Positions 1 through 64,000 of a DNA stretch of 64,000 bases are shown here, in pieces. This DNA comes from Iodidimonas sp. SYSU 1G8 (lineage in GTDB: Bacteria > Pseudomonadota > Alphaproteobacteria > SMXS01), in assembly GCF_039655775.1 (NCBI RefSeq), contig NZ_JBBYXJ010000001.1, positions 1,759,501-1,823,500 of the forward strand, written 5' to 3'. Each line of letters starts with the position of its first letter. Position 1 is the stretch's first letter. The translations under genes were made by a program, and so were the position numbers. The notes beneath the pieces were generated by a model, which was given only the letters and a program-made list of their open reading frames with translations, made no database searches and was not told the DNA's origin.

Positions 1-149
1 GCATACCGCATCGCCTCCATCAGGCGGCCTTCCGTGCCCTCGACGGGCGGCAGAATATTTTCGAGCGCACTGTCGATGGCCTCGGCGACCTTGCCCATCT
101 CCGCCTGCAGCACCGCGATATCCGGCGTCTTGTTCAAATTCGTTCTCAC
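1..149 (-). CDS. ispA: Polyprenyl (farnesyl/geranyl) diphosphate synthase, N-terminal fragment
   Basis: Only about the first 50 codons lie in the window; the gene runs off the left edge. The product condenses isopentenyl diphosphate with allylic diphosphates to make farnesyl diphosphate in the cytosol. The visible residues include the family N-terminal pattern ALENILPPVEGTEGRLMEAMRYA in two parts: a helix, then 'EGRLMEAMRYA', which precedes the GGKRLRP motif in this family. It follows xseB with about 5 bp between, the usual alphaproteobacterial order xseB-ispA. The start is either GTG at 149 or the in-frame TTG at 137; an AGGGTGAG ribosome binding site sits at the right distance for the TTG. 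The diphosphate-binding Asp-rich motifs are outside the window, so chain length specificity cannot be judged. Confidence 0.8.
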   Translation of the reverse strand, partial: MRTNLNKTPDIAVLQAEMGKVAEAIDSALENILPPVEGTEGRLMEAMRY

Positions 150-154
150 CCTGA

Positions 155-409
155 TTATCCGATATCCGCGGGTTGCGCGGCGATGCCGTCCCCGGAAACG
201 ACCACTTTCTCGATCCGCGCCTGCGCATCGGCCAGCTTGGCGGCGCAATGCTGGCGCAACTGGGCGCCGCGCGTGTACATTTCGATGGATTCCTCCAGCC
301 CGACGCGTCCGCCCTCGAGCTTCTGGACCACGGTCTCCAGCTCGAGCAGGGCTTGTTCAAACGTCATGCCGGTAATGTCGTCGGGCAGTGTGGTGTGCGT
401 ATCCGCCAT
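155..409 (-). CDS. xseB: Exodeoxyribonuclease VII small subunit
   Basis: An 84-residue protein of the size and pattern of XseB, the small helical subunit that binds in several copies to XseA to form exonuclease VII, which degrades single-stranded DNA from both ends. The recognisable core is 'MTFEQALLELETVVQKLEGG' followed by 'LEESIEMYTRGAQLRQHC' and a helical tail. It lies between the histone deacetylase-like gene and ispA on the same strand and is probably co-transcribed with both. XseA is not in the window. A long opposite-strand reading frame over this gene is a GC-rich shadow. Confidence 0.93.
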   Translation of the reverse strand: MADTHTTLPDDITGMTFEQALLELETVVQKLEGGRVGLEESIEMYTRGAQLRQHCAAKLADAQARIEKVVVSGDGIAAQPADIG

Positions 410-442
410 CAGGTTTCCTTATGTGCCCGCGCGCATCGGCCT

Positions 443-1381
443 TCAGGCGTGCCGCATAAGTGCGCGTACATGCCCGGCGGCGCTGGCCGCCAGGTCTTTC
501 AGGTTATAGCCTCCTTCCAAAGTAGAGACGACACGGCCTTCGCACAAGCTTTCCGCAGCCTTACAAAACAGATCGGTGGCCCATTCGAAGTCGGCCTCGT
601 CCAGGTTCAAGCCCGCGAGCGGATCGTTTCGGTGACCGTCGAAGCCCGCGGAAATCATGAGGAGATCAGGACTGAATGCCTCCAGCGCGGGAAGGATGTC
701 GGCCTCGAGGGCATGCCGGAACGCACTGCCGCCGCTGCCGTCCGCCAGCGGCACGTTGACGATGTTGCCGACGCCGGTTTCGCTGGCGCGTCCCGTTCCG
801 GGATAGAGCGGCCACTGATGGGTCGATGCGTAGAACAGGTCGGCATCGGCCTCGAAAAGCTCCTGCGTCCCATTACCGTGATGGACGTCGAAATCGATCA
901 CCGCGATGCGGCGCAGGCCGTGCACGGCCCGCGCCTCCAGCGCGCCGATCACCACGTTGTTGAACAGGCAAAATCCCATGGGCCGGCGCGATTCAGCGTG
1001 ATGTCCGGGCGGCCGCACGGCGCAGAACGCGTTACGCGCCTCGCCGAGCGCCACGGCGCCGACGGCGTGACACACCGCGCCCGCCGCGCGGCGGGCGGCC
1101 AGATACGAGCCGGGCGACACGATGGTGTCGGCATCGATATGGCAATATCCCTCCTGGGCCGACTGATCGACCGCCGCGGCCACGAGCTGCAGCACCTGGC
1201 GCGGATGCGCCCGCAGCAGCTGCTCGTCCGTCGCGACCGGCGCCTCGGCCCGCGCCAGATCCCTGAACGCATCCTCATCCAGCGCGCGCATGACAGCCCG
1301 CAGCCGATCCGGCGATTCCGGATGGCCGGGCGCCGGATCGTGGTAAAGGCAGTCGGGATGAGTCACCAGAAGCGTCGTCAT
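443..1381 (-). CDS. Histone deacetylase family protein (acetylpolyamine/acuC-like amidohydrolase)
   Basis: A 312-residue zinc amidohydrolase of the arginase/deacetylase fold. Seen motifs: RPPGHH at 123-128 with the His pair that acts in catalysis, the zinc-binding D163-F-D165-V-H167 segment, the third zinc ligand D248 in SAGFDGH, and GGYN at 290-293 with the transition-state Tyr. All catalytic residues are present, so the enzyme should be active. Bacterial members remove acetyl or other acyl groups from small molecules or protein lysines; the substrate here is unknown. The gene lies 33 bp upstream of xseB and 24 bp downstream of the acyl-CoA ligase on the same strand. Coupling to xseB-ispA is common in Alphaproteobacteria and may not imply a functional link. 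Confidence 0.9.
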   Translation of the reverse strand: MTTLLVTHPDCLYHDPAPGHPESPDRLRAVMRALDEDAFRDLARAEAPVATDEQLLRAHPRQVLQLVAAAVDQSAQEGYCHIDADTIVSPGSYLAARRAAGAVCHAVGAVALGEARNAFCAVRPPGHHAESRRPMGFCLFNNVVIGALEARAVHGLRRIAVIDFDVHHGNGTQELFEADADLFYASTHQWPLYPGTGRASETGVGNIVNVPLADGSGGSAFRHALEADILPALEAFSPDLLMISAGFDGHRNDPLAGLNLDEADFEWATDLFCKAAESLCEGRVVSTLEGGYNLKDLAASAAGHVRALMRHA

Positions 1382-1405
1382 GCATGTTCCTTGCAGGCGG
1401 AAAAC

Positions 1406-3118
1406 TTAGCGGGCTGACGCCCGCCGGGCCTTTTCCTCGGCCACCAGCTCCTTCTTCGACAACTTGCCGACCGCGGTTTTGGGCAGTTCCTTGCGGAACT
1501 CGATCTCGCGGGGCAACTCATGCTTGCCCAGTTCGCCCCGCAGGAACTCCGTCAGCTTTTCCGCATCGAGGCTGTGATCACCGTCCTTGAGGACCACGAA
1601 GGCCTTCGGCACCTCGCCATGATAGTCCTCGGGCACGCCGATGACGGTCACCTCCTTGACGGCGGGATGCTTCATGATCGCCTCTTCCACATAGCGCGGG
1701 AACACGTTGAAACCGCCGACCAGGATCATGTCCTTCATCCGGTCGATGATGAAGGTATAGCCGTCCTCGTCCATGTATCCGACATCACCCGTCCGCAGGC
1801 GGCCGGCGACGATGGTCGAGGCCGTCGCCTCCGGATTGTTCCAGTAGCCCTTCATAACCTGGGGGCCGACCACACAGATCTCTCCCACCTCGCCGCGCGG
1901 CAGTATCTTTTGCGGGTCTTCCCTGTCGACGATGACGATCTCGGTCCCCGGCAGCGGCAGGCCGATGGAGCCATCCTTGTTCACGCCTTTCTCCGGCCCG
2001 CAGGTAGCGGTCGGCGAACACTCGGTCAGACCGTAGCCCTCCAGGATCGCGACACCCGTGACCTCCTGGAAATGGCGGCGTACTTCCGCCGGGAGCGGCG
2101 CGCCGCCCGACATGCACCAGCGCAGTGACCCGAACGACTGCTTGTCGACCTTGGGATGGTTCGCCAGCGCCGTGAACATGGTCGGCACGCCGGGCAGGGA
2201 ACTGGGCCGTTTGCGGATGACGTCCTTGACCACCGCATCCAGCTCGAACTTGGGATGCAGCACGATGCGGCAGCCCGTCATGGTGCCCATCACCAGGATC
2301 GTGGTCATGGCGAAGACATGGAAGAACGGCAGCGCGCCAATGGTGGTCTCGACGCCGTCCGCGAAGTCGGGAAACCAGGCCCGGTTCTGACATCCATTGA
2401 TGTAGACGTTGGCGTGGGTCAGCATGGCCCCCTTGGGAACGCCGGTCGTCCCGCCCGTGTACTGCAGTACCGCCACATCCTCGACCGGATCGATGGCAAC
2501 CGGATCGACGAGCCCGTCATTGTCGAGCAGGCCACTCCAGTCCAGATGCCGGTCATCCCACCGCCGTGCCGCGATGTCCTTGCGCCGGAGCAGGGAAAAC
2601 AGCGTGCCCTTGACCCGCGGCATGGTATCGCTCAGCCGCGATACCACCAGCGCGCGCAGGCGGCTTTCGTCCAGCAACGCCCGCGCCTTGGGATAGAGCA
2701 GTTCGAGATCGAGCGTCACCATCACGTCGGTGTGCGAATCCTCGATCTGGTTCAGCAACTCGTGCTGCGAATAGAGCGGGCTGAAATTCACCACCGTGCC
2801 GCCGGCCTTCAGCACGCCGAAATAGGCGATCACCTGTTGGGGGCAGTTGGGGAGGTAGAGGCCGACCTTGACACCCTTGCCCACCCCCAGCTTCTGGAAG
2901 CCCTTCGCGGCTCGGTCCGCCAGCGCCAGAACCTGCGCGTAGGTGAAGTCACGGCCAAAAAAATCCAGATGGACATTGCCGGGCCACCGGCGTGCCGCCT
3001 CGTCGAGCACGGTCTGCACCGGACGCGCCTCGAAGCGCCGCTCCCACTCGATATTGGCCGGATAATGCGCGAGCCAGGGACGATCCGCCACTCTCTCGTT
3101 CCCTTGGGAAGTCAGCAT
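1406..3118 (-). CDS. fadD: Long-chain fatty acid--CoA ligase (AMP-forming)
   Basis: A 570-residue member of the adenylate-forming superfamily, which activates a carboxylic acid with ATP and joins it to CoA. The phosphate-binding motif YTGGTTGVPKGAM, the GYGLTE motif and the C-terminal 'RTGDVGYMDEDGYTFIIDRMKDMILVGG' hinge (in part) with the PKTAVGKLSKKEL lysine are all visible. Length and the DGVETT/ALPFFHVFAM region fit long-chain acyl-CoA synthetases of the FadD type. The reading frame is open a further 45 codons upstream, but the ATG at 3118 has a good GGAGAGGAAAG ribosome binding site and gives the normal N-terminus, so the longer start is rejected. Substrate range cannot be told from sequence alone. 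Confidence 0.9.
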   Translation of the reverse strand: MLTSQGNERVADRPWLAHYPANIEWERRFEARPVQTVLDEAARRWPGNVHLDFFGRDFTYAQVLALADRAAKGFQKLGVGKGVKVGLYLPNCPQQVIAYFGVLKAGGTVVNFSPLYSQHELLNQIEDSHTDVMVTLDLELLYPKARALLDESRLRALVVSRLSDTMPRVKGTLFSLLRRKDIAARRWDDRHLDWSGLLDNDGLVDPVAIDPVEDVAVLQYTGGTTGVPKGAMLTHANVYINGCQNRAWFPDFADGVETTIGALPFFHVFAMTTILVMGTMTGCRIVLHPKFELDAVVKDVIRKRPSSLPGVPTMFTALANHPKVDKQSFGSLRWCMSGGAPLPAEVRRHFQEVTGVAILEGYGLTECSPTATCGPEKGVNKDGSIGLPLPGTEIVIVDREDPQKILPRGEVGEICVVGPQVMKGYWNNPEATASTIVAGRLRTGDVGYMDEDGYTFIIDRMKDMILVGGFNVFPRYVEEAIMKHPAVKEVTVIGVPEDYHGEVPKAFVVLKDGDHSLDAEKLTEFLRGELGKHELPREIEFRKELPKTAVGKLSKKELVAEEKARRASAR

Positions 3119-3418
3119 GCTCTTTCCTCTCCGGCCCGGTCCAGAACAGGATTCTACCACCTTTTCATGCCCGTCTTTCAAGAGCGAGCCGATCGTCTTG
3201 CAATCCCGGCCGGATGAAACCATGTTGAGGTGATGAGCATGGCGACAGATCATAGCCGCTACAGTGCGCGGGCGGGCCAGACCAGATCCGGCACGTCTGC
3301 CCCGGTAAGCCGCGCCTGACGGCGCCGACGCGCTTCCGGGGCTAGAAGGCCTTCACATCGATCGGCGCGAACCGCGCCAGCGCCGCACGGCTACCGCGCG
3401 GCTGACGGAGCATGCATT
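3119..3418. other. Intergenic region between divergent fadD and rnk
   Basis: About 300 bases without a convincing gene. Towards fadD the minus strand carries TTGAAA (3176-3181) and TAGAAT (3151-3156), 19 bases apart, which is a plausible but over-spaced sigma-70 promoter. On the rnk side I see only the ACGGAG ribosome binding site at 3405-3410. The rest is GC-rich with no hairpin, RNA gene or repeat that I could recognise. Confidence 0.5.
3151..3181 (-). promoter_or_regulatory. Candidate promoter of fadD
   Basis: Minus-strand TTGAAA and TAGAAT hexamers separated by 19 bases, ending about 33 bases before the chosen ATG of the acyl-CoA ligase. The -10 element is good, the spacing is longer than ideal. 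No FadR-like operator was recognised. Confidence 0.35.
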
Positions 3419-3799
3419 GTGACACCCCTTCCTCCAGTAGTCCTCGGCGAGGACGACTTCGATTATTTGAGCAATCTTACCGCCGCCCGGGCGGGCGCGG
3501 CATCCGAGGCGATTGATTTCCTCGAACAGGAACTGGATCGAGCGGAAATTCTGCCACAGGAAAAACTTCCCGCGGATGTCGTGCGCATTGGATCGACCGT
3601 CGACTATCGCGATCTGGCCGCGGGCGCCGTCCGCAAGGTGATGCTGGTGTACCCGAACGAGGCGGATTCGGAAGCGGGCAAGGTATCGGTCCTGACCCCG
3701 ATCGGCGCTGCCCTGATTGGGCTGAAGACCGGCCAGCACATCGGTTGGAACGCCCGAAACGGGCAACACCGGGAACTGGAAATTCTCGCGGTCGGCTGA
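3419..3799 (+). CDS. rnk: Nucleoside diphosphate kinase regulator, GreA/GreB C-terminal family
   Basis: A 126-residue protein with the Rnk layout: a short N-terminal helical part (about 1-50) and a GreA/GreB-type FKBP-like C-terminal domain (about 50-126). The stretches 'LDRAEILPQEKLPADVVRIGS', seen in two overlapping pieces, and 'LTPIGAALIGLKTGQHI' match the family closely. Rnk binds RNA polymerase near the secondary channel and in enterobacteria affects nucleoside diphosphate kinase levels. The start is GTG with ACGGAG eight bases upstream. It stands alone between divergent fadD and a convergent MBL-fold gene. A 237-codon reading frame on the other strand (3353-4066) was judged a shadow. 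Confidence 0.88.
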   Translation: MTPLPPVVLGEDDFDYLSNLTAARAGAASEAIDFLEQELDRAEILPQEKLPADVVRIGSTVDYRDLAAGAVRKVMLVYPNEADSEAGKVSVLTPIGAALIGLKTGQHIGWNARNGQHRELEILAVG

Positions 3800-3816
3800 C
3801 AGGCCGACCAAGGCCT

Positions 3817-4938
3817 CTAGACCATCAAGGGTGCCGGGTCCGGGCTCTCGTGGGTATCGGGATGCGCCCGCTTCGACAGGGTGGGGTCGATGCTGCGGTA
3901 GCGGTATCGACCATCCTGGTCGAGCGTGCGCTCGAGCCGGCCGCGGCCCATCAGGCAATGCAGGTGAGCGATGCATTCGCCCAGCGCCAGCATGATCTGG
4001 AACGAATCCAGCGGCCTTGAGAACATCACCGGCAGCAGATCGTGCGCGGTCTGCGGCGTGACGCACTTCTCCTCGCAGGCCAGCATCCGGTCCTCGTGAT
4101 GCTCCAGCAGATAGCGCAGCCGGGTATGCAGGCCATAGAACGGACGGTTGTGCGACGGCAGGACCAGCGCCGTATCAGGCAGCGACAGGAACTTGCGGTG
4201 GGAGTCCAGCCAGTAGCTGAGCGGGTCTTCCTCGGGCTCGTTAGCATTGACGCTGACGTTGGAGGTGATGCGCGGCAGGACCTGGTCGCCGGAAATCAGC
4301 ACGTCGATTTCTTCGCAGTACAGGCAGACATGCTCGGGAGAATGACCGCTACCGGTGACGACGCGCCATTCGCGCCCGCCGATGGTCAGGACCTGCCCAT
4401 CGATCAGACGGTGATAGCCAACGGGCATCGGCTCCACATTGCTGCTGAAGCCGCCCCAGCCGCGCGAGGCGATCTCGCTCAGGATATTTTCCGGAATGCC
4501 GCCGCGCTGATAGAACAGAATGGCTTCCGGCGGCAATTCGCGAACATTCTCGTTCGAGAACGTCCGGGCATAAAAGTACTCGGTCCGGCTCATCAGCAGC
4601 GGCGCGTTCCAGTGCCGGCACAGCCAGCCGGCCTGACCGAGATGGTCGGGATGCATGTGCGTCACGATCACCCGCGTCACCGGCTTGCCATCCAGCGCAT
4701 TGGCGAAGATCTCGCGCCAGAAATTCTGCGTCTTGTCGCCGCGGATGCCGGTATCGACGATCACCCAGCCGTCCCCGTCTTCGATCAGATAGAGGTTGAT
4801 GTGATCGAGCGCGAAGGGCAGCGGCATCTGCAGCCATTTGATGCCGGGCGCGACATCGCGCGCCGTGCCCGAGGGCGGCAGGTCGTCGAACGGATAGGTG
4901 AGGCTGAAGTTATCCACGTATTTACCGAGCGGTATCAA
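3817..4938 (-). CDS. MBL-fold metallo-hydrolase
   Basis: A 373-residue metallo-beta-lactamase-fold hydrolase. VDTG at 61-64 precedes the metal-binding THMHPDH motif at 93-99; a later GSGHSPEHVCLY supplies the next His ligand, SGDQVLP the bridging Asp, and SHNRPF the final His. The extra C-terminal part (about 290-373) resembles the winged-helix extension found in glyoxalase II-like and LACTB2-like members. Likely a cytosolic hydrolase of a thioester or ester; the true substrate is not clear. It is divergent from tsaC (56 bp apart) and convergent with rnk (17 bp). Confidence 0.85.
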   Translation of the reverse strand: MIPLGKYVDNFSLTYPFDDLPPSGTARDVAPGIKWLQMPLPFALDHINLYLIEDGDGWVIVDTGIRGDKTQNFWREIFANALDGKPVTRVIVTHMHPDHLGQAGWLCRHWNAPLLMSRTEYFYARTFSNENVRELPPEAILFYQRGGIPENILSEIASRGWGGFSSNVEPMPVGYHRLIDGQVLTIGGREWRVVTGSGHSPEHVCLYCEEIDVLISGDQVLPRITSNVSVNANEPEEDPLSYWLDSHRKFLSLPDTALVLPSHNRPFYGLHTRLRYLLEHHEDRMLACEEKCVTPQTAHDLLPVMFSRPLDSFQIMLALGECIAHLHCLMGRGRLERTLDQDGRYRYRSIDPTLSKRAHPDTHESPDPAPLMV

Positions 4939-4994
4939 GAAGGGGGCATCCTAGAGAGGAAGGCAGGCGAAACCAACACGGAATTGATTTAGAT

Positions 4995-5981
4995 ATGAAG
5001 GCCATGGACAGCATGCCAGCAACGGAACACGCCATCTTCAAGCCCGGCGCGGCGACCACGACGCGCGCCGTCGCCCTGCTGCGCGCGGGCCTGCCGATCG
5101 GGCTGCCGACCGAGACCGTCTATGGCCTTGCCGCCGACGCCTGCGACGACAAGGCGGTGGCGCGGATCTTCGAGATGAAGGGCCGTCCCACCTTCAACCC
5201 GCTGATCATCCATACCGCCAGCGCGGAGATGGCCGAGCGCTTCGTCGATTTTCCCGAGGCCGCCCGTACGCTGGCCCGCCATTTCTGGCCCGGCCCCCTC
5301 ACCCTGGTGCTGCCCCGCAAGCCGGACTGTCCCGTCTCGCTGCTCGCGTCGGCCGGGCTGGACACGCTCGCGATCCGGGTGCCCGCCCATCCGGCGGCGC
5401 GCGACATCCTGACGGCGTTCGGCGGACCGCTCGCCGCGCCCAGCGCCAACCGTTCCGGCCATGTCAGCCCGACCACCGCATGGCACGTGGTCGAGGAACT
5501 GCCCGTCGCGCTGGTGGTCGATGGCGGCGCCTGCACGGTCGGCGTCGAATCCACCATCGTCGGCTTCGAGGGAACGACACCGCTTCTGCTGCGGCCGGGC
5601 GGCGTTGCCGCCGAGGATATCGAAGCGGTGCTGGAGCAGCGCCTGGCCCGCCGCGCGGTGAACGACGCGATCAACGCGCCGGGCCAGTTGAACAGCCACT
5701 ATGCCCCTAACGCGGGCGTCCGGCTGGACGCCGCGGATGTCGCGGCCGATGAAGCCCTGCTGGCCTACGGCCCCCCGTTGACCGGCGCGGCCCTCACCCT
5801 GAACCTGAGCCCGGCGGGTGATCTCGCCGAAGCGGCGGCGAACCTTTTCGCCATGCTGCGGGCATTGGACCACCCAGGCATATCGGGGATCGCCGTCATG
5901 CCGGTGCCGGAAACCGGACTGGGCCAGGCCATCAACGACCGGCTGCGCCGCGCCGCCGCGCCCCGGGAGGGCAGGACATGA
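4995..5981 (+). CDS. tsaC: L-threonylcarbamoyladenylate synthase (TsaC/Sua5 type)
   Basis: A 328-residue Sua5-type enzyme. It makes threonylcarbamoyl-AMP from threonine, bicarbonate and ATP, the first step of t6A modification at position 37 of ANN-decoding tRNAs. The N-terminal YrdC domain (about 15-205) shows GLPTETVYGLAADA, KGRPTFNPLIIH and the nucleotide-binding 'SANRSGHVSPT' segment. The C-terminal Sua5 domain (about 215-328) makes it longer than E. coli TsaC. Three in-frame Met codons at 1, 4 and 7 leave the exact start open and no strong ribosome binding site favours one. It overlaps the next gene by 4 bp (ATGA), so the two are translationally coupled although their functions are not obviously related. 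Confidence 0.93.
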   Translation: MKAMDSMPATEHAIFKPGAATTTRAVALLRAGLPIGLPTETVYGLAADACDDKAVARIFEMKGRPTFNPLIIHTASAEMAERFVDFPEAARTLARHFWPGPLTLVLPRKPDCPVSLLASAGLDTLAIRVPAHPAARDILTAFGGPLAAPSANRSGHVSPTTAWHVVEELPVALVVDGGACTVGVESTIVGFEGTTPLLLRPGGVAAEDIEAVLEQRLARRAVNDAINAPGQLNSHYAPNAGVRLDAADVAADEALLAYGPPLTGAALTLNLSPAGDLAEAAANLFAMLRALDHPGISGIAVMPVPETGLGQAINDRLRRAAAPREGRT

Positions 5982-7405
5982 GTCTCGACGGCCTCAAGCA
6001 ATTGCTCGGGCCCGGCGGCTATGTGGACGATCCCGCCGAGATGGTCCCCTATCTCACGGAGTGGCGCGATCGCTGGCAGGGCGACTCTCCGCTGATCGCC
6101 CGCCCCCGCACGACGACCGATGTGGCGTCGGTGATGGCCTATTGCGCCGCGCACGGTCTGGCGGTCGTGCCGCAGGGTGGACATACCGGTCTGTGTGGAG
6201 GCGCGATGCCGCATTCGGGCGCCGGAGAGATCGTGCTCTCCCTGAGCCGGCTGAACCGGGTACGCGGGATCGACCCGCAGGGGTTCACCATGACGCTGGA
6301 GGCCGGTTGCACGCTCGCGGCGGCGCAACAGACCGCCGAACAGGCGGACCGGCTGTTCCCACTTTCCCTCGCTTCCGAGGGATCGGCCCAGATCGGCGGC
6401 GTGTTGTCCACCAATGCCGGCGGCAACGCCGTGCTGCGCTATGGCAATGCCCGCGACCTGGTGCTCGGTCTGGAGGTCGTGCTGGCCGACGGCCGCATCT
6501 GGAACGGCCTGCGCGGTCTGCGCAAGGACAATACCGGCTATGATCTGAAGCAGCTTTTCGTCGGCTCGGAAGGCACCTTGGGCATTATCACCGCCGCCGT
6601 GCTGAAACTGTTTCCCGCCGCCCGCCAGCGCGAAACCACCTTGGTCGCCGTGCCCGATGCCGACGCCGCGGTCCGCCTGCTGGGATTGGCGCGGGAACTG
6701 TCGGGCGACCGGGTGAGCAGTTTCGAGCTGATGCCCCGGATCGGACTGGAATTTGTCATCACCCACATGGACGGCCGCGACCCGATGGAGACGGCATCGC
6801 CCTGGTACGTCCTGATCGACCTGACCACCGCCGCGGCGGGCACCGATCTGGGCGAGGCCATGCAGGCGCTGCTGGAGCGTGCCCTTGAACGGGAGCTGAT
6901 CACCGACGCCGTGGTCGCCGCCTCGGAAACGCAGCGCGACGCCCTGTGGCGGTTGCGCGAGAGCCTGTCTGAATCGCAGAAATACGAAGGCGGCAGCATC
7001 AAGCACGATATCTCGGTGCCCATCGCGCGCATTCCCGAATTCCTGCGGCTGGCGACCGCCGCCGTGGCGGACCGGATTCCAGGAATCCGGCCGGTGCCCT
7101 TCGGCCACATGGGCGACGGCAACATCCACTTCAACCTCAGCCAGCCCGTCGGCATGGACCGGCGCGCCTTTCTCGACCGCTGGGAAGAAATCAACGTGCT
7201 CGTGCACGATATCGCCGCCAGCCTCGATGGAAGCATCAGCGCCGAGCATGGCGTCGGCCAGCTGAAGGTCGCGGAGATCGTCCGCTACAAGACCGATGTG
7301 GAAATGGATCTGATGCGGCGCGTCAAGCAGGCGCTCGATCCCCACGGCCTGCTCAATCCCGGCAAGGTCCTGGCAGCGGCAGGGCGGAACGGTCCCGATG
7401 CGTGA
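5978..7405 (+). CDS. FAD-binding oxidoreductase, D-2-hydroxyacid dehydrogenase family (GlcD/D2HGDH-like)
   Basis: A 475-residue flavoprotein of the vanillyl-alcohol oxidase superfamily. The FAD pyrophosphate-binding segment VVPQGGHTGLCGGAMP lies near residue 60, the GGVLSTNAGGNAVLRYGNA segment near 145, and the C-terminal metal-binding motifs GHMGDGNIHFN and AEHGVGQ are intact. These are typical of D-2-hydroxyglutarate and D-lactate dehydrogenases that pass electrons to the respiratory chain. It is translated from an ATG overlapping the end of tsaC, with GGGAGG as ribosome binding site. D-2-hydroxyglutarate is the likeliest substrate because SerA-type enzymes, one of which is encoded at 40.7 kb, can produce it; that link is inference. 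Confidence 0.88.
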   Translation: MSLDGLKQLLGPGGYVDDPAEMVPYLTEWRDRWQGDSPLIARPRTTTDVASVMAYCAAHGLAVVPQGGHTGLCGGAMPHSGAGEIVLSLSRLNRVRGIDPQGFTMTLEAGCTLAAAQQTAEQADRLFPLSLASEGSAQIGGVLSTNAGGNAVLRYGNARDLVLGLEVVLADGRIWNGLRGLRKDNTGYDLKQLFVGSEGTLGIITAAVLKLFPAARQRETTLVAVPDADAAVRLLGLARELSGDRVSSFELMPRIGLEFVITHMDGRDPMETASPWYVLIDLTTAAAGTDLGEAMQALLERALERELITDAVVAASETQRDALWRLRESLSESQKYEGGSIKHDISVPIARIPEFLRLATAAVADRIPGIRPVPFGHMGDGNIHFNLSQPVGMDRRAFLDRWEEINVLVHDIAASLDGSISAEHGVGQLKVAEIVRYKTDVEMDLMRRVKQALDPHGLLNPGKVLAAAGRNGPDA

Positions 7406-7495
7406 CCCGCGCCGGATGCCGGATTCATTGATAAGGCTGGTCAAATTCCCCGCGAGGCGGCTAAAAAGAGTCCAGGGCCTTCAGGGAGCAGACCG

Positions 7496-9250
7496 ATGAA
7501 TCGCGCCGTCGTGGGCGTTATTGCCGCCGGCGCGGTTCTGGGCGCGGCGCTGCTCGTAATGCCGGGCATCATCGGATATTCGGCCGAGAACAGCCTGCGC
7601 ACCTCGCTGAAGACCATTTCCCAGCAAGGGTCCTACCGCATCGAGCTGGTGCGGTTCGAACGCGGCTGGTTCACCTCGAAGGCCGAAAGCAGACTGATCG
7701 TCGAGGGCGAATACGCGCGCACCCTGCAGCAATTGATGGGCATGGTGACCGGCGACGAGTTCGAGGTCACCTTCACCCATGATATCCGCCATGGTCCGCT
7801 GCTGCTCCACAAGATCCAGCCGGTCATCGGCATCGCCTTTGCCAAGACCGACATGCGCCTGCCCGAAGGTGTCGAGACCGTTCTGGAGAAATATCTGCGC
7901 GGCCAGCCGCTGCTGACGTTCCGCACCACCTTCGATTTCCTCGGCGGCTCGAAGACCCTGATCGACAATCCCGAATACATGGGCGAGATGGGGCCGCACA
8001 CCTCGGTGGAATGGGACGGCGCGTCGGGACGCATCCTCGCCGCCAAACGGGCGTTCAGCGTCACGCTCGACATGCCGTTGTTCCGTCTCGAGACCAGCGA
8101 ACGCATGACACTGCTGCGCGACATGAAGGTCACCGGCGCGCAGGAGAAATGGGGGTCGCATCTGTGGCTGGGCGAGATCGACGCACGCGCGGCCGAAGTC
8201 AGGCTCTTGCATCCCGAAGCCGGCGACGCGGTCGATATCGAGGCGCTCGGCTACCGCACGGCGGTGACCATCGACAAGGCGGACCGGCTCGACGCCAGTG
8301 TTTCGCTCGGTCTGGACGGCGGCGCGTTCGAAGGTGGGCGGCTGGGTCCGAGCAGATGGTCGCTGGAAGTCGTCGACCTGTCGGCGCCCGCGCTCGACGA
8401 GGCCTATGGGCTGTACAACAAGGTGCTGGACAAGGCGGGCACGCCCTACGAGCAGCAGATGCTGCTGGACAGCTTCCTCGACAAGTCACTGACCGGCCTG
8501 TTCGATGCCCCCGTGGCCATGAAGGCCGGCATCTCCCTGGACGTGGACAGTCCGTTCGCCCTGTATCGGGGTACGACCAGCATCGGCGTCAGCGGCAAGA
8601 ACGCCGAGGTCGCCATCGCCATCGACCAGACCACCGACGCCCTCGACTACGGCGGATGGACCATGACGGACAGCCGCGGCCAGTTGCGGCTGTCGGGCCT
8701 GGACGGCCGGATGCTGGGCGAGATCTACGCCGATCTGGTGCGCTTCATCACCCTGGGAATGCCTGACTCGCAGATGGAGGAAGAAAAGGCGCTGGTGTTC
8801 AGCGAGAAGCTGCCGGCCATCATCCGGCCTGGCACCCGCCTCACTCTGGAGAACGTGACCATCAACGTCCCCGGCGGCAGCGTGACGGCGAATGGCGACC
8901 TCGGATTCACCGGAGACCAGCCACTGAACTATGCCGACATGGACGCGGTGACCCGGCGCCTCAAGGGAACCGGAACGGCGCGAATCTCGCAAGGCGCGCT
9001 GGTGTGGTACCTGACACGCGAATTGCTGCACGAACGGCAGATGGCATTGGCCGTGGAAGGACGCGAGGTCGACGAGGATACATTGCGTCTCCTGGCGCGG
9101 ACCTCCGCCAACAGCCGAATCCTGGAGCTGGAACGGCAGGCTGTCATCCGGCGCGACGGCGACGGCTTCGTTATCGAAGCGGCACTCGCGGATGGCAAGG
9201 TCATGCTCAACGGCGTCCCGCGACCGGAACTGGCCCCGGCGGCGCCGTGA
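7496..9250 (+). CDS. DUF945 (YdgA-like) family protein
   Basis: A 584-residue protein with an N-terminal membrane anchor or uncleaved signal (about 4-27, rich in Val, Ala and Gly) and a long periplasmic part. The family mark is the early segment 'YRIELVRFERGWFTSKAES', followed by beta-strand-rich repeats such as 'TFTHDIRHGPLLLHK', the pattern of DUF945/YdgA proteins. Their function is poorly known. It starts 90 bp after the FAD dehydrogenase with AGGGAGCAG as ribosome binding site and its stop codon overlaps the start of a 40-codon gene. Predicted to sit on the periplasmic face of the inner membrane. Confidence 0.75.
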   Translation: MNRAVVGVIAAGAVLGAALLVMPGIIGYSAENSLRTSLKTISQQGSYRIELVRFERGWFTSKAESRLIVEGEYARTLQQLMGMVTGDEFEVTFTHDIRHGPLLLHKIQPVIGIAFAKTDMRLPEGVETVLEKYLRGQPLLTFRTTFDFLGGSKTLIDNPEYMGEMGPHTSVEWDGASGRILAAKRAFSVTLDMPLFRLETSERMTLLRDMKVTGAQEKWGSHLWLGEIDARAAEVRLLHPEAGDAVDIEALGYRTAVTIDKADRLDASVSLGLDGGAFEGGRLGPSRWSLEVVDLSAPALDEAYGLYNKVLDKAGTPYEQQMLLDSFLDKSLTGLFDAPVAMKAGISLDVDSPFALYRGTTSIGVSGKNAEVAIAIDQTTDALDYGGWTMTDSRGQLRLSGLDGRMLGEIYADLVRFITLGMPDSQMEEEKALVFSEKLPAIIRPGTRLTLENVTINVPGGSVTANGDLGFTGDQPLNYADMDAVTRRLKGTGTARISQGALVWYLTRELLHERQMALAVEGREVDEDTLRLLARTSANSRILELERQAVIRRDGDGFVIEAALADGKVMLNGVPRPELAPAAP

Positions 9251-9372
9251 TGTGGACCCGGTTGAAGGCGCATCTCAAGGTGCTGGGCATCGCCATCGTC
9301 TTCGGCCTGAGCGCCTATACCGCCCTCATGATTCTCCACGCGATCGGAAAGATGCTCGGCGCCCGCCTCTGA
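9250..9372 (+). CDS. Small single-span membrane protein coupled to DUF945 gene
   Basis: A 40-residue reading frame whose ATG overlaps the stop codon of the DUF945 gene by one base (TGATG), a classic translational coupling layout. The peptide begins MWTRLKAHLKVLG, a basic amphipathic start, continues with a hydrophobic segment of roughly 18 residues (IAIVFGLSAYTALMILHA) and ends with the basic tail IGKMLGARL. One membrane span with both ends positively charged is predicted. I do not recognise the family. The convergent efflux gene ends only 6 bp downstream. Expression is inferred from the arrangement alone. Confidence 0.5.
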   Translation: MWTRLKAHLKVLGIAIVFGLSAYTALMILHAIGKMLGARL

Positions 9373-9378
9373 ACGGCG

Positions 9379-10785
9379 TCATCCCGCCGCCGACCAGCCG
9401 CCCGCCATGGCCTTGAACAGGGCAATGGCTGCTTCGTAACGGGCGACCTGGGCATCGACCAGCGTATCTTCGGCACTGAACAGGTTCCGCTGCGCGTCGA
9501 TCACGGCGAGAAAATCATCCGCGCCCTCCTTGTAACGAACCTGGGCAAGGCGATAAGTCTCGCGGGCCTGTACCGCCGATTCGACCAGATAGCGATACCG
9601 CACATCGGTGGTCTGCACGGCGATCAGGGCATCCTCGACCTCGGCGAAGGCGGTGATCACCGCCTGACGGTACAGCGCCACCAGTTCGCGCTGACGCGCC
9701 TTGGTCCGCTCGAGAGACCCGGTCAGCTCGCCGCCGCGAAAGATCGGCGCGGCCAGCCCGGAGGCGAGCGAGATGAAGGTCGACGTCGCGTCCGGCGAAA
9801 TCGTTCCGGACAGACCGCCATTGGCCGAGAGGCTGATCGTCGGGAAGAACGCGGCACGGGCGATGCCGATATCCGCGTTGGCCGCGATCAGCGATTGCTC
9901 GGCGCTGCGCAGATCGGGGCGGCGGAGCAGCAGCTGGGACGGCTGTTCGACGGCGATGGCCGGCAGCGCCAGATTCGCCAGAGCGGTCTCGGCCACCGAG
10001 AAGCCCTGGGGCGTCCTGCCAGCGAGCAGCGCCAGCGCATGCTCGCTGGCTTTCAGCTGCTGCTCCAGCGACGGAATTTGCGCCTCGAACGATGCAATGG
10101 CGCCGCGCTGCTGCGAAACGTCGAGGCCCGAAATGGCGCCTTCGCGGTAGCGGAGCTCGACCAGATTCAGCAGGTCCCGCGCCGCCGCCAGATTCTGCCG
10201 CGCCAGGTCCAGTCGTTCACGCAGCGCGAGGATGCCGACATAGAACGTGGCCACGTCCGACTGGACGACGAGCTTGAGCGACTGGAAGTCGAAGACAGAT
10301 ACCTCGTAACCGGCTTTCGCGCCTGCGACCCGCGCGCGGTTCCTGCCCCACAGATCGAGCTCATAACTGGCGGCGACCGACGCCGAGTAGTTGTTGCTGC
10401 TGGCGGCGTTGCCGAAAGGCTGGTCGGTGCGGCGCGAGAGCCCGGCCGAGCCGTCGATGGCAGGGAGCAACGCCGAGCCCGCGACCTTCACCGAAGCCCG
10501 GGCCTGCTCGATCCGCTCGAGGGAGGCGGTCAGATCGTAGTTGCTGGCGAGGGCGTCTCGCATCAGGGATGACAACGCCGGATCGCCAAAGAGATCCCAC
10601 CACGCCGCATCGATACCGGCCGCCTGGTCCGCCTCCGCCGCGAGGGCGGTCGGCACGGCGGTCGACCACGCCGGCGGCACGTCGCTTGTGGGGCGCTCGT
10701 AATCGGGCGTCAGCGAGCAGCCAGCCACCAGGGCGGCGATCGAAACGGCGGCGACGGGACGAAACATGATTTTCCTTACAGGCAT
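9379..10785 (-). CDS. Efflux system outer membrane lipoprotein, NodT family (TolC-like)
   Basis: A 468-residue outer membrane channel subunit. The N-terminus is a lipoprotein signal with lipobox LVAGC, Cys23 with the first of two start choices (ATG at 10785 after GGAG; ATG at 10767 after AAGGA is as good). Then follow CSLTPDYERP and two OEP repeats of long coiled-coil helices, including 'LLLRRPDLRSAEQSLIAANA', the hallmark of NodT/OprM-type proteins. It is the third gene of a macA-macB-like operon on the minus strand and begins directly after macB, so it should form the exit duct of the tripartite exporter. A much longer upstream-open frame overlaps macB and is not used. Confidence 0.9.
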   Translation of the reverse strand: MPVRKIMFRPVAAVSIAALVAGCSLTPDYERPTSDVPPAWSTAVPTALAAEADQAAGIDAAWWDLFGDPALSSLMRDALASNYDLTASLERIEQARASVKVAGSALLPAIDGSAGLSRRTDQPFGNAASSNNYSASVAASYELDLWGRNRARVAGAKAGYEVSVFDFQSLKLVVQSDVATFYVGILALRERLDLARQNLAAARDLLNLVELRYREGAISGLDVSQQRGAIASFEAQIPSLEQQLKASEHALALLAGRTPQGFSVAETALANLALPAIAVEQPSQLLLRRPDLRSAEQSLIAANADIGIARAAFFPTISLSANGGLSGTISPDATSTFISLASGLAAPIFRGGELTGSLERTKARQRELVALYRQAVITAFAEVEDALIAVQTTDVRYRYLVESAVQARETYRLAQVRYKEGADDFLAVIDAQRNLFSAEDTLVDAQVARYEAAIALFKAMAGGWSAAG

Positions 10786-10789
10786 GCCG

Positions 10790-12741
<1,952 letters not shown>

Positions 12742-12745
<4 letters not shown>

Positions 12746-14115
12746 AGCCGAGGCCCTCCCCTGAACCCGCCGCCGCCCTGACGGCCCTGACCCGGGCCGT
12801 TGGCCTGCTGGCCTGCGGCTGGCGGCAGCGGCAGGATGACCTGCTCGCCTTCCTTCAGGCCCGACAGCACCTCGGCGTCGGTGCGGTTCATCAGCCCGAC
12901 CATGATGGCCCTCTCCTCGGGTCCATCCTCGCCCATGACCTTGACCACATAAGGCGTGGGATCGCCAGGCTTGCGCGGACCTTCGCCGCGTTGCCCCCTG
13001 CGGCGGCGCTCAGGAGCGGCCGAGGAACCCTCGCCGTCCACGGCGGTACTTCCACCCGGCTGGGCTTTTGCCGCCTCGCGCCGGGCACGCCGTTCGCCGC
13101 GCGCGGCGCCGTCGCCGCGTGGCTTTTCCAGCGCGGTGACCGGCACGACCAGCACGTCGCGTGCCTCTCCCTGGATAAAAAAGACCTGCGCCGTCATATC
13201 GGTCATCAGCGCGCCATCCGTGTTGTCCACGTCCAGCAGCACCTTGAACAGCACCACCTCGTTGACCACTTCCGGCGTCGGCATGATCTGGCGGACGTTA
13301 GCGACCCAGCGCCGGCTGGGATCGCCCAGCGTGGTGAAATACGCCGGAATGCCGGGAGTCAGCTTGACCACGTCGGCTTCGGAGACGTCCGCCTCGACGG
13401 TCATCTTGCTGAGATCGGCGATGCGCAGCACGATTGGCGCGGTCTGATTGGCGTTCAGGGTCTGGCCGAGATACGCCGTTTGCGACACCACCGTGCCCGA
13501 GATCGGCGCGTAAATCTTGGTATAGCCAAGCTGCGCCAGATCGCCGTCGAGAGTCGCCTGCGCCGAGGCCTGCTGCGCCACGGTCGCCGCGACCTGGGAC
13601 TTGCCCACATCGACCGCCGTCTCGCTCGTCTGCAGCAGATCCTCGCTGACCGCGTTGCCTTCGAAAAGGCGCCGGTTACGCGCCGCCTGCTGCTCCGCCA
13701 GCGCCAATTGCGCGCGCTGGAGAGCGAGCTGCGCCTGAAAATTCTGGATATTGGATCGGCCCGTACGAACCCGTGATTCGAGCACGCGGGCATCGATTTC
13801 CGCCAGCAACTGGTCCTTTTCGACCGTATCCCCCACTTCGACATGGATGCGCACGAGCTGGCCGGACACCTGAGCGCCCACGTCCACGTAGTTCTGCGGC
13901 TTCAGCGATCCTAGGGAGTTGACGGTTTTCTCGATGTCGCCGCGCACCACCTCGACGGTCTGCGGCTCCGGCTCGTCCTCGCCAAAGAGGCCGGACCAAT
14001 AGGCGATGGCGAGCACGAGAACCACGATGCCGGCCGCGCCGCCCCAGATCGCGGCTTTCGGCCGCCGTGCCGGCTTCTTCGCCGCCGTGCGGCCCGTAAC
14101 GCCCTGTGGATCCAT
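12742..14115 (-). CDS. macA: Periplasmic adaptor subunit of MacAB-type exporter
   Basis: About 457 residues from the ATG at 14115 (an alternative ATG lies at 14136). After a basic cytosolic tail comes one membrane helix (GGAAGIVVLVLAIAYWSGLF), then the HlyD/MacA order: barrel-sandwich segment 'VNSLGSLKPQNYVDVGAQVSG', an alpha-hairpin about 60 residues long per arm, 'YAPISGTVVSQTAY', and beta-barrel domains. It links MacB to the NodT channel. Unusual: between 'VPVTALEKPRGDGAARG' and 'PTPYVVKV' the protein carries an insert of about 50 residues very rich in Arg, Gly, Ala and Glu, and it ends in a Gly/Arg/Gln-rich tail. Both look disordered. First gene of the macA-macB-nodT operon. Confidence 0.9.
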
Positions 14116-14416
14116 AGGTCTTCTCGCCTCTCGCATGAACACGCCGCCTGTTGCGGCGGACACAGGTTGAACGCACGTCGCGGCCAAAACCTTCGCGATC
14201 TTGGTCCGCTGCCTCTGAACTTCGGATGACTGGCCCGGGACGAGCGCGCTTCGAGACGCTACCCGCCGCTAAGCCGGCACGGCGTCGATGCGCGAACGCA
14301 ACGATGCGTGCCGATGTTTCAGCCCCGGGAAATCACCGGAAATTTCCTTGTTGCAAATCAGTATTAGTTACACAATAAGATTTACCGTCTTCTCGGCCAC
14401 TCATCGGACCCGAACC
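14116..14416. promoter_or_regulatory. Divergent control region between macA and exbB
   Basis: About 300 bases without a gene. Most is GC-rich, but 14338-14393 is clearly AT-rich for this genome and lies just upstream of exbB. It contains TTGCAA followed 17 bases later by AATAAG on the plus strand, and an imperfect inverted repeat TTGTTGCAA...TTACACAA. Because exbB-exbD-tonB operons are commonly iron-controlled, a Fur- or Irr-type operator is possible, but no consensus box is evident. No RNA gene seen. Confidence 0.4.
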
Positions 14417-15070
14417 ATGCCCGTGACTCACGATCTTTCGCTCTGGACGCTGTTCTGGCAGGCCAGCCCGGTCGTCAAGGGTGTTATCGTCCTCTTGATC
14501 GTCCTGTCCGTTGCATGCTGGTCGATCATCATCGAGAAAGCCATTCGCCTCGGCACGCTCCGCCGTCAGGTGGCGGCGCTCGCGGCGTTGGACGAAGGTG
14601 CCGCCGCACCGGGCATCGGCGCGGTCATCATGGCCGCTGGTCGGGCGGAGGCGCAGGACCGACTGGGCGATGAAACCCGCACCGAACTGCGTGACCGGAT
14701 CGAACGGGCCATGCGCGTCGCCATGGCGCGCGAGTTGCGCAGGATCGAACCCGGTCTGCCGTTCCTTGCCACGGTGGGCTCGGCCGCGCCTTTTATCGGC
14801 CTGTTCGGGACGGTATGGGGCATCATGCACAGCTTCTCCTCCATCGCCAGTTCCAACAATGTCAGCCTCGCGGTGGTGGCGCCGGGGATCGCCGAGGCGC
14901 TGTTCGCGACGGCCATCGGCCTCGCGGCGGCGATCCCGGCCGTGATCGGCTACAACAAGCTGGCGGTCGATCTGGGCCGCTGCGGACAGGAGATCAACAC
15001 CCTCATCATCGGTCTGTGCAAGCAGATGATGCGGGTTGAACCCCAGCCCGCGTTGCGCAGGACCGCGTGA
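14417..15070 (+). CDS. exbB: TonB-system proton channel ExbB (MotA/TolQ/ExbB family)
   Basis: A 217-residue inner membrane protein with three helices: the first near 20-38 (VVKGVIVLLIVLSVACWSII), then a cytosolic domain, and two C-terminal helices containing FLATVGSAAPFIGLFGTVWG and 'EALFATAIGLAAAIPAVIGYN'. These two carry the conserved Thr/polar residues of the proton path. ExbB pentamers with ExbD convert the proton motive force into motion of TonB. The frame is open 43 codons further upstream, but the ATG at 14417 gives the normal family N-terminus. First gene of exbB-exbD-tonB. It is a paralogue of tolQ at 54.2-55.0 kb. Confidence 0.9.
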   Translation: MPVTHDLSLWTLFWQASPVVKGVIVLLIVLSVACWSIIIEKAIRLGTLRRQVAALAALDEGAAAPGIGAVIMAAGRAEAQDRLGDETRTELRDRIERAMRVAMARELRRIEPGLPFLATVGSAAPFIGLFGTVWGIMHSFSSIASSNNVSLAVVAPGIAEALFATAIGLAAAIPAVIGYNKLAVDLGRCGQEINTLIIGLCKQMMRVEPQPALRRTA

Positions 15071-15071
15071 C

Positions 15072-15512
15072 ATGGCCGCCAATCCCATCGAGCCCGCGAG
15101 TTTCGAAGAGGGCGGCTACAAGCCACTGGCCGAGATCAACGTCACGCCGCTGGTCGACGTCATGCTGGTGCTGCTGATCATCTTTATGATCACCGCGCCG
15201 CTGATGCTGTCCAACGTGCCGCTGGAATTGCCGAAACTGTCCGGCCCCAATCTGGACCGGCCGGAAGAGCCCCTGGTCGTGAGCCTGAACCGCGACGGCG
15301 CTATTTTCCTCAAGGACGAGAAGCTCGGCATGGACGAACTGCTCGTGCGCCTCTCCGCGCTGGCGCCCGCGCGCGGCAATGACGTGATCTTCGTGCGCGG
15401 CGACAAGGGAGTCGAGTACGGCTCGGTGATGGAGGTGCTCGGCAAGGTCGGCGAGGCAGGCTTCGCCAAGATCTCGCTGATCGCCGAGAACCCGCCCGGG
15501 ACGGCGCGGTGA
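15072..15512 (+). CDS. exbD: TonB-system subunit ExbD
   Basis: A 146-residue ExbD/TolR family protein. It has a short cytosolic start, the single helix with the proton-carrying Asp in 'PLAEINVTPLVDVMLVLLII' (Asp of LVDV), and a periplasmic domain with the family features. Starts one base after exbB ends. The longer frame starting at 15036 overlaps exbB and lacks family support. It works with ExbB to energise TonB. ExbD's stop overlaps the GTG start of tonB. Confidence 0.9.
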   Translation: MAANPIEPASFEEGGYKPLAEINVTPLVDVMLVLLIIFMITAPLMLSNVPLELPKLSGPNLDRPEEPLVVSLNRDGAIFLKDEKLGMDELLVRLSALAPARGNDVIFVRGDKGVEYGSVMEVLGKVGEAGFAKISLIAENPPGTAR

Positions 15513-16180
15513 GCTGGATTCCGGTCTCATCGAGGCTGGTGGCCGTCGGCATTCATGTCGCGGGCATCGGCATTGCCATGAGCATGCCGTCGAGCCCGCC
15601 GCCGCCCAGGCCCCGTGACATTCCGATCACCCTGTCCATCGCGCCTCCGGCACCGCCCGCGCCGAAAGTGCTGGAGAAGGTCGAGGAGCCGAAGCCGGTC
15701 ATCACACCGAAGCCCAGGCCCAAGCCGATCGTCGAGGACATCCCGCCGCCACTGCCGCAGCCTGTCGCCCCGCCCGCGCCCGCCGTGATCGCCAGCGCGG
15801 CCACTTCCATCGCGGAGACGGTGACGGCGCCGGCGGAACCTGTCGCGCCCCCGCCACCGCCGCCACCCTCCCCAAGCCCGGGCGACGTCAAGGCGAAGGA
15901 TGATTATTTTGCCCGTCTCCTCGCCTGGCTGGAGCGGCACAAGCGGTATCCCGGCGAGGCGCGCTCGCGGCGAAACGAAGGCACTGTCATGGTCCGCTTC
16001 ACCATGGATCGAACGGGCCGCGTCCAGAAGTGCGCTCTGGACCGGACCTCGGGGTCTCCGGTACTCGACACCGCCGCGCTCAAGATGGTCGAGCGTGCCT
16101 CGCCCCTGCCGTCCATGCCGAAGGAAATGCCCGACCAGCAACTTGAACTGGTCGTGCCGGTCGAGTTCTATATTCGTTGA
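15509..16180 (+). CDS. tonB: Energy transducer TonB
   Basis: A 223-residue protein with TonB layout: an N-terminal helix with the conserved His (SRLVAVGIHVAGIGIAMSM), a long Pro/Glu/Lys/Ala-rich periplasm-spanning region (about 28-135, including 'KPVITPKPRPKP' and a run of prolines), and a C-terminal TonB domain (about 140-223) with 'YPGEARSRRNEGTVMVRFTM' and LPSMPKEMP. It carries energy from ExbBD to outer membrane receptors. GTG start overlaps exbD by 4 bp (GTGA). No TonB-dependent receptor gene is in the window, so the ligand is unknown. Convergent with the next gene, 15 bp apart. Confidence 0.9.
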   Translation: MSWIPVSSRLVAVGIHVAGIGIAMSMPSSPPPPRPRDIPITLSIAPPAPPAPKVLEKVEEPKPVITPKPRPKPIVEDIPPPLPQPVAPPAPAVIASAATSIAETVTAPAEPVAPPPPPPPSPSPGDVKAKDDYFARLLAWLERHKRYPGEARSRRNEGTVMVRFTMDRTGRVQKCALDRTSGSPVLDTAALKMVERASPLPSMPKEMPDQQLELVVPVEFYIR

Positions 16181-16195
16181 GCCGGCACGCCGGGA

Positions 16196-16870
16196 TCAGG
16201 TTTTTTCCTGACGCATCAGGCGGCGATACATCATGGTCAGCAGCTCGGACATCTCGCTCATGACGCGCGACATCCGCATCTGATCCTGCCGCAGCTGTTC
16301 CACGTCCGGTGCGGGCTGCGGGGCCGGCGCTGGCGGTTCCTTGGCAGGCTTGGGCAATTCCACCTTCACCAGATCCTGCAGCGATTTGTGCGCCTGCTGG
16401 ATGAGGATGTCCTTGCGGCGCATCTCCTCGGCATGCTGTTGGCGCACCGCCACCAGTTCCGACCGAAGGAAGTCAATTTCACCGACCATGCTCTTGTGCT
16501 GGCGCTCGAGAACATCGAGCAGCGGTACAAGGCGCTGGCCGAGCGTGTCCTCCCTTTGCACGGGTGCAGGGGACCCGCTCGCTTTCAGCGCCTCGACTTC
16601 CTCGCGCAACGCCTGGTTTTCCTGCCGCAGGCGTGCCACGGCCTCGGCCCGCAAGGCCCGCTTCTCCTCGGCCGCCCGTGCCTTGTCCGCGACCGCATGC
16701 TCGATCTCCGGCTCGATGTAGACGAACCAGTTGTTGCCGATCTGGGTGCCGCGACGCTTGCCGCGCTTGATCTGCTTGAGGAGACGATTGGGCGTCAGTT
16801 CGAGGACTGCCGCTGCATCCTTCAATGTGGCCCATCGGCCCAGTGCGGGATCGCTGGCGGGGTTGGTCAC
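16196..16870 (-). CDS. Unrecognised protein with N-terminal helix-turn-helix-like domain and coiled coils
   Basis: A 224-residue protein from the GTG at 16870. Residues about 10-52 (WATLKDAAAVLELTPNRLL, then KRGKRRGTQIGNNWFVYI) look like an excisionase/MerR-type winged helix-turn-helix. Two heptad-rich stretches follow (about 55-90, rich in Ala, Glu, Arg; and about 108-170), then a Pro/Ala linker (about 178-195) and an amphipathic Met-rich C-terminal helix with YRRLMRQEKT. Longer starts (ATG at 16936 and beyond) would run into the divergent hydrolase gene. A DNA-binding or scaffold role is inference; I do not recognise the family. Divergent from the alpha/beta hydrolase with 64 bp between. 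Confidence 0.65.
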   Translation of the reverse strand: MTNPASDPALGRWATLKDAAAVLELTPNRLLKQIKRGKRRGTQIGNNWFVYIEPEIEHAVADKARAAEEKRALRAEAVARLRQENQALREEVEALKASGSPAPVQREDTLGQRLVPLLDVLERQHKSMVGEIDFLRSELVAVRQQHAEEMRRKDILIQQAHKSLQDLVKVELPKPAKEPPAPAPQPAPDVEQLRQDQMRMSRVMSEMSELLTMMYRRLMRQEKT

Positions 16871-16934
16871 TGAGTTCTCGCACGCTAGAGTGGCGGATGC
16901 GCATACTCGCATAAGTCTCGGGAAGGAGCCAGCC

Positions 16935-17813
16935 ATGTCGGCCAGCGTGACGATAGACAAGACAGCCACTTACCGCTCCAACGACGGGCTCGACCTGTTC
17001 TATCGCGACTATGGCGACCATGCATCGGGCGGCGTGCCGGTGATCTGCATTCCCGGGCTCACGCGCAATTCGCGCGATTTCGACGCGTTGGCCCAGCGGC
17101 TGTCAGCCGACCGCCGTGTGATCTGCCCTGACCTACGCGGACGCGGCTATTCAGCCTGGGACCCGAATTACGTCAATTATGCTCCGGGCACCTATGTGCG
17201 GGATGTCCTGACGCTGCTGGACCATCTGGGTATCGACCGCGTGGTGTCCATCGGGACGTCGCTGGGCGGCATCATCACCATGGTGATCGCGGGCGCGAGG
17301 CCCGGCCTTCTGGCGGGCGCCGTGCTGAACGATATCGGTCCGGTGGTCGGCCCGGGAATCGCCCGCATCCAGTCCTATACGGGCAAGGCGGACCCGGTCG
17401 CGACCTGGGACGAGGCCGTCGCGCAGGCGAAACTGGTCTATGGCGCGGCCCTGCCCGGCCTGACCGACGCGGAATGGCAGGCATTTGCCCGTCGCGGTTA
17501 TCGCGAGGACGATGATGGCCGCCCGCGCCTCGACTACGACCCCCGAATCGGCGATGCCATCCGCGAGGCCCCCGCGCCCACCGGAGATCCGTGGCCCCTG
17601 TTCCTTCGCCTGAAGGACATACCGACGGTCGCGATCCGCGGTGCCCTGTCCGACATTCTGGAGCAGGAGCCCTTCGAGGAAATGGGCCGCCGCAAGCCGG
17701 ACACGGTTCTGGTCACGGTTCCGAACCGCGGCCACGTCCCGCTGCTGGACGAGCCCGAGGCGGCGGCCGCCATCGACGCCCTGCTCGCCTCGGTGGATGT
17801 CAGCGCGCGCTAG
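16935..17813 (+). CDS. Alpha/beta-fold hydrolase
   Basis: A 292-residue serine hydrolase. The nucleophile elbow GTSLGG puts the catalytic Ser at 109, NRGHVPLLDEP puts the catalytic His at 267, and PGLTR near 40-44 forms the oxyanion hole. 'VICPDLRGRGYS' is the usual strand after it. GGAAGGAGCC gives a strong ribosome binding site at the ATG. Substrate unknown. The TAG stop is shared with the convergent ankyrin gene through the palindrome CTAG at 17810-17813, so the two reading frames overlap by 4 bp tail to tail. Confidence 0.88.
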   Translation: MSASVTIDKTATYRSNDGLDLFYRDYGDHASGGVPVICIPGLTRNSRDFDALAQRLSADRRVICPDLRGRGYSAWDPNYVNYAPGTYVRDVLTLLDHLGIDRVVSIGTSLGGIITMVIAGARPGLLAGAVLNDIGPVVGPGIARIQSYTGKADPVATWDEAVAQAKLVYGAALPGLTDAEWQAFARRGYREDDDGRPRLDYDPRIGDAIREAPAPTGDPWPLFLRLKDIPTVAIRGALSDILEQEPFEEMGRRKPDTVLVTVPNRGHVPLLDEPEAAAAIDALLASVDVSAR

Positions 17814-18199
17814 CGCCCTTCCAGCAGCGCAACCAGCCTCTTGCGCCGCATGTTGCGTGCCATGTCCACGGGCGTGACGCCATCCTCGTCCTCGGCCAGG
17901 GGGTTGGCGCCCTTGGCCAGAAGAATGGCGATCACTTCCACATGCGCCTGCGACACGGCCTCGTGCAGCGGTGTGTTGCCGGTCGCGCCGGCCGCATTGA
18001 CGTCGGCGCCGGCATCGATCAGTGCCAGCACCTCCTCCGCGACGCCTCGAACACAGGCGACATGCAGCGGATAATCACCAAAATTGCCTTGGACGTTCAC
18101 CGCGTCCAGGCGAATTCCGGCGAATTCAGGGAGCCGTTCCGCCACGTAACGTGCCAGCACGTCGCGGCCAGTCAGTTTCACCAAGGTCAGAAATCCCAT
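17810..18199 (-). CDS. Ankyrin repeat protein
   Basis: A 129-residue protein with about three ankyrin repeats, seen from 'NFGDYPLHVACVRGVAEEVL' and 'GNTPLHEAVSQAHVEVIAIL' to 'EDGVTPVDMARNMRRKRLV'. Ankyrin repeats bind other proteins; the partner is not evident. It starts 8 bp after the upstream SDR stop on the same strand and is probably in one operon with SDR and GST. No strong ribosome binding site precedes the ATG at 18199, so translation may depend on coupling. A longer frame extending to 18817 overlaps the SDR out of frame and is rejected. Ends convergently with the alpha/beta hydrolase. Confidence 0.8.
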   Translation of the reverse strand: MGFLTLVKLTGRDVLARYVAERLPEFAGIRLDAVNVQGNFGDYPLHVACVRGVAEEVLALIDAGADVNAAGATGNTPLHEAVSQAHVEVIAILLAKGANPLAEDEDGVTPVDMARNMRRKRLVALLEGR

Positions 18200-18207
18200 G
18201 GTCAGGG

Positions 18208-19047
18208 TCAATCCATCCGCAAGCCGCCATCCACGTTCAGCGTCTGGCCGGTGATGTAGGACGCGTCCGGGCCGCACAGGAACGCAACGGCCGCCGCCTG
18301 TTCCGACGGCTTGCCCTGCCGGTCCATCGGGATGACCGTGCGCACGCCCTTCTTCACGTCGGCGAAGTCGCGCTGATACAGCTCGGCCGTCCGCTTGAAG
18401 GTGCTGTCCATCATGTCGGTGTCGGTGGAACCCGGGCAGACGCAATTGACCCTGATGCCCTGCTTGGCCAGTTCGATGGCCATCTGCTGGGTCAGTCCGA
18501 TCACGGCGAATTTGGACGCGCAATAGGCGCCGTAGAGCGGCAGTCCGACCCGGCCCGCCATGGACGAGATATTGACGATGGCGCCGCCGTCGCCGCTTTT
18601 CAGCATGGCCTTCGCGGCCAGCTTGGAGACCAGATAGACTCCGTTCAGATTGACATCGACCGTGCTGTACCAGAGCTCGTCCGACATCTCGACCACCGAC
18701 GCCGCCCCGGCATCGCTCGCCACGCCGGCATTGTTGACCACCGCGTAGACCGGACCCAGCTGCTTCTCGGTTTCCGCGATCAGGGTCTCGACCTGTTCGC
18801 GCTTGGTAACGTCGCACAGGATGGCGGCGGCGCGCCGGCCCATGGCGCGGATTTCCTCGGCGACGCTCTCCGCGCCTTTCCAGCCGTCGGCCTTCTCGTG
18901 ATCGGGAAAGGTCGCCGGATCGCGCGGATAGGCCGAGACGGCAACGTCGAATCCATCCTGCGCTAGCCTCAGCGCGATGGCCCGGCCAAGACCGCGCTTG
19001 CGGCCGGCACCGGTGACGATGGCCACTTTACCGTTGGAATTTCCCAT
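18208..19047 (-). CDS. Short-chain dehydrogenase/reductase
   Basis: A 279-residue classical SDR. The nucleotide-binding motif [12 protein letters not shown] sits near the N-terminus, NNAG near residue 105, catalytic Ser in NISSMAG and YGAYCASK with Tyr and Lys. The C-terminal '[15 protein letters not shown]' is standard. A slightly enlarged loop after strand beta2 ([19 protein letters not shown]) is notable. The ATG at 19047 has a strong AAGGGGAGAGA ribosome binding site; the open frame upstream (to 19131) overlaps the GST gene. Substrate unknown. Lies 13 bp after the GST gene on the same strand. Confidence 0.88.
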
Positions 19048-19060
19048 GATGTCTCTCCCC

Positions 19061-19711
19061 TTAAGCGCGCGCGGCCAGCATGGCCTTGAACGTCGTATCC
19101 ATGTCGTCGAGGATGCGGCCCAAGACCGCATGCCGGCTCATGTTCATCCAGTAGGCTTCCAGTTTCGGGCTGTCGCGCAGCGGATCGTGGTCGCCGAAGA
19201 ACGCCATGACGTAGTGCACGAAGAACAGAACGGGCGGTACGGCGCAATCCGCCAGGGTGAGCGACTCGCCGATGGCGAACTCGTCTCCCTCCATGAAGCC
19301 TTCCAGCAGCACGACGCCCTGCCGAAGCGCCGCGATACCGGCGTCGGCTGCCGCCTGATCGCGGGTGGCCGGGTTGAGCTGGGCGAACAGCGGAAACATC
19401 GGCCCCATGATGTACAGGTCGCAGACCCGGTTGATCAGCCGCGCCCGCGCGCGGACCACCGGATCGGCCGGCCGCAGCGCCGGCGTCGGATGGACATCCT
19501 CGAGATATTCGCAGATCAGCTCGGATTCCGGCAGCGTCAGGCCGCCATCGATCAGTGTGGGCACCTTCCCGATGGGATTGATGGCCAGATATTCGGCGGA
19601 TTTCGGCGAGCCGCCGGGTGGCAGCTCCTGCTCATAGGTCATGCCCTTGATGGCCAGAACCGCGCGCACGCGTGCCACGAAGGGCGAATAGGACGGCCCG
19701 TATATCTTCAT
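19061..19711 (-). CDS. Glutathione S-transferase family protein
   Basis: A 216-residue GST. The thioredoxin-like N-domain starts [16 protein letters not shown] with Ser/Tyr candidates for thiol activation, and has the cis-Pro in NPIGKVPTL and the [11 protein letters not shown] motif that binds the gamma-glutamyl end of glutathione. The all-helical C-domain contains '[19 protein letters not shown]' with the N-capping ADxxxxP pattern. The SD GGGGAAG lies inside one arm of a 10-bp inverted repeat immediately upstream, described separately. It is followed by the SDR and ankyrin genes, which suggests one transcript. Confidence 0.88.
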
Positions 19712-19715
19712 GAAC

Positions 19716-19770
19716 TTCCCCGATCATGTCTCCCGGACTCCTTTCTAAAGGGGTTTAGGGGATCGGGGAA
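19716..19770 (-). promoter_or_regulatory. Inverted repeat that would sequester the GST ribosome binding site
   Basis: On the minus strand TTCCCCGATC (19770-19761) is exactly complementary to GATCGGGGAA (19725-19716), with 35 bases between. The second arm contains the Shine-Dalgarno GGGGAA and ends four bases before the GST ATG. The loop contains a smaller CTAAA/TTTAG hairpin and an out-of-frame ATG at 19727 preceded by GGGAG. Folding would hide the GST start site, the layout of an RNA thermometer or a riboswitch expression platform. Function is inferred from sequence only. Confidence 0.45.
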
Positions 19771-19797
19771 TGGGAAAGCGCGAAAGGGGTCCGCCTG

Positions 19798-19831
19798 TCG
19801 CGGCCTGATGCGTCAGCGCTTCAGGCCGCGA
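19798..19831 (-). promoter_or_regulatory. Strong hairpin over the stop codon of the glycosyltransferase gene
   Basis: A perfect 11-bp inverted repeat, TCGCGGCCTGA (19798-19808) and TCAGGCCGCGA (19821-19831), with a 12-base loop. It covers the last codons and the stop codon of the glycosyltransferase gene. No T-run follows on the minus strand, so it is not a standard intrinsic terminator; it could act in mRNA 3'-end stability or partial termination before the GST leader. Confidence 0.45.
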
Positions 19832-20858
19832 CCTCTAAAGGGGCCAGATTCTCCACGAATTGGCGGGTGCAGGCCTCCCAGCTGAACGCTTCGGCGAAGT
19901 CGAGGCAAGCCGCCCTGTCCAGCCTGAGCGCGCCTGCGATGGCCGTCGCCAGATCCTCGGACAGGCAGCCAACGGCGCCGCGATCGGCGCTGTCGCCGCG
20001 CGTGGCGCGTTCGCCGAGCACGTCGAGCGGCCCGGGCACCGGATAGGCCGCCACGGGTACACCGCACGCCAGCGCCTCGAGAATCACCAGGCCGAACGTG
20101 TCCGTCCTGCTGGGAAACACGAAGACGTCGCTCTGCGCGTAATACCGCGCCAGTTCCTCGCCCTGCTTGACGCCGGTGAACACCACGTCGGGATAGGCCT
20201 TGCGCAACTCGTCCAGCTGCGGGCCATCGCCGACGACCACCTTCGTGCCGGGCAGGTCGAGGCTGACGAAGGCTTCGAGATTCTTCTCGACCGCGACTCG
20301 CCCTACATAGGTGTAGACCGGTCGCAGCATGTCCATCGCGGTCTTTTCCTGCGGGCGGAACACCGCCATGTCGACGCCGCGCGAGAACAGCGCCGTGCGG
20401 CCGAACCCGCGTTCCTCAAGTTCGCGGCGCAGCGACTCCGTTGCCGCCATCACCCGGTCCGCCGGCTTGTGGAACCTACGCAGCATGGCATAACCCCAGG
20501 ACAGGGGCACATGAAACCGGGCGGAAATGTACTCGGCGAAGCGGGTATGGAACGCCGTAGTGAAAGACAGGTCTGCCTTGAGGCAGACGCCGCGCGCCGC
20601 CCATCCGAGCGGACCTTCCGTCGCGATATGAATGGCGTCCGGCTGAAATTCCGCCAACATCTGGCGCAGGCGGCGGCGCGGCAGGACGGCCAGCCTGATT
20701 TCCGGATAGGTCGGCATCGGCACGGTGCGGAACAGGTCGGGCGTGATCATCATCACGTCGTGCCCAAGCTTGAGCAGTTCCTTCCGGGTCGTGTCGAGCG
20801 TGCGTACGACGCCGTTTACCTGGGGAAACCAGGCATCGCTGACGATCGCGATTTTCAT
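19821..20858 (-). CDS. Glycosyltransferase family 1 (GT4 fold)
   Basis: A 345-residue GT-B glycosyltransferase close to GDP-mannose-dependent alpha-mannosyltransferases of the MgtA type. The N-terminal domain starts MKIAIVSDAWFPQVNGVVRTL, with acceptor-side 'AIHIATEGPLGWAARGVC' and 'TTAFHTRFAEYISAR'. The C-terminal domain shows FSRGVDMAVFRP, YVGRVAVEKNLE and the EX7E-type donor motif in TFGLVILEALACGVPVAAYP. It probably adds a hexose to a membrane lipid at the cytosolic face. The neighbours, an LpxH-like phosphoesterase just upstream on the same strand and a divergent lipid kinase, support a role in envelope lipid glycosylation. Donor sugar is not determined. Confidence 0.85.
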   Translation of the reverse strand: MKIAIVSDAWFPQVNGVVRTLDTTRKELLKLGHDVMMITPDLFRTVPMPTYPEIRLAVLPRRRLRQMLAEFQPDAIHIATEGPLGWAARGVCLKADLSFTTAFHTRFAEYISARFHVPLSWGYAMLRRFHKPADRVMAATESLRRELEERGFGRTALFSRGVDMAVFRPQEKTAMDMLRPVYTYVGRVAVEKNLEAFVSLDLPGTKVVVGDGPQLDELRKAYPDVVFTGVKQGEELARYYAQSDVFVFPSRTDTFGLVILEALACGVPVAAYPVPGPLDVLGERATRGDSADRGAVGCLSEDLATAIAGALRLDRAACLDFAEAFSWEACTRQFVENLAPLEVAA

Positions 20859-20907
20859 GGATCAACCTTGCGAGCGTGGGAGGATTGAGAGAAGGCGCGG
20901 CCCGTTT

Positions 20908-21837
20908 TCAGGCGAATATTTTTTCGCCATCGGCAGGCTCGGTCTTGCCGGCCAGATCGAAGCGTTCGACCACGTCCAGCCAGCGCAGGATCTCGAGGCG
21001 CCCGTCATGGTGTTCGACCAGGGCGGTACAGCTTTCGACCCAGTCGCCGTCGTTGCAGTACAGGACGCCGTTCATCTCGCGCATTTCCGCGTGATGGATG
21101 TGACCGCAGATCACGCCGTCCAGCCCGCGTTCGGCGCATTCCTGCGCCACGGCGACCTCGAAGCGGCTGATGAACTCGACCGCGTTCTTCACCTTGTGTT
21201 TCAGGTACGCCGACAGCGACCAGTACGAGTAACCGAGGCGGCGGCGTACCGCATTGACTACCCGGTTCACGGACAACGCCGCGTGATAGGCATGATCGCC
21301 GAGGAACGCCAGCCAGCGGGCATGCTTGACCACCGCGTCGAACGCGTCGCCGTGGAAGACCAGGAAGCGGCGACCGTCGGCGGTATAGTGGATCGTCTCG
21401 TTGGTCACCAGGACGCCGCCGAAGAAGTGGCCGGCGAAGTCGCGCAGCGCTTCGTCGTGATTGCCGGTGATGTAGATGATCTCGGTGCCCTTGCGCGCCT
21501 TGCGCAGCACCTTCTGCACCACGTCATTGTGTGCCTGTGGCCAGTACCAGCCCTTTTTCAGGCGCCACCCGTCGATGATGTCGCCGACGAGATAAAGCCT
21601 TTCGCACTCGGTATATTTCAGGAAATCGAGGAGATAGTCCGCCTGCGCCCCCTTGGTGCCGAGGTGAAGGTCGGAAATCCAGATACTCCGGTAGCGCAGC
21701 CCGCCTTCGTCCAGCAGCGGTTTCGGCAGGGCCACCTGCATGGCGCGCGGGCGACTGCCGCCGGCATTCCTTGCCGCCCTGGCCATCCAGCTGTCGCCCG
21801 GAATGTCCCGTCGCGATGTTTCTGCTTGTCGGATCAT
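20908..21837 (-). CDS. UDP-2,3-diacylglucosamine diphosphatase-like metallophosphoesterase
   Basis: A calcineurin-like phosphoesterase of about 309 residues. Metal ligands are seen in SDLHLG, GDIIDGW, GNHDE, FHGDAFD and CGHIHHAE, in the spacing of LpxH-type enzymes. True LpxH acts in lipid A synthesis; longer homologues like this are often annotated UDP-2,3-diacylglucosamine diphosphatase without proof. The start is unclear: the frame is open from a GTG at 21885, while the ATG at 21837 is chosen here; both leave a poorly conserved N-terminal extension of about 50 residues before the first metal motif. It lies 49 bp upstream of the glycosyltransferase on the same strand. Confidence 0.82.
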   Translation of the reverse strand: MIRQAETSRRDIPGDSWMARAARNAGGSRPRAMQVALPKPLLDEGGLRYRSIWISDLHLGTKGAQADYLLDFLKYTECERLYLVGDIIDGWRLKKGWYWPQAHNDVVQKVLRKARKGTEIIYITGNHDEALRDFAGHFFGGVLVTNETIHYTADGRRFLVFHGDAFDAVVKHARWLAFLGDHAYHAALSVNRVVNAVRRRLGYSYWSLSAYLKHKVKNAVEFISRFEVAVAQECAERGLDGVICGHIHHAEMREMNGVLYCNDGDWVESCTALVEHHDGRLEILRWLDVVERFDLAGKTEPADGEKIFA

Positions 21838-21853
21838 ATAACCGTAATCTTTC

Positions 21854-21882
21854 TTGCTATGATCCCGTTGCTCGCTTAATTC
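21854..21882 (+). promoter_or_regulatory. Candidate promoter of the lipid kinase gene
   Basis: Plus-strand TTGCTA (21854-21859) and TAATTC (21877-21882) with 17-base spacing in an AT-rich stretch, 36 bases before the lipid kinase ATG. The same AT-rich segment must also serve the divergent phosphoesterase gene. Confidence 0.35.
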
Positions 21883-21918
21883 CACCTCATCAAAATACCT
21901 GCCGGTAGTTACAGATTT

Positions 21919-22821
21919 ATGTCCAAGACAAACCAGAACGCGCCCACGCGACGATTTCTTGTGATTCTCAACCCCATCGCCGGTCGCCGGCGTCAGGTTT
22001 TCTTGGAAAAGACGCTCGACAATTTACGCGCCGCCGGTCTCGACCTCATCGTCGAGGCCACGACGGCACGCGGCGATGCCGAGGCCATCGCGCGCCGGGT
22101 TGCCAATGGGGCCGAAGACGTGGACGCCGTGATCGCCGCCGGCGGCGACGGCACCATCAACGAGGTGGCCAACGGGCTGGTGGGATCGGACATGCCGTTG
22201 GGCATCATTCCGATGGGCACCGCGAACGTCCTCGCGAGCGAGCTGGACATATCGCCCTGGTCGGGACCGGTGTCCGACGTTCTGATCAATGGTGTCGCCC
22301 GGCCGATCCGCATGGGAGATATCGATGGCCGCCGCTTCCTGATGATGGCGGGCATCGGCTACGACGCCCGCGTCGTCGCGCGCATCGACCTGAAGCTGAA
22401 GTACCGGTGGGGCAAGGCCGCCTATGGGCTGGCTGGATTGCTGGAATGGCTGGAGCCGCCGCGCGCGCCGTTCCATGTGGTGGTCGACGGGGAATCCCGT
22501 GAGACCGCCTGGGCGATCATCGCCAATGGCCGCCGATACGCGGGAAAATACATCGTCGCGCCCATGGCGCGGCTGGACGCGCCCTCAATGACCGTTTGCC
22601 TGATGCCGGGCACCGGCAAGCTGGACATGCTGCGCTATCTCGCGGCGATCGGACGCGGCCGCCTGGACCGCGAGAAGGACGTCACCTTCATCGAGGCCCG
22701 GGACATTCTGATCCCGGACGCACCGCACGCCATGGTCGAGATCGACGGCGATTTTCACGGCGCCGGACCGGTCAGGATCTCGCTGGCGGACGAGGTCCTG
22801 AACCTCATCCAGCCAGCCTGA
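21919..22821 (+). CDS. Diacylglycerol kinase family lipid kinase
   Basis: A 300-residue cytosolic lipid kinase of the DagK/YegS family. The ATP-binding motif GGDGTINEVANGL and the preceding 'VILNPIAGRRR'-type start are clear, and the C-terminal beta-sandwich contains 'HAMVEIDGDFHGAGPVRI'. Such enzymes phosphorylate diacylglycerol, sphingoid bases or related lipids. The neighbouring glycosyltransferase and phosphoesterase genes are consistent with membrane lipid metabolism. It ends 7 bp before the convergent hydroxyacyl-CoA dehydrogenase. Confidence 0.88.
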   Translation: MSKTNQNAPTRRFLVILNPIAGRRRQVFLEKTLDNLRAAGLDLIVEATTARGDAEAIARRVANGAEDVDAVIAAGGDGTINEVANGLVGSDMPLGIIPMGTANVLASELDISPWSGPVSDVLINGVARPIRMGDIDGRRFLMMAGIGYDARVVARIDLKLKYRWGKAAYGLAGLLEWLEPPRAPFHVVVDGESRETAWAIIANGRRYAGKYIVAPMARLDAPSMTVCLMPGTGKLDMLRYLAAIGRGRLDREKDVTFIEARDILIPDAPHAMVEIDGDFHGAGPVRISLADEVLNLIQPA

Positions 22822-22828
22822 TCCTGGT

Positions 22829-24337
22829 TCAGCCCTCCGGCGTCGTCAGCGACACGCCGAGCAGGGCACGGCGCTTCAGCCAGGCGCTCGGACGGTAGCG
22901 CGGATCGCCATAGAAGCTGTACATCGCCTCGAGGATGTCCAGCACGGTGCGCGCGCCGAGCGCGTCGCCGAATTCCAGCGGCCCCTTCGGATACCCGAGA
23001 CCAAGGCGCACGGCCGCGTTGATGTCGTCCGGCGTGGCGATGCGCTGCTGGGCGATCTCGCAGCCCACATTGACGATGCAGGCGATGACGCGCTGGGCGA
23101 TGAAGCCGGGGCTGTCGTGAATGACCGTGACCGCTTCGGCCGCCTTGGCGAACAGCGCGTGGGCGCCGTCGCGGATTTCCGGGCGGGTGACCGGCGTGGT
23201 CATCAGGGTACGGTGCGTGCCCAGGCCGAACAGCGGGTCGATGGCGACCGTGTTCGCCGGATCGATCGCCAGCTCGAGCGCGGTCGTCGTCGCGTCCTTG
23301 CCGACCGGCGAGATGATGTTGACCGTGTCGGCGCCCGGCACGTCGGCGATGGCGACGCCATTGGCCTTGGCCAGGTCGGCGACGATGGCCTGCACCTCGG
23401 GTGACGCCTTGGCGACCCAGACAGCCTTGGGCAGCGCCGTCGGCGCGGCCGCCCGCGCGAAGGTGCTGCGCTTGCCGTCCTCGTAGGAGTAGAAGCCTCG
23501 GCCCGTCTTGCGCCCATAGAGTCCGGCGGCGACACGCTGCGGCGCGAGGGGGTTCGGCACGTAACGCGGCTCGTTGAAGAACTGCTGCCAGATGCTGACC
23601 ATCACCGGGAACGAGACGTCGAGGCCGGTCAGATCGAGCAACTCGAACGCACCCATGCGGAACCCGCAGGCATCGCGCAGCACGTCATCGATCACGGGAT
23701 ACTCGGCCACGCCCTCGGACAGGATGCGGAAGCCCTCGGTGTAATAGGCGCGGCCGGCATGGTTGACGAGGAAGCCGGGCGTGTCCTTGGCGCCGACCGG
23801 ACGGTGCCCCATGGCGTTGGCCAGCGCGTTCAGGCGGTCGACGACCCAATCCTCGGTCATCAGCGCCTTCACCACCTCGACCACCTTCATCAGCGGCACC
23901 GGGTTGAAGAAATGGAAGCCCGCGACGCGGCCCGGCTTCTGGCAGGCGGCGGCGATGGCCGTCACGCTGAGAGAGGAGGTGTTGGTCGACAGGATGCAGT
24001 CGTCGGCGACGATGGCTTCCAGGTCGGAGAAGACCTTCTTCTTGACGTCCAGGTTTTCGAGGATCGCCTCGACCACCACCGTGCAGTCGGCGAAGCCCTC
24101 GAGCCCGTCGGCCAGCGTCAGATTGGCCTTGGCCGCGTCGGCGGCAGGCTTGTCCATCTGGCCCTTTTCGGCCGCGCGGTCGAGCATCTTGCCGATGAAG
24201 CCGGCCGCTTCGTCCATCGAGGCGCGGTTCATGTCGAACAGGCGGACCTGGCAGCCGGCCTGGAGGGCGATCTGGACGATGCCGCGCCCCATGGCGCCCG
24301 CGCCCAGGACGCCGACGATTTCATTCTGCTTGCTCAC
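22829..24337 (-). CDS. 3-hydroxyacyl-CoA dehydrogenase
   Basis: A 502-residue NAD-dependent enzyme of the PaaH/Hbd type, with an N-terminal Rossmann domain (GVLGAGAMGRGIVQIALQAG), the 'HFFNPVPLMKVVEVV' catalytic His segment, a first 3HCDH C-terminal domain (about 185-285) and a second one near the end (IHDSPGFIAQRVIACIVN to 'LGLGYPKGPLEFGDALGA'). It oxidises 3-hydroxyacyl-CoA to 3-oxoacyl-CoA in fatty acid or phenylacetate breakdown. The length and duplicated C-terminal domain fit the PaaH subgroup better than short Hbd. No other beta-oxidation gene is adjacent. Divergent from the sulfurtransferase. Confidence 0.9.
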   Translation of the reverse strand: MSKQNEIVGVLGAGAMGRGIVQIALQAGCQVRLFDMNRASMDEAAGFIGKMLDRAAEKGQMDKPAADAAKANLTLADGLEGFADCTVVVEAILENLDVKKKVFSDLEAIVADDCILSTNTSSLSVTAIAAACQKPGRVAGFHFFNPVPLMKVVEVVKALMTEDWVVDRLNALANAMGHRPVGAKDTPGFLVNHAGRAYYTEGFRILSEGVAEYPVIDDVLRDACGFRMGAFELLDLTGLDVSFPVMVSIWQQFFNEPRYVPNPLAPQRVAAGLYGRKTGRGFYSYEDGKRSTFARAAAPTALPKAVWVAKASPEVQAIVADLAKANGVAIADVPGADTVNIISPVGKDATTTALELAIDPANTVAIDPLFGLGTHRTLMTTPVTRPEIRDGAHALFAKAAEAVTVIHDSPGFIAQRVIACIVNVGCEIAQQRIATPDDINAAVRLGLGYPKGPLEFGDALGARTVLDILEAMYSFYGDPRYRPSAWLKRRALLGVSLTTPEG

Positions 24338-24472
24338 GAGATCCCCCGTTCGTTCGGCTCAATTCGGATGGTTGGGGTTCATAGCACAGGCAATTCGGCA
24401 GGTCCAAGCGCCTCGGCTGCGGATTCCCGCCGCCATATCCGTTATGCTGTCGGACACTCTGGGGAGAACGCG

Positions 24473-25333
24473 ATGACCGACATGCAAGGCGATCTGGTGG
24501 AAACCGGCTGGCTGACCGGACATTTGAACGATGACAATCTGCGCGTCTATGACTGCACCGTGTTCCTGACGCCCAAGGGCGACGGTACGGTGAGCATCGA
24601 AAGCGGCCGGGCGCACTGGCAGGAAGGCCACATCCCGGGCTCTGGCTTCCTCGATCTGGTGGAAGATCTGTCCGACACCACGCAGGCGCTGCGCTTCATG
24701 ATGCCGCCCGCCGAGAAATTCGCGAAAGCCATGAGCGAGGCCGGCCTGGGCGACGACTGCCGCGCCGTCCTCTATTGTGCCGGCCCGCCCATGTGGGCGA
24801 CGCGCGTCTGGTGGATGCTGCGGGCCTTCGGTTTCGACAACGCCGCCGTGCTCAATGGCGGCTGGACCAAGTGGAAATCCGAAGGCCTGCCCATCTCCAC
24901 CGAACCGCCATCCTACGAACCGGCCACATTCACCCCGCGACCGCGCCCGGGCCTGTTCGTCGGCAAGGACGAGGTCGCCGCCGCCATCGAGGACGGGCAG
25001 ACCTGCGTGCTGAATACCCTCTCGCGCGACTTGCACGCGGGCAAGGTCGCCATGGGACCGCGCGCCGGGCGGATCGCCGGCAGCGACAACCTTCCCGCCA
25101 TGGACCTTCTGGGCGAGGACCTGCGTCTGCTGGACGATCCGGCGCTGATGGAGCGGCTAGGCGGCATCGGCGCCGATCCGGATCGCCGGATCATCACCTA
25201 TTGCGGCGGCGGCATCGCCGCGACGCTGACCGCCTTTGCGCTGACCCGGCTGGGACACGACAAGGTCGCGGTCTATGACGGGTCGCTGTCCGAATGGTCG
25301 GCCGACCCCTCCGCGCCCATGGAAACCGGATAA
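24473..25333 (+). CDS. sseA: Thiosulfate/3-mercaptopyruvate sulfurtransferase
   Basis: A 286-residue tandem rhodanese-domain protein. The first, inactive rhodanese domain covers about 1-140 and contains 'HWQEGHIPGSGFLDLVEDLS'. The second (about 160-286) contains the active-site loop TYCGGGIAAT with the persulfide-forming Cys. The loop is CGGGIA rather than the CGSGVTA typical of mercaptopyruvate sulfurtransferases, so substrate preference is open. Cytosolic, no signal peptide. The frame is open far upstream, but the ATG at 24473 with GGGGAGAACG before it is the only family-like start. Confidence 0.88.
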   Translation: MTDMQGDLVETGWLTGHLNDDNLRVYDCTVFLTPKGDGTVSIESGRAHWQEGHIPGSGFLDLVEDLSDTTQALRFMMPPAEKFAKAMSEAGLGDDCRAVLYCAGPPMWATRVWWMLRAFGFDNAAVLNGGWTKWKSEGLPISTEPPSYEPATFTPRPRPGLFVGKDEVAAAIEDGQTCVLNTLSRDLHAGKVAMGPRAGRIAGSDNLPAMDLLGEDLRLLDDPALMERLGGIGADPDRRIITYCGGGIAATLTAFALTRLGHDKVAVYDGSLSEWSADPSAPMETG

Positions 25334-25406
25334 GCAGTCGCGGCGACGAAAAATCACGGCGTCCCCTCGCAGTCGGCGTTCGGAAAACCTACTTAAGTTT
25401 CCGGTG

Positions 25407-25495
25407 TATAACGGCTGGTCCTGACGGACCCGCAATGATTTCACGCCTCCGCCCCGCTGCGGATGTTACCCTGTCCCGCCGGCGGCTTTCCGCCG
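25407..25495 (+). promoter_or_regulatory. Candidate extended -10 promoter and leader hairpin of the antiporter gene
   Basis: In the 193-bp gap before the antiporter gene I see an extended -10 TGTATAAC (25405-25412) without a clear -35. Further on is a 6-bp perfect hairpin CGGCGG-CTTT-CCGCCG (25480-25495), 31 bases before the start codon. No known riboswitch was recognised. Confidence 0.3.
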
Positions 25496-25526
25496 CTCCA
25501 GCAACCGAGGATCACAGAACCGTCCG

Positions 25527-27379
<1,853 letters not shown>

Positions 27380-27383
<4 letters not shown>

Positions 27384-27766
27384 AGTTTGGCGACCCCGTC
27401 GATCTCGACGATCAGATCGCGGTGAGACAGCTCGCGGACGCCAATGGCCGTCCAGGTGGGATAAGGGTCGTTGACATAGCGGTCCTTGACCTCCGCGAAC
27501 AGCGCGATGCTGTGTTGCAGCTCGATGTGATAGCTCTTCATCTCGACGAGATTGTCGAAGGTGGCGCCGACCTCGTCGAGGATCGCCTTCATGTTCTCGA
27601 AGCAGAGCTCGAACTGGGCTTCGTGATTTCGCGGAATGCCGCCTTCCGGCATGATGCCGAGGGCGCCCGAGATGTAGAGCGTGTCGCCGACCAGCAGGCC
27701 GGGAGAATAATGCCAGTTGTCGTGCAGACTTTTCAGCCTGTCGGGGACGATCATCTTCTTGTGCAT
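27380..27766 (-). CDS. RidA family protein
   Basis: A 128-residue member of the YjgF/YER057c/UK114 family, small trimeric proteins that include RidA, which hydrolyses reactive enamine/imine intermediates, and other deaminase-like members. 'GDTLYISGALGIMPEGG' and 'FENMKAILDEVGATFDNLVE' are family patterns. The Arg that binds the carboxylate in RidA (usually in a C-terminal VR-LP context) is not obvious; here the region reads 'WTAIGVRELSHRDLIVEI', with Arg in VREL. A strong GAAGAGGAGCG ribosome binding site marks the ATG at 27766. Downstream of two SDR genes on the same strand. Confidence 0.85.
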
Positions 27767-27786
27767 GACACGCTCCTCTTCGCGGT

Positions 27787-28548
27787 TCAAAGCCCTCCGG
27801 TGACCGGCAGGATCTGGCCCGTGACCCAGCCGGACGCGGGCGAGCCTAGGTAAACAACGGCGGCGCCGATATCCGACGGCGTGCCGAAACGGCCCGCCGG
27901 AATGTTCACTTTCTCGAGCAGGCCGGGCAGACCCGACTCGTCGATGCCCAAGGCGTTCATCACAACCTCGGTCGGAATCCACGCCGGTTCGATGGCATTA
28001 ACGCGAATGCGCGGCGCCAACTCGCGCGCGAAGGTCTCGGTCAGACTGTTCACGGCGGCCTTGGCCGCGCCGTAATGCCCGCTGCCGGGCACCGGTCCCC
28101 GCGCCGCGCGCGAGGAAATGTTGATGACCGCGCCGCCATCCTGCATGCGCTTGACCGCCGCGACCGTGCCGGCCCAGACGGCGGTCAGGTTGACGTCCAT
28201 GCAGTGCCGCCAGGCATCGGGCGACGCGCCCGTCAGCGGCCCCATATAGGTCGAGCCGCCCGCGTTGTTCACCCAGATGTTCAGGCCGCCGAACGTATCG
28301 ATCGCTGCCTTGGCGAGCGCATCGAGCGCATCGCTGTCGGTGACATCTGTCGGCACGGCGATCGCCTTGCCGCCCTTGGCGACGATATCGGCGGCGACGG
28401 CATCGATGTCGTCCTTGCGCCGCGCGGCGAGCACCACCGCCGCGCCCGCTTCGGACAGGGCGTGAGCGATCCCCTCGCCGATGCCCCGGCCGCCGCCGGT
28501 GATGACCGCCACCTGTCCGTCGAGCCGGTACTGATCGAGGATGCTCAT
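27787..28548 (-). CDS. Short-chain dehydrogenase/reductase, second of a tandem pair
   Basis: A 253-residue classical SDR with TGGGRGIGEG cofactor motif, NNAG, NISSRAARG and HYGAAK catalytic residues, and 'GWVTGQILPVTGG' at the end. The ATG at 28548 overlaps the stop of the upstream SDR by one base (TGATG). Its N-terminus (LDQYRLDGQVAVITGGGRG) is nearly identical to that of the upstream SDR and similarity continues to the C-terminus, so the pair arose by tandem duplication. It lies 20 bp before RidA. The reaction is unknown; similarity is to 3-oxoacyl-ACP reductase-like and gluconate dehydrogenase-like SDRs. Confidence 0.88.
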   Translation of the reverse strand: MSILDQYRLDGQVAVITGGGRGIGEGIAHALSEAGAAVVLAARRKDDIDAVAADIVAKGGKAIAVPTDVTDSDALDALAKAAIDTFGGLNIWVNNAGGSTYMGPLTGASPDAWRHCMDVNLTAVWAGTVAAVKRMQDGGAVINISSRAARGPVPGSGHYGAAKAAVNSLTETFARELAPRIRVNAIEPAWIPTEVVMNALGIDESGLPGLLEKVNIPAGRFGTPSDIGAAVVYLGSPASGWVTGQILPVTGGL

Positions 28549-29312
28549 CAATGACCTCCGGTCACGGGCAGCATCTGCCCGGTCACCCAGCCCGAGGCAG
28601 GCGAGCACAGATAGACGACGGCGGCGCCGATATCCTGCGGCCTGCCGAAGGTGCCCATGGGAATGGCGAGCTGTTTGGCCAACGCCGGCAAGCCGGCTTC
28701 GTCGGCCACGCCCAGCGCCGCCATCATCACCTCGGTCGGGATGTAGCCCGGCATGATGGCGTTGACCCTGATCTTCGGCGCCAGTTCACGGGCGAAGGTT
28801 TCGGTCAGACTGTTCACGGCGGCCTTGGCGGCGCCGTAGTGGCCGCTCCCCGGGATCGGCCCGCGCGCCACCAGCGACGAGATATTGACGATCGAGCCGC
28901 CCTCGCTCATGCGCTTTACGGCAGCCAGCGTCGCCGCCCAGACGGCGGTGATATTCAAGTCGATACAGTCCTGCCAGTCCTGCGGCGACAATTCGGTCAG
29001 CGGCCCCATGGCGCGCGATCCGCCGGCATTGTTCACCAGGATGCTCAGCGTGCCGAATTCGTCGACCGCCGCCTGCGCCAGCGCCTCGAGCGCCTGCGAG
29101 TTGGTCACGTCGGTGGGCACCGCCAGCGCCTTGCCGCCCTTGGTCCTGATGTCGGCCGCCACCTTTTCCACCTCGGCGCCGCGCCGCGCGGCGACCACGA
29201 CCGCCGCGCCCGCATCAGACAGCGCATGCGCGATTCCCTCGCCGAGACCGCGTCCACCGCCAGTGACGACGGCAACCTGGCCATCCAGCCGATACTGGTC
29301 CAGAACTCCCAT
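28548..29312 (-). CDS. Short-chain dehydrogenase/reductase, first of a tandem pair
   Basis: A 254-residue classical SDR with TGGGRGLGEG, NNAGGSRAMG, NISSLVARG and HYGAAKAAV motifs. Two ATG codons lie at 29318 and 29312; GGGGAG directly abuts the first and sits six bases from the second, and the second also aligns with the start of the neighbouring paralogue, so 29312 is chosen. It probably leads a three-gene transcript SDR-SDR-RidA. The gene duplicated next to it differs mainly in surface loops. Confidence 0.88.
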   Translation of the reverse strand: MGVLDQYRLDGQVAVVTGGGRGLGEGIAHALSDAGAAVVVAARRGAEVEKVAADIRTKGGKALAVPTDVTNSQALEALAQAAVDEFGTLSILVNNAGGSRAMGPLTELSPQDWQDCIDLNITAVWAATLAAVKRMSEGGSIVNISSLVARGPIPGSGHYGAAKAAVNSLTETFARELAPKIRVNAIMPGYIPTEVMMAALGVADEAGLPALAKQLAIPMGTFGRPQDIGAAVVYLCSPASGWVTGQMLPVTGGH

Positions 29313-29449
29313 AAGCATCTCCCCGTTTTCCCCGAGTCAGCTTAGCACAATGCCGGCGGCGGCCACCCGAAAACGCCCGCCGATGGGAAATGGCGCCGCG
29401 GCACCGTATATCCTGTCGGGAGGGGTGCTCGCGAACGGGAGAGAACACC

Positions 29450-29944
29450 ATGTCGAGACGGTCAATGGCCCTGTTGCCGGCTGCCATGCTGGCGCTGGGC
29501 TTGTCTATGTCGGCGCTGGCGGCGCCGGCAGACGCGCCGGAAGGCGCACCCGCGCCCACGCGCGCGCCCGGCGTGCCCGCCCAGGCCGCGCCGCCCGGCA
29601 AACAGGTCGATGCCTCGGACGTCACGGTCCATATCGGCTTCACGCCCGCCATGAAGGAATCCATTCGCACCTTCTACAAGGGCAAGGGCTGTCCCAAGGG
29701 CGAGGCGGCGCCGCAGGCGGGCTGCATCCCGCGCACCGATCCCGCGGCGACGCCGCGATATGGCGTCGGAAAGCCGCTCCCACGGGGAATCGAGGTCACG
29801 GCTCTGCCCAAGCCGCTGGCAGGTTCCATGGCCGCGCCGAAGGGCTACCGCTTCGGCCTGGTGGACGGCGACGTGCTGATGCTGGCGGAGGACGACAAGC
29901 GTGTCGCCGACCGTTATCCCGCCATCGATCCAGCGGCGCCTTGA
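29450..29944 (+). CDS. Secreted protein of unknown function (RcnB/DUF1236-like C-terminus)
   Basis: A 164-residue protein with a clear Sec signal peptide (basic MSRRS, hydrophobic core to ALAAPADA). A Pro/Ala-rich linker and a Cys-containing middle (KGKGCPKGEAAPQAGCIPR, two Cys that could form a disulfide) follow. The C-terminal pattern 'GKPLPRGIEVTALPKPL' then 'GYRFGLVDGDVLMLAEDDKR' resembles the small periplasmic RcnB/DUF1236-type domain, in which an LP turn is followed by a two-strand unit. The assignment is by pattern only. Convergent with the AroQ-PheC gene, 3 bp apart. Start chosen for the signal peptide. Confidence 0.65.
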   Translation: MSRRSMALLPAAMLALGLSMSALAAPADAPEGAPAPTRAPGVPAQAAPPGKQVDASDVTVHIGFTPAMKESIRTFYKGKGCPKGEAAPQAGCIPRTDPAATPRYGVGKPLPRGIEVTALPKPLAGSMAAPKGYRFGLVDGDVLMLAEDDKRVADRYPAIDPAAP

Positions 29945-29947
29945 GCG

Positions 29948-31225
29948 TTACTGGGCCGGCTTCTTGAGGTACTTGTCGAACGTCGCCTTCAGGGTGCCTT
30001 CGCTTTTCACCCGGTCCAGCCAAGCGTCCACATAGCGCAGCAGCGCGTCGTCGCGCGGCATCAGATAGGCCTTCTCGGTGAGCGTGAAGGTCCCGGCTAG
30101 CGCGGGGCAGAGCCGAGGATCGAGCGCCGACTGGTATTTGACCTCGATCTGGTCGGTGACCATCACGTCGGCGCGCCCGGCGGCGATCTCGTCGAAGATC
30201 TTGGTATTGTCGGGAAAGACCTGGATCGTCGCCGACATCAGCTTCGCCTGCGCGAACCGCTCGTTCGTCCCGCCCGGGTTGACGATGACCCGGACGCCCT
30301 TGCGGTCGATCTCCTCGACGGTGTCGTAGCGCGCTTCCTCGCCGCAGCGGACGATAGGCGTCTTGCCGTCCATCAGATAGCTCTGCGACTGATAGGCCTC
30401 GCGCTGGCGTTCCTGGGTCTTGGTGATGCCGCCCATGCCGATATCGAAGCGGTTCGCCTTCAGGTCCGTCATCAGATTCTGCCAGGTGGTTCGCACGAAC
30501 ACCGGCTCCACTCCGAGGCTCTTGGCCAGATCCATGGCCAGGTCGATATCGATGCCGGCATAGCCATCGGCCGCGACGCTGCTGAACGGCGGATAATCGC
30601 CCGTCGTGCCGATCCGCAGCTGCTTGCGGGCGACGATCCGGTCGAGCAGCGAAGCGCCCTGCGCGGCATAGGCGACGGGACTGGCGGCTTGGGCGATTTC
30701 TGCCAGGGCCTGTGGGGCAAGCCCGCGGGTCTTGGCGGCGGTCGTCAGAATGGAATTCAGATGCGCCCTTTGCTCGGGCACGTCCAGCAGCGGGCGCACC
30801 AGCACCAGCTGCGCCAGGATCGCGTCGCCGGCCCGGGCGATGGAGGGGCGCAGGATCGTGTTCAGGTCGAGATCGGGCTGGGTCGACGGAAAGCCCTTGG
30901 CTTTCCAGGTCGCGAACCAGCGCCGCTGCATCGCCTTGGAGGCCTCGATCTGGGCCGCCAGGAACGGGCGGACGGTCAGGAAATCCAGTCCCGTTGCCTC
31001 GGCGTTGATGGCGGCCGCGTCGAGCACGCGGGTTTCCTGCGCCAGATCCTCGATCGGCTTGTCGTTACGCCATTTCCACGCCGCCACATGCTCGGCCAGG
31101 TCGAGCCTATAGAGAATCAGCTCGGCGAAGCGCTGGATTTCAGCCGCCGGCGGCTGTTCCGCCTGCGCCGGCCGGGCGAACGCCGCCAGCAGAATCCCCA
31201 GCACCACGACCATGACAGACTTCAT
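29948..31225 (-). CDS. Periplasmic chorismate mutase-cyclohexadienyl dehydratase fusion (AroQ-PheC)
   Basis: About 425 residues. A Sec signal peptide ends near ARPAQA (residue 22). Residues about 28-175 match the secreted gamma-class AroQ chorismate mutase, with RLDLAEHVAAWKWRNDKPIE, then RVLDAAAINAEATGLD and FLAAQIEASKAMQRRWFATW. Residues about 185-425 match PheC, the periplasmic cyclohexadienyl (prephenate/arogenate) dehydratase built on the solute-binding-protein fold: LRIGTTGDYPPFSS, GGITKTQERQREAY, VIVNPGGTNERFAQAKL and TDQIEVKYQS. Together they would turn chorismate into phenylpyruvate, or arogenate into phenylalanine, in the periplasm. The real start is ATG 31225 with GTGGAG before it; the GTG at 31237 is that binding site. 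A plain amino acid-binding protein is the less likely alternative. Confidence 0.82.
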   Translation of the reverse strand: MKSVMVVVLGILLAAFARPAQAEQPPAAEIQRFAELILYRLDLAEHVAAWKWRNDKPIEDLAQETRVLDAAAINAEATGLDFLTVRPFLAAQIEASKAMQRRWFATWKAKGFPSTQPDLDLNTILRPSIARAGDAILAQLVLVRPLLDVPEQRAHLNSILTTAAKTRGLAPQALAEIAQAASPVAYAAQGASLLDRIVARKQLRIGTTGDYPPFSSVAADGYAGIDIDLAMDLAKSLGVEPVFVRTTWQNLMTDLKANRFDIGMGGITKTQERQREAYQSQSYLMDGKTPIVRCGEEARYDTVEEIDRKGVRVIVNPGGTNERFAQAKLMSATIQVFPDNTKIFDEIAAGRADVMVTDQIEVKYQSALDPRLCPALAGTFTLTEKAYLMPRDDALLRYVDAWLDRVKSEGTLKATFDKYLKKPAQ

Positions 31226-31330
31226 CCGACGCTCCACTATTGCGGCTTCACCTGCCGCGCGTTTCGACAGCCATACCCTTTCGGAGCCGCCATTGCCATG
31301 GCGGCATGAGCCTTTCCGCCCGCGCCAGCG

Positions 31331-31777
31331 TCAGGCGGCGGGCAAGTAGCCTTCGAGGGCACGCCGGAAGGAGTCGGACAGCCGTTCGCCCTTCCGGCTT
31401 TCGTGGCCGATATGCACCATGATCAGCCGGGCGGTCGCCACGCAGGTTTCGCCGAGGAACACGCCCTGCCCCATGACGAAGGAACTGTTGCCGATCCGCT
31501 CGACCCGCGTGCCGACGCTCAGTTCCCCGGTCTCGCGGATCTCGCGCAGATACCGGATCGTCTGCTCCGCCACCACGAAGCCGGCCACCGCCGCCTTGGG
31601 CAGCGCCTGACGGATGGTGTGGTTCAGCAGCCGATAGCGGCCCTCTTCCAGATAGGCGGCGACCACGCTGTTGTTCACATGGCCCTGCGTGTCCAGATCG
31701 CGCATGCGGACCAGGATCGGGTTGAAGACCGAATAGCTGTCGCGGCGCGCCAGGGCGTCCCAATCCGTGTCCGTCAT
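31331..31777 (-). CDS. Acyl-CoA thioesterase, hotdog fold
   Basis: A 148-residue 4-hydroxybenzoyl-CoA thioesterase-like protein. The active-site segment VRMRDLDTQGHVNNSVVAAYLEEGR carries the D-x-x-x-HVNN pattern, with Asp as nucleophile/base. Its substrate is an acyl-CoA of unknown chain. It starts one base after the stop of the upstream SDR gene and so is probably co-transcribed with it. Cytosolic, expected tetrameric. Confidence 0.87.
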   Translation of the reverse strand: MTDTDWDALARRDSYSVFNPILVRMRDLDTQGHVNNSVVAAYLEEGRYRLLNHTIRQALPKAAVAGFVVAEQTIRYLREIRETGELSVGTRVERIGNSSFVMGQGVFLGETCVATARLIMVHIGHESRKGERLSDSFRRALEGYLPAA

Positions 31778-31778
31778 G

Positions 31779-32558
31779 TCAGTAGATCGTGTAGGCGCCG
31801 TCGATCACCAGCGTGTCGCCGGTGTGATAGCGCGACGCGTTCGAGGCCAGATACACCGCGATGGCCGAGAAATCCTCGCCATCGGCCCAGCCGCCGGTCG
31901 GCACGCGGCTGATGACGTTCTCGTTGAACTTGTCCCACGCCTGCGCACCGGCGGTCATTTCCGACCGGACCCAGCCGGGACAGATGCTGTTGACGCTGAT
32001 CCTGTGGCGCGCCAACTCGACCGCCATGGCGCGGCACATGGTCACCACCGCCCCCTTGGTCGCCGCGTAGTGCTCGTTGCGCGCCGCGCCGTGGATCGCC
32101 GCGGTCGAGGCGATGCCGACCAGCGAACCGCCGCCATCGCCCGCCTTGTGCCGTTCGATCATCGAGCGCGCCGCCTCGCGCAGGGTGAACAGCACGCCGT
32201 GAAGGTTGATCCCTTCCATCTTCTGGAAGTCCTCGAGCGAGATGTCGAACAGATCCTTGCGGCGGATCGATATCCCCGCATTGGCGATGGCCTGGTCGAT
32301 GCGGCCGAACTCCTTGAGGATGTCGGCCATGCCGGCCTTGACCGCGGCCTCGTCGGAGACATCGACGACGGCGGCGCGCACCTCGCCGCCATGCGCCTTC
32401 AGCCGTTCGACGGCGCGGGCGTTCTTTTCCGCGTTGGTGCCCCAGATCACCACGCTCGCGCCGTGCATGGCGAGGCCCTCGGCCATGCCGATACCGATGC
32501 CGCCATTGCCGCCGGTAACCAGCGCCACCTTGCCCGTCAGGTCGAACAGATTTTTCAC
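31779..32558 (-). CDS. Short-chain dehydrogenase/reductase
   Basis: A 259-residue classical SDR with TGGNGGIGIG, NAGIS, 'GIASTAAIHG' with catalytic Ser and HYAATKGAV with Tyr and Lys. Start GTG at 32558 is preferred because GGGAGG lies at ideal distance; the ATG at 32573 overlaps that binding site. The C-terminus ends in 'GDTLVIDGAYTIY'. Followed after one base by the hotdog thioesterase, so the two enzymes may act on the same CoA-linked substrate. Confidence 0.88.
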   Translation of the reverse strand: MKNLFDLTGKVALVTGGNGGIGIGMAEGLAMHGASVVIWGTNAEKNARAVERLKAHGGEVRAAVVDVSDEAAVKAGMADILKEFGRIDQAIANAGISIRRKDLFDISLEDFQKMEGINLHGVLFTLREAARSMIERHKAGDGGGSLVGIASTAAIHGAARNEHYAATKGAVVTMCRAMAVELARHRISVNSICPGWVRSEMTAGAQAWDKFNENVISRVPTGGWADGEDFSAIAVYLASNASRYHTGDTLVIDGAYTIY

Positions 32559-32622
32559 CCATGCCTCCCGCATTTCCGTTTTCGGCGGGAACGCTAGACC
32601 GGATCGGTGGACGGGAAAAGCC

Positions 32623-33774
32623 TCAAAGCGTCGGAGCAGCGGCCAGCGTGAGGCGCAGGATGATGAACTCAGACGGTTTGACGGGCGCGAAACCGATCAT
32701 CAGGCGAACACGGCCCTGCGCCAGTTCCACCTCGCTCGTCGTTTGCCGGCCGCACTGGGTGAACCACGCATCCTTGGGCGCGGCGCCCACCAGCGCCCCA
32801 TCACGCCAGTACGACTCCATGAAGCCATCGACCGTCTCGCGGATCGCCGCCCACAACGGTTCGTCATTCGGCTCGAACACGGTCCAGGCGAGACCCCGCT
32901 CCAGCGAACGTTCCAGATAGAGCGCGGCGCGGCGCACCGGCACGTAACGCCACTCCGAATTCGCCGACAGCGTCCGCGCGCCCCAGACGAGCGGTCCAGC
33001 CGTCCCCATGACCCGAATGACATTGATCGCCTGCGGGGTCAGACGCTCCTGCTCCGCCGTGCTCACTGTCACGTCGAGCGCGGCGCCGACGATGGTCGCC
33101 CCCGGCCCGGCCGGGGTTTTCCATACACCGCGCTCGCTGTCGGCGCGCGCGATGATGCCGGCCACGCTTCCCGATGCGCCGACCTCGTGGCCATCGGGCA
33201 GCTTCAGGCGCGGATAATAGAAGGCGGCGTTCGGCGACCGAACCTCCGCCAGCGCCGCGAGCCAGGTCCCCAGCGCATCGAGCCCCACGACCCCGGTCGG
33301 CGTGTCCACCAGCAGCAAAGCGCGCCGCGCCGTGCACACCGCCAGTGCCGCGCCATACAGCGCGATGCCGCGATCGGGCACATGGACGGCGTCCGGCAGG
33401 CACAGCAGGTCGAAATCCTCGGGCGTATCCATCAGCACCCGCAACCCATCCTCGATCGACGCGGCCGAATTGCTCGGCACGCGCACCAGGATGGCCTTGG
33501 TGCCGCCATTGAGGAAAAATTGCAGCACCGCGCGCGGCGCCTCGCCCAGGCCGTGGGCGCCGCCATAATCCCGTTCGAATTCGAACAGGCTGGAAATGTT
33601 GAGGGCCCGGCCCGAGGGACCCAGCGCGAAGGCGCCGACAAAGGCCGCGACGCCCGTCTCCACCCCGTTGATCGACCGCGCCTGCACCTGTATTTCCGGC
33701 ACGTAAACACCCGGCCGGGACGATACCGACCGGGTCATCGACCGCATCCAGCGAACCACCTGCTTCAGAGCCAT
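32623..33774 (-). CDS. Phage tail sheath family protein, solitary
   Basis: A 383-residue protein (374 from the alternative ATG at 33747, which has AGGTGG eight bases upstream, whereas 33774 has no binding site). It matches contractile tail sheaths throughout: 'SSRPGVYVPEI' and AAFVGAFALGPSGRALNISS at the N-terminus, PNAAFYYPRLKL and SVAGIIARADSERGVWKTPA in the middle, and at the C-terminus ERSLERGLAWTVFEPNDEPLW, 'SYWRDGALVGAAPKDAWF' and RVRLMIGFAPVKPSEFIILR. That is the full-length pattern of small sheaths such as R-type pyocins. No tube, baseplate, spike, ATPase or other tail gene is in the window. A 19-bp palindrome lies just upstream. Confidence 0.88.
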   Translation of the reverse strand: MALKQVVRWMRSMTRSVSSRPGVYVPEIQVQARSINGVETGVAAFVGAFALGPSGRALNISSLFEFERDYGGAHGLGEAPRAVLQFFLNGGTKAILVRVPSNSAASIEDGLRVLMDTPEDFDLLCLPDAVHVPDRGIALYGAALAVCTARRALLLVDTPTGVVGLDALGTWLAALAEVRSPNAAFYYPRLKLPDGHEVGASGSVAGIIARADSERGVWKTPAGPGATIVGAALDVTVSTAEQERLTPQAINVIRVMGTAGPLVWGARTLSANSEWRYVPVRRAALYLERSLERGLAWTVFEPNDEPLWAAIRETVDGFMESYWRDGALVGAAPKDAWFTQCGRQTTSEVELAQGRVRLMIGFAPVKPSEFIILRLTLAAAPTL

Positions 33775-33785
33775 GCGCGAGATTT

Positions 33786-33804
33786 AATCGCCACTGTGGC
33801 GATT
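33786..33804. promoter_or_regulatory. 19-bp perfect palindrome before the tail sheath gene
   Basis: AATCGCCACTGTGGCGATT: two 9-base arms around a single T, in the gap between the small gene at 33843 and the sheath gene. Such a tight odd-length dyad is typical of the operator of a dimeric repressor; as RNA it could form an 8-bp stem with a 3-base loop 12 bases before the first possible start codon. No T-run follows on the minus strand, so it is not a terminator for the upstream gene. Confidence 0.55.
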
Positions 33805-33842
33805 TTGTGAACCCGCCGGCTCACGGCCGCATGCCGGCCAGA

Positions 33843-34058
33843 TCACGGCCGCATGAAAGTGAAATCCGTATCCGGATCGATGTTCTCGGCCACGAACTGC
33901 AACTCGCTGGCGATGTCGTCATAGCTTCGGGTCAGGCGATAAATCCGCACCACGTGATCGAGCAGGGTGCGGCCAAGAATGTCGCTCGGAACGCCGGCGG
34001 CGGCGGCCTCCTCGAGCATGGCGGCGACGTGGCGGGCGGCGATTTCCTTGTGCGGCAT
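33843..34058 (-). CDS. Small conserved-looking protein of unknown function
   Basis: A 71-residue acidic, largely helical protein starting MPHKEIAARHVAAMLEEAAAAG and ending DPDTDFTFMRP. The ATG at 34058 has GGAGAA 11 bases upstream; a longer frame to 34118 is less likely. I do not recognise the family. It contains no membrane segment or signal peptide. It is upstream of, and on the same strand as, the orphan tail sheath gene, 68 bp away with the palindrome between, so it could be part of the same unit. Confidence 0.55.
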   Translation of the reverse strand: MPHKEIAARHVAAMLEEAAAAGVPSDILGRTLLDHVVRIYRLTRSYDDIASELQFVAENIDPDTDFTFMRP

Positions 34059-34133
34059 GGAAATAGGTTCTCCGGTTGGCGGGACCCTCAGGCTAGCGTG
34101 CCCCGACCGAAAGACCATTGATTGCGCTCAAGC

Positions 34134-34164
34134 AAAAGGCCCGCCATCCGGAGATGACGGGCCT
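34134..34164 (-). terminator. Rho-independent terminator of the glycine-zipper gene
   Basis: On the minus strand AGGCCCG (34164-34158), one mismatch, GATG... pair to close a hairpin with a TCCG loop and an 11-bp imperfect stem. The stem ends in AGGCCCG/CGGGCCT and is followed by TTTTGCTT. It begins 33 bases after the stop codon of the glycine-zipper gene, the expected place. Confidence 0.65.
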
Positions 34165-34196
34165 CTCGTCAAACCTGAGCGATCAGGCGCGACCGA

Positions 34197-34544
34197 TCAG
34201 CGGCACTTGATGTCGCCGCGATCGAGCTCACGGCCAACCAGCGCGCCGGCGCCGGCGCCGACCACGGTGCCGAGGGTCTTGTCGCCGCGGCCCGCGACCA
34301 TGTTGCCGACGATGCCGCCGCCGACCGCGCCGGCGATCGCGCCGCCGGTACCCTTGTCACGCTTGCAGTGACGGTCGTAATCGCGGCTGTAACGCCGGTC
34401 GTAATCACGGCCATAATGCCTGTCGTGACCGCGATAGTCGCGGCTGTGGTCATAGCGATAGTCGTCGCGATAATGCCTGTCGCCCGCGAACGCCGGGGCC
34501 GCCACGGTCAGGGCCAGCACGCCTGCCAGAATTGCTCGTTTCAT
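34197..34544 (-). CDS. Glycine zipper 2TM domain protein with Arg/Asp/Tyr/His-rich N-domain
   Basis: A 115-residue exported protein. A signal peptide (MKRAILAGVLALTVAAPAFA) is followed by a region of short repeats on the pattern R-D/H-Y-(x)-R-D-Y, about residues 22-62, unusually rich in Arg, Asp, Tyr and His. The C-terminal half is a glycine zipper (GGAIAGAVGGGIVGNMVAGRG and VVGAGAGALVGRELD), as in outer membrane-associated SlyB/17-kDa-antigen type proteins, but without a lipobox Cys. Cys near 59 and near 113 could form a disulfide. It is monocistronic, with its own terminator. Confidence 0.8.
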   Translation of the reverse strand: MKRAILAGVLALTVAAPAFAGDRHYRDDYRYDHSRDYRGHDRHYGRDYDRRYSRDYDRHCKRDKGTGGAIAGAVGGGIVGNMVAGRGDKTLGTVVGAGAGALVGRELDRGDIKCR

Positions 34545-34771
34545 GACGTTTCACTCCTTCAACCTACGGCCTGCGCGGGGATACGCGCCGCCTGGGTCAA
34601 TCAAATCGAACTACTAACGTTGACCTGAGAGGAAGGTTGCACGCGGCGGATGAACGGTAGCTGAAAGGGTGATTTTTTTCGCAGAGCCATCCTCCGGCCT
34701 CCACGCAGAAGGCGGAAGGGAACTCGGGGCTGCGCACGAAAGTCTGGAGTCGAGCACGGGCCGGAAATTGT

Positions 34772-34847
34772 TGGCGCTCCCTAGGGGACTCGAACCCCTG
34801 TTTTCGCCGTGAGAGGGCGACGTCCTGGGCCACTAGACGAAGGGAGC
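34772..34847 (-). tRNA. tRNA-Glu (anticodon CTC)
   Basis: The minus strand folds as a full cloverleaf: acceptor GCTCCCT/AGGGAGC, D-arm in TCGTCTAGTGGCCCAGGACG, anticodon stem TCGCC/GGCGA with loop CTCTCAC (anticodon CTC, reading GAG), and T-arm AGGGGTTCGAGTCCCCT. The discriminator base is G as usual for Glu, and the 3' CCA is encoded (34774-34772). No variable-arm insertion, so it is not a class II tRNA. Promoter-like elements lie 25-55 bases upstream. Confidence 0.95.
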
Positions 34848-34872
34848 GTGAGGGCCGTGCGAACAGGCGCCT

Positions 34873-34902
34873 TAGATAGGCGGGACGGGCCTGCCGGATC
34901 AA
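34873..34902 (-). promoter_or_regulatory. Promoter of the tRNA-Glu gene
   Basis: Minus-strand TTGATC (34902-34897) and TATCTA (34878-34873) with 18-base spacing. A start about 7 bases after the -10 leaves a short 5' leader of about 19 bases before the mature tRNA. Confidence 0.5.
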
Positions 34903-34920
34903 GGGAAAAGTGCGGCCCGG

Positions 34921-35343
34921 TCAGGCCAGCATGGAAATCGGCACCGGATCGAAGCGGCCAGCGGCCTGGTTCAGGCGGAAGGCGTTGACCTCGCCCGCGC
35001 CCTCGGCGGTCACGCCGGCGATCAGCCAGATCATTTCCGGCTCCCATGCCTGGGCGCGGTCCCGCTCGGACGGGGCGGCCGGCGCGTCGGGATGGGAATG
35101 ATAATGGCCGACGATCTCGCGGCCGGTGCCACGCAGTTCTTTCTGCAGGCGCAGGCGCAGGCGCAAATCGATCTCGAAACTGTCTTGCGGCGACGGCGAC
35201 AGGTTGGCGCTGGCCTCGACGGCATCGACGGTCAGCACGTCGCCGATCCAGCCGCCGATCAGCAGGCCGCAGCATTCATGGGGATAGGCGGCGGCGGCGG
35301 CGGCGCGGATGCGCTCGATCAGCGCCGGCGCCAGCCGAATCAC
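34921..35343 (-). CDS. M67 (Mov34/MPN/PAD-1, JAMM) family metallopeptidase
   Basis: A 140-residue JAB/MPN domain protein. The JAMM zinc motif is intact: Glu in PHECCGLLIGG, then the His pair and Ser/Asp in GHYHSHPDAPAAPSERD. Bacterial members cleave C-terminal extensions from ubiquitin-like sulfur carriers of the ThiS/MoaD type or release sulfur in cysteine synthesis. Here no sulfur carrier or E1-like gene is adjacent. Start GTG at 35343 overlaps the stop of the upstream membrane protein gene by 4 bp (GTGA). Just upstream of tRNA-Glu on the same strand. Confidence 0.87.
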   Translation of the reverse strand: MIRLAPALIERIRAAAAAAYPHECCGLLIGGWIGDVLTVDAVEASANLSPSPQDSFEIDLRLRLRLQKELRGTGREIVGHYHSHPDAPAAPSERDRAQAWEPEMIWLIAGVTAEGAGEVNAFRLNQAAGRFDPVPISMLA

Positions 35344-35726
35344 GGCGCGGCGGCAGGCAGCGGCGCCGCGGGCGCGGCGCCCGGCGCGAACCGCAGGGTG
35401 CCGAGAACGCCGCCGGTGGCGCGGTCGACCAGCAGCAACTGGCGCTGGCCATCCGGCATATCCACCAGGACATAAAGCTCGGCCGCGCCGCCCGTCACCT
35501 GCACCACCTTGCCGGCATAGGGAATCGGCACGTCCACATTGCCCAGCACCTTGGCGGGCGCGACCGGAGCGGACATGGCCGCCGGCGCATTGGCCCGGTC
35601 GCCCTTGCCCGCGGCGCGCATGGCGATGGTGACGATGATGACGCCGATGCAGACGATGATGGCGATACCCAGAACGATCACGATGATCTTGAGTACCCGC
35701 TGCTTTTGGTCCACTTCTTCGGTCAT
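35340..35726 (-). CDS. Single-span membrane protein (DUF6476-like)
   Basis: A 128-residue protein with a charged start (MTEEVDQKQR), one long hydrophobic helix (about 12-36, KIIVIVLGIAIIVCIGVIIVTI) and a periplasmic domain in which 'LYVLVDMPDGQRQLLLVD' and 'GGVLGTLRFAPG' form a small beta unit, ending in an Ala/Pro tail. It resembles short alphaproteobacterial membrane proteins found beside RluA genes (DUF6476); function unknown. Its ATG shares two bases with the ATG of divergent rluA (CATG, 35724-35727). Confidence 0.7.
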   Translation of the reverse strand: MTEEVDQKQRVLKIIVIVLGIAIIVCIGVIIVTIAMRAAGKGDRANAPAAMSAPVAPAKVLGNVDVPIPYAGKVVQVTGGAAELYVLVDMPDGQRQLLLVDRATGGVLGTLRFAPGAAPAAPLPAAAP

Positions 35727-36717
35727 GTCCCAGCTTTCCGATCAGACTGTCGAAACCATCATCGCCGACGGCGCCGCCGGCGACCGGCTCGACAAGGCCC
35801 TGGCCGCCGCCCTGCCCGACATGTCGCGCGCCCGGATCCAGCAATTGCTGGCGGCGGGACATGTCAGCCGCATGGACGGGCCGGTCGCCCGGACCATAGA
35901 CAACGCGTCCGCCAAGGTCAAACCGGGGGAGCGCTACGTCCTGTCGGTGCCGCCGGCGGTCGAGGCCGAGCCGCAGGGCGAGGACATTCCGCTGCGCGTG
36001 GTGTTCGAGGACGCGCATCTGATCGTCATCGACAAGCCGGCCGGGCTGGTGGTGCATCCGGCCGTCGGCCACGCCCAGGGCACCCTGGTCAACGCCCTGA
36101 TCGCCCATTGCGGCGACAGCCTGTCGGGCATCGGCGGCGTGAAGCGGCCGGGAATCGTGCACCGGCTGGACAAGGACACGTCGGGCCTGATGGTCGCGGC
36201 CAAGAGCGACGCGGCCCATAACGGCCTCGCGGTGCAGTTCGCCGACCACAGCATCGAGCGTGCCTACCGGGCCATCTGCTGGGGCGCGCCGCGCCCGCGC
36301 CAGGGCACGGTCGATACCCAGATCGGCCGCAGCACCAGCAACCGGCAAAAGCGCGCCGTGCTGAAGGCGGGCGGCAAGCACGCGGTGACCCACTACGCGG
36401 TCGAGGAGGTTTACGGCGACCTGCTCGCGCCCGTCGCCAGCATGATCGAATGCCGGCTGGAGACCGGCCGCACCCACCAGATCCGCGTGCACATGGCCCA
36501 TATCGGCCACGCCGTCGTCGGCGACCCCCTGTATGGCGCGGGCCGGCGCGCCAAGGGACTGAGCGCCGAAGGACAGGAGTTCGTGCGCGGCTTCGGCCGG
36601 CAGGCGCTGCATGCCGGCGTGCTGGGATTTGAGCATCCCGTTACCGGCGAGGTCTTGAACTTCGAAAGCGACCTCCCACCTGACATCGAGGCGCTCGCGC
36701 GCATCCTGGCTGCTTGA
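35725..36717 (+). CDS. rluD: RluA family pseudouridine synthase (RluD-like)
   Basis: A 330-residue pseudouridine synthase. An N-terminal S4 RNA-binding domain (about 15-75) is followed by the catalytic domain with VIDKPAGLVVHP and HRLDKDTSGLMV, whose Asp is the nucleophile, and 'ETGRTHQIRVHMAHIGH'. Length and domains fit RluD, which modifies 23S rRNA helix 69, but RluA/RluC substrates cannot be excluded. No Shine-Dalgarno is visible before the ATG at 35725, which overlaps the start codon of the divergent membrane protein gene. Confidence 0.9.
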   Translation: MSQLSDQTVETIIADGAAGDRLDKALAAALPDMSRARIQQLLAAGHVSRMDGPVARTIDNASAKVKPGERYVLSVPPAVEAEPQGEDIPLRVVFEDAHLIVIDKPAGLVVHPAVGHAQGTLVNALIAHCGDSLSGIGGVKRPGIVHRLDKDTSGLMVAAKSDAAHNGLAVQFADHSIERAYRAICWGAPRPRQGTVDTQIGRSTSNRQKRAVLKAGGKHAVTHYAVEEVYGDLLAPVASMIECRLETGRTHQIRVHMAHIGHAVVGDPLYGAGRRAKGLSAEGQEFVRGFGRQALHAGVLGFEHPVTGEVLNFESDLPPDIEALARILAA

Positions 36718-36774
36718 GTCCTCAAGCCCCCGCCTCTTCCGGGATGCAGGCTGGAGCCTGTCCGTGGGAGGGAA

Positions 36775-36804
36775 TTGGCGTTTTCCGACGCAATCCCCTA
36801 AAAT
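36775..36804 (+). promoter_or_regulatory. Candidate rpoH promoter, nearly leaderless
   Basis: TTGGCG (36775-36780) and TAAAAT (36799-36804) with 18-base spacing. Initiation 7 bases later would fall on or next to the first rpoH ATG at 36811, giving a leaderless message or an 18-base leader to the second ATG at 36829. The CCCCTAAAAT at the -10 also resembles the CCCCAT heat-shock -10, so self-regulation by sigma-32 is possible. Confidence 0.42.
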
Positions 36805-36810
36805 AAGAAA

Positions 36811-37740
36811 ATGAGCGAAAGAACCGAGATGTCATCAGCACAGCTCCCGGCGCTTCTGAGTCCGGAAGGCAGTCTCTCCCGCTACCTGCAGGAAATCCGC
36901 AAGTTTCCCATGCTGGCGCAGGAAGAGGAGTACATGCTGGCGCGCGCGTGGCGCGAACATGGCGACACGGAAGCCGCGCACAAGCTGGTGACCAGCCATC
37001 TGCGCCTGGTCGCCAAGATCGCCATGGGCTATCGCGGCTATGGCTTGCCGCTGGGCGAGCTGATCTCGGAAGGCAATGTCGGCATGATGCAGGCCGTCAA
37101 GCGTTTCGACCCGGAAAAGGGCTTCCGGCTGGCGACCTATGCCATGTGGTGGATCAGGGCGTCGATCCAGGAATATGTCCTGCGCTCCTGGTCGCTGGTC
37201 AAGATGGGCACCACCGCCGCGCAGAAGAAGCTGTTCTTCAACCTGCGCCGCGTGAAGGGCCAGATCGAGGCCATCGAGGAAGGCGACCTGAAGCCCGAGA
37301 ACGTCGCCGAGATCGCGCGCCGCCTCGGCGTGACCGAGGACGAGGTGGTCAGCATGAACCGGCGGCTGACCGCGCCGGATAGCTCGCTGAACGCGCCGCT
37401 GCGCGACGAGTCCGACAGCGAATGGCAGGACATGCTGGTCGACGAGGACATGGACCAGGAGGAGCGCCTGGCCGAGCGCGACGAATTGTCGCTGCGCCAG
37501 CAGCTGCTGATGGATGCCATGTCGGTGCTGAACGACCGCGAGAAGCACATCCTCACCGAGCGCCGCCTGCGCGACGACCCGGCGACGCTGGAGGATCTGA
37601 GCCAGCAATACGACATCTCGCGCGAGCGGGTGCGGCAGATCGAGGTCCGGGCCTTCGAGAAGCTGCAGAAGGCCATGAAGAACGCCATGAAGGACCGCCA
37701 GATCGCCGCCGGCGAAAGCCGCGCGGAACTGGGCGCCTGA
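36811..37740 (+). CDS. rpoH: RNA polymerase sigma factor RpoH (sigma-32)
   Basis: A 309-residue group 3-like sigma factor directing heat-shock transcription. Region 1.2 'SLSRYLQEIRKFPMLAQEEE', the region 2 core DPEKGFRLATYAMWWIRASIQEY with 'SWSLVKMGTTAAQKKLFFNL' (the RpoH box) and region 4 'DISRERVRQIEVRAFEKLQ' are all present. The Q(R/K)KLFFNLR element is diagnostic for RpoH. The ATG at 36829 (MSSAQLPALL) would give the more typical N-terminus, since the first ATG at 36811 adds six residues. The gene is monocistronic or followed by a DUF1294 gene. Confidence 0.95.
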   Translation: MSERTEMSSAQLPALLSPEGSLSRYLQEIRKFPMLAQEEEYMLARAWREHGDTEAAHKLVTSHLRLVAKIAMGYRGYGLPLGELISEGNVGMMQAVKRFDPEKGFRLATYAMWWIRASIQEYVLRSWSLVKMGTTAAQKKLFFNLRRVKGQIEAIEEGDLKPENVAEIARRLGVTEDEVVSMNRRLTAPDSSLNAPLRDESDSEWQDMLVDEDMDQEERLAERDELSLRQQLLMDAMSVLNDREKHILTERRLRDDPATLEDLSQQYDISRERVRQIEVRAFEKLQKAMKNAMKDRQIAAGESRAELGA

Positions 37741-37883
37741 GCACCCCGCGAGGACGCGGCGCCGTCAAAAGCGCCCCTGCACGGAAGACCGCGACACCGG
37801 CATCGGGAACAGCGCCCGAATGGCGCGGTCCCGTCGCCGCGCTCGTCGGCGCCAGCGCGTTTCTGGGCGGTCTCTGTTATCTG

Positions 37884-38171
37884 ATGAAGATCGGCGCTGC
37901 GCCGCCGGCCGTCGTGATCGGCTACGCCGCCATGTCGCTCCTCTCGGCCGCCCTTTATGGCTTCGACAAGCTCGCGGCCCAGGGCGACGCGCCGCGCACC
38001 CCGGAGAGCACCCTCCATGTGATCGACCTGCTTGGCGGATGGCCTGGCGGGCTCATCGCGCAGCAACTGTTCCGCCACAAGCGAAACAAGCCGCCCTTCA
38101 TGGTGGCGTTCGCGGGAACGGTCGCGCCGCATCTCGCGCTTTGGACACTCGTCAGCTACAAGGTCGCCTGA
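37884..38171 (+). CDS. DUF1294 membrane protein
   Basis: A short membrane protein; from the ATG at 37884 it has 95 residues. The DUF1294 core is clear: a helix (AVVIGYAAMSLLSAALYGFDK), the 'RTPESTLHVIDLLGGWPGGLIAQQLFRHKRNKPPF' region seen as 'LLGGWPGGLIAQQLFRHK', and a last helix (VAPHLALWTLVSY). The frame stays open upstream to within rpoH with a further hydrophobic stretch (VAALVGASAFLGGLCYL) but offers no ATG, GTG or TTG after the rpoH stop, so the N-terminus is uncertain. Many relatives have an N-terminal cold-shock domain, absent here. Function unknown. Ends 18 bp from the convergent purA. Confidence 0.72.
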   Translation: MKIGAAPPAVVIGYAAMSLLSAALYGFDKLAAQGDAPRTPESTLHVIDLLGGWPGGLIAQQLFRHKRNKPPFMVAFAGTVAPHLALWTLVSYKVA

Positions 38172-38189
38172 TCAATACAGACCAGTCTA

Positions 38190-39482
38190 TCAGTCCACGA
38201 ACGGGTCGTGGACCAGGATGGTGTCCTCGCGCTCCGGGCTGGTCGACAGCATGGCGACCGGCGCGTCGATCAGTTCCTCGATGCGGCGGATGTACTTGAT
38301 CGCCGTGGCCGGCAGCTGGGCCCAGGAGCGCGCGCCCTGCGTGCTGTCCTTCCAGCCTTCCAGCGTCTCGTAGACCGGCGTGACGCGCGCCTGCTTGTCG
38401 GCGCTGGCCGGCAGGTAGTCGATCTGTTCGCCGTCCAGCATGTAGCCGACGCACACCTTGAGCTCGTCGAACCCGTCGAGCACGTCCAGCTTGGTCAGCG
38501 CGATGCCCTGGATTCCGCCAACCTTGACGGCCTGGCGTACCATGACGGCATCGAACCAGCCGCAGCGGCGCTTACGCCCGGTGACGGTGCCGAACTCATG
38601 CCCCCGCTCGCCCAGCTTCTGGCCGATCTCGCAGGTCAGCTCGGTCGGGAACGGACCGCTGCCGACGCGGGTGGTATAGGCCTTCGTGATGCCCAGCACG
38701 TAGTCCAGCGCCCCCGGACCGATGCCGGCGCCGCCCGCCGCTTGGCCGGCGATGGTGTTGGACGAGGTGACGAACGGATAGGTGCCGTGATCGACGTCGA
38801 GCATGGTGCCCTGCGCGCCCTCGAACAGGATGCGCTGGCCCGACCGACGGGCTTCGGCCATGAACCGCCAGGTCGGCGACGCATAGGGCAGGATCTTGGG
38901 CGCGATCTCCTTGATCTGCGCGAACAGATCGTCGCGATCCACCTCGGGCTGGCCCAGCCCGCGGCGCAGCGGATTGTGATGCGCCAAAAGGGCGTCGATC
39001 CGGGTGTTGATCGCCTCGTCGTCTTCCAGGTCGCACACCCGCAGGGCGCGGCGGCCGACCTTGTCCTCATAGGCCGGACCGATGCCCCGGCGCGTCGTGC
39101 CGATCTTGGCGCGCTCGCTCGAGGCGTCCTCGCGCATGCCGTCCAACTCGCGGTGCAGCGGCAGGATCAGCGAGGCGTTCTCGGCCAGTTGCAGCGTCTC
39201 GGGCGTCACATCGATGCCCTGGGCGCGCAGTTTCTCGATCTCGGACACCAGCGCCCACGGATCGACCACCACGCCATTACCGATGATCGAGGGACGGCCG
39301 CGCACCACGCCAGAGGGCAGCAGCGAGAGCTTGTAGGTCTGGTCGCCCACGACAAGCGTGTGTCCGGCGTTGTGACCGCCCTGGAAGCGCACCACCACAT
39401 CGGCGCGTTCCGACAGCCAATCGACAATCTTACCTTTGCCTTCGTCGCCCCACTGGGAGCCGATGACGACCACGTTTGCCAA
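38190..39482 (-). CDS. purA: Adenylosuccinate synthetase
   Basis: A 430-residue enzyme that forms adenylosuccinate from IMP, aspartate and GTP, the first committed step to [19 protein letters not shown] with the catalytic Asp, '[10 protein letters not shown]', '[13 protein letters not shown]' and the C-terminal '[11 protein letters not shown]' are standard. The start is TTG at 39482, decided by a perfect GAAGGAG seven bases upstream within the end of hisZ. Last gene of serC-serA-hisZ-purA; the 2-bp gap to hisZ suggests coupling. Confidence 0.97.
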
Positions 39483-39484
39483 GA

Positions 39485-40630
39485 TCAGACTCCTTCAACA
39501 CCGCCGTCGCGGTAGACATGGCTGCATCCGAGACGCCGCGCCTCGGCGGCATCGTCGGCGACCGGATCGAGACCGGCCACCGTGCGCCATCCATCGGCGC
39601 GCAACTGCTTCGCGGTCTCCCGCGCGATACCCGCCGGCACGAAAACCGACGCGGCGCGGCGCGGCTCGGGCAGCGCGCGCAACAGCGAATCCACATAGAC
39701 GGTAAAGCCCACCGCCGGCTCGGCGCCCTTGGCGCCCTGCACCTGATAGCGCCCGCCACGGCCCAGCTCGCGGCTGGTGTTCCGGTCGAAGGCGGTGAAG
39801 CATATACCGCTGTGATACTCGAAATTCCGGTACTCGCCCGGGTCGATGGTCAGGATCAGCTCGGGCGACGCCTCGCGCAGCGTGCCGACCATGGCGCGCA
39901 ATTCCTCGACCAGCGCGGCGGCCTCGCCGGGCAGGTCCAGCCGGAATAGCGCATCGAGCGCCTTGTCGGCCACGCCGCCGGCCAGCAGCAGCGTCTCCAG
40001 CACCTCGCGGGCGCGCCCCTCGAAGGCGGACAGGCCGGCCATGTCCTTTTCGTCGAGCGCCTCGCGCGCCGCGGCCGTGCTCTCGGCATCGAGACCCAGT
40101 CCGGCCGCCACGGCGGGCACCAGCGTCGGCACGGTCAGATCCACGGTAAAGTCGGTGGCGCCAACGGCGCGCAGTGCTTCGGCGGCCAGCAGCAGCACCT
40201 CGGCCTCGGCGCCGGTCGACGCGGTGCCGATCAACTCGATGCCCGCCTGCCCGAACTCCCGCTCCGACCGGAGCTTGCCGCTTTCCACCCGCAGCACCTG
40301 CCCCGCGTAGCACAGACGCAGCGGCCGGTGCGCGGCGGCAAGGCGGGTGGTGGCGACACGGGCGACCTGGGTGGTCATGTCCGTACGCACGCCCATCATG
40401 CGGTGCGAGGCCGGATCCATCAGGCGGAACATGCGGCGGCCTTCGGCGGCGCCCACGCCGGCTAGCAGGCTGTCCTCGAACTCGACCAGCGGCGGCGCGA
40501 CCTGCTCATAGCCCTGCGAGGCGAAACATGACAGCAAGCCGGCCACGGTCGCGCTTTCCAGCTCGGCCCTGGGCGCCAAGGTATCGTGCAGGCCCTCGGG
40601 CAGGAGGGCGCGTGTGGCGGCGTCGGTCAT
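39485..40630 (-). CDS. hisZ: ATP phosphoribosyltransferase regulatory subunit
   Basis: A 381-residue class II aaRS-like (HisRS paralogue) protein. It pairs with the short form of HisG to make active ATP phosphoribosyltransferase, the first step of histidine synthesis. Seen: '[12 protein letters not shown]', the motif 2-like '[20 protein letters not shown]', '[10 protein letters not shown]' and '[12 protein letters not shown]'. It lacks HisRS catalytic signatures and an anticodon-binding domain, as expected. hisG is not in the window; a short-form HisG elsewhere in the genome is implied. Between serA (39 bp) and purA (2 bp). Confidence 0.93.
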
Positions 40631-40669
40631 GGTTTCGAGCCTAGCCCAACCAGCGGGCCGTGGTGAGTG

Positions 40670-42253
40670 TTAAAACGAGAGCGACTTGGCCTGGCGCATG
40701 TGCGGCAGGGCGCAGATCTTCTTCAGCAGGTCGTCGCCGATGGACTGGTCCACGTCGATCAACGCGATCGCGCCCTCGCCCGGACCGACCCGGCCCAGAT
40801 TGAAGTTGGCGATGTTGACGCCCGCGTCGCCCAGGATCGTACCCAGCGCGCCGATGAAGCCCGGCTTGTCGTCATTGCGCACGAACAGCAGATGCTGGCC
40901 GAGCTGGGCATCGATATCGATACCGAGGATGTTGACGATACGCGGCTGGCGGTCGGCGAACAGGGTACCCTCGATGGTGTAGGTCGCGTTGTCCTGGGTG
41001 TTCACGGACAGGCGCACCAGCGTGTGATAGTCGGCTTCCCTGTTCAGCTTCTTCTCGGTGACCTCGATGCCCTTTTCCTTGGCGATCACCGGGGCGTTGA
41101 CCATGTTGACCGCCAGATCGAGCGTCGGCGCCAGCAGGCTCTGCAGCACGATGGCGTTCAGCGGACGGGTGTTCAGCTCGGTCGCGGCGCCCTGGTACTC
41201 CACCTCGACGCAGGCGATGTTGCCCTCGACGATCTGCCCCATGAACGAGCCGAGCTGTTCGGCCAGCTTCATGTAGGGACGCAGGCGCGGCGCTTCCTCG
41301 GCCGACACGGACGGCATGTTGAGCGCGTTGGTCACGGCGCCGTCGACCAGATAGTCGGCGATCTGCTCGGCGACCTGCAGCGCCACGTTCTCCTGCGCTT
41401 CCTCGGTCGAGGCGCCCAGATGCGGCGTGGCGATCAGATTGTCGCGGCCGAACAGGATGTTCTCCTTGGCGGGTTCCACCTCGAACACGTCGAAGGCGGC
41501 GCCGGCGACCTTGCCGCTGTCCAGCGCGTCGCGCAGATCGGCCTCGACGACCAGTCCGCCACGGGCGCAATTGATGATCCGCACGCCGGTCTTCATCTTG
41601 GCGATGGACTTGGCGTCGATGATGCCGCGCGTGCCGTCGGTCAGCGGCGTGTGCAGGGTAATGAAATCGGCGCGGGCGAACAGATCGTCCAGCTCGACCT
41701 TCTCGACACCCAGATCCAGCGCGCGCTCGGGCGACAGATAGGGGTCGAACGCGATGACCTTCATCTTCAGGCCGATGGCGCGGTCGGCGACGATCGAGCC
41801 GATATTGCCGCAGCCGATCAGGCCGAGCGTCTTGCCGGTGACCTCGACGCCCATGAAGCGGGACTTTTCCCACTTGCCGGCCTGGGTCGACCGGTCGGCG
41901 GCGGGAATGTCGCGGGCCAGCGCGAACATCATGGCGATGGCGTGCTCGGCCGTGGTGATGGAATTGCCGAACGGCGTGTTCATGACGATCACGCCGCGCG
42001 AGGTGGCGAACGGGATGTCGACGTTGTCGACGCCGATACCGGCGCGGCCGATCACCTTCAGATTGGTGGCCGCTTCGAGCACCTTGGCCGTGACCTTGGT
42101 GTTGGAGCGGATGGCGAGACCGTCGAACTCGCCGATGATGGCGATCAGTTCCTCGGGCTTCAGGCCGACCTTCTCGACCACCTCGACGCCGCGTTCGCGG
42201 AAGATTTCAGCGGCCCGGGGGCTCAAGCTGTCGGAAATAAGAACCTTGCTCAT
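40670..42253 (-). CDS. serA: D-3-phosphoglycerate dehydrogenase
   Basis: A 527-residue type I enzyme oxidising 3-phosphoglycerate to 3-phosphohydroxypyruvate for serine synthesis. NAD-binding GKTLGLIGCGNIGSIVADRA, the 'NCARGGLVVEADL' segment with catalytic Arg and the 'TPHLGAST' His segment are intact. An intervening ASB domain (about 320-450) and a C-terminal ACT domain (about 453-527, 'RNDDKPGFIGALGTILGDAG') suggest serine feedback. ATG at 42253 overlaps the serC stop by one base; the longer frame reaching 42289 overlaps serC. Confidence 0.97.
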   Translation of the reverse strand: MSKVLISDSLSPRAAEIFRERGVEVVEKVGLKPEELIAIIGEFDGLAIRSNTKVTAKVLEAATNLKVIGRAGIGVDNVDIPFATSRGVIVMNTPFGNSITTAEHAIAMMFALARDIPAADRSTQAGKWEKSRFMGVEVTGKTLGLIGCGNIGSIVADRAIGLKMKVIAFDPYLSPERALDLGVEKVELDDLFARADFITLHTPLTDGTRGIIDAKSIAKMKTGVRIINCARGGLVVEADLRDALDSGKVAGAAFDVFEVEPAKENILFGRDNLIATPHLGASTEEAQENVALQVAEQIADYLVDGAVTNALNMPSVSAEEAPRLRPYMKLAEQLGSFMGQIVEGNIACVEVEYQGAATELNTRPLNAIVLQSLLAPTLDLAVNMVNAPVIAKEKGIEVTEKKLNREADYHTLVRLSVNTQDNATYTIEGTLFADRQPRIVNILGIDIDAQLGQHLLFVRNDDKPGFIGALGTILGDAGVNIANFNLGRVGPGEGAIALIDVDQSIGDDLLKKICALPHMRQAKSLSF

Positions 42254-43401
42254 CAGCCTTTTACCTCGTTGAACGCCCAGTCCAGCCACGGCGTCAGCGC
42301 CTTCAGATCATTCGCCTCGACCGTCGCGCCGCCCCAGATGCGCAGCCCTGCGGGCGCATCGCGGTAACCGTTGATATCGAAGGCAACGCCTTCCTTTTCC
42401 AGCAGGGAGGCAATCTTCTTGGGGACGTCTGCCTTCGCGCTGTCGCCGTCCAGGCTTTCGAACCACGGATCGACGATCTTGAAGCACACCGACGTGTTCG
42501 AACGGATCGCCTTGTCCTCGGCCAGGAAGCTGACCCAGTTCTTCGACGCGACCCAGTCCTCCAGCACGCCGAGATTGGCGTTGGAGCGCTCGATCAGCGC
42601 CGGAAGGCCGCCGATATCCTCGGCCCAGACCAGCGCGTCGATATAGTCCTCGACGCAGATCATGGACGGCGTGTTGATGGTCTCGCCCTGGAAGATGCCC
42701 TCGATCAGCTTGCCGCCAGAGGTCAGGCGGAAAATCTTCGGCAGCGGCCACGCCGGCTTGTAGGTCAGCAGCCGCTCGACAGCGCGCGGGCTGAGGATCA
42801 GCATGCCGTGCGCGCCCTCGCCGCCCATCACCTTCTGCCACGAATAGGTGACGACATCGAGCTTGTCCCAGGGCATCTCCATGGCGAACACGGCCGAAGT
42901 CGCGTCGCAGATGGTGAGCCCTTCGCGGTTCGGCTTGATCCAGTCGCCATTGGGAACCTTCACGCCGGATGTCGTGCCGTTCCAGGTGAAAACCACGTCG
43001 CGGTCGGTGTCGACCTTCGACAGATCGACGATCTGGCCGTAATCGGCCTCCATGGTGCGCACGTCGTTCAGCTTCAGCTGCTTCACCACGTCGGTCACCC
43101 AGCCGGAGCCGAAGCTCTCCCAGGCCAGCATGTCGACGCCGCGCGCGCCCAGCATGGACCACAGCGCCATTTCGACGGCGCCCGTGTCCGAGGCCGGCAC
43201 GATGCCGATGCGGTAATCTGCTGGCACGCCGAGAACGGCGCGCGTACGGTCGATGGCTTCCTGCAGCTTGGCCTTGCCCAGCTTGGAGCGGTGCGAACGC
43301 CCGATGCAGGCATCCTTCAGGGCATCCACCGACCAGCCAGGGCGCTTGGCGCAGGGACCGGACGAGAAGAAGGGCGAACGGGGCCGTTCTGTCGGTTTCA
43401 T
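42253..43401 (-). CDS. serC: Phosphoserine aminotransferase
   Basis: A 382-residue PLP enzyme converting 3-phosphohydroxypyruvate and glutamate to phosphoserine. '[11 protein letters not shown]' at the start, '[18 protein letters not shown]' and the PLP-lysine segment [16 protein letters not shown] mark the alphaproteobacterial SerC type, which is longer than the E. coli enzyme. First gene of serC-serA-hisZ-purA; preceded by a near-consensus promoter 70-97 bases upstream. The 70-base leader shows no riboswitch that I can identify with confidence. Confidence 0.96.
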
Positions 43402-43470
43402 TATGATTTCCCGGGTGAAGATGAGGCTGTCTGGCTATCGCAATTGCGGCGCGGCATCGGTTCGCGGCGG

Positions 43471-43498
43471 ATAATAGGGGCAGGCCAAGGCATGTCAA
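43471..43498 (-). promoter_or_regulatory. Promoter of the serC-serA-hisZ-purA operon
   Basis: Minus-strand TTGACA (43498-43493) and TATTAT (43476-43471) separated by 16 bases: a consensus -35 and a five-of-six -10. Transcription would start near 43464, leaving about 63 bases of leader before serC. One of the two best housekeeping promoter matches in the window. Confidence 0.65.
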
Positions 43499-43555
43499 CG
43501 GCGCAGTGCCGCCCGTTCGGCGTGCCAATCGCACGACGGGGTTGCGTTTCCGGGC

Positions 43556-44353
43556 TCAATCGCCGCCGAGCGGATGACCGTGATTGAGCGGGCCGTGACC
43601 ATGGCCGAACCCGGGCGCGGTCTCGATGGCGCGGTGGACATAGTCGCGCGCGCGGGCCACCGCCCGCTCCATCGCCAGCCCCTGCGCCAGACCGGTCGCG
43701 ATCGCGCTGGCCAGGGTGCAGCCGGTGCCATGGGTATGCTGAGTATCGATGCGGCGGGACTCGAACACCGTTTCGCCCCGTTCGGTCAGCAGCAGGTCCA
43801 GCACGGTCGGATGCTCGAGATGGCCACCCTTCACCAGCACGGCGCCCGGCCCCAGCTTCAGCAGCGCCGAGGCGGCGCGGCGCATGCCGTCGAGATCGGT
43901 TACGGGAAAGCCGGTCAGCACCTCGGCCTCGGGCAGATTGGGCGTGAGCAGCGCGGCCTTGGGAATCATCCGTGTGACGAGCGCATGCGCGGCGCTGTCC
44001 TGCAGCAGCGCCGCGCCGCCCTTGGCAACCATGACCGGATCGACCACCAGCGGCACACCGGTCGCGTCCTCCTCGATCACAGACGCGACCGCCTCGATGA
44101 CCTCGGCGCTGTGGAGCATGCCCGTCTTGAGCGCATCGGCGCCGATATCGCGGAGCACGACCTGCATCTGATGGCGGATGAAGTCAGGATCGACACCGAG
44201 AATGCCGTGAACACCAAGCGTGTTCTGCGCCGTCAGCGCGGTGATCGCGGTGGCCGCGAACCCGCCCAGCATGCTGACCGCCTTGATGTCCGCCTGGATG
44301 CCAGCGCCCCCGCCCGAATCCGAGCCGGCGATGATGAGAACGCGGCCCTTCAC
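43556..44353 (-). CDS. thiD: Hydroxymethylpyrimidine/phosphomethylpyrimidine kinase
   Basis: A 265-residue ribokinase-fold enzyme that phosphorylates HMP and HMP-P in thiamine synthesis. '[19 protein letters not shown]' at the N-terminus binds substrate, and the anion-hole motif '[20 protein letters not shown]' holds the catalytic Asp/Cys region. The GTG start overlaps the end of glmM by 4 bp, so it is the last gene of the ftsH-folP-glmM-thiD block. Other thi genes are absent from the window. The C-terminal tail is His/Gly-rich ([17 protein letters not shown]), which may bind metal or be incidental. Confidence 0.94.
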
Positions 44354-45702
44354 GCGCCGGCCGCGGTCGAGATGGCCCCGGCGATGTCATCGACGACGGC
44401 GTTCACCAGAATCTGGTCCTCTCCCTCGGCCATCACCCGGATCTTGGGTTCGGTCCCCGACTTGCGGATCAGCACGCGGCCGGTGCCGGACAGACGCGCC
44501 TCGCCGTCGGCGATGGCGGCCTTGACCTTGATGTCCTCCAGCGGCGCGCCGCCGCTGAACCGGACATTCTTCAGCACCTGCGGCAGCGGCGCGAACACCC
44601 GGCAGGTTTCGCTGGCGGGCCGCCCCGATTCCAGGATGACCGCCATCACCTGCAGCGCCGCGATGAGACCGTCGCCGGTCGTGGTGTAGTCGGTCATGAC
44701 GATATGGCCCGACTGTTCGCCGCCCAGATTGCAGCCATGCTCGCGCATGTGCTCGACCACGTAGCGGTCGCCCACCTGAGTCCGCACCAGATCGATGCCC
44801 ATCCCGCCGATATAGCGCTCGAGCCCCAGATTCGACATGACGGTGCTGACCAGGCAGCCGCCGCGCAGCATGCCCCGGCGATGCCAGTAGGCGGCGATCA
44901 GGCCCATGAGCTGATCGCCATCCAGCAGCTCGCCCTTCTCATCCGCCATCAGCACGCGGTCGGCATCCCCATCGAGCGCGATGCCCAGATCGGCGCCGTG
45001 CTCGCGCACCGTGCGCTGCATCAGTGCCGTGTCGGTGGAGCCGCAGCCCTTGTTGATGTTGAAGCCATCCGGCTTGACGCCGATCGGGATCACTTCCGCG
45101 CCCAGCTCCCACAGCACCGTCGGCGCGACCGTGTAGGCCGCGCCATTGGCGCAATCGATGACCACCTTGAGGCCGGCGAGCGTGCGCCCGGCTGGAAACG
45201 TGCTCTTGACCACTTCGATGTACCGGCCGCGCACGTCGTCGAGACGGCGCACCCGGCCCAGATCGGCCGAGGCCGCGAGCGGCGCGCTCGCGCCGCTTTC
45301 GAGCCGGGCTTCGATCTCGGCCTCGATGGCGTCGGACAGCTTGAAGCCGTCGGGTCCGAACAGCTTGATGCCATTGTCTTCATAGGCGTTGTGCGACGCC
45401 GAGATCATCACGCCCAGATCGGCGCGCATGGAGCGGGTCAGCATGGCGACCGCCGGCGTCGGCATGGGGCCGACCAGCACCACGTCCATCCCCACCGACG
45501 CGAAACCCGACGTGATGGCCGCCTCCAGCATGTAGCCGGACAACCTTGTGTCCTTGGCGATGACCACCTGATGCCGATGATCGCCCCGGCGGAACTGCGC
45601 GCCCGCCGCCATGCCGACACGCAGGGCCACATCCGCCGTCATCGGCGGCTGGTTGGCGGTGCCGCGAATGCCGTCGGTGCCGAAATATTGTCTTTTGCTC
45701 AT
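44350..45702 (-). CDS. glmM: Phosphoglucosamine mutase
   Basis: A 450-residue alpha-D-phosphohexomutase that converts glucosamine-6-P to glucosamine-1-P for UDP-GlcNAc, the precursor of peptidoglycan and lipid A. '[17 protein letters not shown]', the phosphoserine loop [17 protein letters not shown] (active Ser about 103), metal loop '[13 protein letters not shown]' and '[10 protein letters not shown]' for sugar binding are intact. 4-bp overlaps with folP upstream and thiD downstream place it mid-operon. ftsH-folP-glmM order is widespread in Proteobacteria. Confidence 0.97.
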
Positions 45703-46529
45703 GAACCCTCTGTCGTGGAACCCTGGAAGATCGCCTGCCAGACGGCGATTGCCTGGCGCGTGTCGGCCACGTCATGGACCCGCAGAATATGCACGCCGTG
45801 CAGAACGCCCGCAAGCGCCCCGGCCAGCGACCCGGCCAGCCGGGCATCAGCGGGCACGCCGCCCGCCAGCCGGCCGATGAAACTTTTTCGCGAGACGCCC
45901 AACAACAGCGGACATCCGAGCGCATGGAAGCGACCCAGCGACCGCAGCAGCGCCAGATTGTGTTCCAGCGTCTTGCCGAAGCCGATACCCGGATCGACGA
46001 TGAGGCGGTCGCGGGCGATGCCGGCGGAGACGCAGGTCTCGATCCGGGCCGCGAGGTAATCATGAACCTCGCCGACCACGTCGTCATAACGGGGATCGTC
46101 CTGCATGGTGCGCGGATCGCCAAGCGCATGCATCAGGACCACGGGCGCGCCGGAGGCAGCGGCCACCGGAAGGCTGCCGGGATCGGCGGTCAGGGCGGAG
46201 ACGTCGTTGAGGATCGCCGCGCCTGCCTCGAGCGCGGCGCGCATCACCGTTGCCCGCCGTGTATCGACGGAAACCGGCACCCCGCAGTCGCGCAGCGCCT
46301 CGATCACCGGCACGACGCGGCGGAGTTCCTCATCCACAGGGACCGGCTCCGCCCCGGGCCGCGTGGATTCGCCGCCTACATCGAGGATATCGGCACCCTC
46401 GCCGATAAGCCGCCGCGCCTGCACCAGCGCGGCGTCCACCGACAGATATCGGCCGCCATCGGAGAAACTGTCGGGGGTGACGTTCAGGACGCCCATGACG
46501 AGAGGCCGCCCGAAAACGAGCGGCCCCAT
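45699..46529 (-). CDS. folP: Dihydropteroate synthase
   Basis: A 276-residue TIM-barrel enzyme joining p-aminobenzoate to the pterin diphosphate in folate synthesis; the target of sulfonamides. '[17 protein letters not shown]' (loop 1 and pterin site), '[18 protein letters not shown]', 'LNDVSAL' and '[16 protein letters not shown]' are present. It lies 35 bp after ftsH and overlaps glmM by 4 bp. No resistance-type insertion is visible in the pterin loops. Confidence 0.97.
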
Positions 46530-46564
46530 CGGTGGATGATCGATTCGGACAGACGTGGACAGGC

Positions 46565-48490
<1,926 letters not shown>

Positions 48491-48563
48491 GAAAGTACCT
48501 TGCCCTTCGCCGGAGGAAGGCCCGCCATCCGGGCCGCTCTGCAAAGATAGGCTATTTGCCCGG

Positions 48564-49898
48564 TCAGACAAGAACCATGCGGTCGGTGCCGAAACAGTTC
48601 GGCGGCAGGTCGCGGGCCGCCAGAAACTCCAGCATTGGGGCGACCGAGACGCTGCCGGGGCGGCGGTATCCCAGAGACGGAACGGCGACAAGGCCTTGGT
48701 CATCGTAAAAGGCGGGTAAAACGCCTCGCGCCGCCGCCGGAACGGATCGGACGACCCTCTCCGGTAAGGCCGCGCGCAGGACAGCGAGACCACCCGGCCG
48801 CAGCCGGTCGATGGACAGTCCCTCGCCCGACGCGGCGAATCGGCCGTCCCACAGGACGGGGTTCGGCCCGATGCGGAGCGCGCCCTGCATGCCGCGCGTC
48901 TCGCGCACCACGAGCAGACCGTCACCGGAGGAGATCAACCGGCACCCGCCGAGGGTCGCGGCCCCGATGTCACCCCTCTTGATGCGCCCCCACAGACGCT
49001 CGAGCGCATCAAGGCGCGGTGCATAATCCGCGCCGCCCACGGCCATCAGAATGAAGGCAAGTGCCCGCAGCCCGGTCTCGTCCCGGGTCTCCTTCGGCAC
49101 CGGATACGCCAGCACGGCATAGCCGCCGCTGTCGAACCGGCAGGTCCGCGCCAGCCAGTCATGAACCTGATCGTCCAGTACGGCACGGGCCCGGGCCATG
49201 GCGCGGGCGGTCGCGGCAAGCCGGGCGGGCGTGATCCCCAGCGCGGCCAGATGCGGCCACGCGCCCCGTGCTCGCACCCGGGCATAGCGCCGGTCCGCGT
49301 TGCTGGGGTCCTCGATCCAGGCCTGGCCACGCGCCCGCAACGTCGCCACCAGCCTTGCCCTCGGCACATCGAGAAGCGGTCGCAGCCGCGATGGCGCGCC
49401 GGGCCAGGGCGGAGCGGTTTCGGGCGCCATGCCCGCCAGGCCATGGACGCCGCTGCCGCGCCCCAGCCGCAGCAGCACCGTCTCGGCCTGATCCTCCAGA
49501 TGATGGGCGATCAGCAGGATCGGCACGCCGCGCGCCGCGCACCACTCGTCGAGCAGGGCGTACCGGGCGCGTCGCGCGGCCGCCTGAACGTTGCCGCGCG
49601 GCGTCTCGCGCCAGGCGAGAGTTTCGTGGCCGATACAAGCAGCCGCCATCCAGTCGCCGACCTGGATCGCCTCGGCCGCCGCTTCGGGGCGCAGTCCGTG
49701 ATCGACGGTCAGCGCCGTCAGGCTGATGCCGCGCGAAGCAGCCCAGTCGCGCGCCAGCAGCGCCAGCGCCATGCTGTCCGCGCCGCCCGAGACGGCAACG
49801 CAAAGGCTCGCCACACCGTCAAGGCGAGGCAAGCCGTTCATGCATCGTTCGAAATCCGCTGGGGACAGCGGCGCGGTCCCCTCGGATGCGCCGCTCAT
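48564..49898 (-). CDS. tilS: tRNA(Ile)-lysidine synthase
   Basis: A 444-residue enzyme that converts C34 of tRNA-Ile(CAU) to lysidine. The PP-loop motif [15 protein letters not shown] near residue 35, '[19 protein letters not shown]' and '[13 protein letters not shown]' identify TilS. The C-terminal part (about 370-444) is the substrate-recognition domain and less conserved. It lies between cpoB (13 bp) and ftsH (73 bp). The 73-bp gap holds a 6-bp hairpin before ftsH. Confidence 0.93.
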
Positions 49899-49911
49899 CG
49901 GTCGCGCTGCC

Positions 49912-50790
49912 TCAGGAGCAGCCGGCGGCCTGCTGGCCAGCCTTGGTCTTCTGCTTGATCGCCGGCGGTGCGTTGGGATAGCGGCGGGTCAACTCGTCGA
50001 ACGCGGCGCAGGCCTGATCGTTCTGCCCCAGTTCCTTGAGGCTGAGCCCCAGGGTCACCATCATGTCCGGGCCCTTGTCGCTATCGGCGAACTTCTCGTA
50101 ACCCTCGAGCAGGACGCGGGCCGCGTCCGTGTAGTTCCGCTGGGCGAAATAAGTCTTGCCCAGCCAGTACTTGGCATTCGGCGCCGCGCGATGATCCGGG
50201 TTCGCCGCCAGGAAGGCGCGGAACGCCAGCTCGGCGCCCTCGAAATCGTCACGGCGCAGCAAGGAAAAGGCATAATTGAACTGAGCGTCCGGCGTGTCGC
50301 CCTGCAGATACTGCTCCGGCGTTTCTTCCGGTTCGCCGCGCGGCGGCGCCGGGGTGCCGCCGGGAGAAACCAGCTGGTCGTTGAGCGTATCGGCGACTCG
50401 GCCCTGCGAGGGCGGCGGCTCGGAACCACCCATGCCAGGCAGCCGGGTCGGCCCGTCGGACGGCACTGGCGTATAACCATCGATGGCACCGGGATCCTGG
50501 CCATCGGATGCCGGAGCGGCGCCTTGGGCGCCCTCGGCAAGCTGACGCTCCAGGGTCTGGATGCGGTACTGCATGTCCTCCAGCTGCTTTTCAAGCTGCT
50601 GGTTCATCTGCGTGAGCCGATGCATGGCTTCTTCATACTGGCCGGTCAGCCGGCGCATGTCGTTCTCGATCCGCGTCATGCGCACCTCTGTCTGTGCCCT
50701 GTACGGGTCCACAGGCTGCTGTGCCGATGCAATGTGCGAGAAACCGAGAAGCGCGAATAGAGTTACAATGCCGAGAGACTGCCAGCGCAC
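49912..50790 (-). CDS. cpoB: Cell division coordinator CpoB (Tol-Pal system protein YbgF)
   Basis: A 292-residue periplasmic protein with signal peptide (to SHIASAQQP), a trimerising coiled coil (about 35-95, 'RIENDMRRLTGQYEEAMHRL'), a Pro/Gly/Asp-rich linker and C-terminal TPR repeats ('QFNYAFSLLRRDDFEGAELAF', 'ANPDHRAAPNAKYWLGKTYF', 'DKGPDMMVTLGLSLKELGQ'). CpoB links Tol-Pal activity to septal peptidoglycan synthesis. GTG start. Last Tol-Pal gene of the cluster, 62 bp after pal. Confidence 0.93.
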   Translation of the reverse strand: MRWQSLGIVTLFALLGFSHIASAQQPVDPYRAQTEVRMTRIENDMRRLTGQYEEAMHRLTQMNQQLEKQLEDMQYRIQTLERQLAEGAQGAAPASDGQDPGAIDGYTPVPSDGPTRLPGMGGSEPPPSQGRVADTLNDQLVSPGGTPAPPRGEPEETPEQYLQGDTPDAQFNYAFSLLRRDDFEGAELAFRAFLAANPDHRAAPNAKYWLGKTYFAQRNYTDAARVLLEGYEKFADSDKGPDMMVTLGLSLKELGQNDQACAAFDELTRRYPNAPPAIKQKTKAGQQAAGCS

Positions 50791-50852
50791 GCTTCAAATC
50801 CTGTTCTGTGGGCGCGCCGCGTTCTCACGCGGCGCGCGGCACAAAGTCCTGT

Positions 50853-51371
50853 TTACTGAACGACCGTCATACCACGGCGGTTCTGGGCCCAGGCGGCCTC
50901 GTTCGAACCAGTGGCTTCCGGACGCTCCTTACCATAGGAGATGGTATTGACGCGGCCGTCCTCAATGCCCAGGCCGGTCAGATAACGCTTGGCGGCGTCT
51001 GCACGGCGGGCACCCAGGGCCAGGTTGTACTCACGGGTACCGCGCTCGTCGGCGTGACCTTCGATGGTCACCGACTTGTTCGGATACTTGCGCAGCCACT
51101 CGGCCTGCTTGCTCAGAGTCGCCTGGGCACGGTCGTCGAGGCTGTATTCGTCGTAGCCGAAATAGATGCGGCTGCCGGCGTTGGCTTCCAGGTCTTCCTG
51201 GCTGCCCAGCTCGTACGGCAGGTTGCTGGTGGTCTCGGTCGTGCGCGACTGAGTCTGCGCGGCCGGAGCGGACGAAACCGGCGCCGGCTCTTCCTTCTTC
51301 GAGCAGGCGACCATCGTCAGCGAAGCGGCGGCCAGAATGATGAACTTGAATCGCAGCGCGTTGGCTAGCAT
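50853..51371 (-). CDS. pal: Peptidoglycan-associated lipoprotein Pal
   Basis: A 172-residue outer membrane lipoprotein. The lipobox MVAC with Cys23 is followed by a short linker and the OmpA-like domain with 'IYFGYDEYSLDDRAQATL' and 'IEGHADERGTREYNLALGAR', whose Asp and Arg bind diaminopimelate of peptidoglycan. ATG at 51371 is chosen because it gives the lipoprotein signal; the frame is open 42 codons upstream without family support. AGGAAA is the likely binding site. 141 bp separate it from tolB, so it may also have its own promoter. Confidence 0.95.
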   Translation of the reverse strand: MLANALRFKFIILAAASLTMVACSKKEEPAPVSSAPAAQTQSRTTETTSNLPYELGSQEDLEANAGSRIYFGYDEYSLDDRAQATLSKQAEWLRKYPNKSVTIEGHADERGTREYNLALGARRADAAKRYLTGLGIEDGRVNTISYGKERPEATGSNEAAWAQNRRGMTVVQ

Positions 51372-51512
51372 GGGTGGCGTTTCCTTTTTTTCGACGAGGC
51401 TATCGTATTTTGATAACGGAGGCTGTTCTGCAACGCAAAAGTGTAACGCGCACAAATCGTCCGCGCCCCCCGATACCGAGTTTTCGGCATTCTTCATTGT
51501 AATCCTTTCGGA

Positions 51513-52886
51513 TCACTGGATCAAGGGGGACCACGCGGGATCCGACGCATCTCCCGGCGTGGTCACGCGGCGCTCGTTACGGCCCGTCAGGTCGATGGAG
51601 CGCAGCTCCGCCTTGCCCGCATTACCACCCCGCGACGGGCTGCCGCGGAAGTACATCAGCACGCGGCCATTCGGCGCCCAGGTCGGCCCTTCGTCGAGGA
51701 AACTCTCGGTCAGCATGCGCTCGCCCGAGCCATCGGGACGCATGACGCCGATCTTGAACACGCCGCCCGATGTATGGGTGAAGGCGATCATGTCGCCGCG
51801 CGGCGACCAGACCGGCGTCTTGTAGCGGCCCTTGCCGAAGCTGATGCGCTTGGCGCCCGACCCATCGGCCCGCATCACGTAAATCTGCTGCCCGCCGCCG
51901 CGATCGGACTCGAAGGCGATGAACTGGCCGTCCGGCGAGAAGCTCGGCGCGGTGTCGATGTCCGGATTATCCGTCAGCTGGCGCAGCTTGCGGGTGCGCA
52001 GGTCCATCAGGTAGATGTCGGAATTGCCGTTCTTCTCCATGCTCATCACGACCTGGTTGCCGTCCGGCGAGAAGCGCGGCGCGAAGGTCATGCCGGAGAA
52101 ATCGCCCAGCAGCTCCTGCTTGCCCGTCTCCAGATTGTAGATGTACACGCGCGGCTTGTTGTTGAAGTACGACAGATAGGTGATTTCCTGCGACGTCGGC
52201 GAGAAGCGCGGCGTCAGCGCCATGAAATCGCCCTTGGTCAGGAAGGAATGGTTGTAGCCGTCCTGGTCCATGATCGCGAGGCGCTTGACCCGCTTGGTCG
52301 CCGGGCCGGATTCCGCCACATAGACGATGCGTGTGTCGAAATACCCTTCTTCGCCGGTCAGCCGCTGATAGACCGCGTCGGCGATCCGGTGGGCAATCTG
52401 GCGCCAGTTGTCCGGCGTGGTCTGGTACTGCACGCCGGTCAGTTGCTGCTGACCGTACACGTCCCACAGTCGGAACGTCACCTCGACCCGGCCATCGGCC
52501 AGGAAGTTGACGCCGCCGACCACGAGGCCTTGCGTGCCGATGGACTTCCAGTCGGGAAAGCGCGGGCGGCGATCAGGCACCAGTCCCTGCTCGATATAGG
52601 CCTGTCGCGGGATCGGCCGGAACAGGCCGGAGCGCTCCAGATCGGCGGCGATCACGCCGGCCATGTCCTCGCCCATCTTGGTCATCTCGGTAAGGCGCGA
52701 CGGCACCTGGCTCTGCGCCGAGAACGCGGGCAGCGCCATCGGAATCGGCTCGACCGTGGGATTGTTGATGTCCACCCGAAGCTGGGCGGAAGCCGGTTGC
52801 GGCTGTACCAGCGCCACGAACGCCAGCATGGTGCCGGCCACCAGGCCGGAAAGTCCCATTCTGCTCACAATCATCCCTTTCGCCAT
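51513..52886 (-). CDS. tolB: Tol-Pal system beta-propeller protein TolB
   Basis: About 457 residues with a signal peptide (to [12 protein letters not shown]), an N-terminal alpha/beta domain (about 35-175) and a six-bladed propeller whose blades carry repeated 'SPDGxQ'-type turns such as '[18 protein letters not shown]' and '[18 protein letters not shown]'. TolB is periplasmic and binds Pal and TolA. AGAGGA lies eight bases before the ATG at 52886; the GTG at 52892 is too close to it. 19 bp after tolA. Confidence 0.96.
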
Positions 52887-52905
52887 CAACACATTCCTCT
52901 GTCTG

Positions 52906-53778
52906 TCACATCAAACTGCTGGGATCGAAGTTCAACTCCACGTCCCGCCAGATGTCGTAGTACTCGGCCGGCAGCTTCAGCGGCGCCGCCCGCTTGACCG
53001 CGCGCACGGCCGCCTCGGCCGCCACGCGGTAGAGATTGTCGCTCATCATCCGGCCCCGATCCAACACGACCGGATCGCTGGCCAGTTCGCCATCCGCCCG
53101 CAACCGTATACGAAGCTTGATCACCAAAGTTTCGGCGCCGGTCGCCCCGACGGGCGCCGTCCAGTATTTGGCGACCTGCGACGCGATGGCCGACTGCAGA
53201 TTGGCGACGGCCTGCGCCTGCTCGCGCGGGTTGCGTTCGGTCGGCTCCGACTGCGCCGGATTGGGGTTGGGATCGGTCTGCTTGGTCTTCTTCGGGTCCT
53301 TCGCCTGCGGCTTTGTCGAATCCCTCTTGTCGAGCAGCAGCGCGATCTTCTTGGGATCGAACTTGTTCTCGGGCTTCGGCTTGTCCTTCAGCGTGACGTT
53401 GGGCAGATCCTTGGTCACGGGTTCCGGCTTCTTCGGCGGCTCCGGCTTTTCGATCGGCTCCTCGACGGGCGCCGGCTCGGGCTCGGGCGCGGCGGCCGCT
53501 TCGTCCACGCGCGGCGGCGTCACCTCGGCCGGATCGGGCTGCTTCTCCGGCGCCTTTTCCGCCTCGGGCGTGACCTCGGGCGCGGGCGCCGGATCGGGCG
53601 CCTTTTCCGGCTTGGGCGTCGGAATGGCGTCCAGCTCGATCTTGGCGTCCTCCGGTGTCAACAGGACGACGACGCTCTCTTCGGGGATTTCCGGATCGCC
53701 CCACAGGTCGAAGCTCACGAACATCATCGCGATGATGACGGCGTGGAATATGCCGGAGAAAATAAGGGGCTTGCGCAC
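52906..53778 (-). CDS. tolA: Cell envelope integrity protein TolA
   Basis: A 290-residue protein with an N-terminal helix ([19 protein letters not shown], His and Ser as in TolA/TonB anchors), a Pro/Glu/Lys/Ala-rich central region (about 40-180) and a C-terminal domain with '[20 protein letters not shown]' and '[18 protein letters not shown]'. It uses energy from TolQR to reach Pal and TolB. The central part is Pro-rich rather than the long Ala/Lys coiled coil of E. coli, as usual in Alphaproteobacteria. 4 bp after tolR. Confidence 0.93.
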
Positions 53779-53782
53779 GTCG

Positions 53783-54225
<443 letters not shown>

Positions 54226-54226
<1 letters not shown>

Positions 54227-54957
54227 TACGCGGCCTCTTCGTCGATCTGGCGCGACAGGATCGTGTTGAACTCTTCGACGAACCCTTCCAGACGGTTGGC
54301 GAAGCGGGTCATGTCGGCGGCGAACTTGTTATAGGCGATGACCGCCGGGATGGCCGCGACAAGGCCGACCGCGGTGGCGAACAGCGCCTCGGCGATACCT
54401 GGCGCGACGACCGCGAGACTGGTGTCCGACGAGGCGGCGATGGACTGGAAGCTGTTCATGATGCCCCACACCGTGCCGAACAGGCCGATGAACGGCGCGG
54501 TCGAGCCCACGGTGGCGAGGAAGCCCAGATAGCGCTCCAGCCGCTCGACCTCGCGATTCAGCGTCAGGCGCATCACCTGCGAGATACGCTCCTGCAGGCG
54601 CGCGCCCGAGGTGACGACCTTGGCCTTGCCGATGGAGCGCTGCCATTCGCGCATGGCGACCAGGAACAGCATGGCCATGGGATGATTGGCGCGGCCCTGC
54701 AGCCGGTCGTAGAGCTCTTCCAGCGAGCGGCCAGACCAGAATTCGTCTTCGAAGGTGTCGGCCTCGGCCATCACCCGGCGATAGCGGCCGATCTTGTCGA
54801 AGATGATCGCCCAGGACCACAGCGACGCGGCCACGAGCAGCACCAGAACCGCCTGCACGATGATATCGGCATGCAGGATCAGGCCCCAGATCGACAGATC
54901 GTGCGCCGCCGCCGCGGTGCCGCCCAGATCCGTCTGTGTAATCGCGTTCTCTTCCAT
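54226..54957 (-). CDS. tolQ: TolQ protein (MotA/TolQ/ExbB family)
   Basis: A 243-residue inner membrane proton channel subunit with a first helix (DIIVQAVLVLLVAASLWSWA) and the two conserved C-terminal helices 'FLATVGSTAPFIGLFGTVWG' and 'EALFATAVGLVAAIPAVIAY'. It forms the Tol motor with TolR and TolA, needed for outer membrane constriction at division. 4 bp after ybgC. The two signature helices are almost identical to those of exbB in this window. Confidence 0.96.
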
Positions 54958-54961
54958 GTGC

Positions 54962-55423
54962 TCAGGCCTTTGCAGTGTCTCGTATGGGGAGCATGGTGTT
55001 GAGCCGGGTCACCAGGTCGATTGGCTGCCGGCGGGGTTTCCCCCTGCCGTCCAGACAGACGACGCGTACATGCGCCTCGGCGATAGGTGTGTCGTTACGC
55101 CAGATGTCCTGGCCGAAGTCGATATACGCCGCGCCGACTCCGTTGTTAACTGTTCTTACTTCCAGCAGGTCGTCGAGGCGCGCCGGCGTGCGAAAATTCA
55201 CCCTGCAGCTCTTCACGGCGAAACCCATCGTATCCGGTCCCGGGCGCATGCTCGCCGACTGGCTGACGCCCACGAGGCGCAGCAGCTCGGTTCTCGCGCG
55301 CTCCATGAAGCGCAGATAATTGGCGTGATAGACCATGTGCGCCGTATCCGTGTCCTCGAAATAGACGCGCACCGGAAACCGGTGCACGCCATTCTCCACC
55401 CTGCCCGACAGGACCTCAGACAT
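54962..55423 (-). CDS. ybgC: Tol-Pal-associated acyl-CoA thioesterase
   Basis: A 153-residue hotdog-fold thioesterase with the YbgC active site '[20 protein letters not shown]'. Members act on acyl-CoA or acyl-ACP and are nearly always the first gene of tol-pal clusters; a role in phospholipid synthesis near the envelope machine has been proposed. Overlaps ruvB by 8 bp and precedes tolQ by 4 bp. Confidence 0.95.
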
Positions 55424-56474
55424 CCTCGTCTCCCGTCGGCAGCGACAGCTGCGCCGGAAAAGGCTGCGATGGTGCCGGCAGGCCCAGATGGATATAGGCG
55501 GCCGGCGTCAGGATACGCCCGCGCGGTGTCCGTTGAATGAACGCCTGCTGCAGCAAATAGGGCTCGATGATTTCCTCGATGGCGTCGCGCGGCTCCGACA
55601 GCGACGCCGCGATGGTCTCGATCCCGACGGGACCGCCGCCGAAATCGACGCCGATGCAGCGCATGTAGCGCCGGTCCATGGCGTCGAGGCCGCGCGCATC
55701 CACTTCCAGCCGGGTCAGCGCCCGGTCGGCGATGCCGGCATCGACGGCGGCGTGGCCCGCGACCTCCGAGAAATCGCGCACCCGGCGCAGCAGCCGTCCG
55801 GCGACGCGCGGCGTGCCGCGCGACCGGCGGGCGATCTCGATGGCGCCGTCCCGGGTCAGCGCCAGACCCATCACCCGGGCGCCGCGCTCGACGATGGAGC
55901 ACAAATCGTCCACGTCGTAGAACATCAGCCGGACGGGAATGCCGAAGCGGTCGCGCAGCGGCGTGGTCAGCAGGCCGGACCGGGTCGTCGCGCCCACCAG
56001 CGTGAAGCGCGGCAGGTCGATCCGGACCGAGCGCGCCGCCGGGCCTTCGCCGATGATCAGGTCGAGCTGGAAATCCTCCATGGCGGGATAGAGGATTTCC
56101 TCCACCGCCGGCGCGAGCCGGTGGATTTCGTCGATGAACAGCAGGTCGTTTTCCTGCAGGTTGGTCAGCAGCGCCGCCAACTCGCCCGCCTTGGCGATCA
56201 CCGGACCGGAGGTGGCGCGGAAGTTCACGCCCAGCTCGCGCGCGACGATCTGCGCCAGCGTCGTCTTGCCCAGGCCCGGCGGCCCGGCCAGCAGCACGTG
56301 ATCGAGCGCCTCGGCGCGTGCTCGCGCCGCCTGGATGAACACGGACAGGTTCTCGACCGCCTGACGCTGGCCGATGAACTCGGCGAAGCGGCCCGGGCGG
56401 ATCGACGCCTCGAAGGCATCCTCGTCGCGCTTCACGCCGCCCACGACACGGTCTCCCCCCGCTGGCGCGCTCAT
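55416..56474 (-). CDS. ruvB: Holliday junction branch migration helicase RuvB
   Basis: A 352-residue AAA+ motor. '[19 protein letters not shown]' (Walker A), 'LFIDEIHRL' (Walker B), '[18 protein letters not shown]' (sensor 1, arginine finger) and the C-terminal winged helix '[18 protein letters not shown]' are complete. With RuvA it moves Holliday junctions. 4-bp overlap with ruvA upstream, 8-bp overlap with ybgC downstream. Confidence 0.98.
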
Positions 56475-57076
56475 CCCGCCAGTTCCTTCAGCCCGCCACG
56501 GATCAAGGATTCGAGCGATGCCTCACCTCCCTGCGCGCGGTTGACCCGCGCGACGGCGCCCATGGCGTCCGCCGGCCGGTAGCCCAGATTGACCAGCGCC
56601 GAGACCGCGTCGGCCAGGCGCCCCTCGCCGGTCGGTGCGGCGGCGCCCGCGACGGGCGCGTCCATCCCCTCGAACGACGAGACCTTGTCCTTCAGCTCCG
56701 CCACGATGCGCGCCGCCAGCTTGGGGCCGACCCCCGAGGCGCGGCCGATCATGGTCCGGTCCTGCATGGCCACCGCCTGCGCCAGTTCGGACGGCGTCAG
56801 GATCGATAGCAGCGCCAGCGCCACCTTGGCGCCCACGCCCTGCACGCTCTGCAACCGCCTGAACCACTCTTTCTCGCCCCGGGTGGTGAAACCGTAGAGG
56901 TGGATGTGGTCCTCGCGGACATGCGTCTCAATATGCAGAACGACAGATTCTCCCGATTTTGGGAGTGCTTGGAGCGTTTTTCCGGGACAAAACACGAGGT
57001 AGCCCACCCCGCCCACGTCGATGATGGCCCAATCCTCGCCCGTCTCGGCGACAATGCCGTTCAACCGCGCGATCAT
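56471..57076 (-). CDS. ruvA: Holliday junction DNA helicase RuvA
   Basis: A 201-residue junction-binding protein with an N-terminal OB fold ('[20 protein letters not shown]', '[15 protein letters not shown]'), tandem helix-hairpin-helix ('[17 protein letters not shown]', '[16 protein letters not shown]') and a C-terminal domain that contacts RuvB ('[19 protein letters not shown]'). 4-bp overlaps on both sides within ruvC-ruvA-ruvB. Confidence 0.97.
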
Positions 57077-57609
57077 GTCCGCGCCGTCCCGCCAAAGGCC
57101 GACACCACTCGCGAGGATATGTTCGAGCCCGTCTGGACCAGATGCGCGTGGCAGAGCGCGACCGCGAGCGCGTCGGCCGCGTCGGGTCCGGTCACCTCGA
57201 CGCCGGGCAGCAGGACGCCGACCATCATATGAATCTGATCCTTTCCCGCATGGCCGACGCCCACCACGGATTTCTTCACCTGGTTCGGCGTGTATTCGGC
57301 GACGGGGATGCCACGCAGCGCCGGCGCGAGCATGGCGATGCCGCGCGCCTGACCCAGCTTCAGCGTCGATGTGGGGTTCTTGTTGACGAAGGTTTCCTCC
57401 ACGGCCGCGCTATGGGGCCCCCAAGTGTCGAGCACGTCGTTGAGGCCCGCGAAAATCTGGGCCAGGCGCTGCGCCAGCGTGTCCTTCTCGTCCGACCGGA
57501 CCGTACCGTTGGCCACGTGCCGCAGCCGGTTGCCCGAGGCGTCGATGATGCCCCATCCCGTATTCCGCAGCCCTGGATCGAGCCCGATCAGTCGGACGCT
57601 GTCTGCCAT
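57073..57609 (-). CDS. ruvC: Crossover junction endodeoxyribonuclease RuvC
   Basis: A 178-residue RNase H-fold resolvase. Catalytic acidic residues are seen in '[17 protein letters not shown]' (Asp 11), '[10 protein letters not shown]' (Glu) and the C-terminal '[14 protein letters not shown]' (Asp pair). Cuts Holliday junctions that RuvAB has positioned. 3 bp after yebC, 4-bp overlap with ruvA. Confidence 0.97.
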
Positions 57610-57612
57610 TCC

Positions 57613-58359
57613 CTACGCGCTGAGCCCTTCCATCACTTCGTCGGACATCTCGAAATTGGCGTAGACGTTCTGCACGTCGTCGTCGTCGTCCAGCGCCGAG
57701 AGCATCTTCATCAGCGTCGCCGCGTTGTCCGCGTCGACCTGCACGTTGGTCTGCGGCTTCCAGATCAGGCGCGCCTCCTCGGCCTCGCCCAGCGTGGTCT
57801 CGAGCGCATCGCGCACCGAAGCGAAATCCTCGACAGCGCAGGTGATCTCGTGGCTCTCCTCGTCCGACTGGCAGTCCTCGGCGCCCGCTTCCAGCGCCGC
57901 CTCGAACACCTTTTCGGCCGAGCCGACCTTGGCCGGATATTTCATCATGCCGACACGATCGAAGGCGTGGGACACGCTGCCGGACGCGCCAAGATTGCCG
58001 CCGTTCTTGGAGAACTTGGCCCGCACTTCCGACGCCGTGCGGTTCCGGTTGTCCGTCAGCGCCTCGACGATGACCGACACGCCGCCCGGACCGAAACCCT
58101 CGTACTGCACCTCTTCATAATTCTCGAGGTCGCCGGAGGTGGAGCGCTTGATGGCGCGGTCGATATTGTCCTTGGGCATGCTCTGCGCCTTGGCCGCGGC
58201 GATCGCCGAGCGCAGACGGGCATTGGAGGCCGCGTCCGGTCCACCCATCTTGGCGGCGACGGTGATTTCCTTCGCCAGCTTGCTGAAGAGCTTGGACCGT
58301 TTGGCGTCCTGCGCGCCCTTGCGGAACATGATATTCTTGAACTTGGAATGACCGGCCAT
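57613..58359 (-). CDS. yebC: YebC/PmpR family protein
   Basis: A 248-residue three-domain protein: '[21 protein letters not shown]' marks the family N-terminus, and '[23 protein letters not shown]' is its signature. Members have been described as DNA-binding regulators and, more recently, as translation factors that help ribosomes at proline stretches. Gene position before ruvC is conserved. The start at 58359 is set by the N-terminal signature; the frame extends 19 codons upstream. Note 'IMFRKG' where many members read 'IKHRKA'. Confidence 0.95.
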
Positions 58360-58500
58360 CTTCTCTGCTCGTGCTGTCGTTTTTACTTGGTGGTTCGACC
58401 TGTTCAGCGCCCGCATGCGCCGCCGTCATACGCCTCGACTTATACCAGATATTGTGGCGCCGGGCAGTATATTCACATCAGTTTGCTTGTATCGCGGCTC

Positions 58501-59310
58501 TCATGGCCACGTCTCGGCAAGCCGTCCGCCGACCCGCAGCGGCGCCACGCGCACGGCCCGCCCGGTCCGGTCGTCGCTTTCCACATAGACGCCGCACAAG
58601 GTGGCCTCGCCATTGGCGGGCACGAAACGGCCACCGCTGATCTTGGTGGTGAAGCGCCGGATCGGTTCTTCCTTTTCCATGCCGATCACCGAATTGTAGT
58701 CGCCGCACATGCCGGCATCGGTCTGATAGGCCGTGCCGCCCGGCAGGATCTGCGCGTCCGCGGTCGGTACATGGCTGTGCGAGCCGACCACCAGCGTGGC
58801 GCGGCCATCGGCGAAATGGCCCATGGCCATCTTCTCCGAGGTCGCTTCGGCATGGATGTCCACAAGCACGAAATCGGCGCGCCGGCCGAGGGTGAATTCG
58901 CTGAGCGCCAGATCGACGGCGCGGAACGGATCGTCGAGCGGGTCCATGAAAATCCGGCCCATCACGTTGATGACCGCCACGGTCTGGCCGCCGCGCGCCA
59001 TGAACATGGCCGCGCCCTGTCCGGGCGTCCCCTCGGGAAAGTTGGCGGGGCGCATCAGACGCGGTTCATGGTCCATGATGTCCATGATGTCGCGCTGGTC
59101 CCAGCTGTGATTGCCGCCGGTGATGACATCGACGCCGCTCTGCATCAGGCGGTTGGCGATTTCCTGGGTGATGCCGAAACCGCCGGCGGAATTCTCGCCA
59201 TTGGCGACGACGAAATCCAGGTCGAGCCGTTCGCGGATCGACGGCAGCCTGTCGACGAGCGCGTCGCGGCCGGCCCGGCCGACGATATCGCCGAAATAGA
59301 CAAATTTCAC
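58501..59310 (-). CDS. TIGR00282 family metallophosphoesterase (YmdB-like)
   Basis: A 269-residue calcineurin-like phosphoesterase. Metal ligands are in 'FGDIVGRAGRD', 'ANGENSAGGFG', 'TGGNHSWDQRD', 'VDIHAEATSEKMA' and 'VVGSHSHVPTAD'. B. subtilis YmdB, the studied relative, hydrolyses 2',3'-cyclic nucleotides and affects biofilm decisions. GTG start overlaps the 5-formyl-THF cyclo-ligase stop by 4 bp (GTGA). About 140 bp upstream of yebC. Confidence 0.92.
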   Translation of the reverse strand: MKFVYFGDIVGRAGRDALVDRLPSIRERLDLDFVVANGENSAGGFGITQEIANRLMQSGVDVITGGNHSWDQRDIMDIMDHEPRLMRPANFPEGTPGQGAAMFMARGGQTVAVINVMGRIFMDPLDDPFRAVDLALSEFTLGRRADFVLVDIHAEATSEKMAMGHFADGRATLVVGSHSHVPTADAQILPGGTAYQTDAGMCGDYNSVIGMEKEEPIRRFTTKISGGRFVPANGEATLCGVYVESDDRTGRAVRVAPLRVGGRLAETWP

Positions 59311-59891
59311 CGCGCCGCCTTTCTGAAGTCCGTCACGCCATCTTCGGTCAAGATCATGTCGAGGGGCTGGTCATGGTCCTCGGTTGGCACCGACGCCATT
59401 TCCTGTCCCGCATAGGCGACCCCCATGGCGACCACCGGACCGTCCCGGCGCAGCGCCGCCAGGGCCCGATCATAGTAGCCGGCGCCATAGCCCAGCCGCC
59501 CGCCGGCACCGTCATAGGCGAGAAGCGGCACGAGGACAAGTTGGGGTCTGACGATTTCCGCCGTCTCGGGGGGCACCGGGATGCCGTACCGGCCGGCGAC
59601 CAGCGGCGCGCCCGGCGACCATGCCCTGAAGGCCAGCCCGTCGGCGCCGCCGACCGGCACGGGCAGCGCGCAGGTCCAGCCCGCGTCGGACAGGACTCGG
59701 AGCAGCGGTCCGGGATCGGCCTCGGACCGGAACGGCGCATAACCGGCGACGACGCCGGCCGGCCTCAGCAACCCGGCCGCGGCGAAGGAAGCGACAAGGC
59801 GCTCGCCGATATCCCGCTCGCCGCTGGCCAGCGCATCGCGCCGCCCGGCAGCGCGGCGGCGCAGCTCGGTTTTGGGTGATGGTTCGTTCAT
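59307..59891 (-). CDS. fau: 5-formyltetrahydrofolate cyclo-ligase
   Basis: A 194-residue enzyme converting 5-formyl-THF to 5,10-methenyl-THF with ATP. '[15 protein letters not shown]' at the N-terminus, 'LVLVPLLAYDGAGGRLGYGAGYYDRAL' (shown in part: GGRLGYGAGYYDRAL) is the active-site signature. In many Proteobacteria this gene (ygfA/fau) lies directly downstream of zapA and the 6S RNA gene, as here; in E. coli the two are co-transcribed. Overlaps the downstream phosphoesterase gene by 4 bp. Confidence 0.93.
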   Translation of the reverse strand: MNEPSPKTELRRRAAGRRDALASGERDIGERLVASFAAAGLLRPAGVVAGYAPFRSEADPGPLLRVLSDAGWTCALPVPVGGADGLAFRAWSPGAPLVAGRYGIPVPPETAEIVRPQLVLVPLLAYDGAGGRLGYGAGYYDRALAALRRDGPVVAMGVAYAGQEMASVPTEDHDQPLDMILTEDGVTDFRKAAR

Positions 59892-59911
59892 GGCCGGGAT
59901 CGATGGTCGGA

Positions 59912-60044
59912 GCGCAGTGGGACCACCGCAACCGTAGATCTTCGAAATTCCTCTGTGGCCTGTGTGTACAGGTGGGCGCCGTATAGCGGAACCAGGGTTC
60001 CGTCAGGGACAGCTCCCGTCGAGGTTGGTATCGCCCCAGGGAAT
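59912..60044 (-). ncRNA. ssrS: Probable 6S RNA
   Basis: The non-coding gap between zapA and fau is the conserved home of 6S RNA, which traps sigma-70 RNA polymerase in stationary phase. Minus-strand features: a -10 TATATT at 60047-60042; GGGGCGATACCAACC near the 5' end pairing with GGTTGCGGTGGTCCC near the 3' end to give an interrupted closing stem; internal hairpins GGGA-GCTG-TCCC, CGGAAC-CCTG-GTTCCG and CCTGT-ACAC-ACAGG; and the segment GGCGCCCACCTGT as in other alphaproteobacterial 6S RNAs. Both ends are estimates. A competing stem ATTCCCTG with CAGAGGAAT is also possible. Identification rests on synteny and fold, not on a covariance search. Confidence 0.68.
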
Positions 60045-60045
60045 A

Positions 60046-60057
60046 TAGACGCGTCTA
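60046..60057. promoter_or_regulatory. 12-bp perfect palindrome at the 6S RNA promoter
   Basis: TAGACGCGTCTA is its own reverse complement and overlaps the upstream half of the -10 region of the presumed 6S RNA promoter. Between it and the zapA stop codon lies a hairpin (GAAGG-C-CAGT/ACTG-C-CCTTC, 60061-60084) without a T-run. A repressor site for 6S RNA is possible. Confidence 0.35.
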
Positions 60058-60088
60058 CGCGAAGGCCAGTACCCACTGCCCTTCGTAT

Positions 60089-60391
60089 CTAGGCCGTTTC
60101 GAGCCGCGCGGCAATATGCTCGATTTCGCGGGCCAGCGTATCCATGTCGCCCAGGTGCCCCAGCAACTCGCCTTTCGACACCCGTGCGCTGGACGTGTCG
60201 TTCAGCTCATCGAGCAGGATGATGCTCGCCATCAGCAGCAGCTTGGCCTCGCCGACCTGCCCCAGGCCGGCGGCGAGCTGCGTCACCTTGGCATCGATCA
60301 GCCGGGACAGCTGATGCAGCCTCTCCTGCTCACCCTCGCTGCAGGTGAACTGGTAGGGCGTATGGTTGACCGTCAGGGTCACTTGCGGCAT
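60089..60391 (-). CDS. zapA: Cell division protein ZapA
   Basis: A 100-residue protein that cross-links FtsZ filaments at the Z-ring. '[21 protein letters not shown]' (N-terminal globular part with the YxFxC pattern), '[29 protein letters not shown]' in part, and a C-terminal coiled coil are typical. Downstream of a short coiled-coil gene (9 bp) and upstream of the 6S RNA. Confidence 0.93.
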
Positions 60392-60400
60392 GGCCGTCTC

Positions 60401-60691
60401 CTATCGCGCCAAGGCGCGGCGCAGCGAACCGATCACCTCGTCCAGCCGTCCGGCGGCTTGGGTGCTGCGGTCCTCGAGCGAGCGGCATTGCGCCTCGGCC
60501 GAGGCGAGCCGCTGGCGCAGGGCATTGTTTTCCAGCCGCAGCGCGTCGCATTCCGCGCGCCACTGATCGGCCTGTGCCGAGGAAATCTGGGTATCGCGGG
60601 CCTCGACCGCCCGGTTGAGACGTTCCAGCGCCGCCTTCAGGCGGGCCGTCGCCTCCGTGAGTGCTTCCACCGATTCCGGGTTGGCCGCCAT
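60401..60691 (-). CDS. Short coiled-coil protein (DUF4164-like)
   Basis: A 96-residue protein that is a single coiled coil almost throughout, with heptad Leu/Ala positions ('[19 protein letters not shown]', '[22 protein letters not shown]'). It lies directly before zapA. Genes of this size and place in Alphaproteobacteria belong to DUF4164 and recall ZapB, a coiled-coil partner of ZapA, so a divisome role is a reasonable inference only. A promoter -10 TATTAT (60734-60729, minus strand) would leave a leader of about 30 bases. Confidence 0.72.
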
Positions 60692-60727
60692 GGACCGCCC
60701 TTCTTCTTTGACTATCGATCAATGGCT

Positions 60728-60768
60728 TATAATACGATTCTCGCCTCAAATGATAGAGGCGAGGTTTT
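60728..60768 (+). promoter_or_regulatory. TATAAT-hairpin-T-tract element between the zapA cluster and tkt
   Basis: On the plus strand a TATAAT (60728-60733) is followed at the expected start position by a perfect 8-bp stem CTCGCCTC (60740-60747) / GAGGCGAG (60756-60763) with loop AAATGATA and then G-TTTT. TTGACT at 60708 is only 14 bases upstream of the TATAAT, too close for an ideal -35. It looks like a tiny transcript with its own terminator, or a stem guarding the 5' end of a longer tkt message. Confidence 0.4.
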
Positions 60769-60806
60769 CGGGCGATTTACTGCCCCGGAAAGGCCCCGCT
60801 TCGCGG

Positions 60807-60834
60807 TTGACCTGCGTTTCTCGATGAGTATTGT
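60807..60834 (+). promoter_or_regulatory. Promoter of tkt(-gap-pgk)
   Basis: TTGACC (60807-60812) and TATTGT (60829-60834), 16 bases apart. Transcription from about 60841 leaves a leader of about 46 bases with GGAG 12 bases before the ATG at 60887. Confidence 0.55.
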
Positions 60835-60886
60835 GGCGCCACCTGCGGGACCGGCAGATTCCCGCGATCGGAGAACACGCCGCACA

Positions 60887-62893
60887 ATGACTCAAGCGTC
60901 CGCCGTCTCGCGCACCGAGACCGTCAACCCCCGGGATATGGCCAACGCCATCCGCGCCCTTTCAATGGATGCCGTCCAGGCCGCCAATTCCGGGCATCCC
61001 GGCATGCCGATGGGCATGGCGGACGTGGCCACGGTCTTGTTCACCCGCTTCCTGAAATACGATCCGCGGCATCCGGACTGGGCCGATCGCGACCGGTTCG
61101 TCTTGTCGGCGGGCCACGGCTCCATGCTGCTCTATTCGGTGCTGCACCTGACCGGGTACGCCAGCATCTCCATGGACGACATCCGCAATTTCCGCCAGCT
61201 CGGCAGCCCGTGCGCCGGCCACCCGGAATTCGGCCACGCCGAAGGCATCGAGACGACCACCGGCCCGCTGGGCCAGGGTATCGCCACCGCCGTCGGCATG
61301 GCGCTGGCCGAGCGCCTGCAGGCCGCCCGCTTCGGCGACGACATCGTCGACCATCACACTTATGTGATCGCCGGCGATGGCTGCCTCATGGAAGGCATCA
61401 GCCAGGAAGCCATTTCCCTCGCCGGCCATCTGGGCCTGTCCAAGCTGATCGTGCTGTGGGACGACAACCGCATCACCATCGACGGGCCGGTCGATCTCAG
61501 CTCGTCCGAGGATCAGGCGGCCCGTTTCCGCGCCGCCGGTTGGAACACGCTCGCCGTCGACGGCCATGATTCCGAGGCGGTCGCCGGTGCGATCACCACC
61601 GCCCGCGCCAGCAACAAGCCGACCATGATCGCCTGCCGCACCATCATCGGCTATGGCGCGCCCAACGTGCAGGGCACCTCGGCCACCCACGGCGCCGCCC
61701 TGGGCGACAAGGAAATCGCGGCCGCCCGCGAGCACCTGGGATGGTCCGCCGCGCCGTTCGAGATTCCCGCCGACATCCTGTCCGCCTGGCGCGCCGCCGG
61801 CAGCCGGGGTGCATCCGAGTTTCAGGCATGGCAGGGCCGCGTCGCCGGCCTCGGCCAGGACGTCCAGGCCGATTTCGAGCGCCGCCAGCGCGGCGAGCTG
61901 CCCGCGAATTTCGGCGCCGCCATGGACGCCTATATCCGCGACCTGATCGCCAAGCCGTCTTCGGTCGCGACCCGCAAGGCGTCGGAAATGGCGCTGGAGG
62001 TCATCAACGCCGCCGTTCCGGAAACCATCGGCGGCTCGGCCGACCTGACCGGCTCCAACAACACCAAGAGCAAGGGCCAGGGCGTCGTGAAGCCGGGCGA
62101 TTTCGCCGGCTCCTTCATCCATTACGGCATCCGCGAACACGGCATGGCCGCCGCCATGAATGGTCTCGCCCTGCATGGCGGCCTGATCCCGTACAGCGGC
62201 ACCTTCATGGTGTTCACCGATTATTGCCGCCCGGCGATCCGCCTGTCGGCGCTGATGCACCAACGCGTCATCTACGTCATGACCCATGATTCCATCGGTC
62301 TGGGCGAGGATGGTCCGACCCATCAGCCGGTCGAGCATCTGGCCAGCCTGCGCGCCATGCCCAATCTCAACGTCATGCGTCCCGCCGACGTGGTCGAGAC
62401 CGCCGAATGCTGGCGCATCGCCCTCGAATCGCCTCGGACGCCGAGCATCCTGGCGCTGAGCCGCCAGAATCTGGCGCAGGTCCGTCTGACGGAGGCCGGC
62501 GAAAACCTCTCGGCGCGCGGCGCCTACGAATTGCTGCCCGCCGATGGCGACGCGAAGGTGACGCTGTTCGCCACCGGCTCGGAAGTCGGCATCGCCGCCG
62601 AGGCGCGCACGAAGTTGCAGGAACAGGGCGTACCGACCCGCGTGGTGTCCGTGCCGTCCTTCGAGCTGTTCGAGGCGCAGCCCGCCGACTACCAGCGCAA
62701 AGTGCTGGGCGAAGGTACCGTGCGCATCGCCATCGAGGCGGGCGTGCGCCAGGGCTGGGAACGCTTCATCGGCGTGGACGGCGCCTTCATCGGCATGAAC
62801 GGGTTCGGCGCGTCCGCCCCGATCAAGGCCCTTTATGAACATTTCGGCATCACTGCCGCACGGGTTGTCGCCGAAGCCAACGCGCGTCTTTAA
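60887..62893 (+). CDS. tkt: Transketolase
   Basis: A 668-residue thiamine diphosphate enzyme moving two-carbon units between sugar phosphates. '[17 protein letters not shown]' at the start, the ThDP-binding '[32 protein letters not shown]' region (motif GDGCLMEG...DDN), '[19 protein letters not shown]' and '[19 protein letters not shown]' are complete. The ATG at 60887 is the family start; the frame is open far upstream across the zapA cluster. Followed by gap and pgk on the same strand, the common alphaproteobacterial order. Confidence 0.97.
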
Positions 62894-62925
62894 AAAACCA
62901 AGAGTTCTAGAACGGAGAAAAGCTC

Positions 62926-63939
62926 ATGACGGTTCGGGTTGCCATCAATGGTTTCGGCCGCATCGGCCGCCTTGTGCTGCGTGCGATCATCGAGAACAGC
63001 CGTGACGACATCCAGGTCGTCGGCATCAACGATCTCGGCTCGGTCGAGGACAATGCCTTCCTGCTGAAGTACGATTCGGTCCACGGCCCGTTCCGCGGTC
63101 CGGTGACGGTCGATGGTAACACCATGGATGTCGGCCAGGGCCCGATCCGCATCACCTCCGAGCGTGATCCGTCCAAGCTGCCGTGGAAGGAACTGAAGGT
63201 CGATATCGCCTTCGAGTGCACCGGCATATTCACCAGCGGCGACAAGGCCCGCGCCCATCTCGAGGCCGGCGCCAGGAAGGTGCTGATCTCGGCGCCCGGC
63301 ACCGACATCGACCTGACCACCGTGTTCGGCGTCAACCACGACAAGATCGAGGCCGGCCACAAGATCATCTCCAACGCGTCCTGCACCACCAACTGCCTGG
63401 CGCCGGTCGCCAAGGTGCTGCACGAGGCCATCGGCATCGAAGCCGGCTTCATGACCACGGTCCACGCCTACACCGGCGACCAGAGCCTGGTCGACACCCT
63501 GCACAAGGACCCGCGCCGCGCCCGCGCCGCCGCCATGTCCATGATCCCGTCGACCACCGGCGCCGCCAAGGCCGTCGGCCTGGTGCTGCCGGAACTGAAG
63601 GGCAAGCTGGACGGCACATCGATCCGCGTGCCGACCCCGAACGTCTCCATGATCGACCTGAAGTTCATCGCCAAGCGCGACACCAGCGTCGAGGAAATCA
63701 ACGAGGCGATCCGCAAGGCCGCCGGCGGCAACGATCCGCTCGGCCAGGTGCTGAACGCGGTCGACGAGCCCTGCGTCTCCATCGACTTCAACCACAACCC
63801 GGCCAGCTCCAGCTTCGACCTGACCCAGACCCAGGTCGTCTCGGGCAAGCTGGTGCGCGTGCTGAGCTGGTACGACAACGAATGGGGCTTCTCCAACCGC
63901 ATGTCGGACACGGCCCGCATCATGGCGAGCTTCGGCTGA
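62926..63939 (+). CDS. gap: Type I glyceraldehyde-3-phosphate dehydrogenase
   Basis: A 337-residue enzyme oxidising glyceraldehyde-3-P to 1,3-bisphosphoglycerate. NAD motif [10 protein letters not shown], catalytic [12 protein letters not shown] with Cys153, and '[19 protein letters not shown]', '[13 protein letters not shown]' are standard. Asp in 'VGINDLG' (residue 36) is the usual mark of NAD preference. ACGGAGAAAAG is the ribosome binding site, 32 bp after tkt. The palindrome GTTCTAGAAC lies in that gap. Confidence 0.98.
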
Positions 63940-63943
63940 TCCC

Positions 63944-64000
63944 ATGAGCACCGACGCGCAGGGCGGTCTGAAGCGTTTCCGCACTCTCGACGACCTCGAT
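63944..64000 (+). CDS. pgk: Phosphoglycerate kinase, N-terminal fragment
   Basis: Nineteen codons, MSTDAQGGLKRFRTLDDLD, before the window ends. 'FRTLDDLD' is the pattern that precedes 'GKRVLVRVDLNVP' in alphaproteobacterial phosphoglycerate kinases. It starts 4 bp after gap on the same strand, the expected tkt-gap-pgk order. Catalytic regions are beyond the window. Confidence 0.8.
   Translation, partial: MSTDAQGGLKRFRTLDDLD

What the first reader, a model, noticed from the sequence alone, without database searches (positions are those of the whole stretch)
32623..33774. Orphan contractile tail sheath gene among core metabolic genes
The protein matches tail sheaths from N- to C-terminus, yet no tube, baseplate, spike, ATPase, holin or integrase gene is anywhere in the 64 kb. 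Its flanks are ordinary (SDR, glycine-zipper protein, tRNA-Glu 1 kb away). All reading frames seem intact, so it is not an obvious decayed prophage. It may be a remnant, or a sheath reused for another assembly, or part of a contractile system whose other genes lie elsewhere.
Basis: partly seen in the sequence, partly recalled or inferred. Interest (0 to 1): 0.62.

Follow-up and report, generated by a model that had tools for sequence, protein, structure and literature searches.

The report
Conserved sheath gene without its machine
A bacterial chromosome keeps one intact gene for the contractile sheath of a phage-tail-like injection machine although the rest of the machine was not found, and relatives keep it under selection too, which suggests the sheath protein has been given another, still unknown job.

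Summary
32623-33774(-) encodes a complete 383-aa sheath protomer, closest in sequence to sheaths of extracellular contractile injection systems (eCIS). The genome (2 contigs, 100% complete) holds one sheath and no match to the eCIS tube, baseplate-J or gp25 families. It is not a recent remnant: four of six other genus members have the gene at the same place, directly upstream of the same SDR gene, without stops, with dN/dS 0.15-0.19 in the closest trio; two of the four also carry a separate eCIS cluster. The sister genus lacks it at that place. Tubeless relatives recur elsewhere; in Achromobacter one locus holds a tube-bearing eCIS segment in two examined species and a shortened sheath alone in six. 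In four of five genus copies (not clearly the window's) the inter-subunit 'handshake' arms are eroded while the body is kept; in four of five a new amphipathic N-terminal helix is invariant. Best reading: an eCIS sheath body retained for a tube-independent role, not a working contractile sheath. Membrane attachment and interference with phage-tail assembly are untested proposals. I found no description of such genes in the papers searched.

The parts
32623..33774 (-). orphan eCIS-type sheath gene, 383 aa
   Evidence: AlphaFold model mean pLDDT 92.2; fold match Z up to 37.7
33730..33774 (-). residues 1-15, N-terminal amphipathic cationic helix (MALKQVVRWMRSMTR); in most tube-linked sheaths of the set a Met lies only a few residues before PGVY, so this looks like an addition
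   Evidence: identical in 4 of 5 genus copies with only synonymous codon differences (4, 5 and 5 against the window, 0 nonsynonymous); hydrophobic moment 0.76, shuffle p 0.003; helix 2-12 in the model at low pLDDT, block means 55-62
33661..33723 (-). residues 18-38, N-terminal arm (handshake strand); PGVYVPEI kept in the window copy, eroded or deleted in the other four genus copies
   Evidence: columns counted from residue 20; arm role from passages of PMC5807055 and PMC8894135
32677..33660 (-). residues 39-366, sheath body
   Evidence: superposes on extended-state eCIS sheaths at about 2 A; 104 of 147 columns conserved in tube-linked sheaths kept (core counted as residues 39-370)
32635..32664 (-). 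residues 371-380, C-terminal arm strand; 1 of 5 conserved columns kept
   Evidence: predicted strand 371-378
31779..32573 (-). SDR gene directly downstream, same strand, about 50 bp gap; syntenic marker in all five sheath-bearing genomes of the genus
33843..34055 (-). small protein (70 aa from the ATG at 34055) upstream; adjacent to the SDR gene without a sheath in the sister genus, so it belongs to the ancestral neighbourhood rather than to the sheath
33786..33804 (-). 19-bp perfect palindrome AATCGCCACAGTGGCGATT, 11 bp before the start codon; possible control site
   Evidence: read from sequence; function untested

Best explanation
This is the sheath gene of an extracellular contractile injection system that has outlived its machine and been kept for a tube-independent job. 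SHOWN: the protein is a full sheath protomer by sequence and predicted fold; no tube, baseplate-J or gp25 partner was found in this genome; the gene is inherited at one locus across most of the genus under purifying selection; sheaths of this lineage lie in a group of tubeless sheaths; in four of five genus copies the arms that interlock sheath subunits have lost their consensus while the body keeps its; in four of five an N-terminal amphipathic basic helix is invariant. INFERRED: the protein no longer builds a contractile sheath; it works as a free or weakly associated protomer, probably held at the inner face of the membrane by the N-terminal helix, using the conserved sheath body as a binding surface. 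The partner is unknown.
For: Sheath identity and fold. Single sheath and no tube, baseplate-J or gp25 in G000; same in G003 and G005 (both estimated 100% complete) that keep the sheath. Synteny in G002, G003, G005, G006 and the arrangement without sheath in sister genus G007. Selection: trio G002/G003/G005 NG86 dN/dS 0.154-0.187 (ML 0.062-0.094), against 0.090-0.109 (ML 0.030-0.036) for the neighbouring SDR gene. Tubeless sheaths cluster: 16 of 91 rows, 4 changes against 15.0 shuffled; 16 of 47 rows, 5 against 13.5, with the window in an all-tubeless group of 9 at 87/99 support. Arm erosion: p 5e-4, 1.9e-3, 1.4e-5, 4.3e-4 in L029-L032, not seen at p<0.01 in 43 of 45 tube-linked rows outside the reference set nor in 4 of 4 size-matched plasmid eCIS sheaths. 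Armless G006 copy still predicted to fold (pLDDT 91.7). N-terminal helix. Parallel in Achromobacter.
Against: The window's own copy keeps PGVYVPEI and its arm loss is not significant (p 0.12), like tube-linked sheaths of equal divergence. The G006 N-terminus is not amphipathic (p 0.5), so a membrane anchor is not universal even within the genus. Model confidence over residues 1-30 is low. Two of six other genus members lack the gene (G001, 98% complete, has the locus without it; G004, 78% complete, lacks the SDR marker too and is uninformative), so it is not essential. It is less constrained than its neighbour; wider genus pairs give NG86 dN/dS 0.27-0.59 with dS near saturation, and Achromobacter short forms (0.14-0.29) are less constrained than the long, tube-linked forms (0.03-0.09). 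By fold alone phage sheaths score as high as eCIS ones (Z about 35). No expression, binding or phenotype data.
Confidence: 0.5

Rival explanations
1. Poison subunit against contractile-tailed phages (or foreign tail-like machines): the sheath body docks onto growing tails in the infected cell, and its missing or weakened arms stop the sheath from propagating.
For: Body conserved, handshake arms eroded in 4 of 5 genus copies and, separately, the N-arm missing in G352. In AlgoCIS the cap protein ends sheath assembly through a mimicked handshake (PMC8894135, passages). Interference with phage tail assembly is a recently discovered defence strategy, although the example (Rta) is a small unrelated protein whose escape mutations lie in the phage tape measure (PMC12987554, passages). 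Patchy presence in the genus.
Against: Phage sheaths in the phage collection are distant: the 12 rows listed of 175 matching records have 23-28% identity, best E 8e-16, so co-assembly is doubtful. No defence genes were looked for nearby. The window copy keeps its N-arm motif.
Confidence: 0.15
2. Sheath-only polymer: the protein still self-assembles into a tubeless sheath (like T4 polysheath) used as a cytoskeletal or storage filament.
For: Complete sheath fold; the window copy keeps PGVYVPEI. Polysheath formation without a tube is recalled, not from a call.
Against: Arms eroded in the other four genus copies; N-arm missing in G006 and G352.
Confidence: 0.12
3. Slowly decaying remnant of an eCIS with no present function.
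For: No partner genes found; looser constraint than the neighbour and, in Achromobacter, than tube-linked long forms; arms eroded; absent in G001. In Achromobacter the locus was probably once a larger eCIS.
Against: No stops in five species although dS is large; dN/dS 0.15-0.19 NG86 in the closest trio; N-terminal 15 codons with only synonymous differences in four species.
Confidence: 0.13
4. Active component of a contractile machine whose other genes lie elsewhere in the genome.
For: G002 and G006 carry an eCIS cluster besides the orphan.
Against: Those clusters have their own sheath, about 43% identical over the C-terminal half only; G000, G003 and G005 have no tube, baseplate-J or gp25 match.
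Confidence: 0.04
5. Accidental single-gene insertion carried along with the SDR operon (hitch-hiker), with selection only on not being toxic.
For: About 50-bp gap to the SDR gene on the same strand; the sister genus has the neighbours without it.
Against: The pattern of constraint inside the protein (conserved body, invariant N-terminal helix in four species) is not explained by mere tolerance.
Confidence: 0.06

Closest known systems
eCIS/CIS sheath proteins (Streptomyces coelicolor CIS 8bky/8bl4/9gts, AlgoCIS 7adz/7ae0, PVC Pvc2 6j0b/6j0c, AFP Afp2 6rbn/6rc8, Halogeometricum CIS 9ezm)
   Same: Sequence; body fold, Z 28-38, about 2 A for extended-state structures and 4-5 A for contracted ones; short form like Pvc2/Afp2.
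   Different: No tube, baseplate-J or gp25 match in the genome; N-terminal helix; arms weakened in the orthologues.
Short sheath of Achromobacter spp.
   Same: Sheath alone in the six loci examined; no PF06841 tube genome-wide in the two genomes tested; purifying selection.
   Different: Different gene neighbourhood and a separate place in the tree; arms mostly kept (p 0.2 and 0.037); a tube-bearing counterpart survives at the same locus in other species.
Phage contractile tail sheaths (T4 gp18, cyanophage A-1(L)) and R-type pyocin sheath
   Same: Fold of the body, with Z as high as for eCIS sheaths; PHROG sheath profiles match strongly.
   Different: Weaker match to the individual solved sequences, E 1e-9 to 2e-8, and to phage records, best E 8e-16.
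Short-sheath eCIS-like clusters on plasmids (Paracoccus, Rhodovulum, Deinococcus, Treponema)
   Same: Sheath of 384-404 aa, similar divergence.
   Different: Tail and baseplate genes annotated directly beside it; arms not preferentially eroded.

Membership tests
contractile sheath superfamily (PF04984/PF17482) | profile match to the sheath families | tested here: met
   PF17482 46.2 bits above cut-off; PF04984 29.2 bits, slightly below its 31.4 cut-off
contractile sheath superfamily (PF04984/PF17482) | sheath body fold | tested here: met
   pLDDT 92.2; body on eCIS sheaths, Z up to 37.7, rmsd 2.0
contractile sheath superfamily (PF04984/PF17482) | N- and C-terminal handshake arms | tested here: inconclusive
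   window: 9 of 14 N-arm and 1 of 5 C-arm conserved columns kept, p 0.12; other four genus copies significantly eroded
contractile sheath superfamily (PF04984/PF17482) | polymerisation and contraction | not testable with these tools
   needs purified protein and electron microscopy
extracellular contractile injection system (eCIS) | cluster of core genes (the survey PMC8213781 required at least ten; passages) | tested here: not met
   only the sheath found in the window and genome
extracellular contractile injection system (eCIS) | tail tube (Phage_T4_gp19) | tested here: not met
   0 matches in G000 at E<=10; the same family is found in G002 and G006
contractile-tailed prophage | tube (gp19 type), baseplate J, gp25 | tested here: not met
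   P2-type tube family not searched
contractile-tailed prophage | integrase, head, terminase, lysis genes nearby | not tested
   no dedicated search; the flanking genes read are ordinary metabolic genes
type VI secretion system | TssE/gp25-like protein | tested here: not met
   PF04965 absent in G000; TssB/TssC not searched separately

The most novel reading that the evidence does not exclude
Sheath-only genes are a recurrent class: several bacterial lineages have shed the injection machine but kept the sheath protomer, often trimmed of its decoration domain and of its linking arms, as a stand-alone protein with its own selected function (in this genus with an added membrane-binding helix), possibly blocking assembly of contractile tails.
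Probability: 0.4. Interest if true: 0.8.

Novelty: new variant of a known kind. Interest (0 to 1): 0.58.

Why it matters
Sheath proteins are known as structural parts of a large machine. A sheath gene that is selectively kept without tube or baseplate would mean the protomer itself can do something useful. The in-place comparison in Achromobacter (tube-bearing eCIS segment in some species, sheath alone in others, same neighbour) offers a natural experiment on how a contractile weapon is dismantled and one part is kept. It also warns that a lone sheath annotation is not evidence of a prophage or an injection system, and the published eCIS survey that I checked would have filtered such loci out by requiring at least ten core genes (PMC8213781, passages).

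Tried and rejected
Prophage remnant beside other phage genes: no gp19-type tube, baseplate-J or gp25 match in the genome. Small upstream protein 33843-34055 as a sheath partner: next to the sheath in 3 of 5 loci but beside the SDR gene without any sheath in the sister genus, so dropped. Length alone as the mark of orphans: rejected, because four plasmid clusters have equally short sheaths with tail genes beside them. All tubeless sheaths as one clade: not supported; 4-5 changes are needed and 0% of bootstrap trees have one. Promoter scan gave nothing on the coding strand.

Results against the reading, and weak points: 5 of 15 tubeless rows tested show no arm erosion at p<0.01 (window, L042, L044 at 0.037, L045, G249). 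Of 45 tube-linked rows outside the reference set 2 do (L047, whose frame is cut at the contig end; L070, a tube-linked gene whose frame starts after the arm, cause unknown) and 2 more are near 0.05 (L107, L114). My note called L047 and L070 both contig-edge cases; for L070 that was wrong. The genus rows are related, so their p values are not independent, and a divergent N-terminus is hard to align. Rows left out: L039/L040 (the G002 and G006 loci again) from the trees; L051, L072, L101 from the arm test; L051 and L101 from the second tree; L177 (one of ten short Achromobacter rows) from the Achromobacter tree, missed by my motif filter. L051's contig ends just after the sheath, so its local tubelessness says nothing. 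L045 carries an inserted domain (706-residue open frame). Long branches (G249, L048, L041, L046, G352, L032) make tree places unsure. Tubelessness of genomes depends on completeness that the call does not state; G100 (Agromyces) has a tube match elsewhere (E 3e-9), so it is not tubeless genome-wide although labelled tubeless in the trees. In one search at most five first-look candidates per genome were scored. In the class sample G024, G278 (weak, perhaps phage) and G183 also lacked PF06841 and were not resolved. YN00 dN/dS failed for most diverged pairs, and pairs with ML dS above 3 are saturated. The non-tube probes are weak: they found only sheath and tube even in the tube-bearing Achromobacter loci.

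Papers: nothing on stand-alone sheath genes surfaced in searches (open-licence PMC only; listings capped). Passages were read in PMC9230969, PMC8213781, PMC12987554, PMC5807055, PMC8894135, PMC10598620; the others only as listings.

Full report
CHECK OF THE OBSERVATION. The gene is at 32623-33774 on the minus strand, ATG to stop, 383 aa. It is a sheath protein by Pfam (Phage_sheath_1C above cut-off, Phage_sheath_1 slightly below), by PHROGs and by comparison with solved structures, where the best relatives in sequence are sheaths of cellular contractile injection systems. The flanks are as described. Eight other proteins from a relative's eCIS cluster and a tube HMM find nothing in the window. 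GC and third-position GC of the gene (0.683, 0.83) are in the range of its neighbours, at the low side for GC3.

WHOLE GENOME. The window lies in a 3.92-Mb genome in two contigs, 100% complete. It has one sheath and no match to the tube family PF06841, to Baseplate_J or to gp25. The same searches do ring in two of the seven genus genomes, G002 and G006, which carry an eCIS cluster with its own sheath (492-codon open frame), two tubes, gp25 and baseplate-J; further genes there (spike, LysM, Pvc16-like) carry my labels from order and size, not from a family search. So the searches work, and the absence in G000, G003 and G005 is informative.

CONSERVATION AND SYNTENY. Of six other genomes in the genus, four (G002, G003, G005, G006) have an orthologue (64, 62, 61, 49% identity), each directly upstream of the same SDR gene with a conserved downstream order. 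G001 (98% complete) has the locus but no sheath; G004 is only 78% complete and lacks the SDR marker too, so it is uninformative. In sister genus G007 the small gene and the SDR gene are neighbours without a sheath. The simplest account is that a single sheath gene was gained at this place within the genus and then inherited. The order held in the collection has only ten genomes in three genera, and only this genus carries the orphan.

SELECTION. In the closest trio dN/dS is 0.154-0.187 by NG86 and 0.062-0.094 by ML; the neighbouring SDR gene has 0.090-0.109 and 0.030-0.036. Pairs with the window give 0.27-0.32 by NG86 (0.49 with G006), and the other pairs with G006 0.47-0.59, with dS near saturation. 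No stop lies in any copy. The first 15 codons are identical in protein in four species, with 4, 5 and 5 synonymous and no nonsynonymous codon differences between the window and the other three. This is a gene under constraint, looser than its neighbour.

WHAT IS CONSTRAINED. Against columns conserved in at least 85% of 28 tube-linked sheaths, the five genus copies keep 102-108 of 147 body columns. Arm columns (14 in the N-arm, 5 in the C-arm) are kept 10 of 19 in the window copy and 4-6 of 19 in the other four. The difference is significant in those four and not in the window (p 0.12). In G006 most of the N-arm is deleted. Among 45 tube-linked rows not used for the reference, two show the same bias at p<0.01, one a frame cut at a contig end and one an incomplete gene, and two more are near 0.05; four plasmid eCIS sheaths of the same size and similar divergence show none. 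Published structures describe such arms as the handshake that links subunits (PMC5807055, PMC8894135; passages). AlphaFold gives a confident body for the window protein (pLDDT 92.2) and for the armless G006 copy (91.7); the body superposes on extended-state eCIS sheaths at about 2 A, but phage sheaths score as high, so fold alone does not tell the two apart. The N-terminal helix is cationic and amphipathic in the window (shuffle p 0.003), not in G006, and modelled at low confidence.

HOW GENERAL IT IS. Leaving aside L039 and L040, which are the G002 and G006 loci already described, 11 of the other 77 have no tube nearby: L041, L042, L044, L045, L046, L048, L049, L051, L054, L072, L101 (L051's contig ends at the sheath). 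In 10 of the 11 genomes behind them no PF06841 tube was found anywhere; the exception is Agromyces (L046). Several are metagenome bins. Tubeless sheaths are clustered on the tree but need 4-5 changes, so they probably arose several times. The window lies in an all-tubeless group of nine (87/99; several long branches). In an even sample of 385 alphaproteobacterial genomes, 18 have such a sheath at E<=1e-20, three of them from the window's genus; of the other 15, ten have a tube. Of the five without, G249 and G352 look like further orphans (G352 lacks the N-arm), G024 and G278 are weak and perhaps phage, and G183 is unresolved.

A NATURAL EXPERIMENT. In Achromobacter, 16 of 43 genomes have a relative: ten short forms (nine measured, 371-392 aa) and six long forms of 760 aa. 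In the eight regions examined the divergent gene next door is the same (77-86% identity to the L042 copy; that it encodes a TonB-type receptor is my guess). Two of the six long-form loci were examined and both continue with a tube; in one of them an AAA protein was identified further along. Six of the ten short-form loci were examined and show a sheath and no tube. Nine short forms make one group (97/91) beside the long forms, with dN/dS 0.14-0.29 among the closer pairs, against 0.03-0.09 among the long forms. The likely direction is loss of the machine and of the decoration domain with retention of the sheath, but gain in the other direction is not formally excluded.

INTERPRETATION. A passive remnant and a split machine are both disfavoured for this genus. 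The pattern (body kept, arms let go, N-terminal helix kept) is what one expects of a protomer used for something other than a contractile sheath. The membrane-tethered protomer is my working mechanism and is inference. A poison subunit for contractile tails is attractive because an armless body could cap a growing sheath, and interference with tail assembly is a recent defence idea (PMC12987554, passages), but phage sheaths in the collection are only 23-28% identical in the 12 rows listed of 175. The window copy itself keeps the N-arm motif, which weakens any claim about this particular protein.

NOVELTY. I found no description of stand-alone sheath genes in the open-licence papers searched. 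The protein is a member of a known superfamily; its tube-independent retention is a new variant.

Noticed in passing
window 27787-29318 (-): Two tandem SDR genes about 75% alike; the pair is also present in G001, G002, G003 and G005, while G006 and sister genus G007 show a single copy in the stretches fetched.
   Followed up: no
window 33843-34055 (-): Small conserved protein without a significant Pfam match, beside the SDR gene in the sister genus and next to the sheath in 3 of 5 genus loci; not found at that place in G002 and G005.
   Followed up: partly
window 33786-33804: 19-bp perfect palindrome 11 bp before the sheath start; G005 has a shorter CGCCA-TGT-TGGCG palindrome at the like place, G002 and G003 only half of it.
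   Followed up: partly
L192, L193 versus L042, L044, L194-L197 (Achromobacter): Same locus holds a long sheath followed by a tube in some species and a short sheath alone in others, next to the same gene.
   Followed up: partly
L166 6893-8050 (+), genome G352: Another alphaproteobacterial genome (estimated 100% complete) with a lone sheath gene whose N-terminal arm is missing and no PF06841 tube.
   Followed up: partly
L049 4622-6512 and L072 2814-4713 (Nitrospira): Tubeless sheath followed in both by a conserved gene starting MIIRRMNFSRTHYFSGRLL; possibly a partial eCIS.
   Followed up: no
L070 4605-6410 (+): Tube-linked sheath gene whose frame starts after the N-terminal arm; no PGVY motif in any forward frame in the 400 bp upstream. 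Truncated gene or assembly error.
   Followed up: partly
genome G006, C33:35964-36266 (-); genome G002, C1:202521-202931 (+): A gp25-family gene (G006) and a third tube-family match (G002, E 4e-22) away from their eCIS clusters; perhaps other contractile elements.
   Followed up: no
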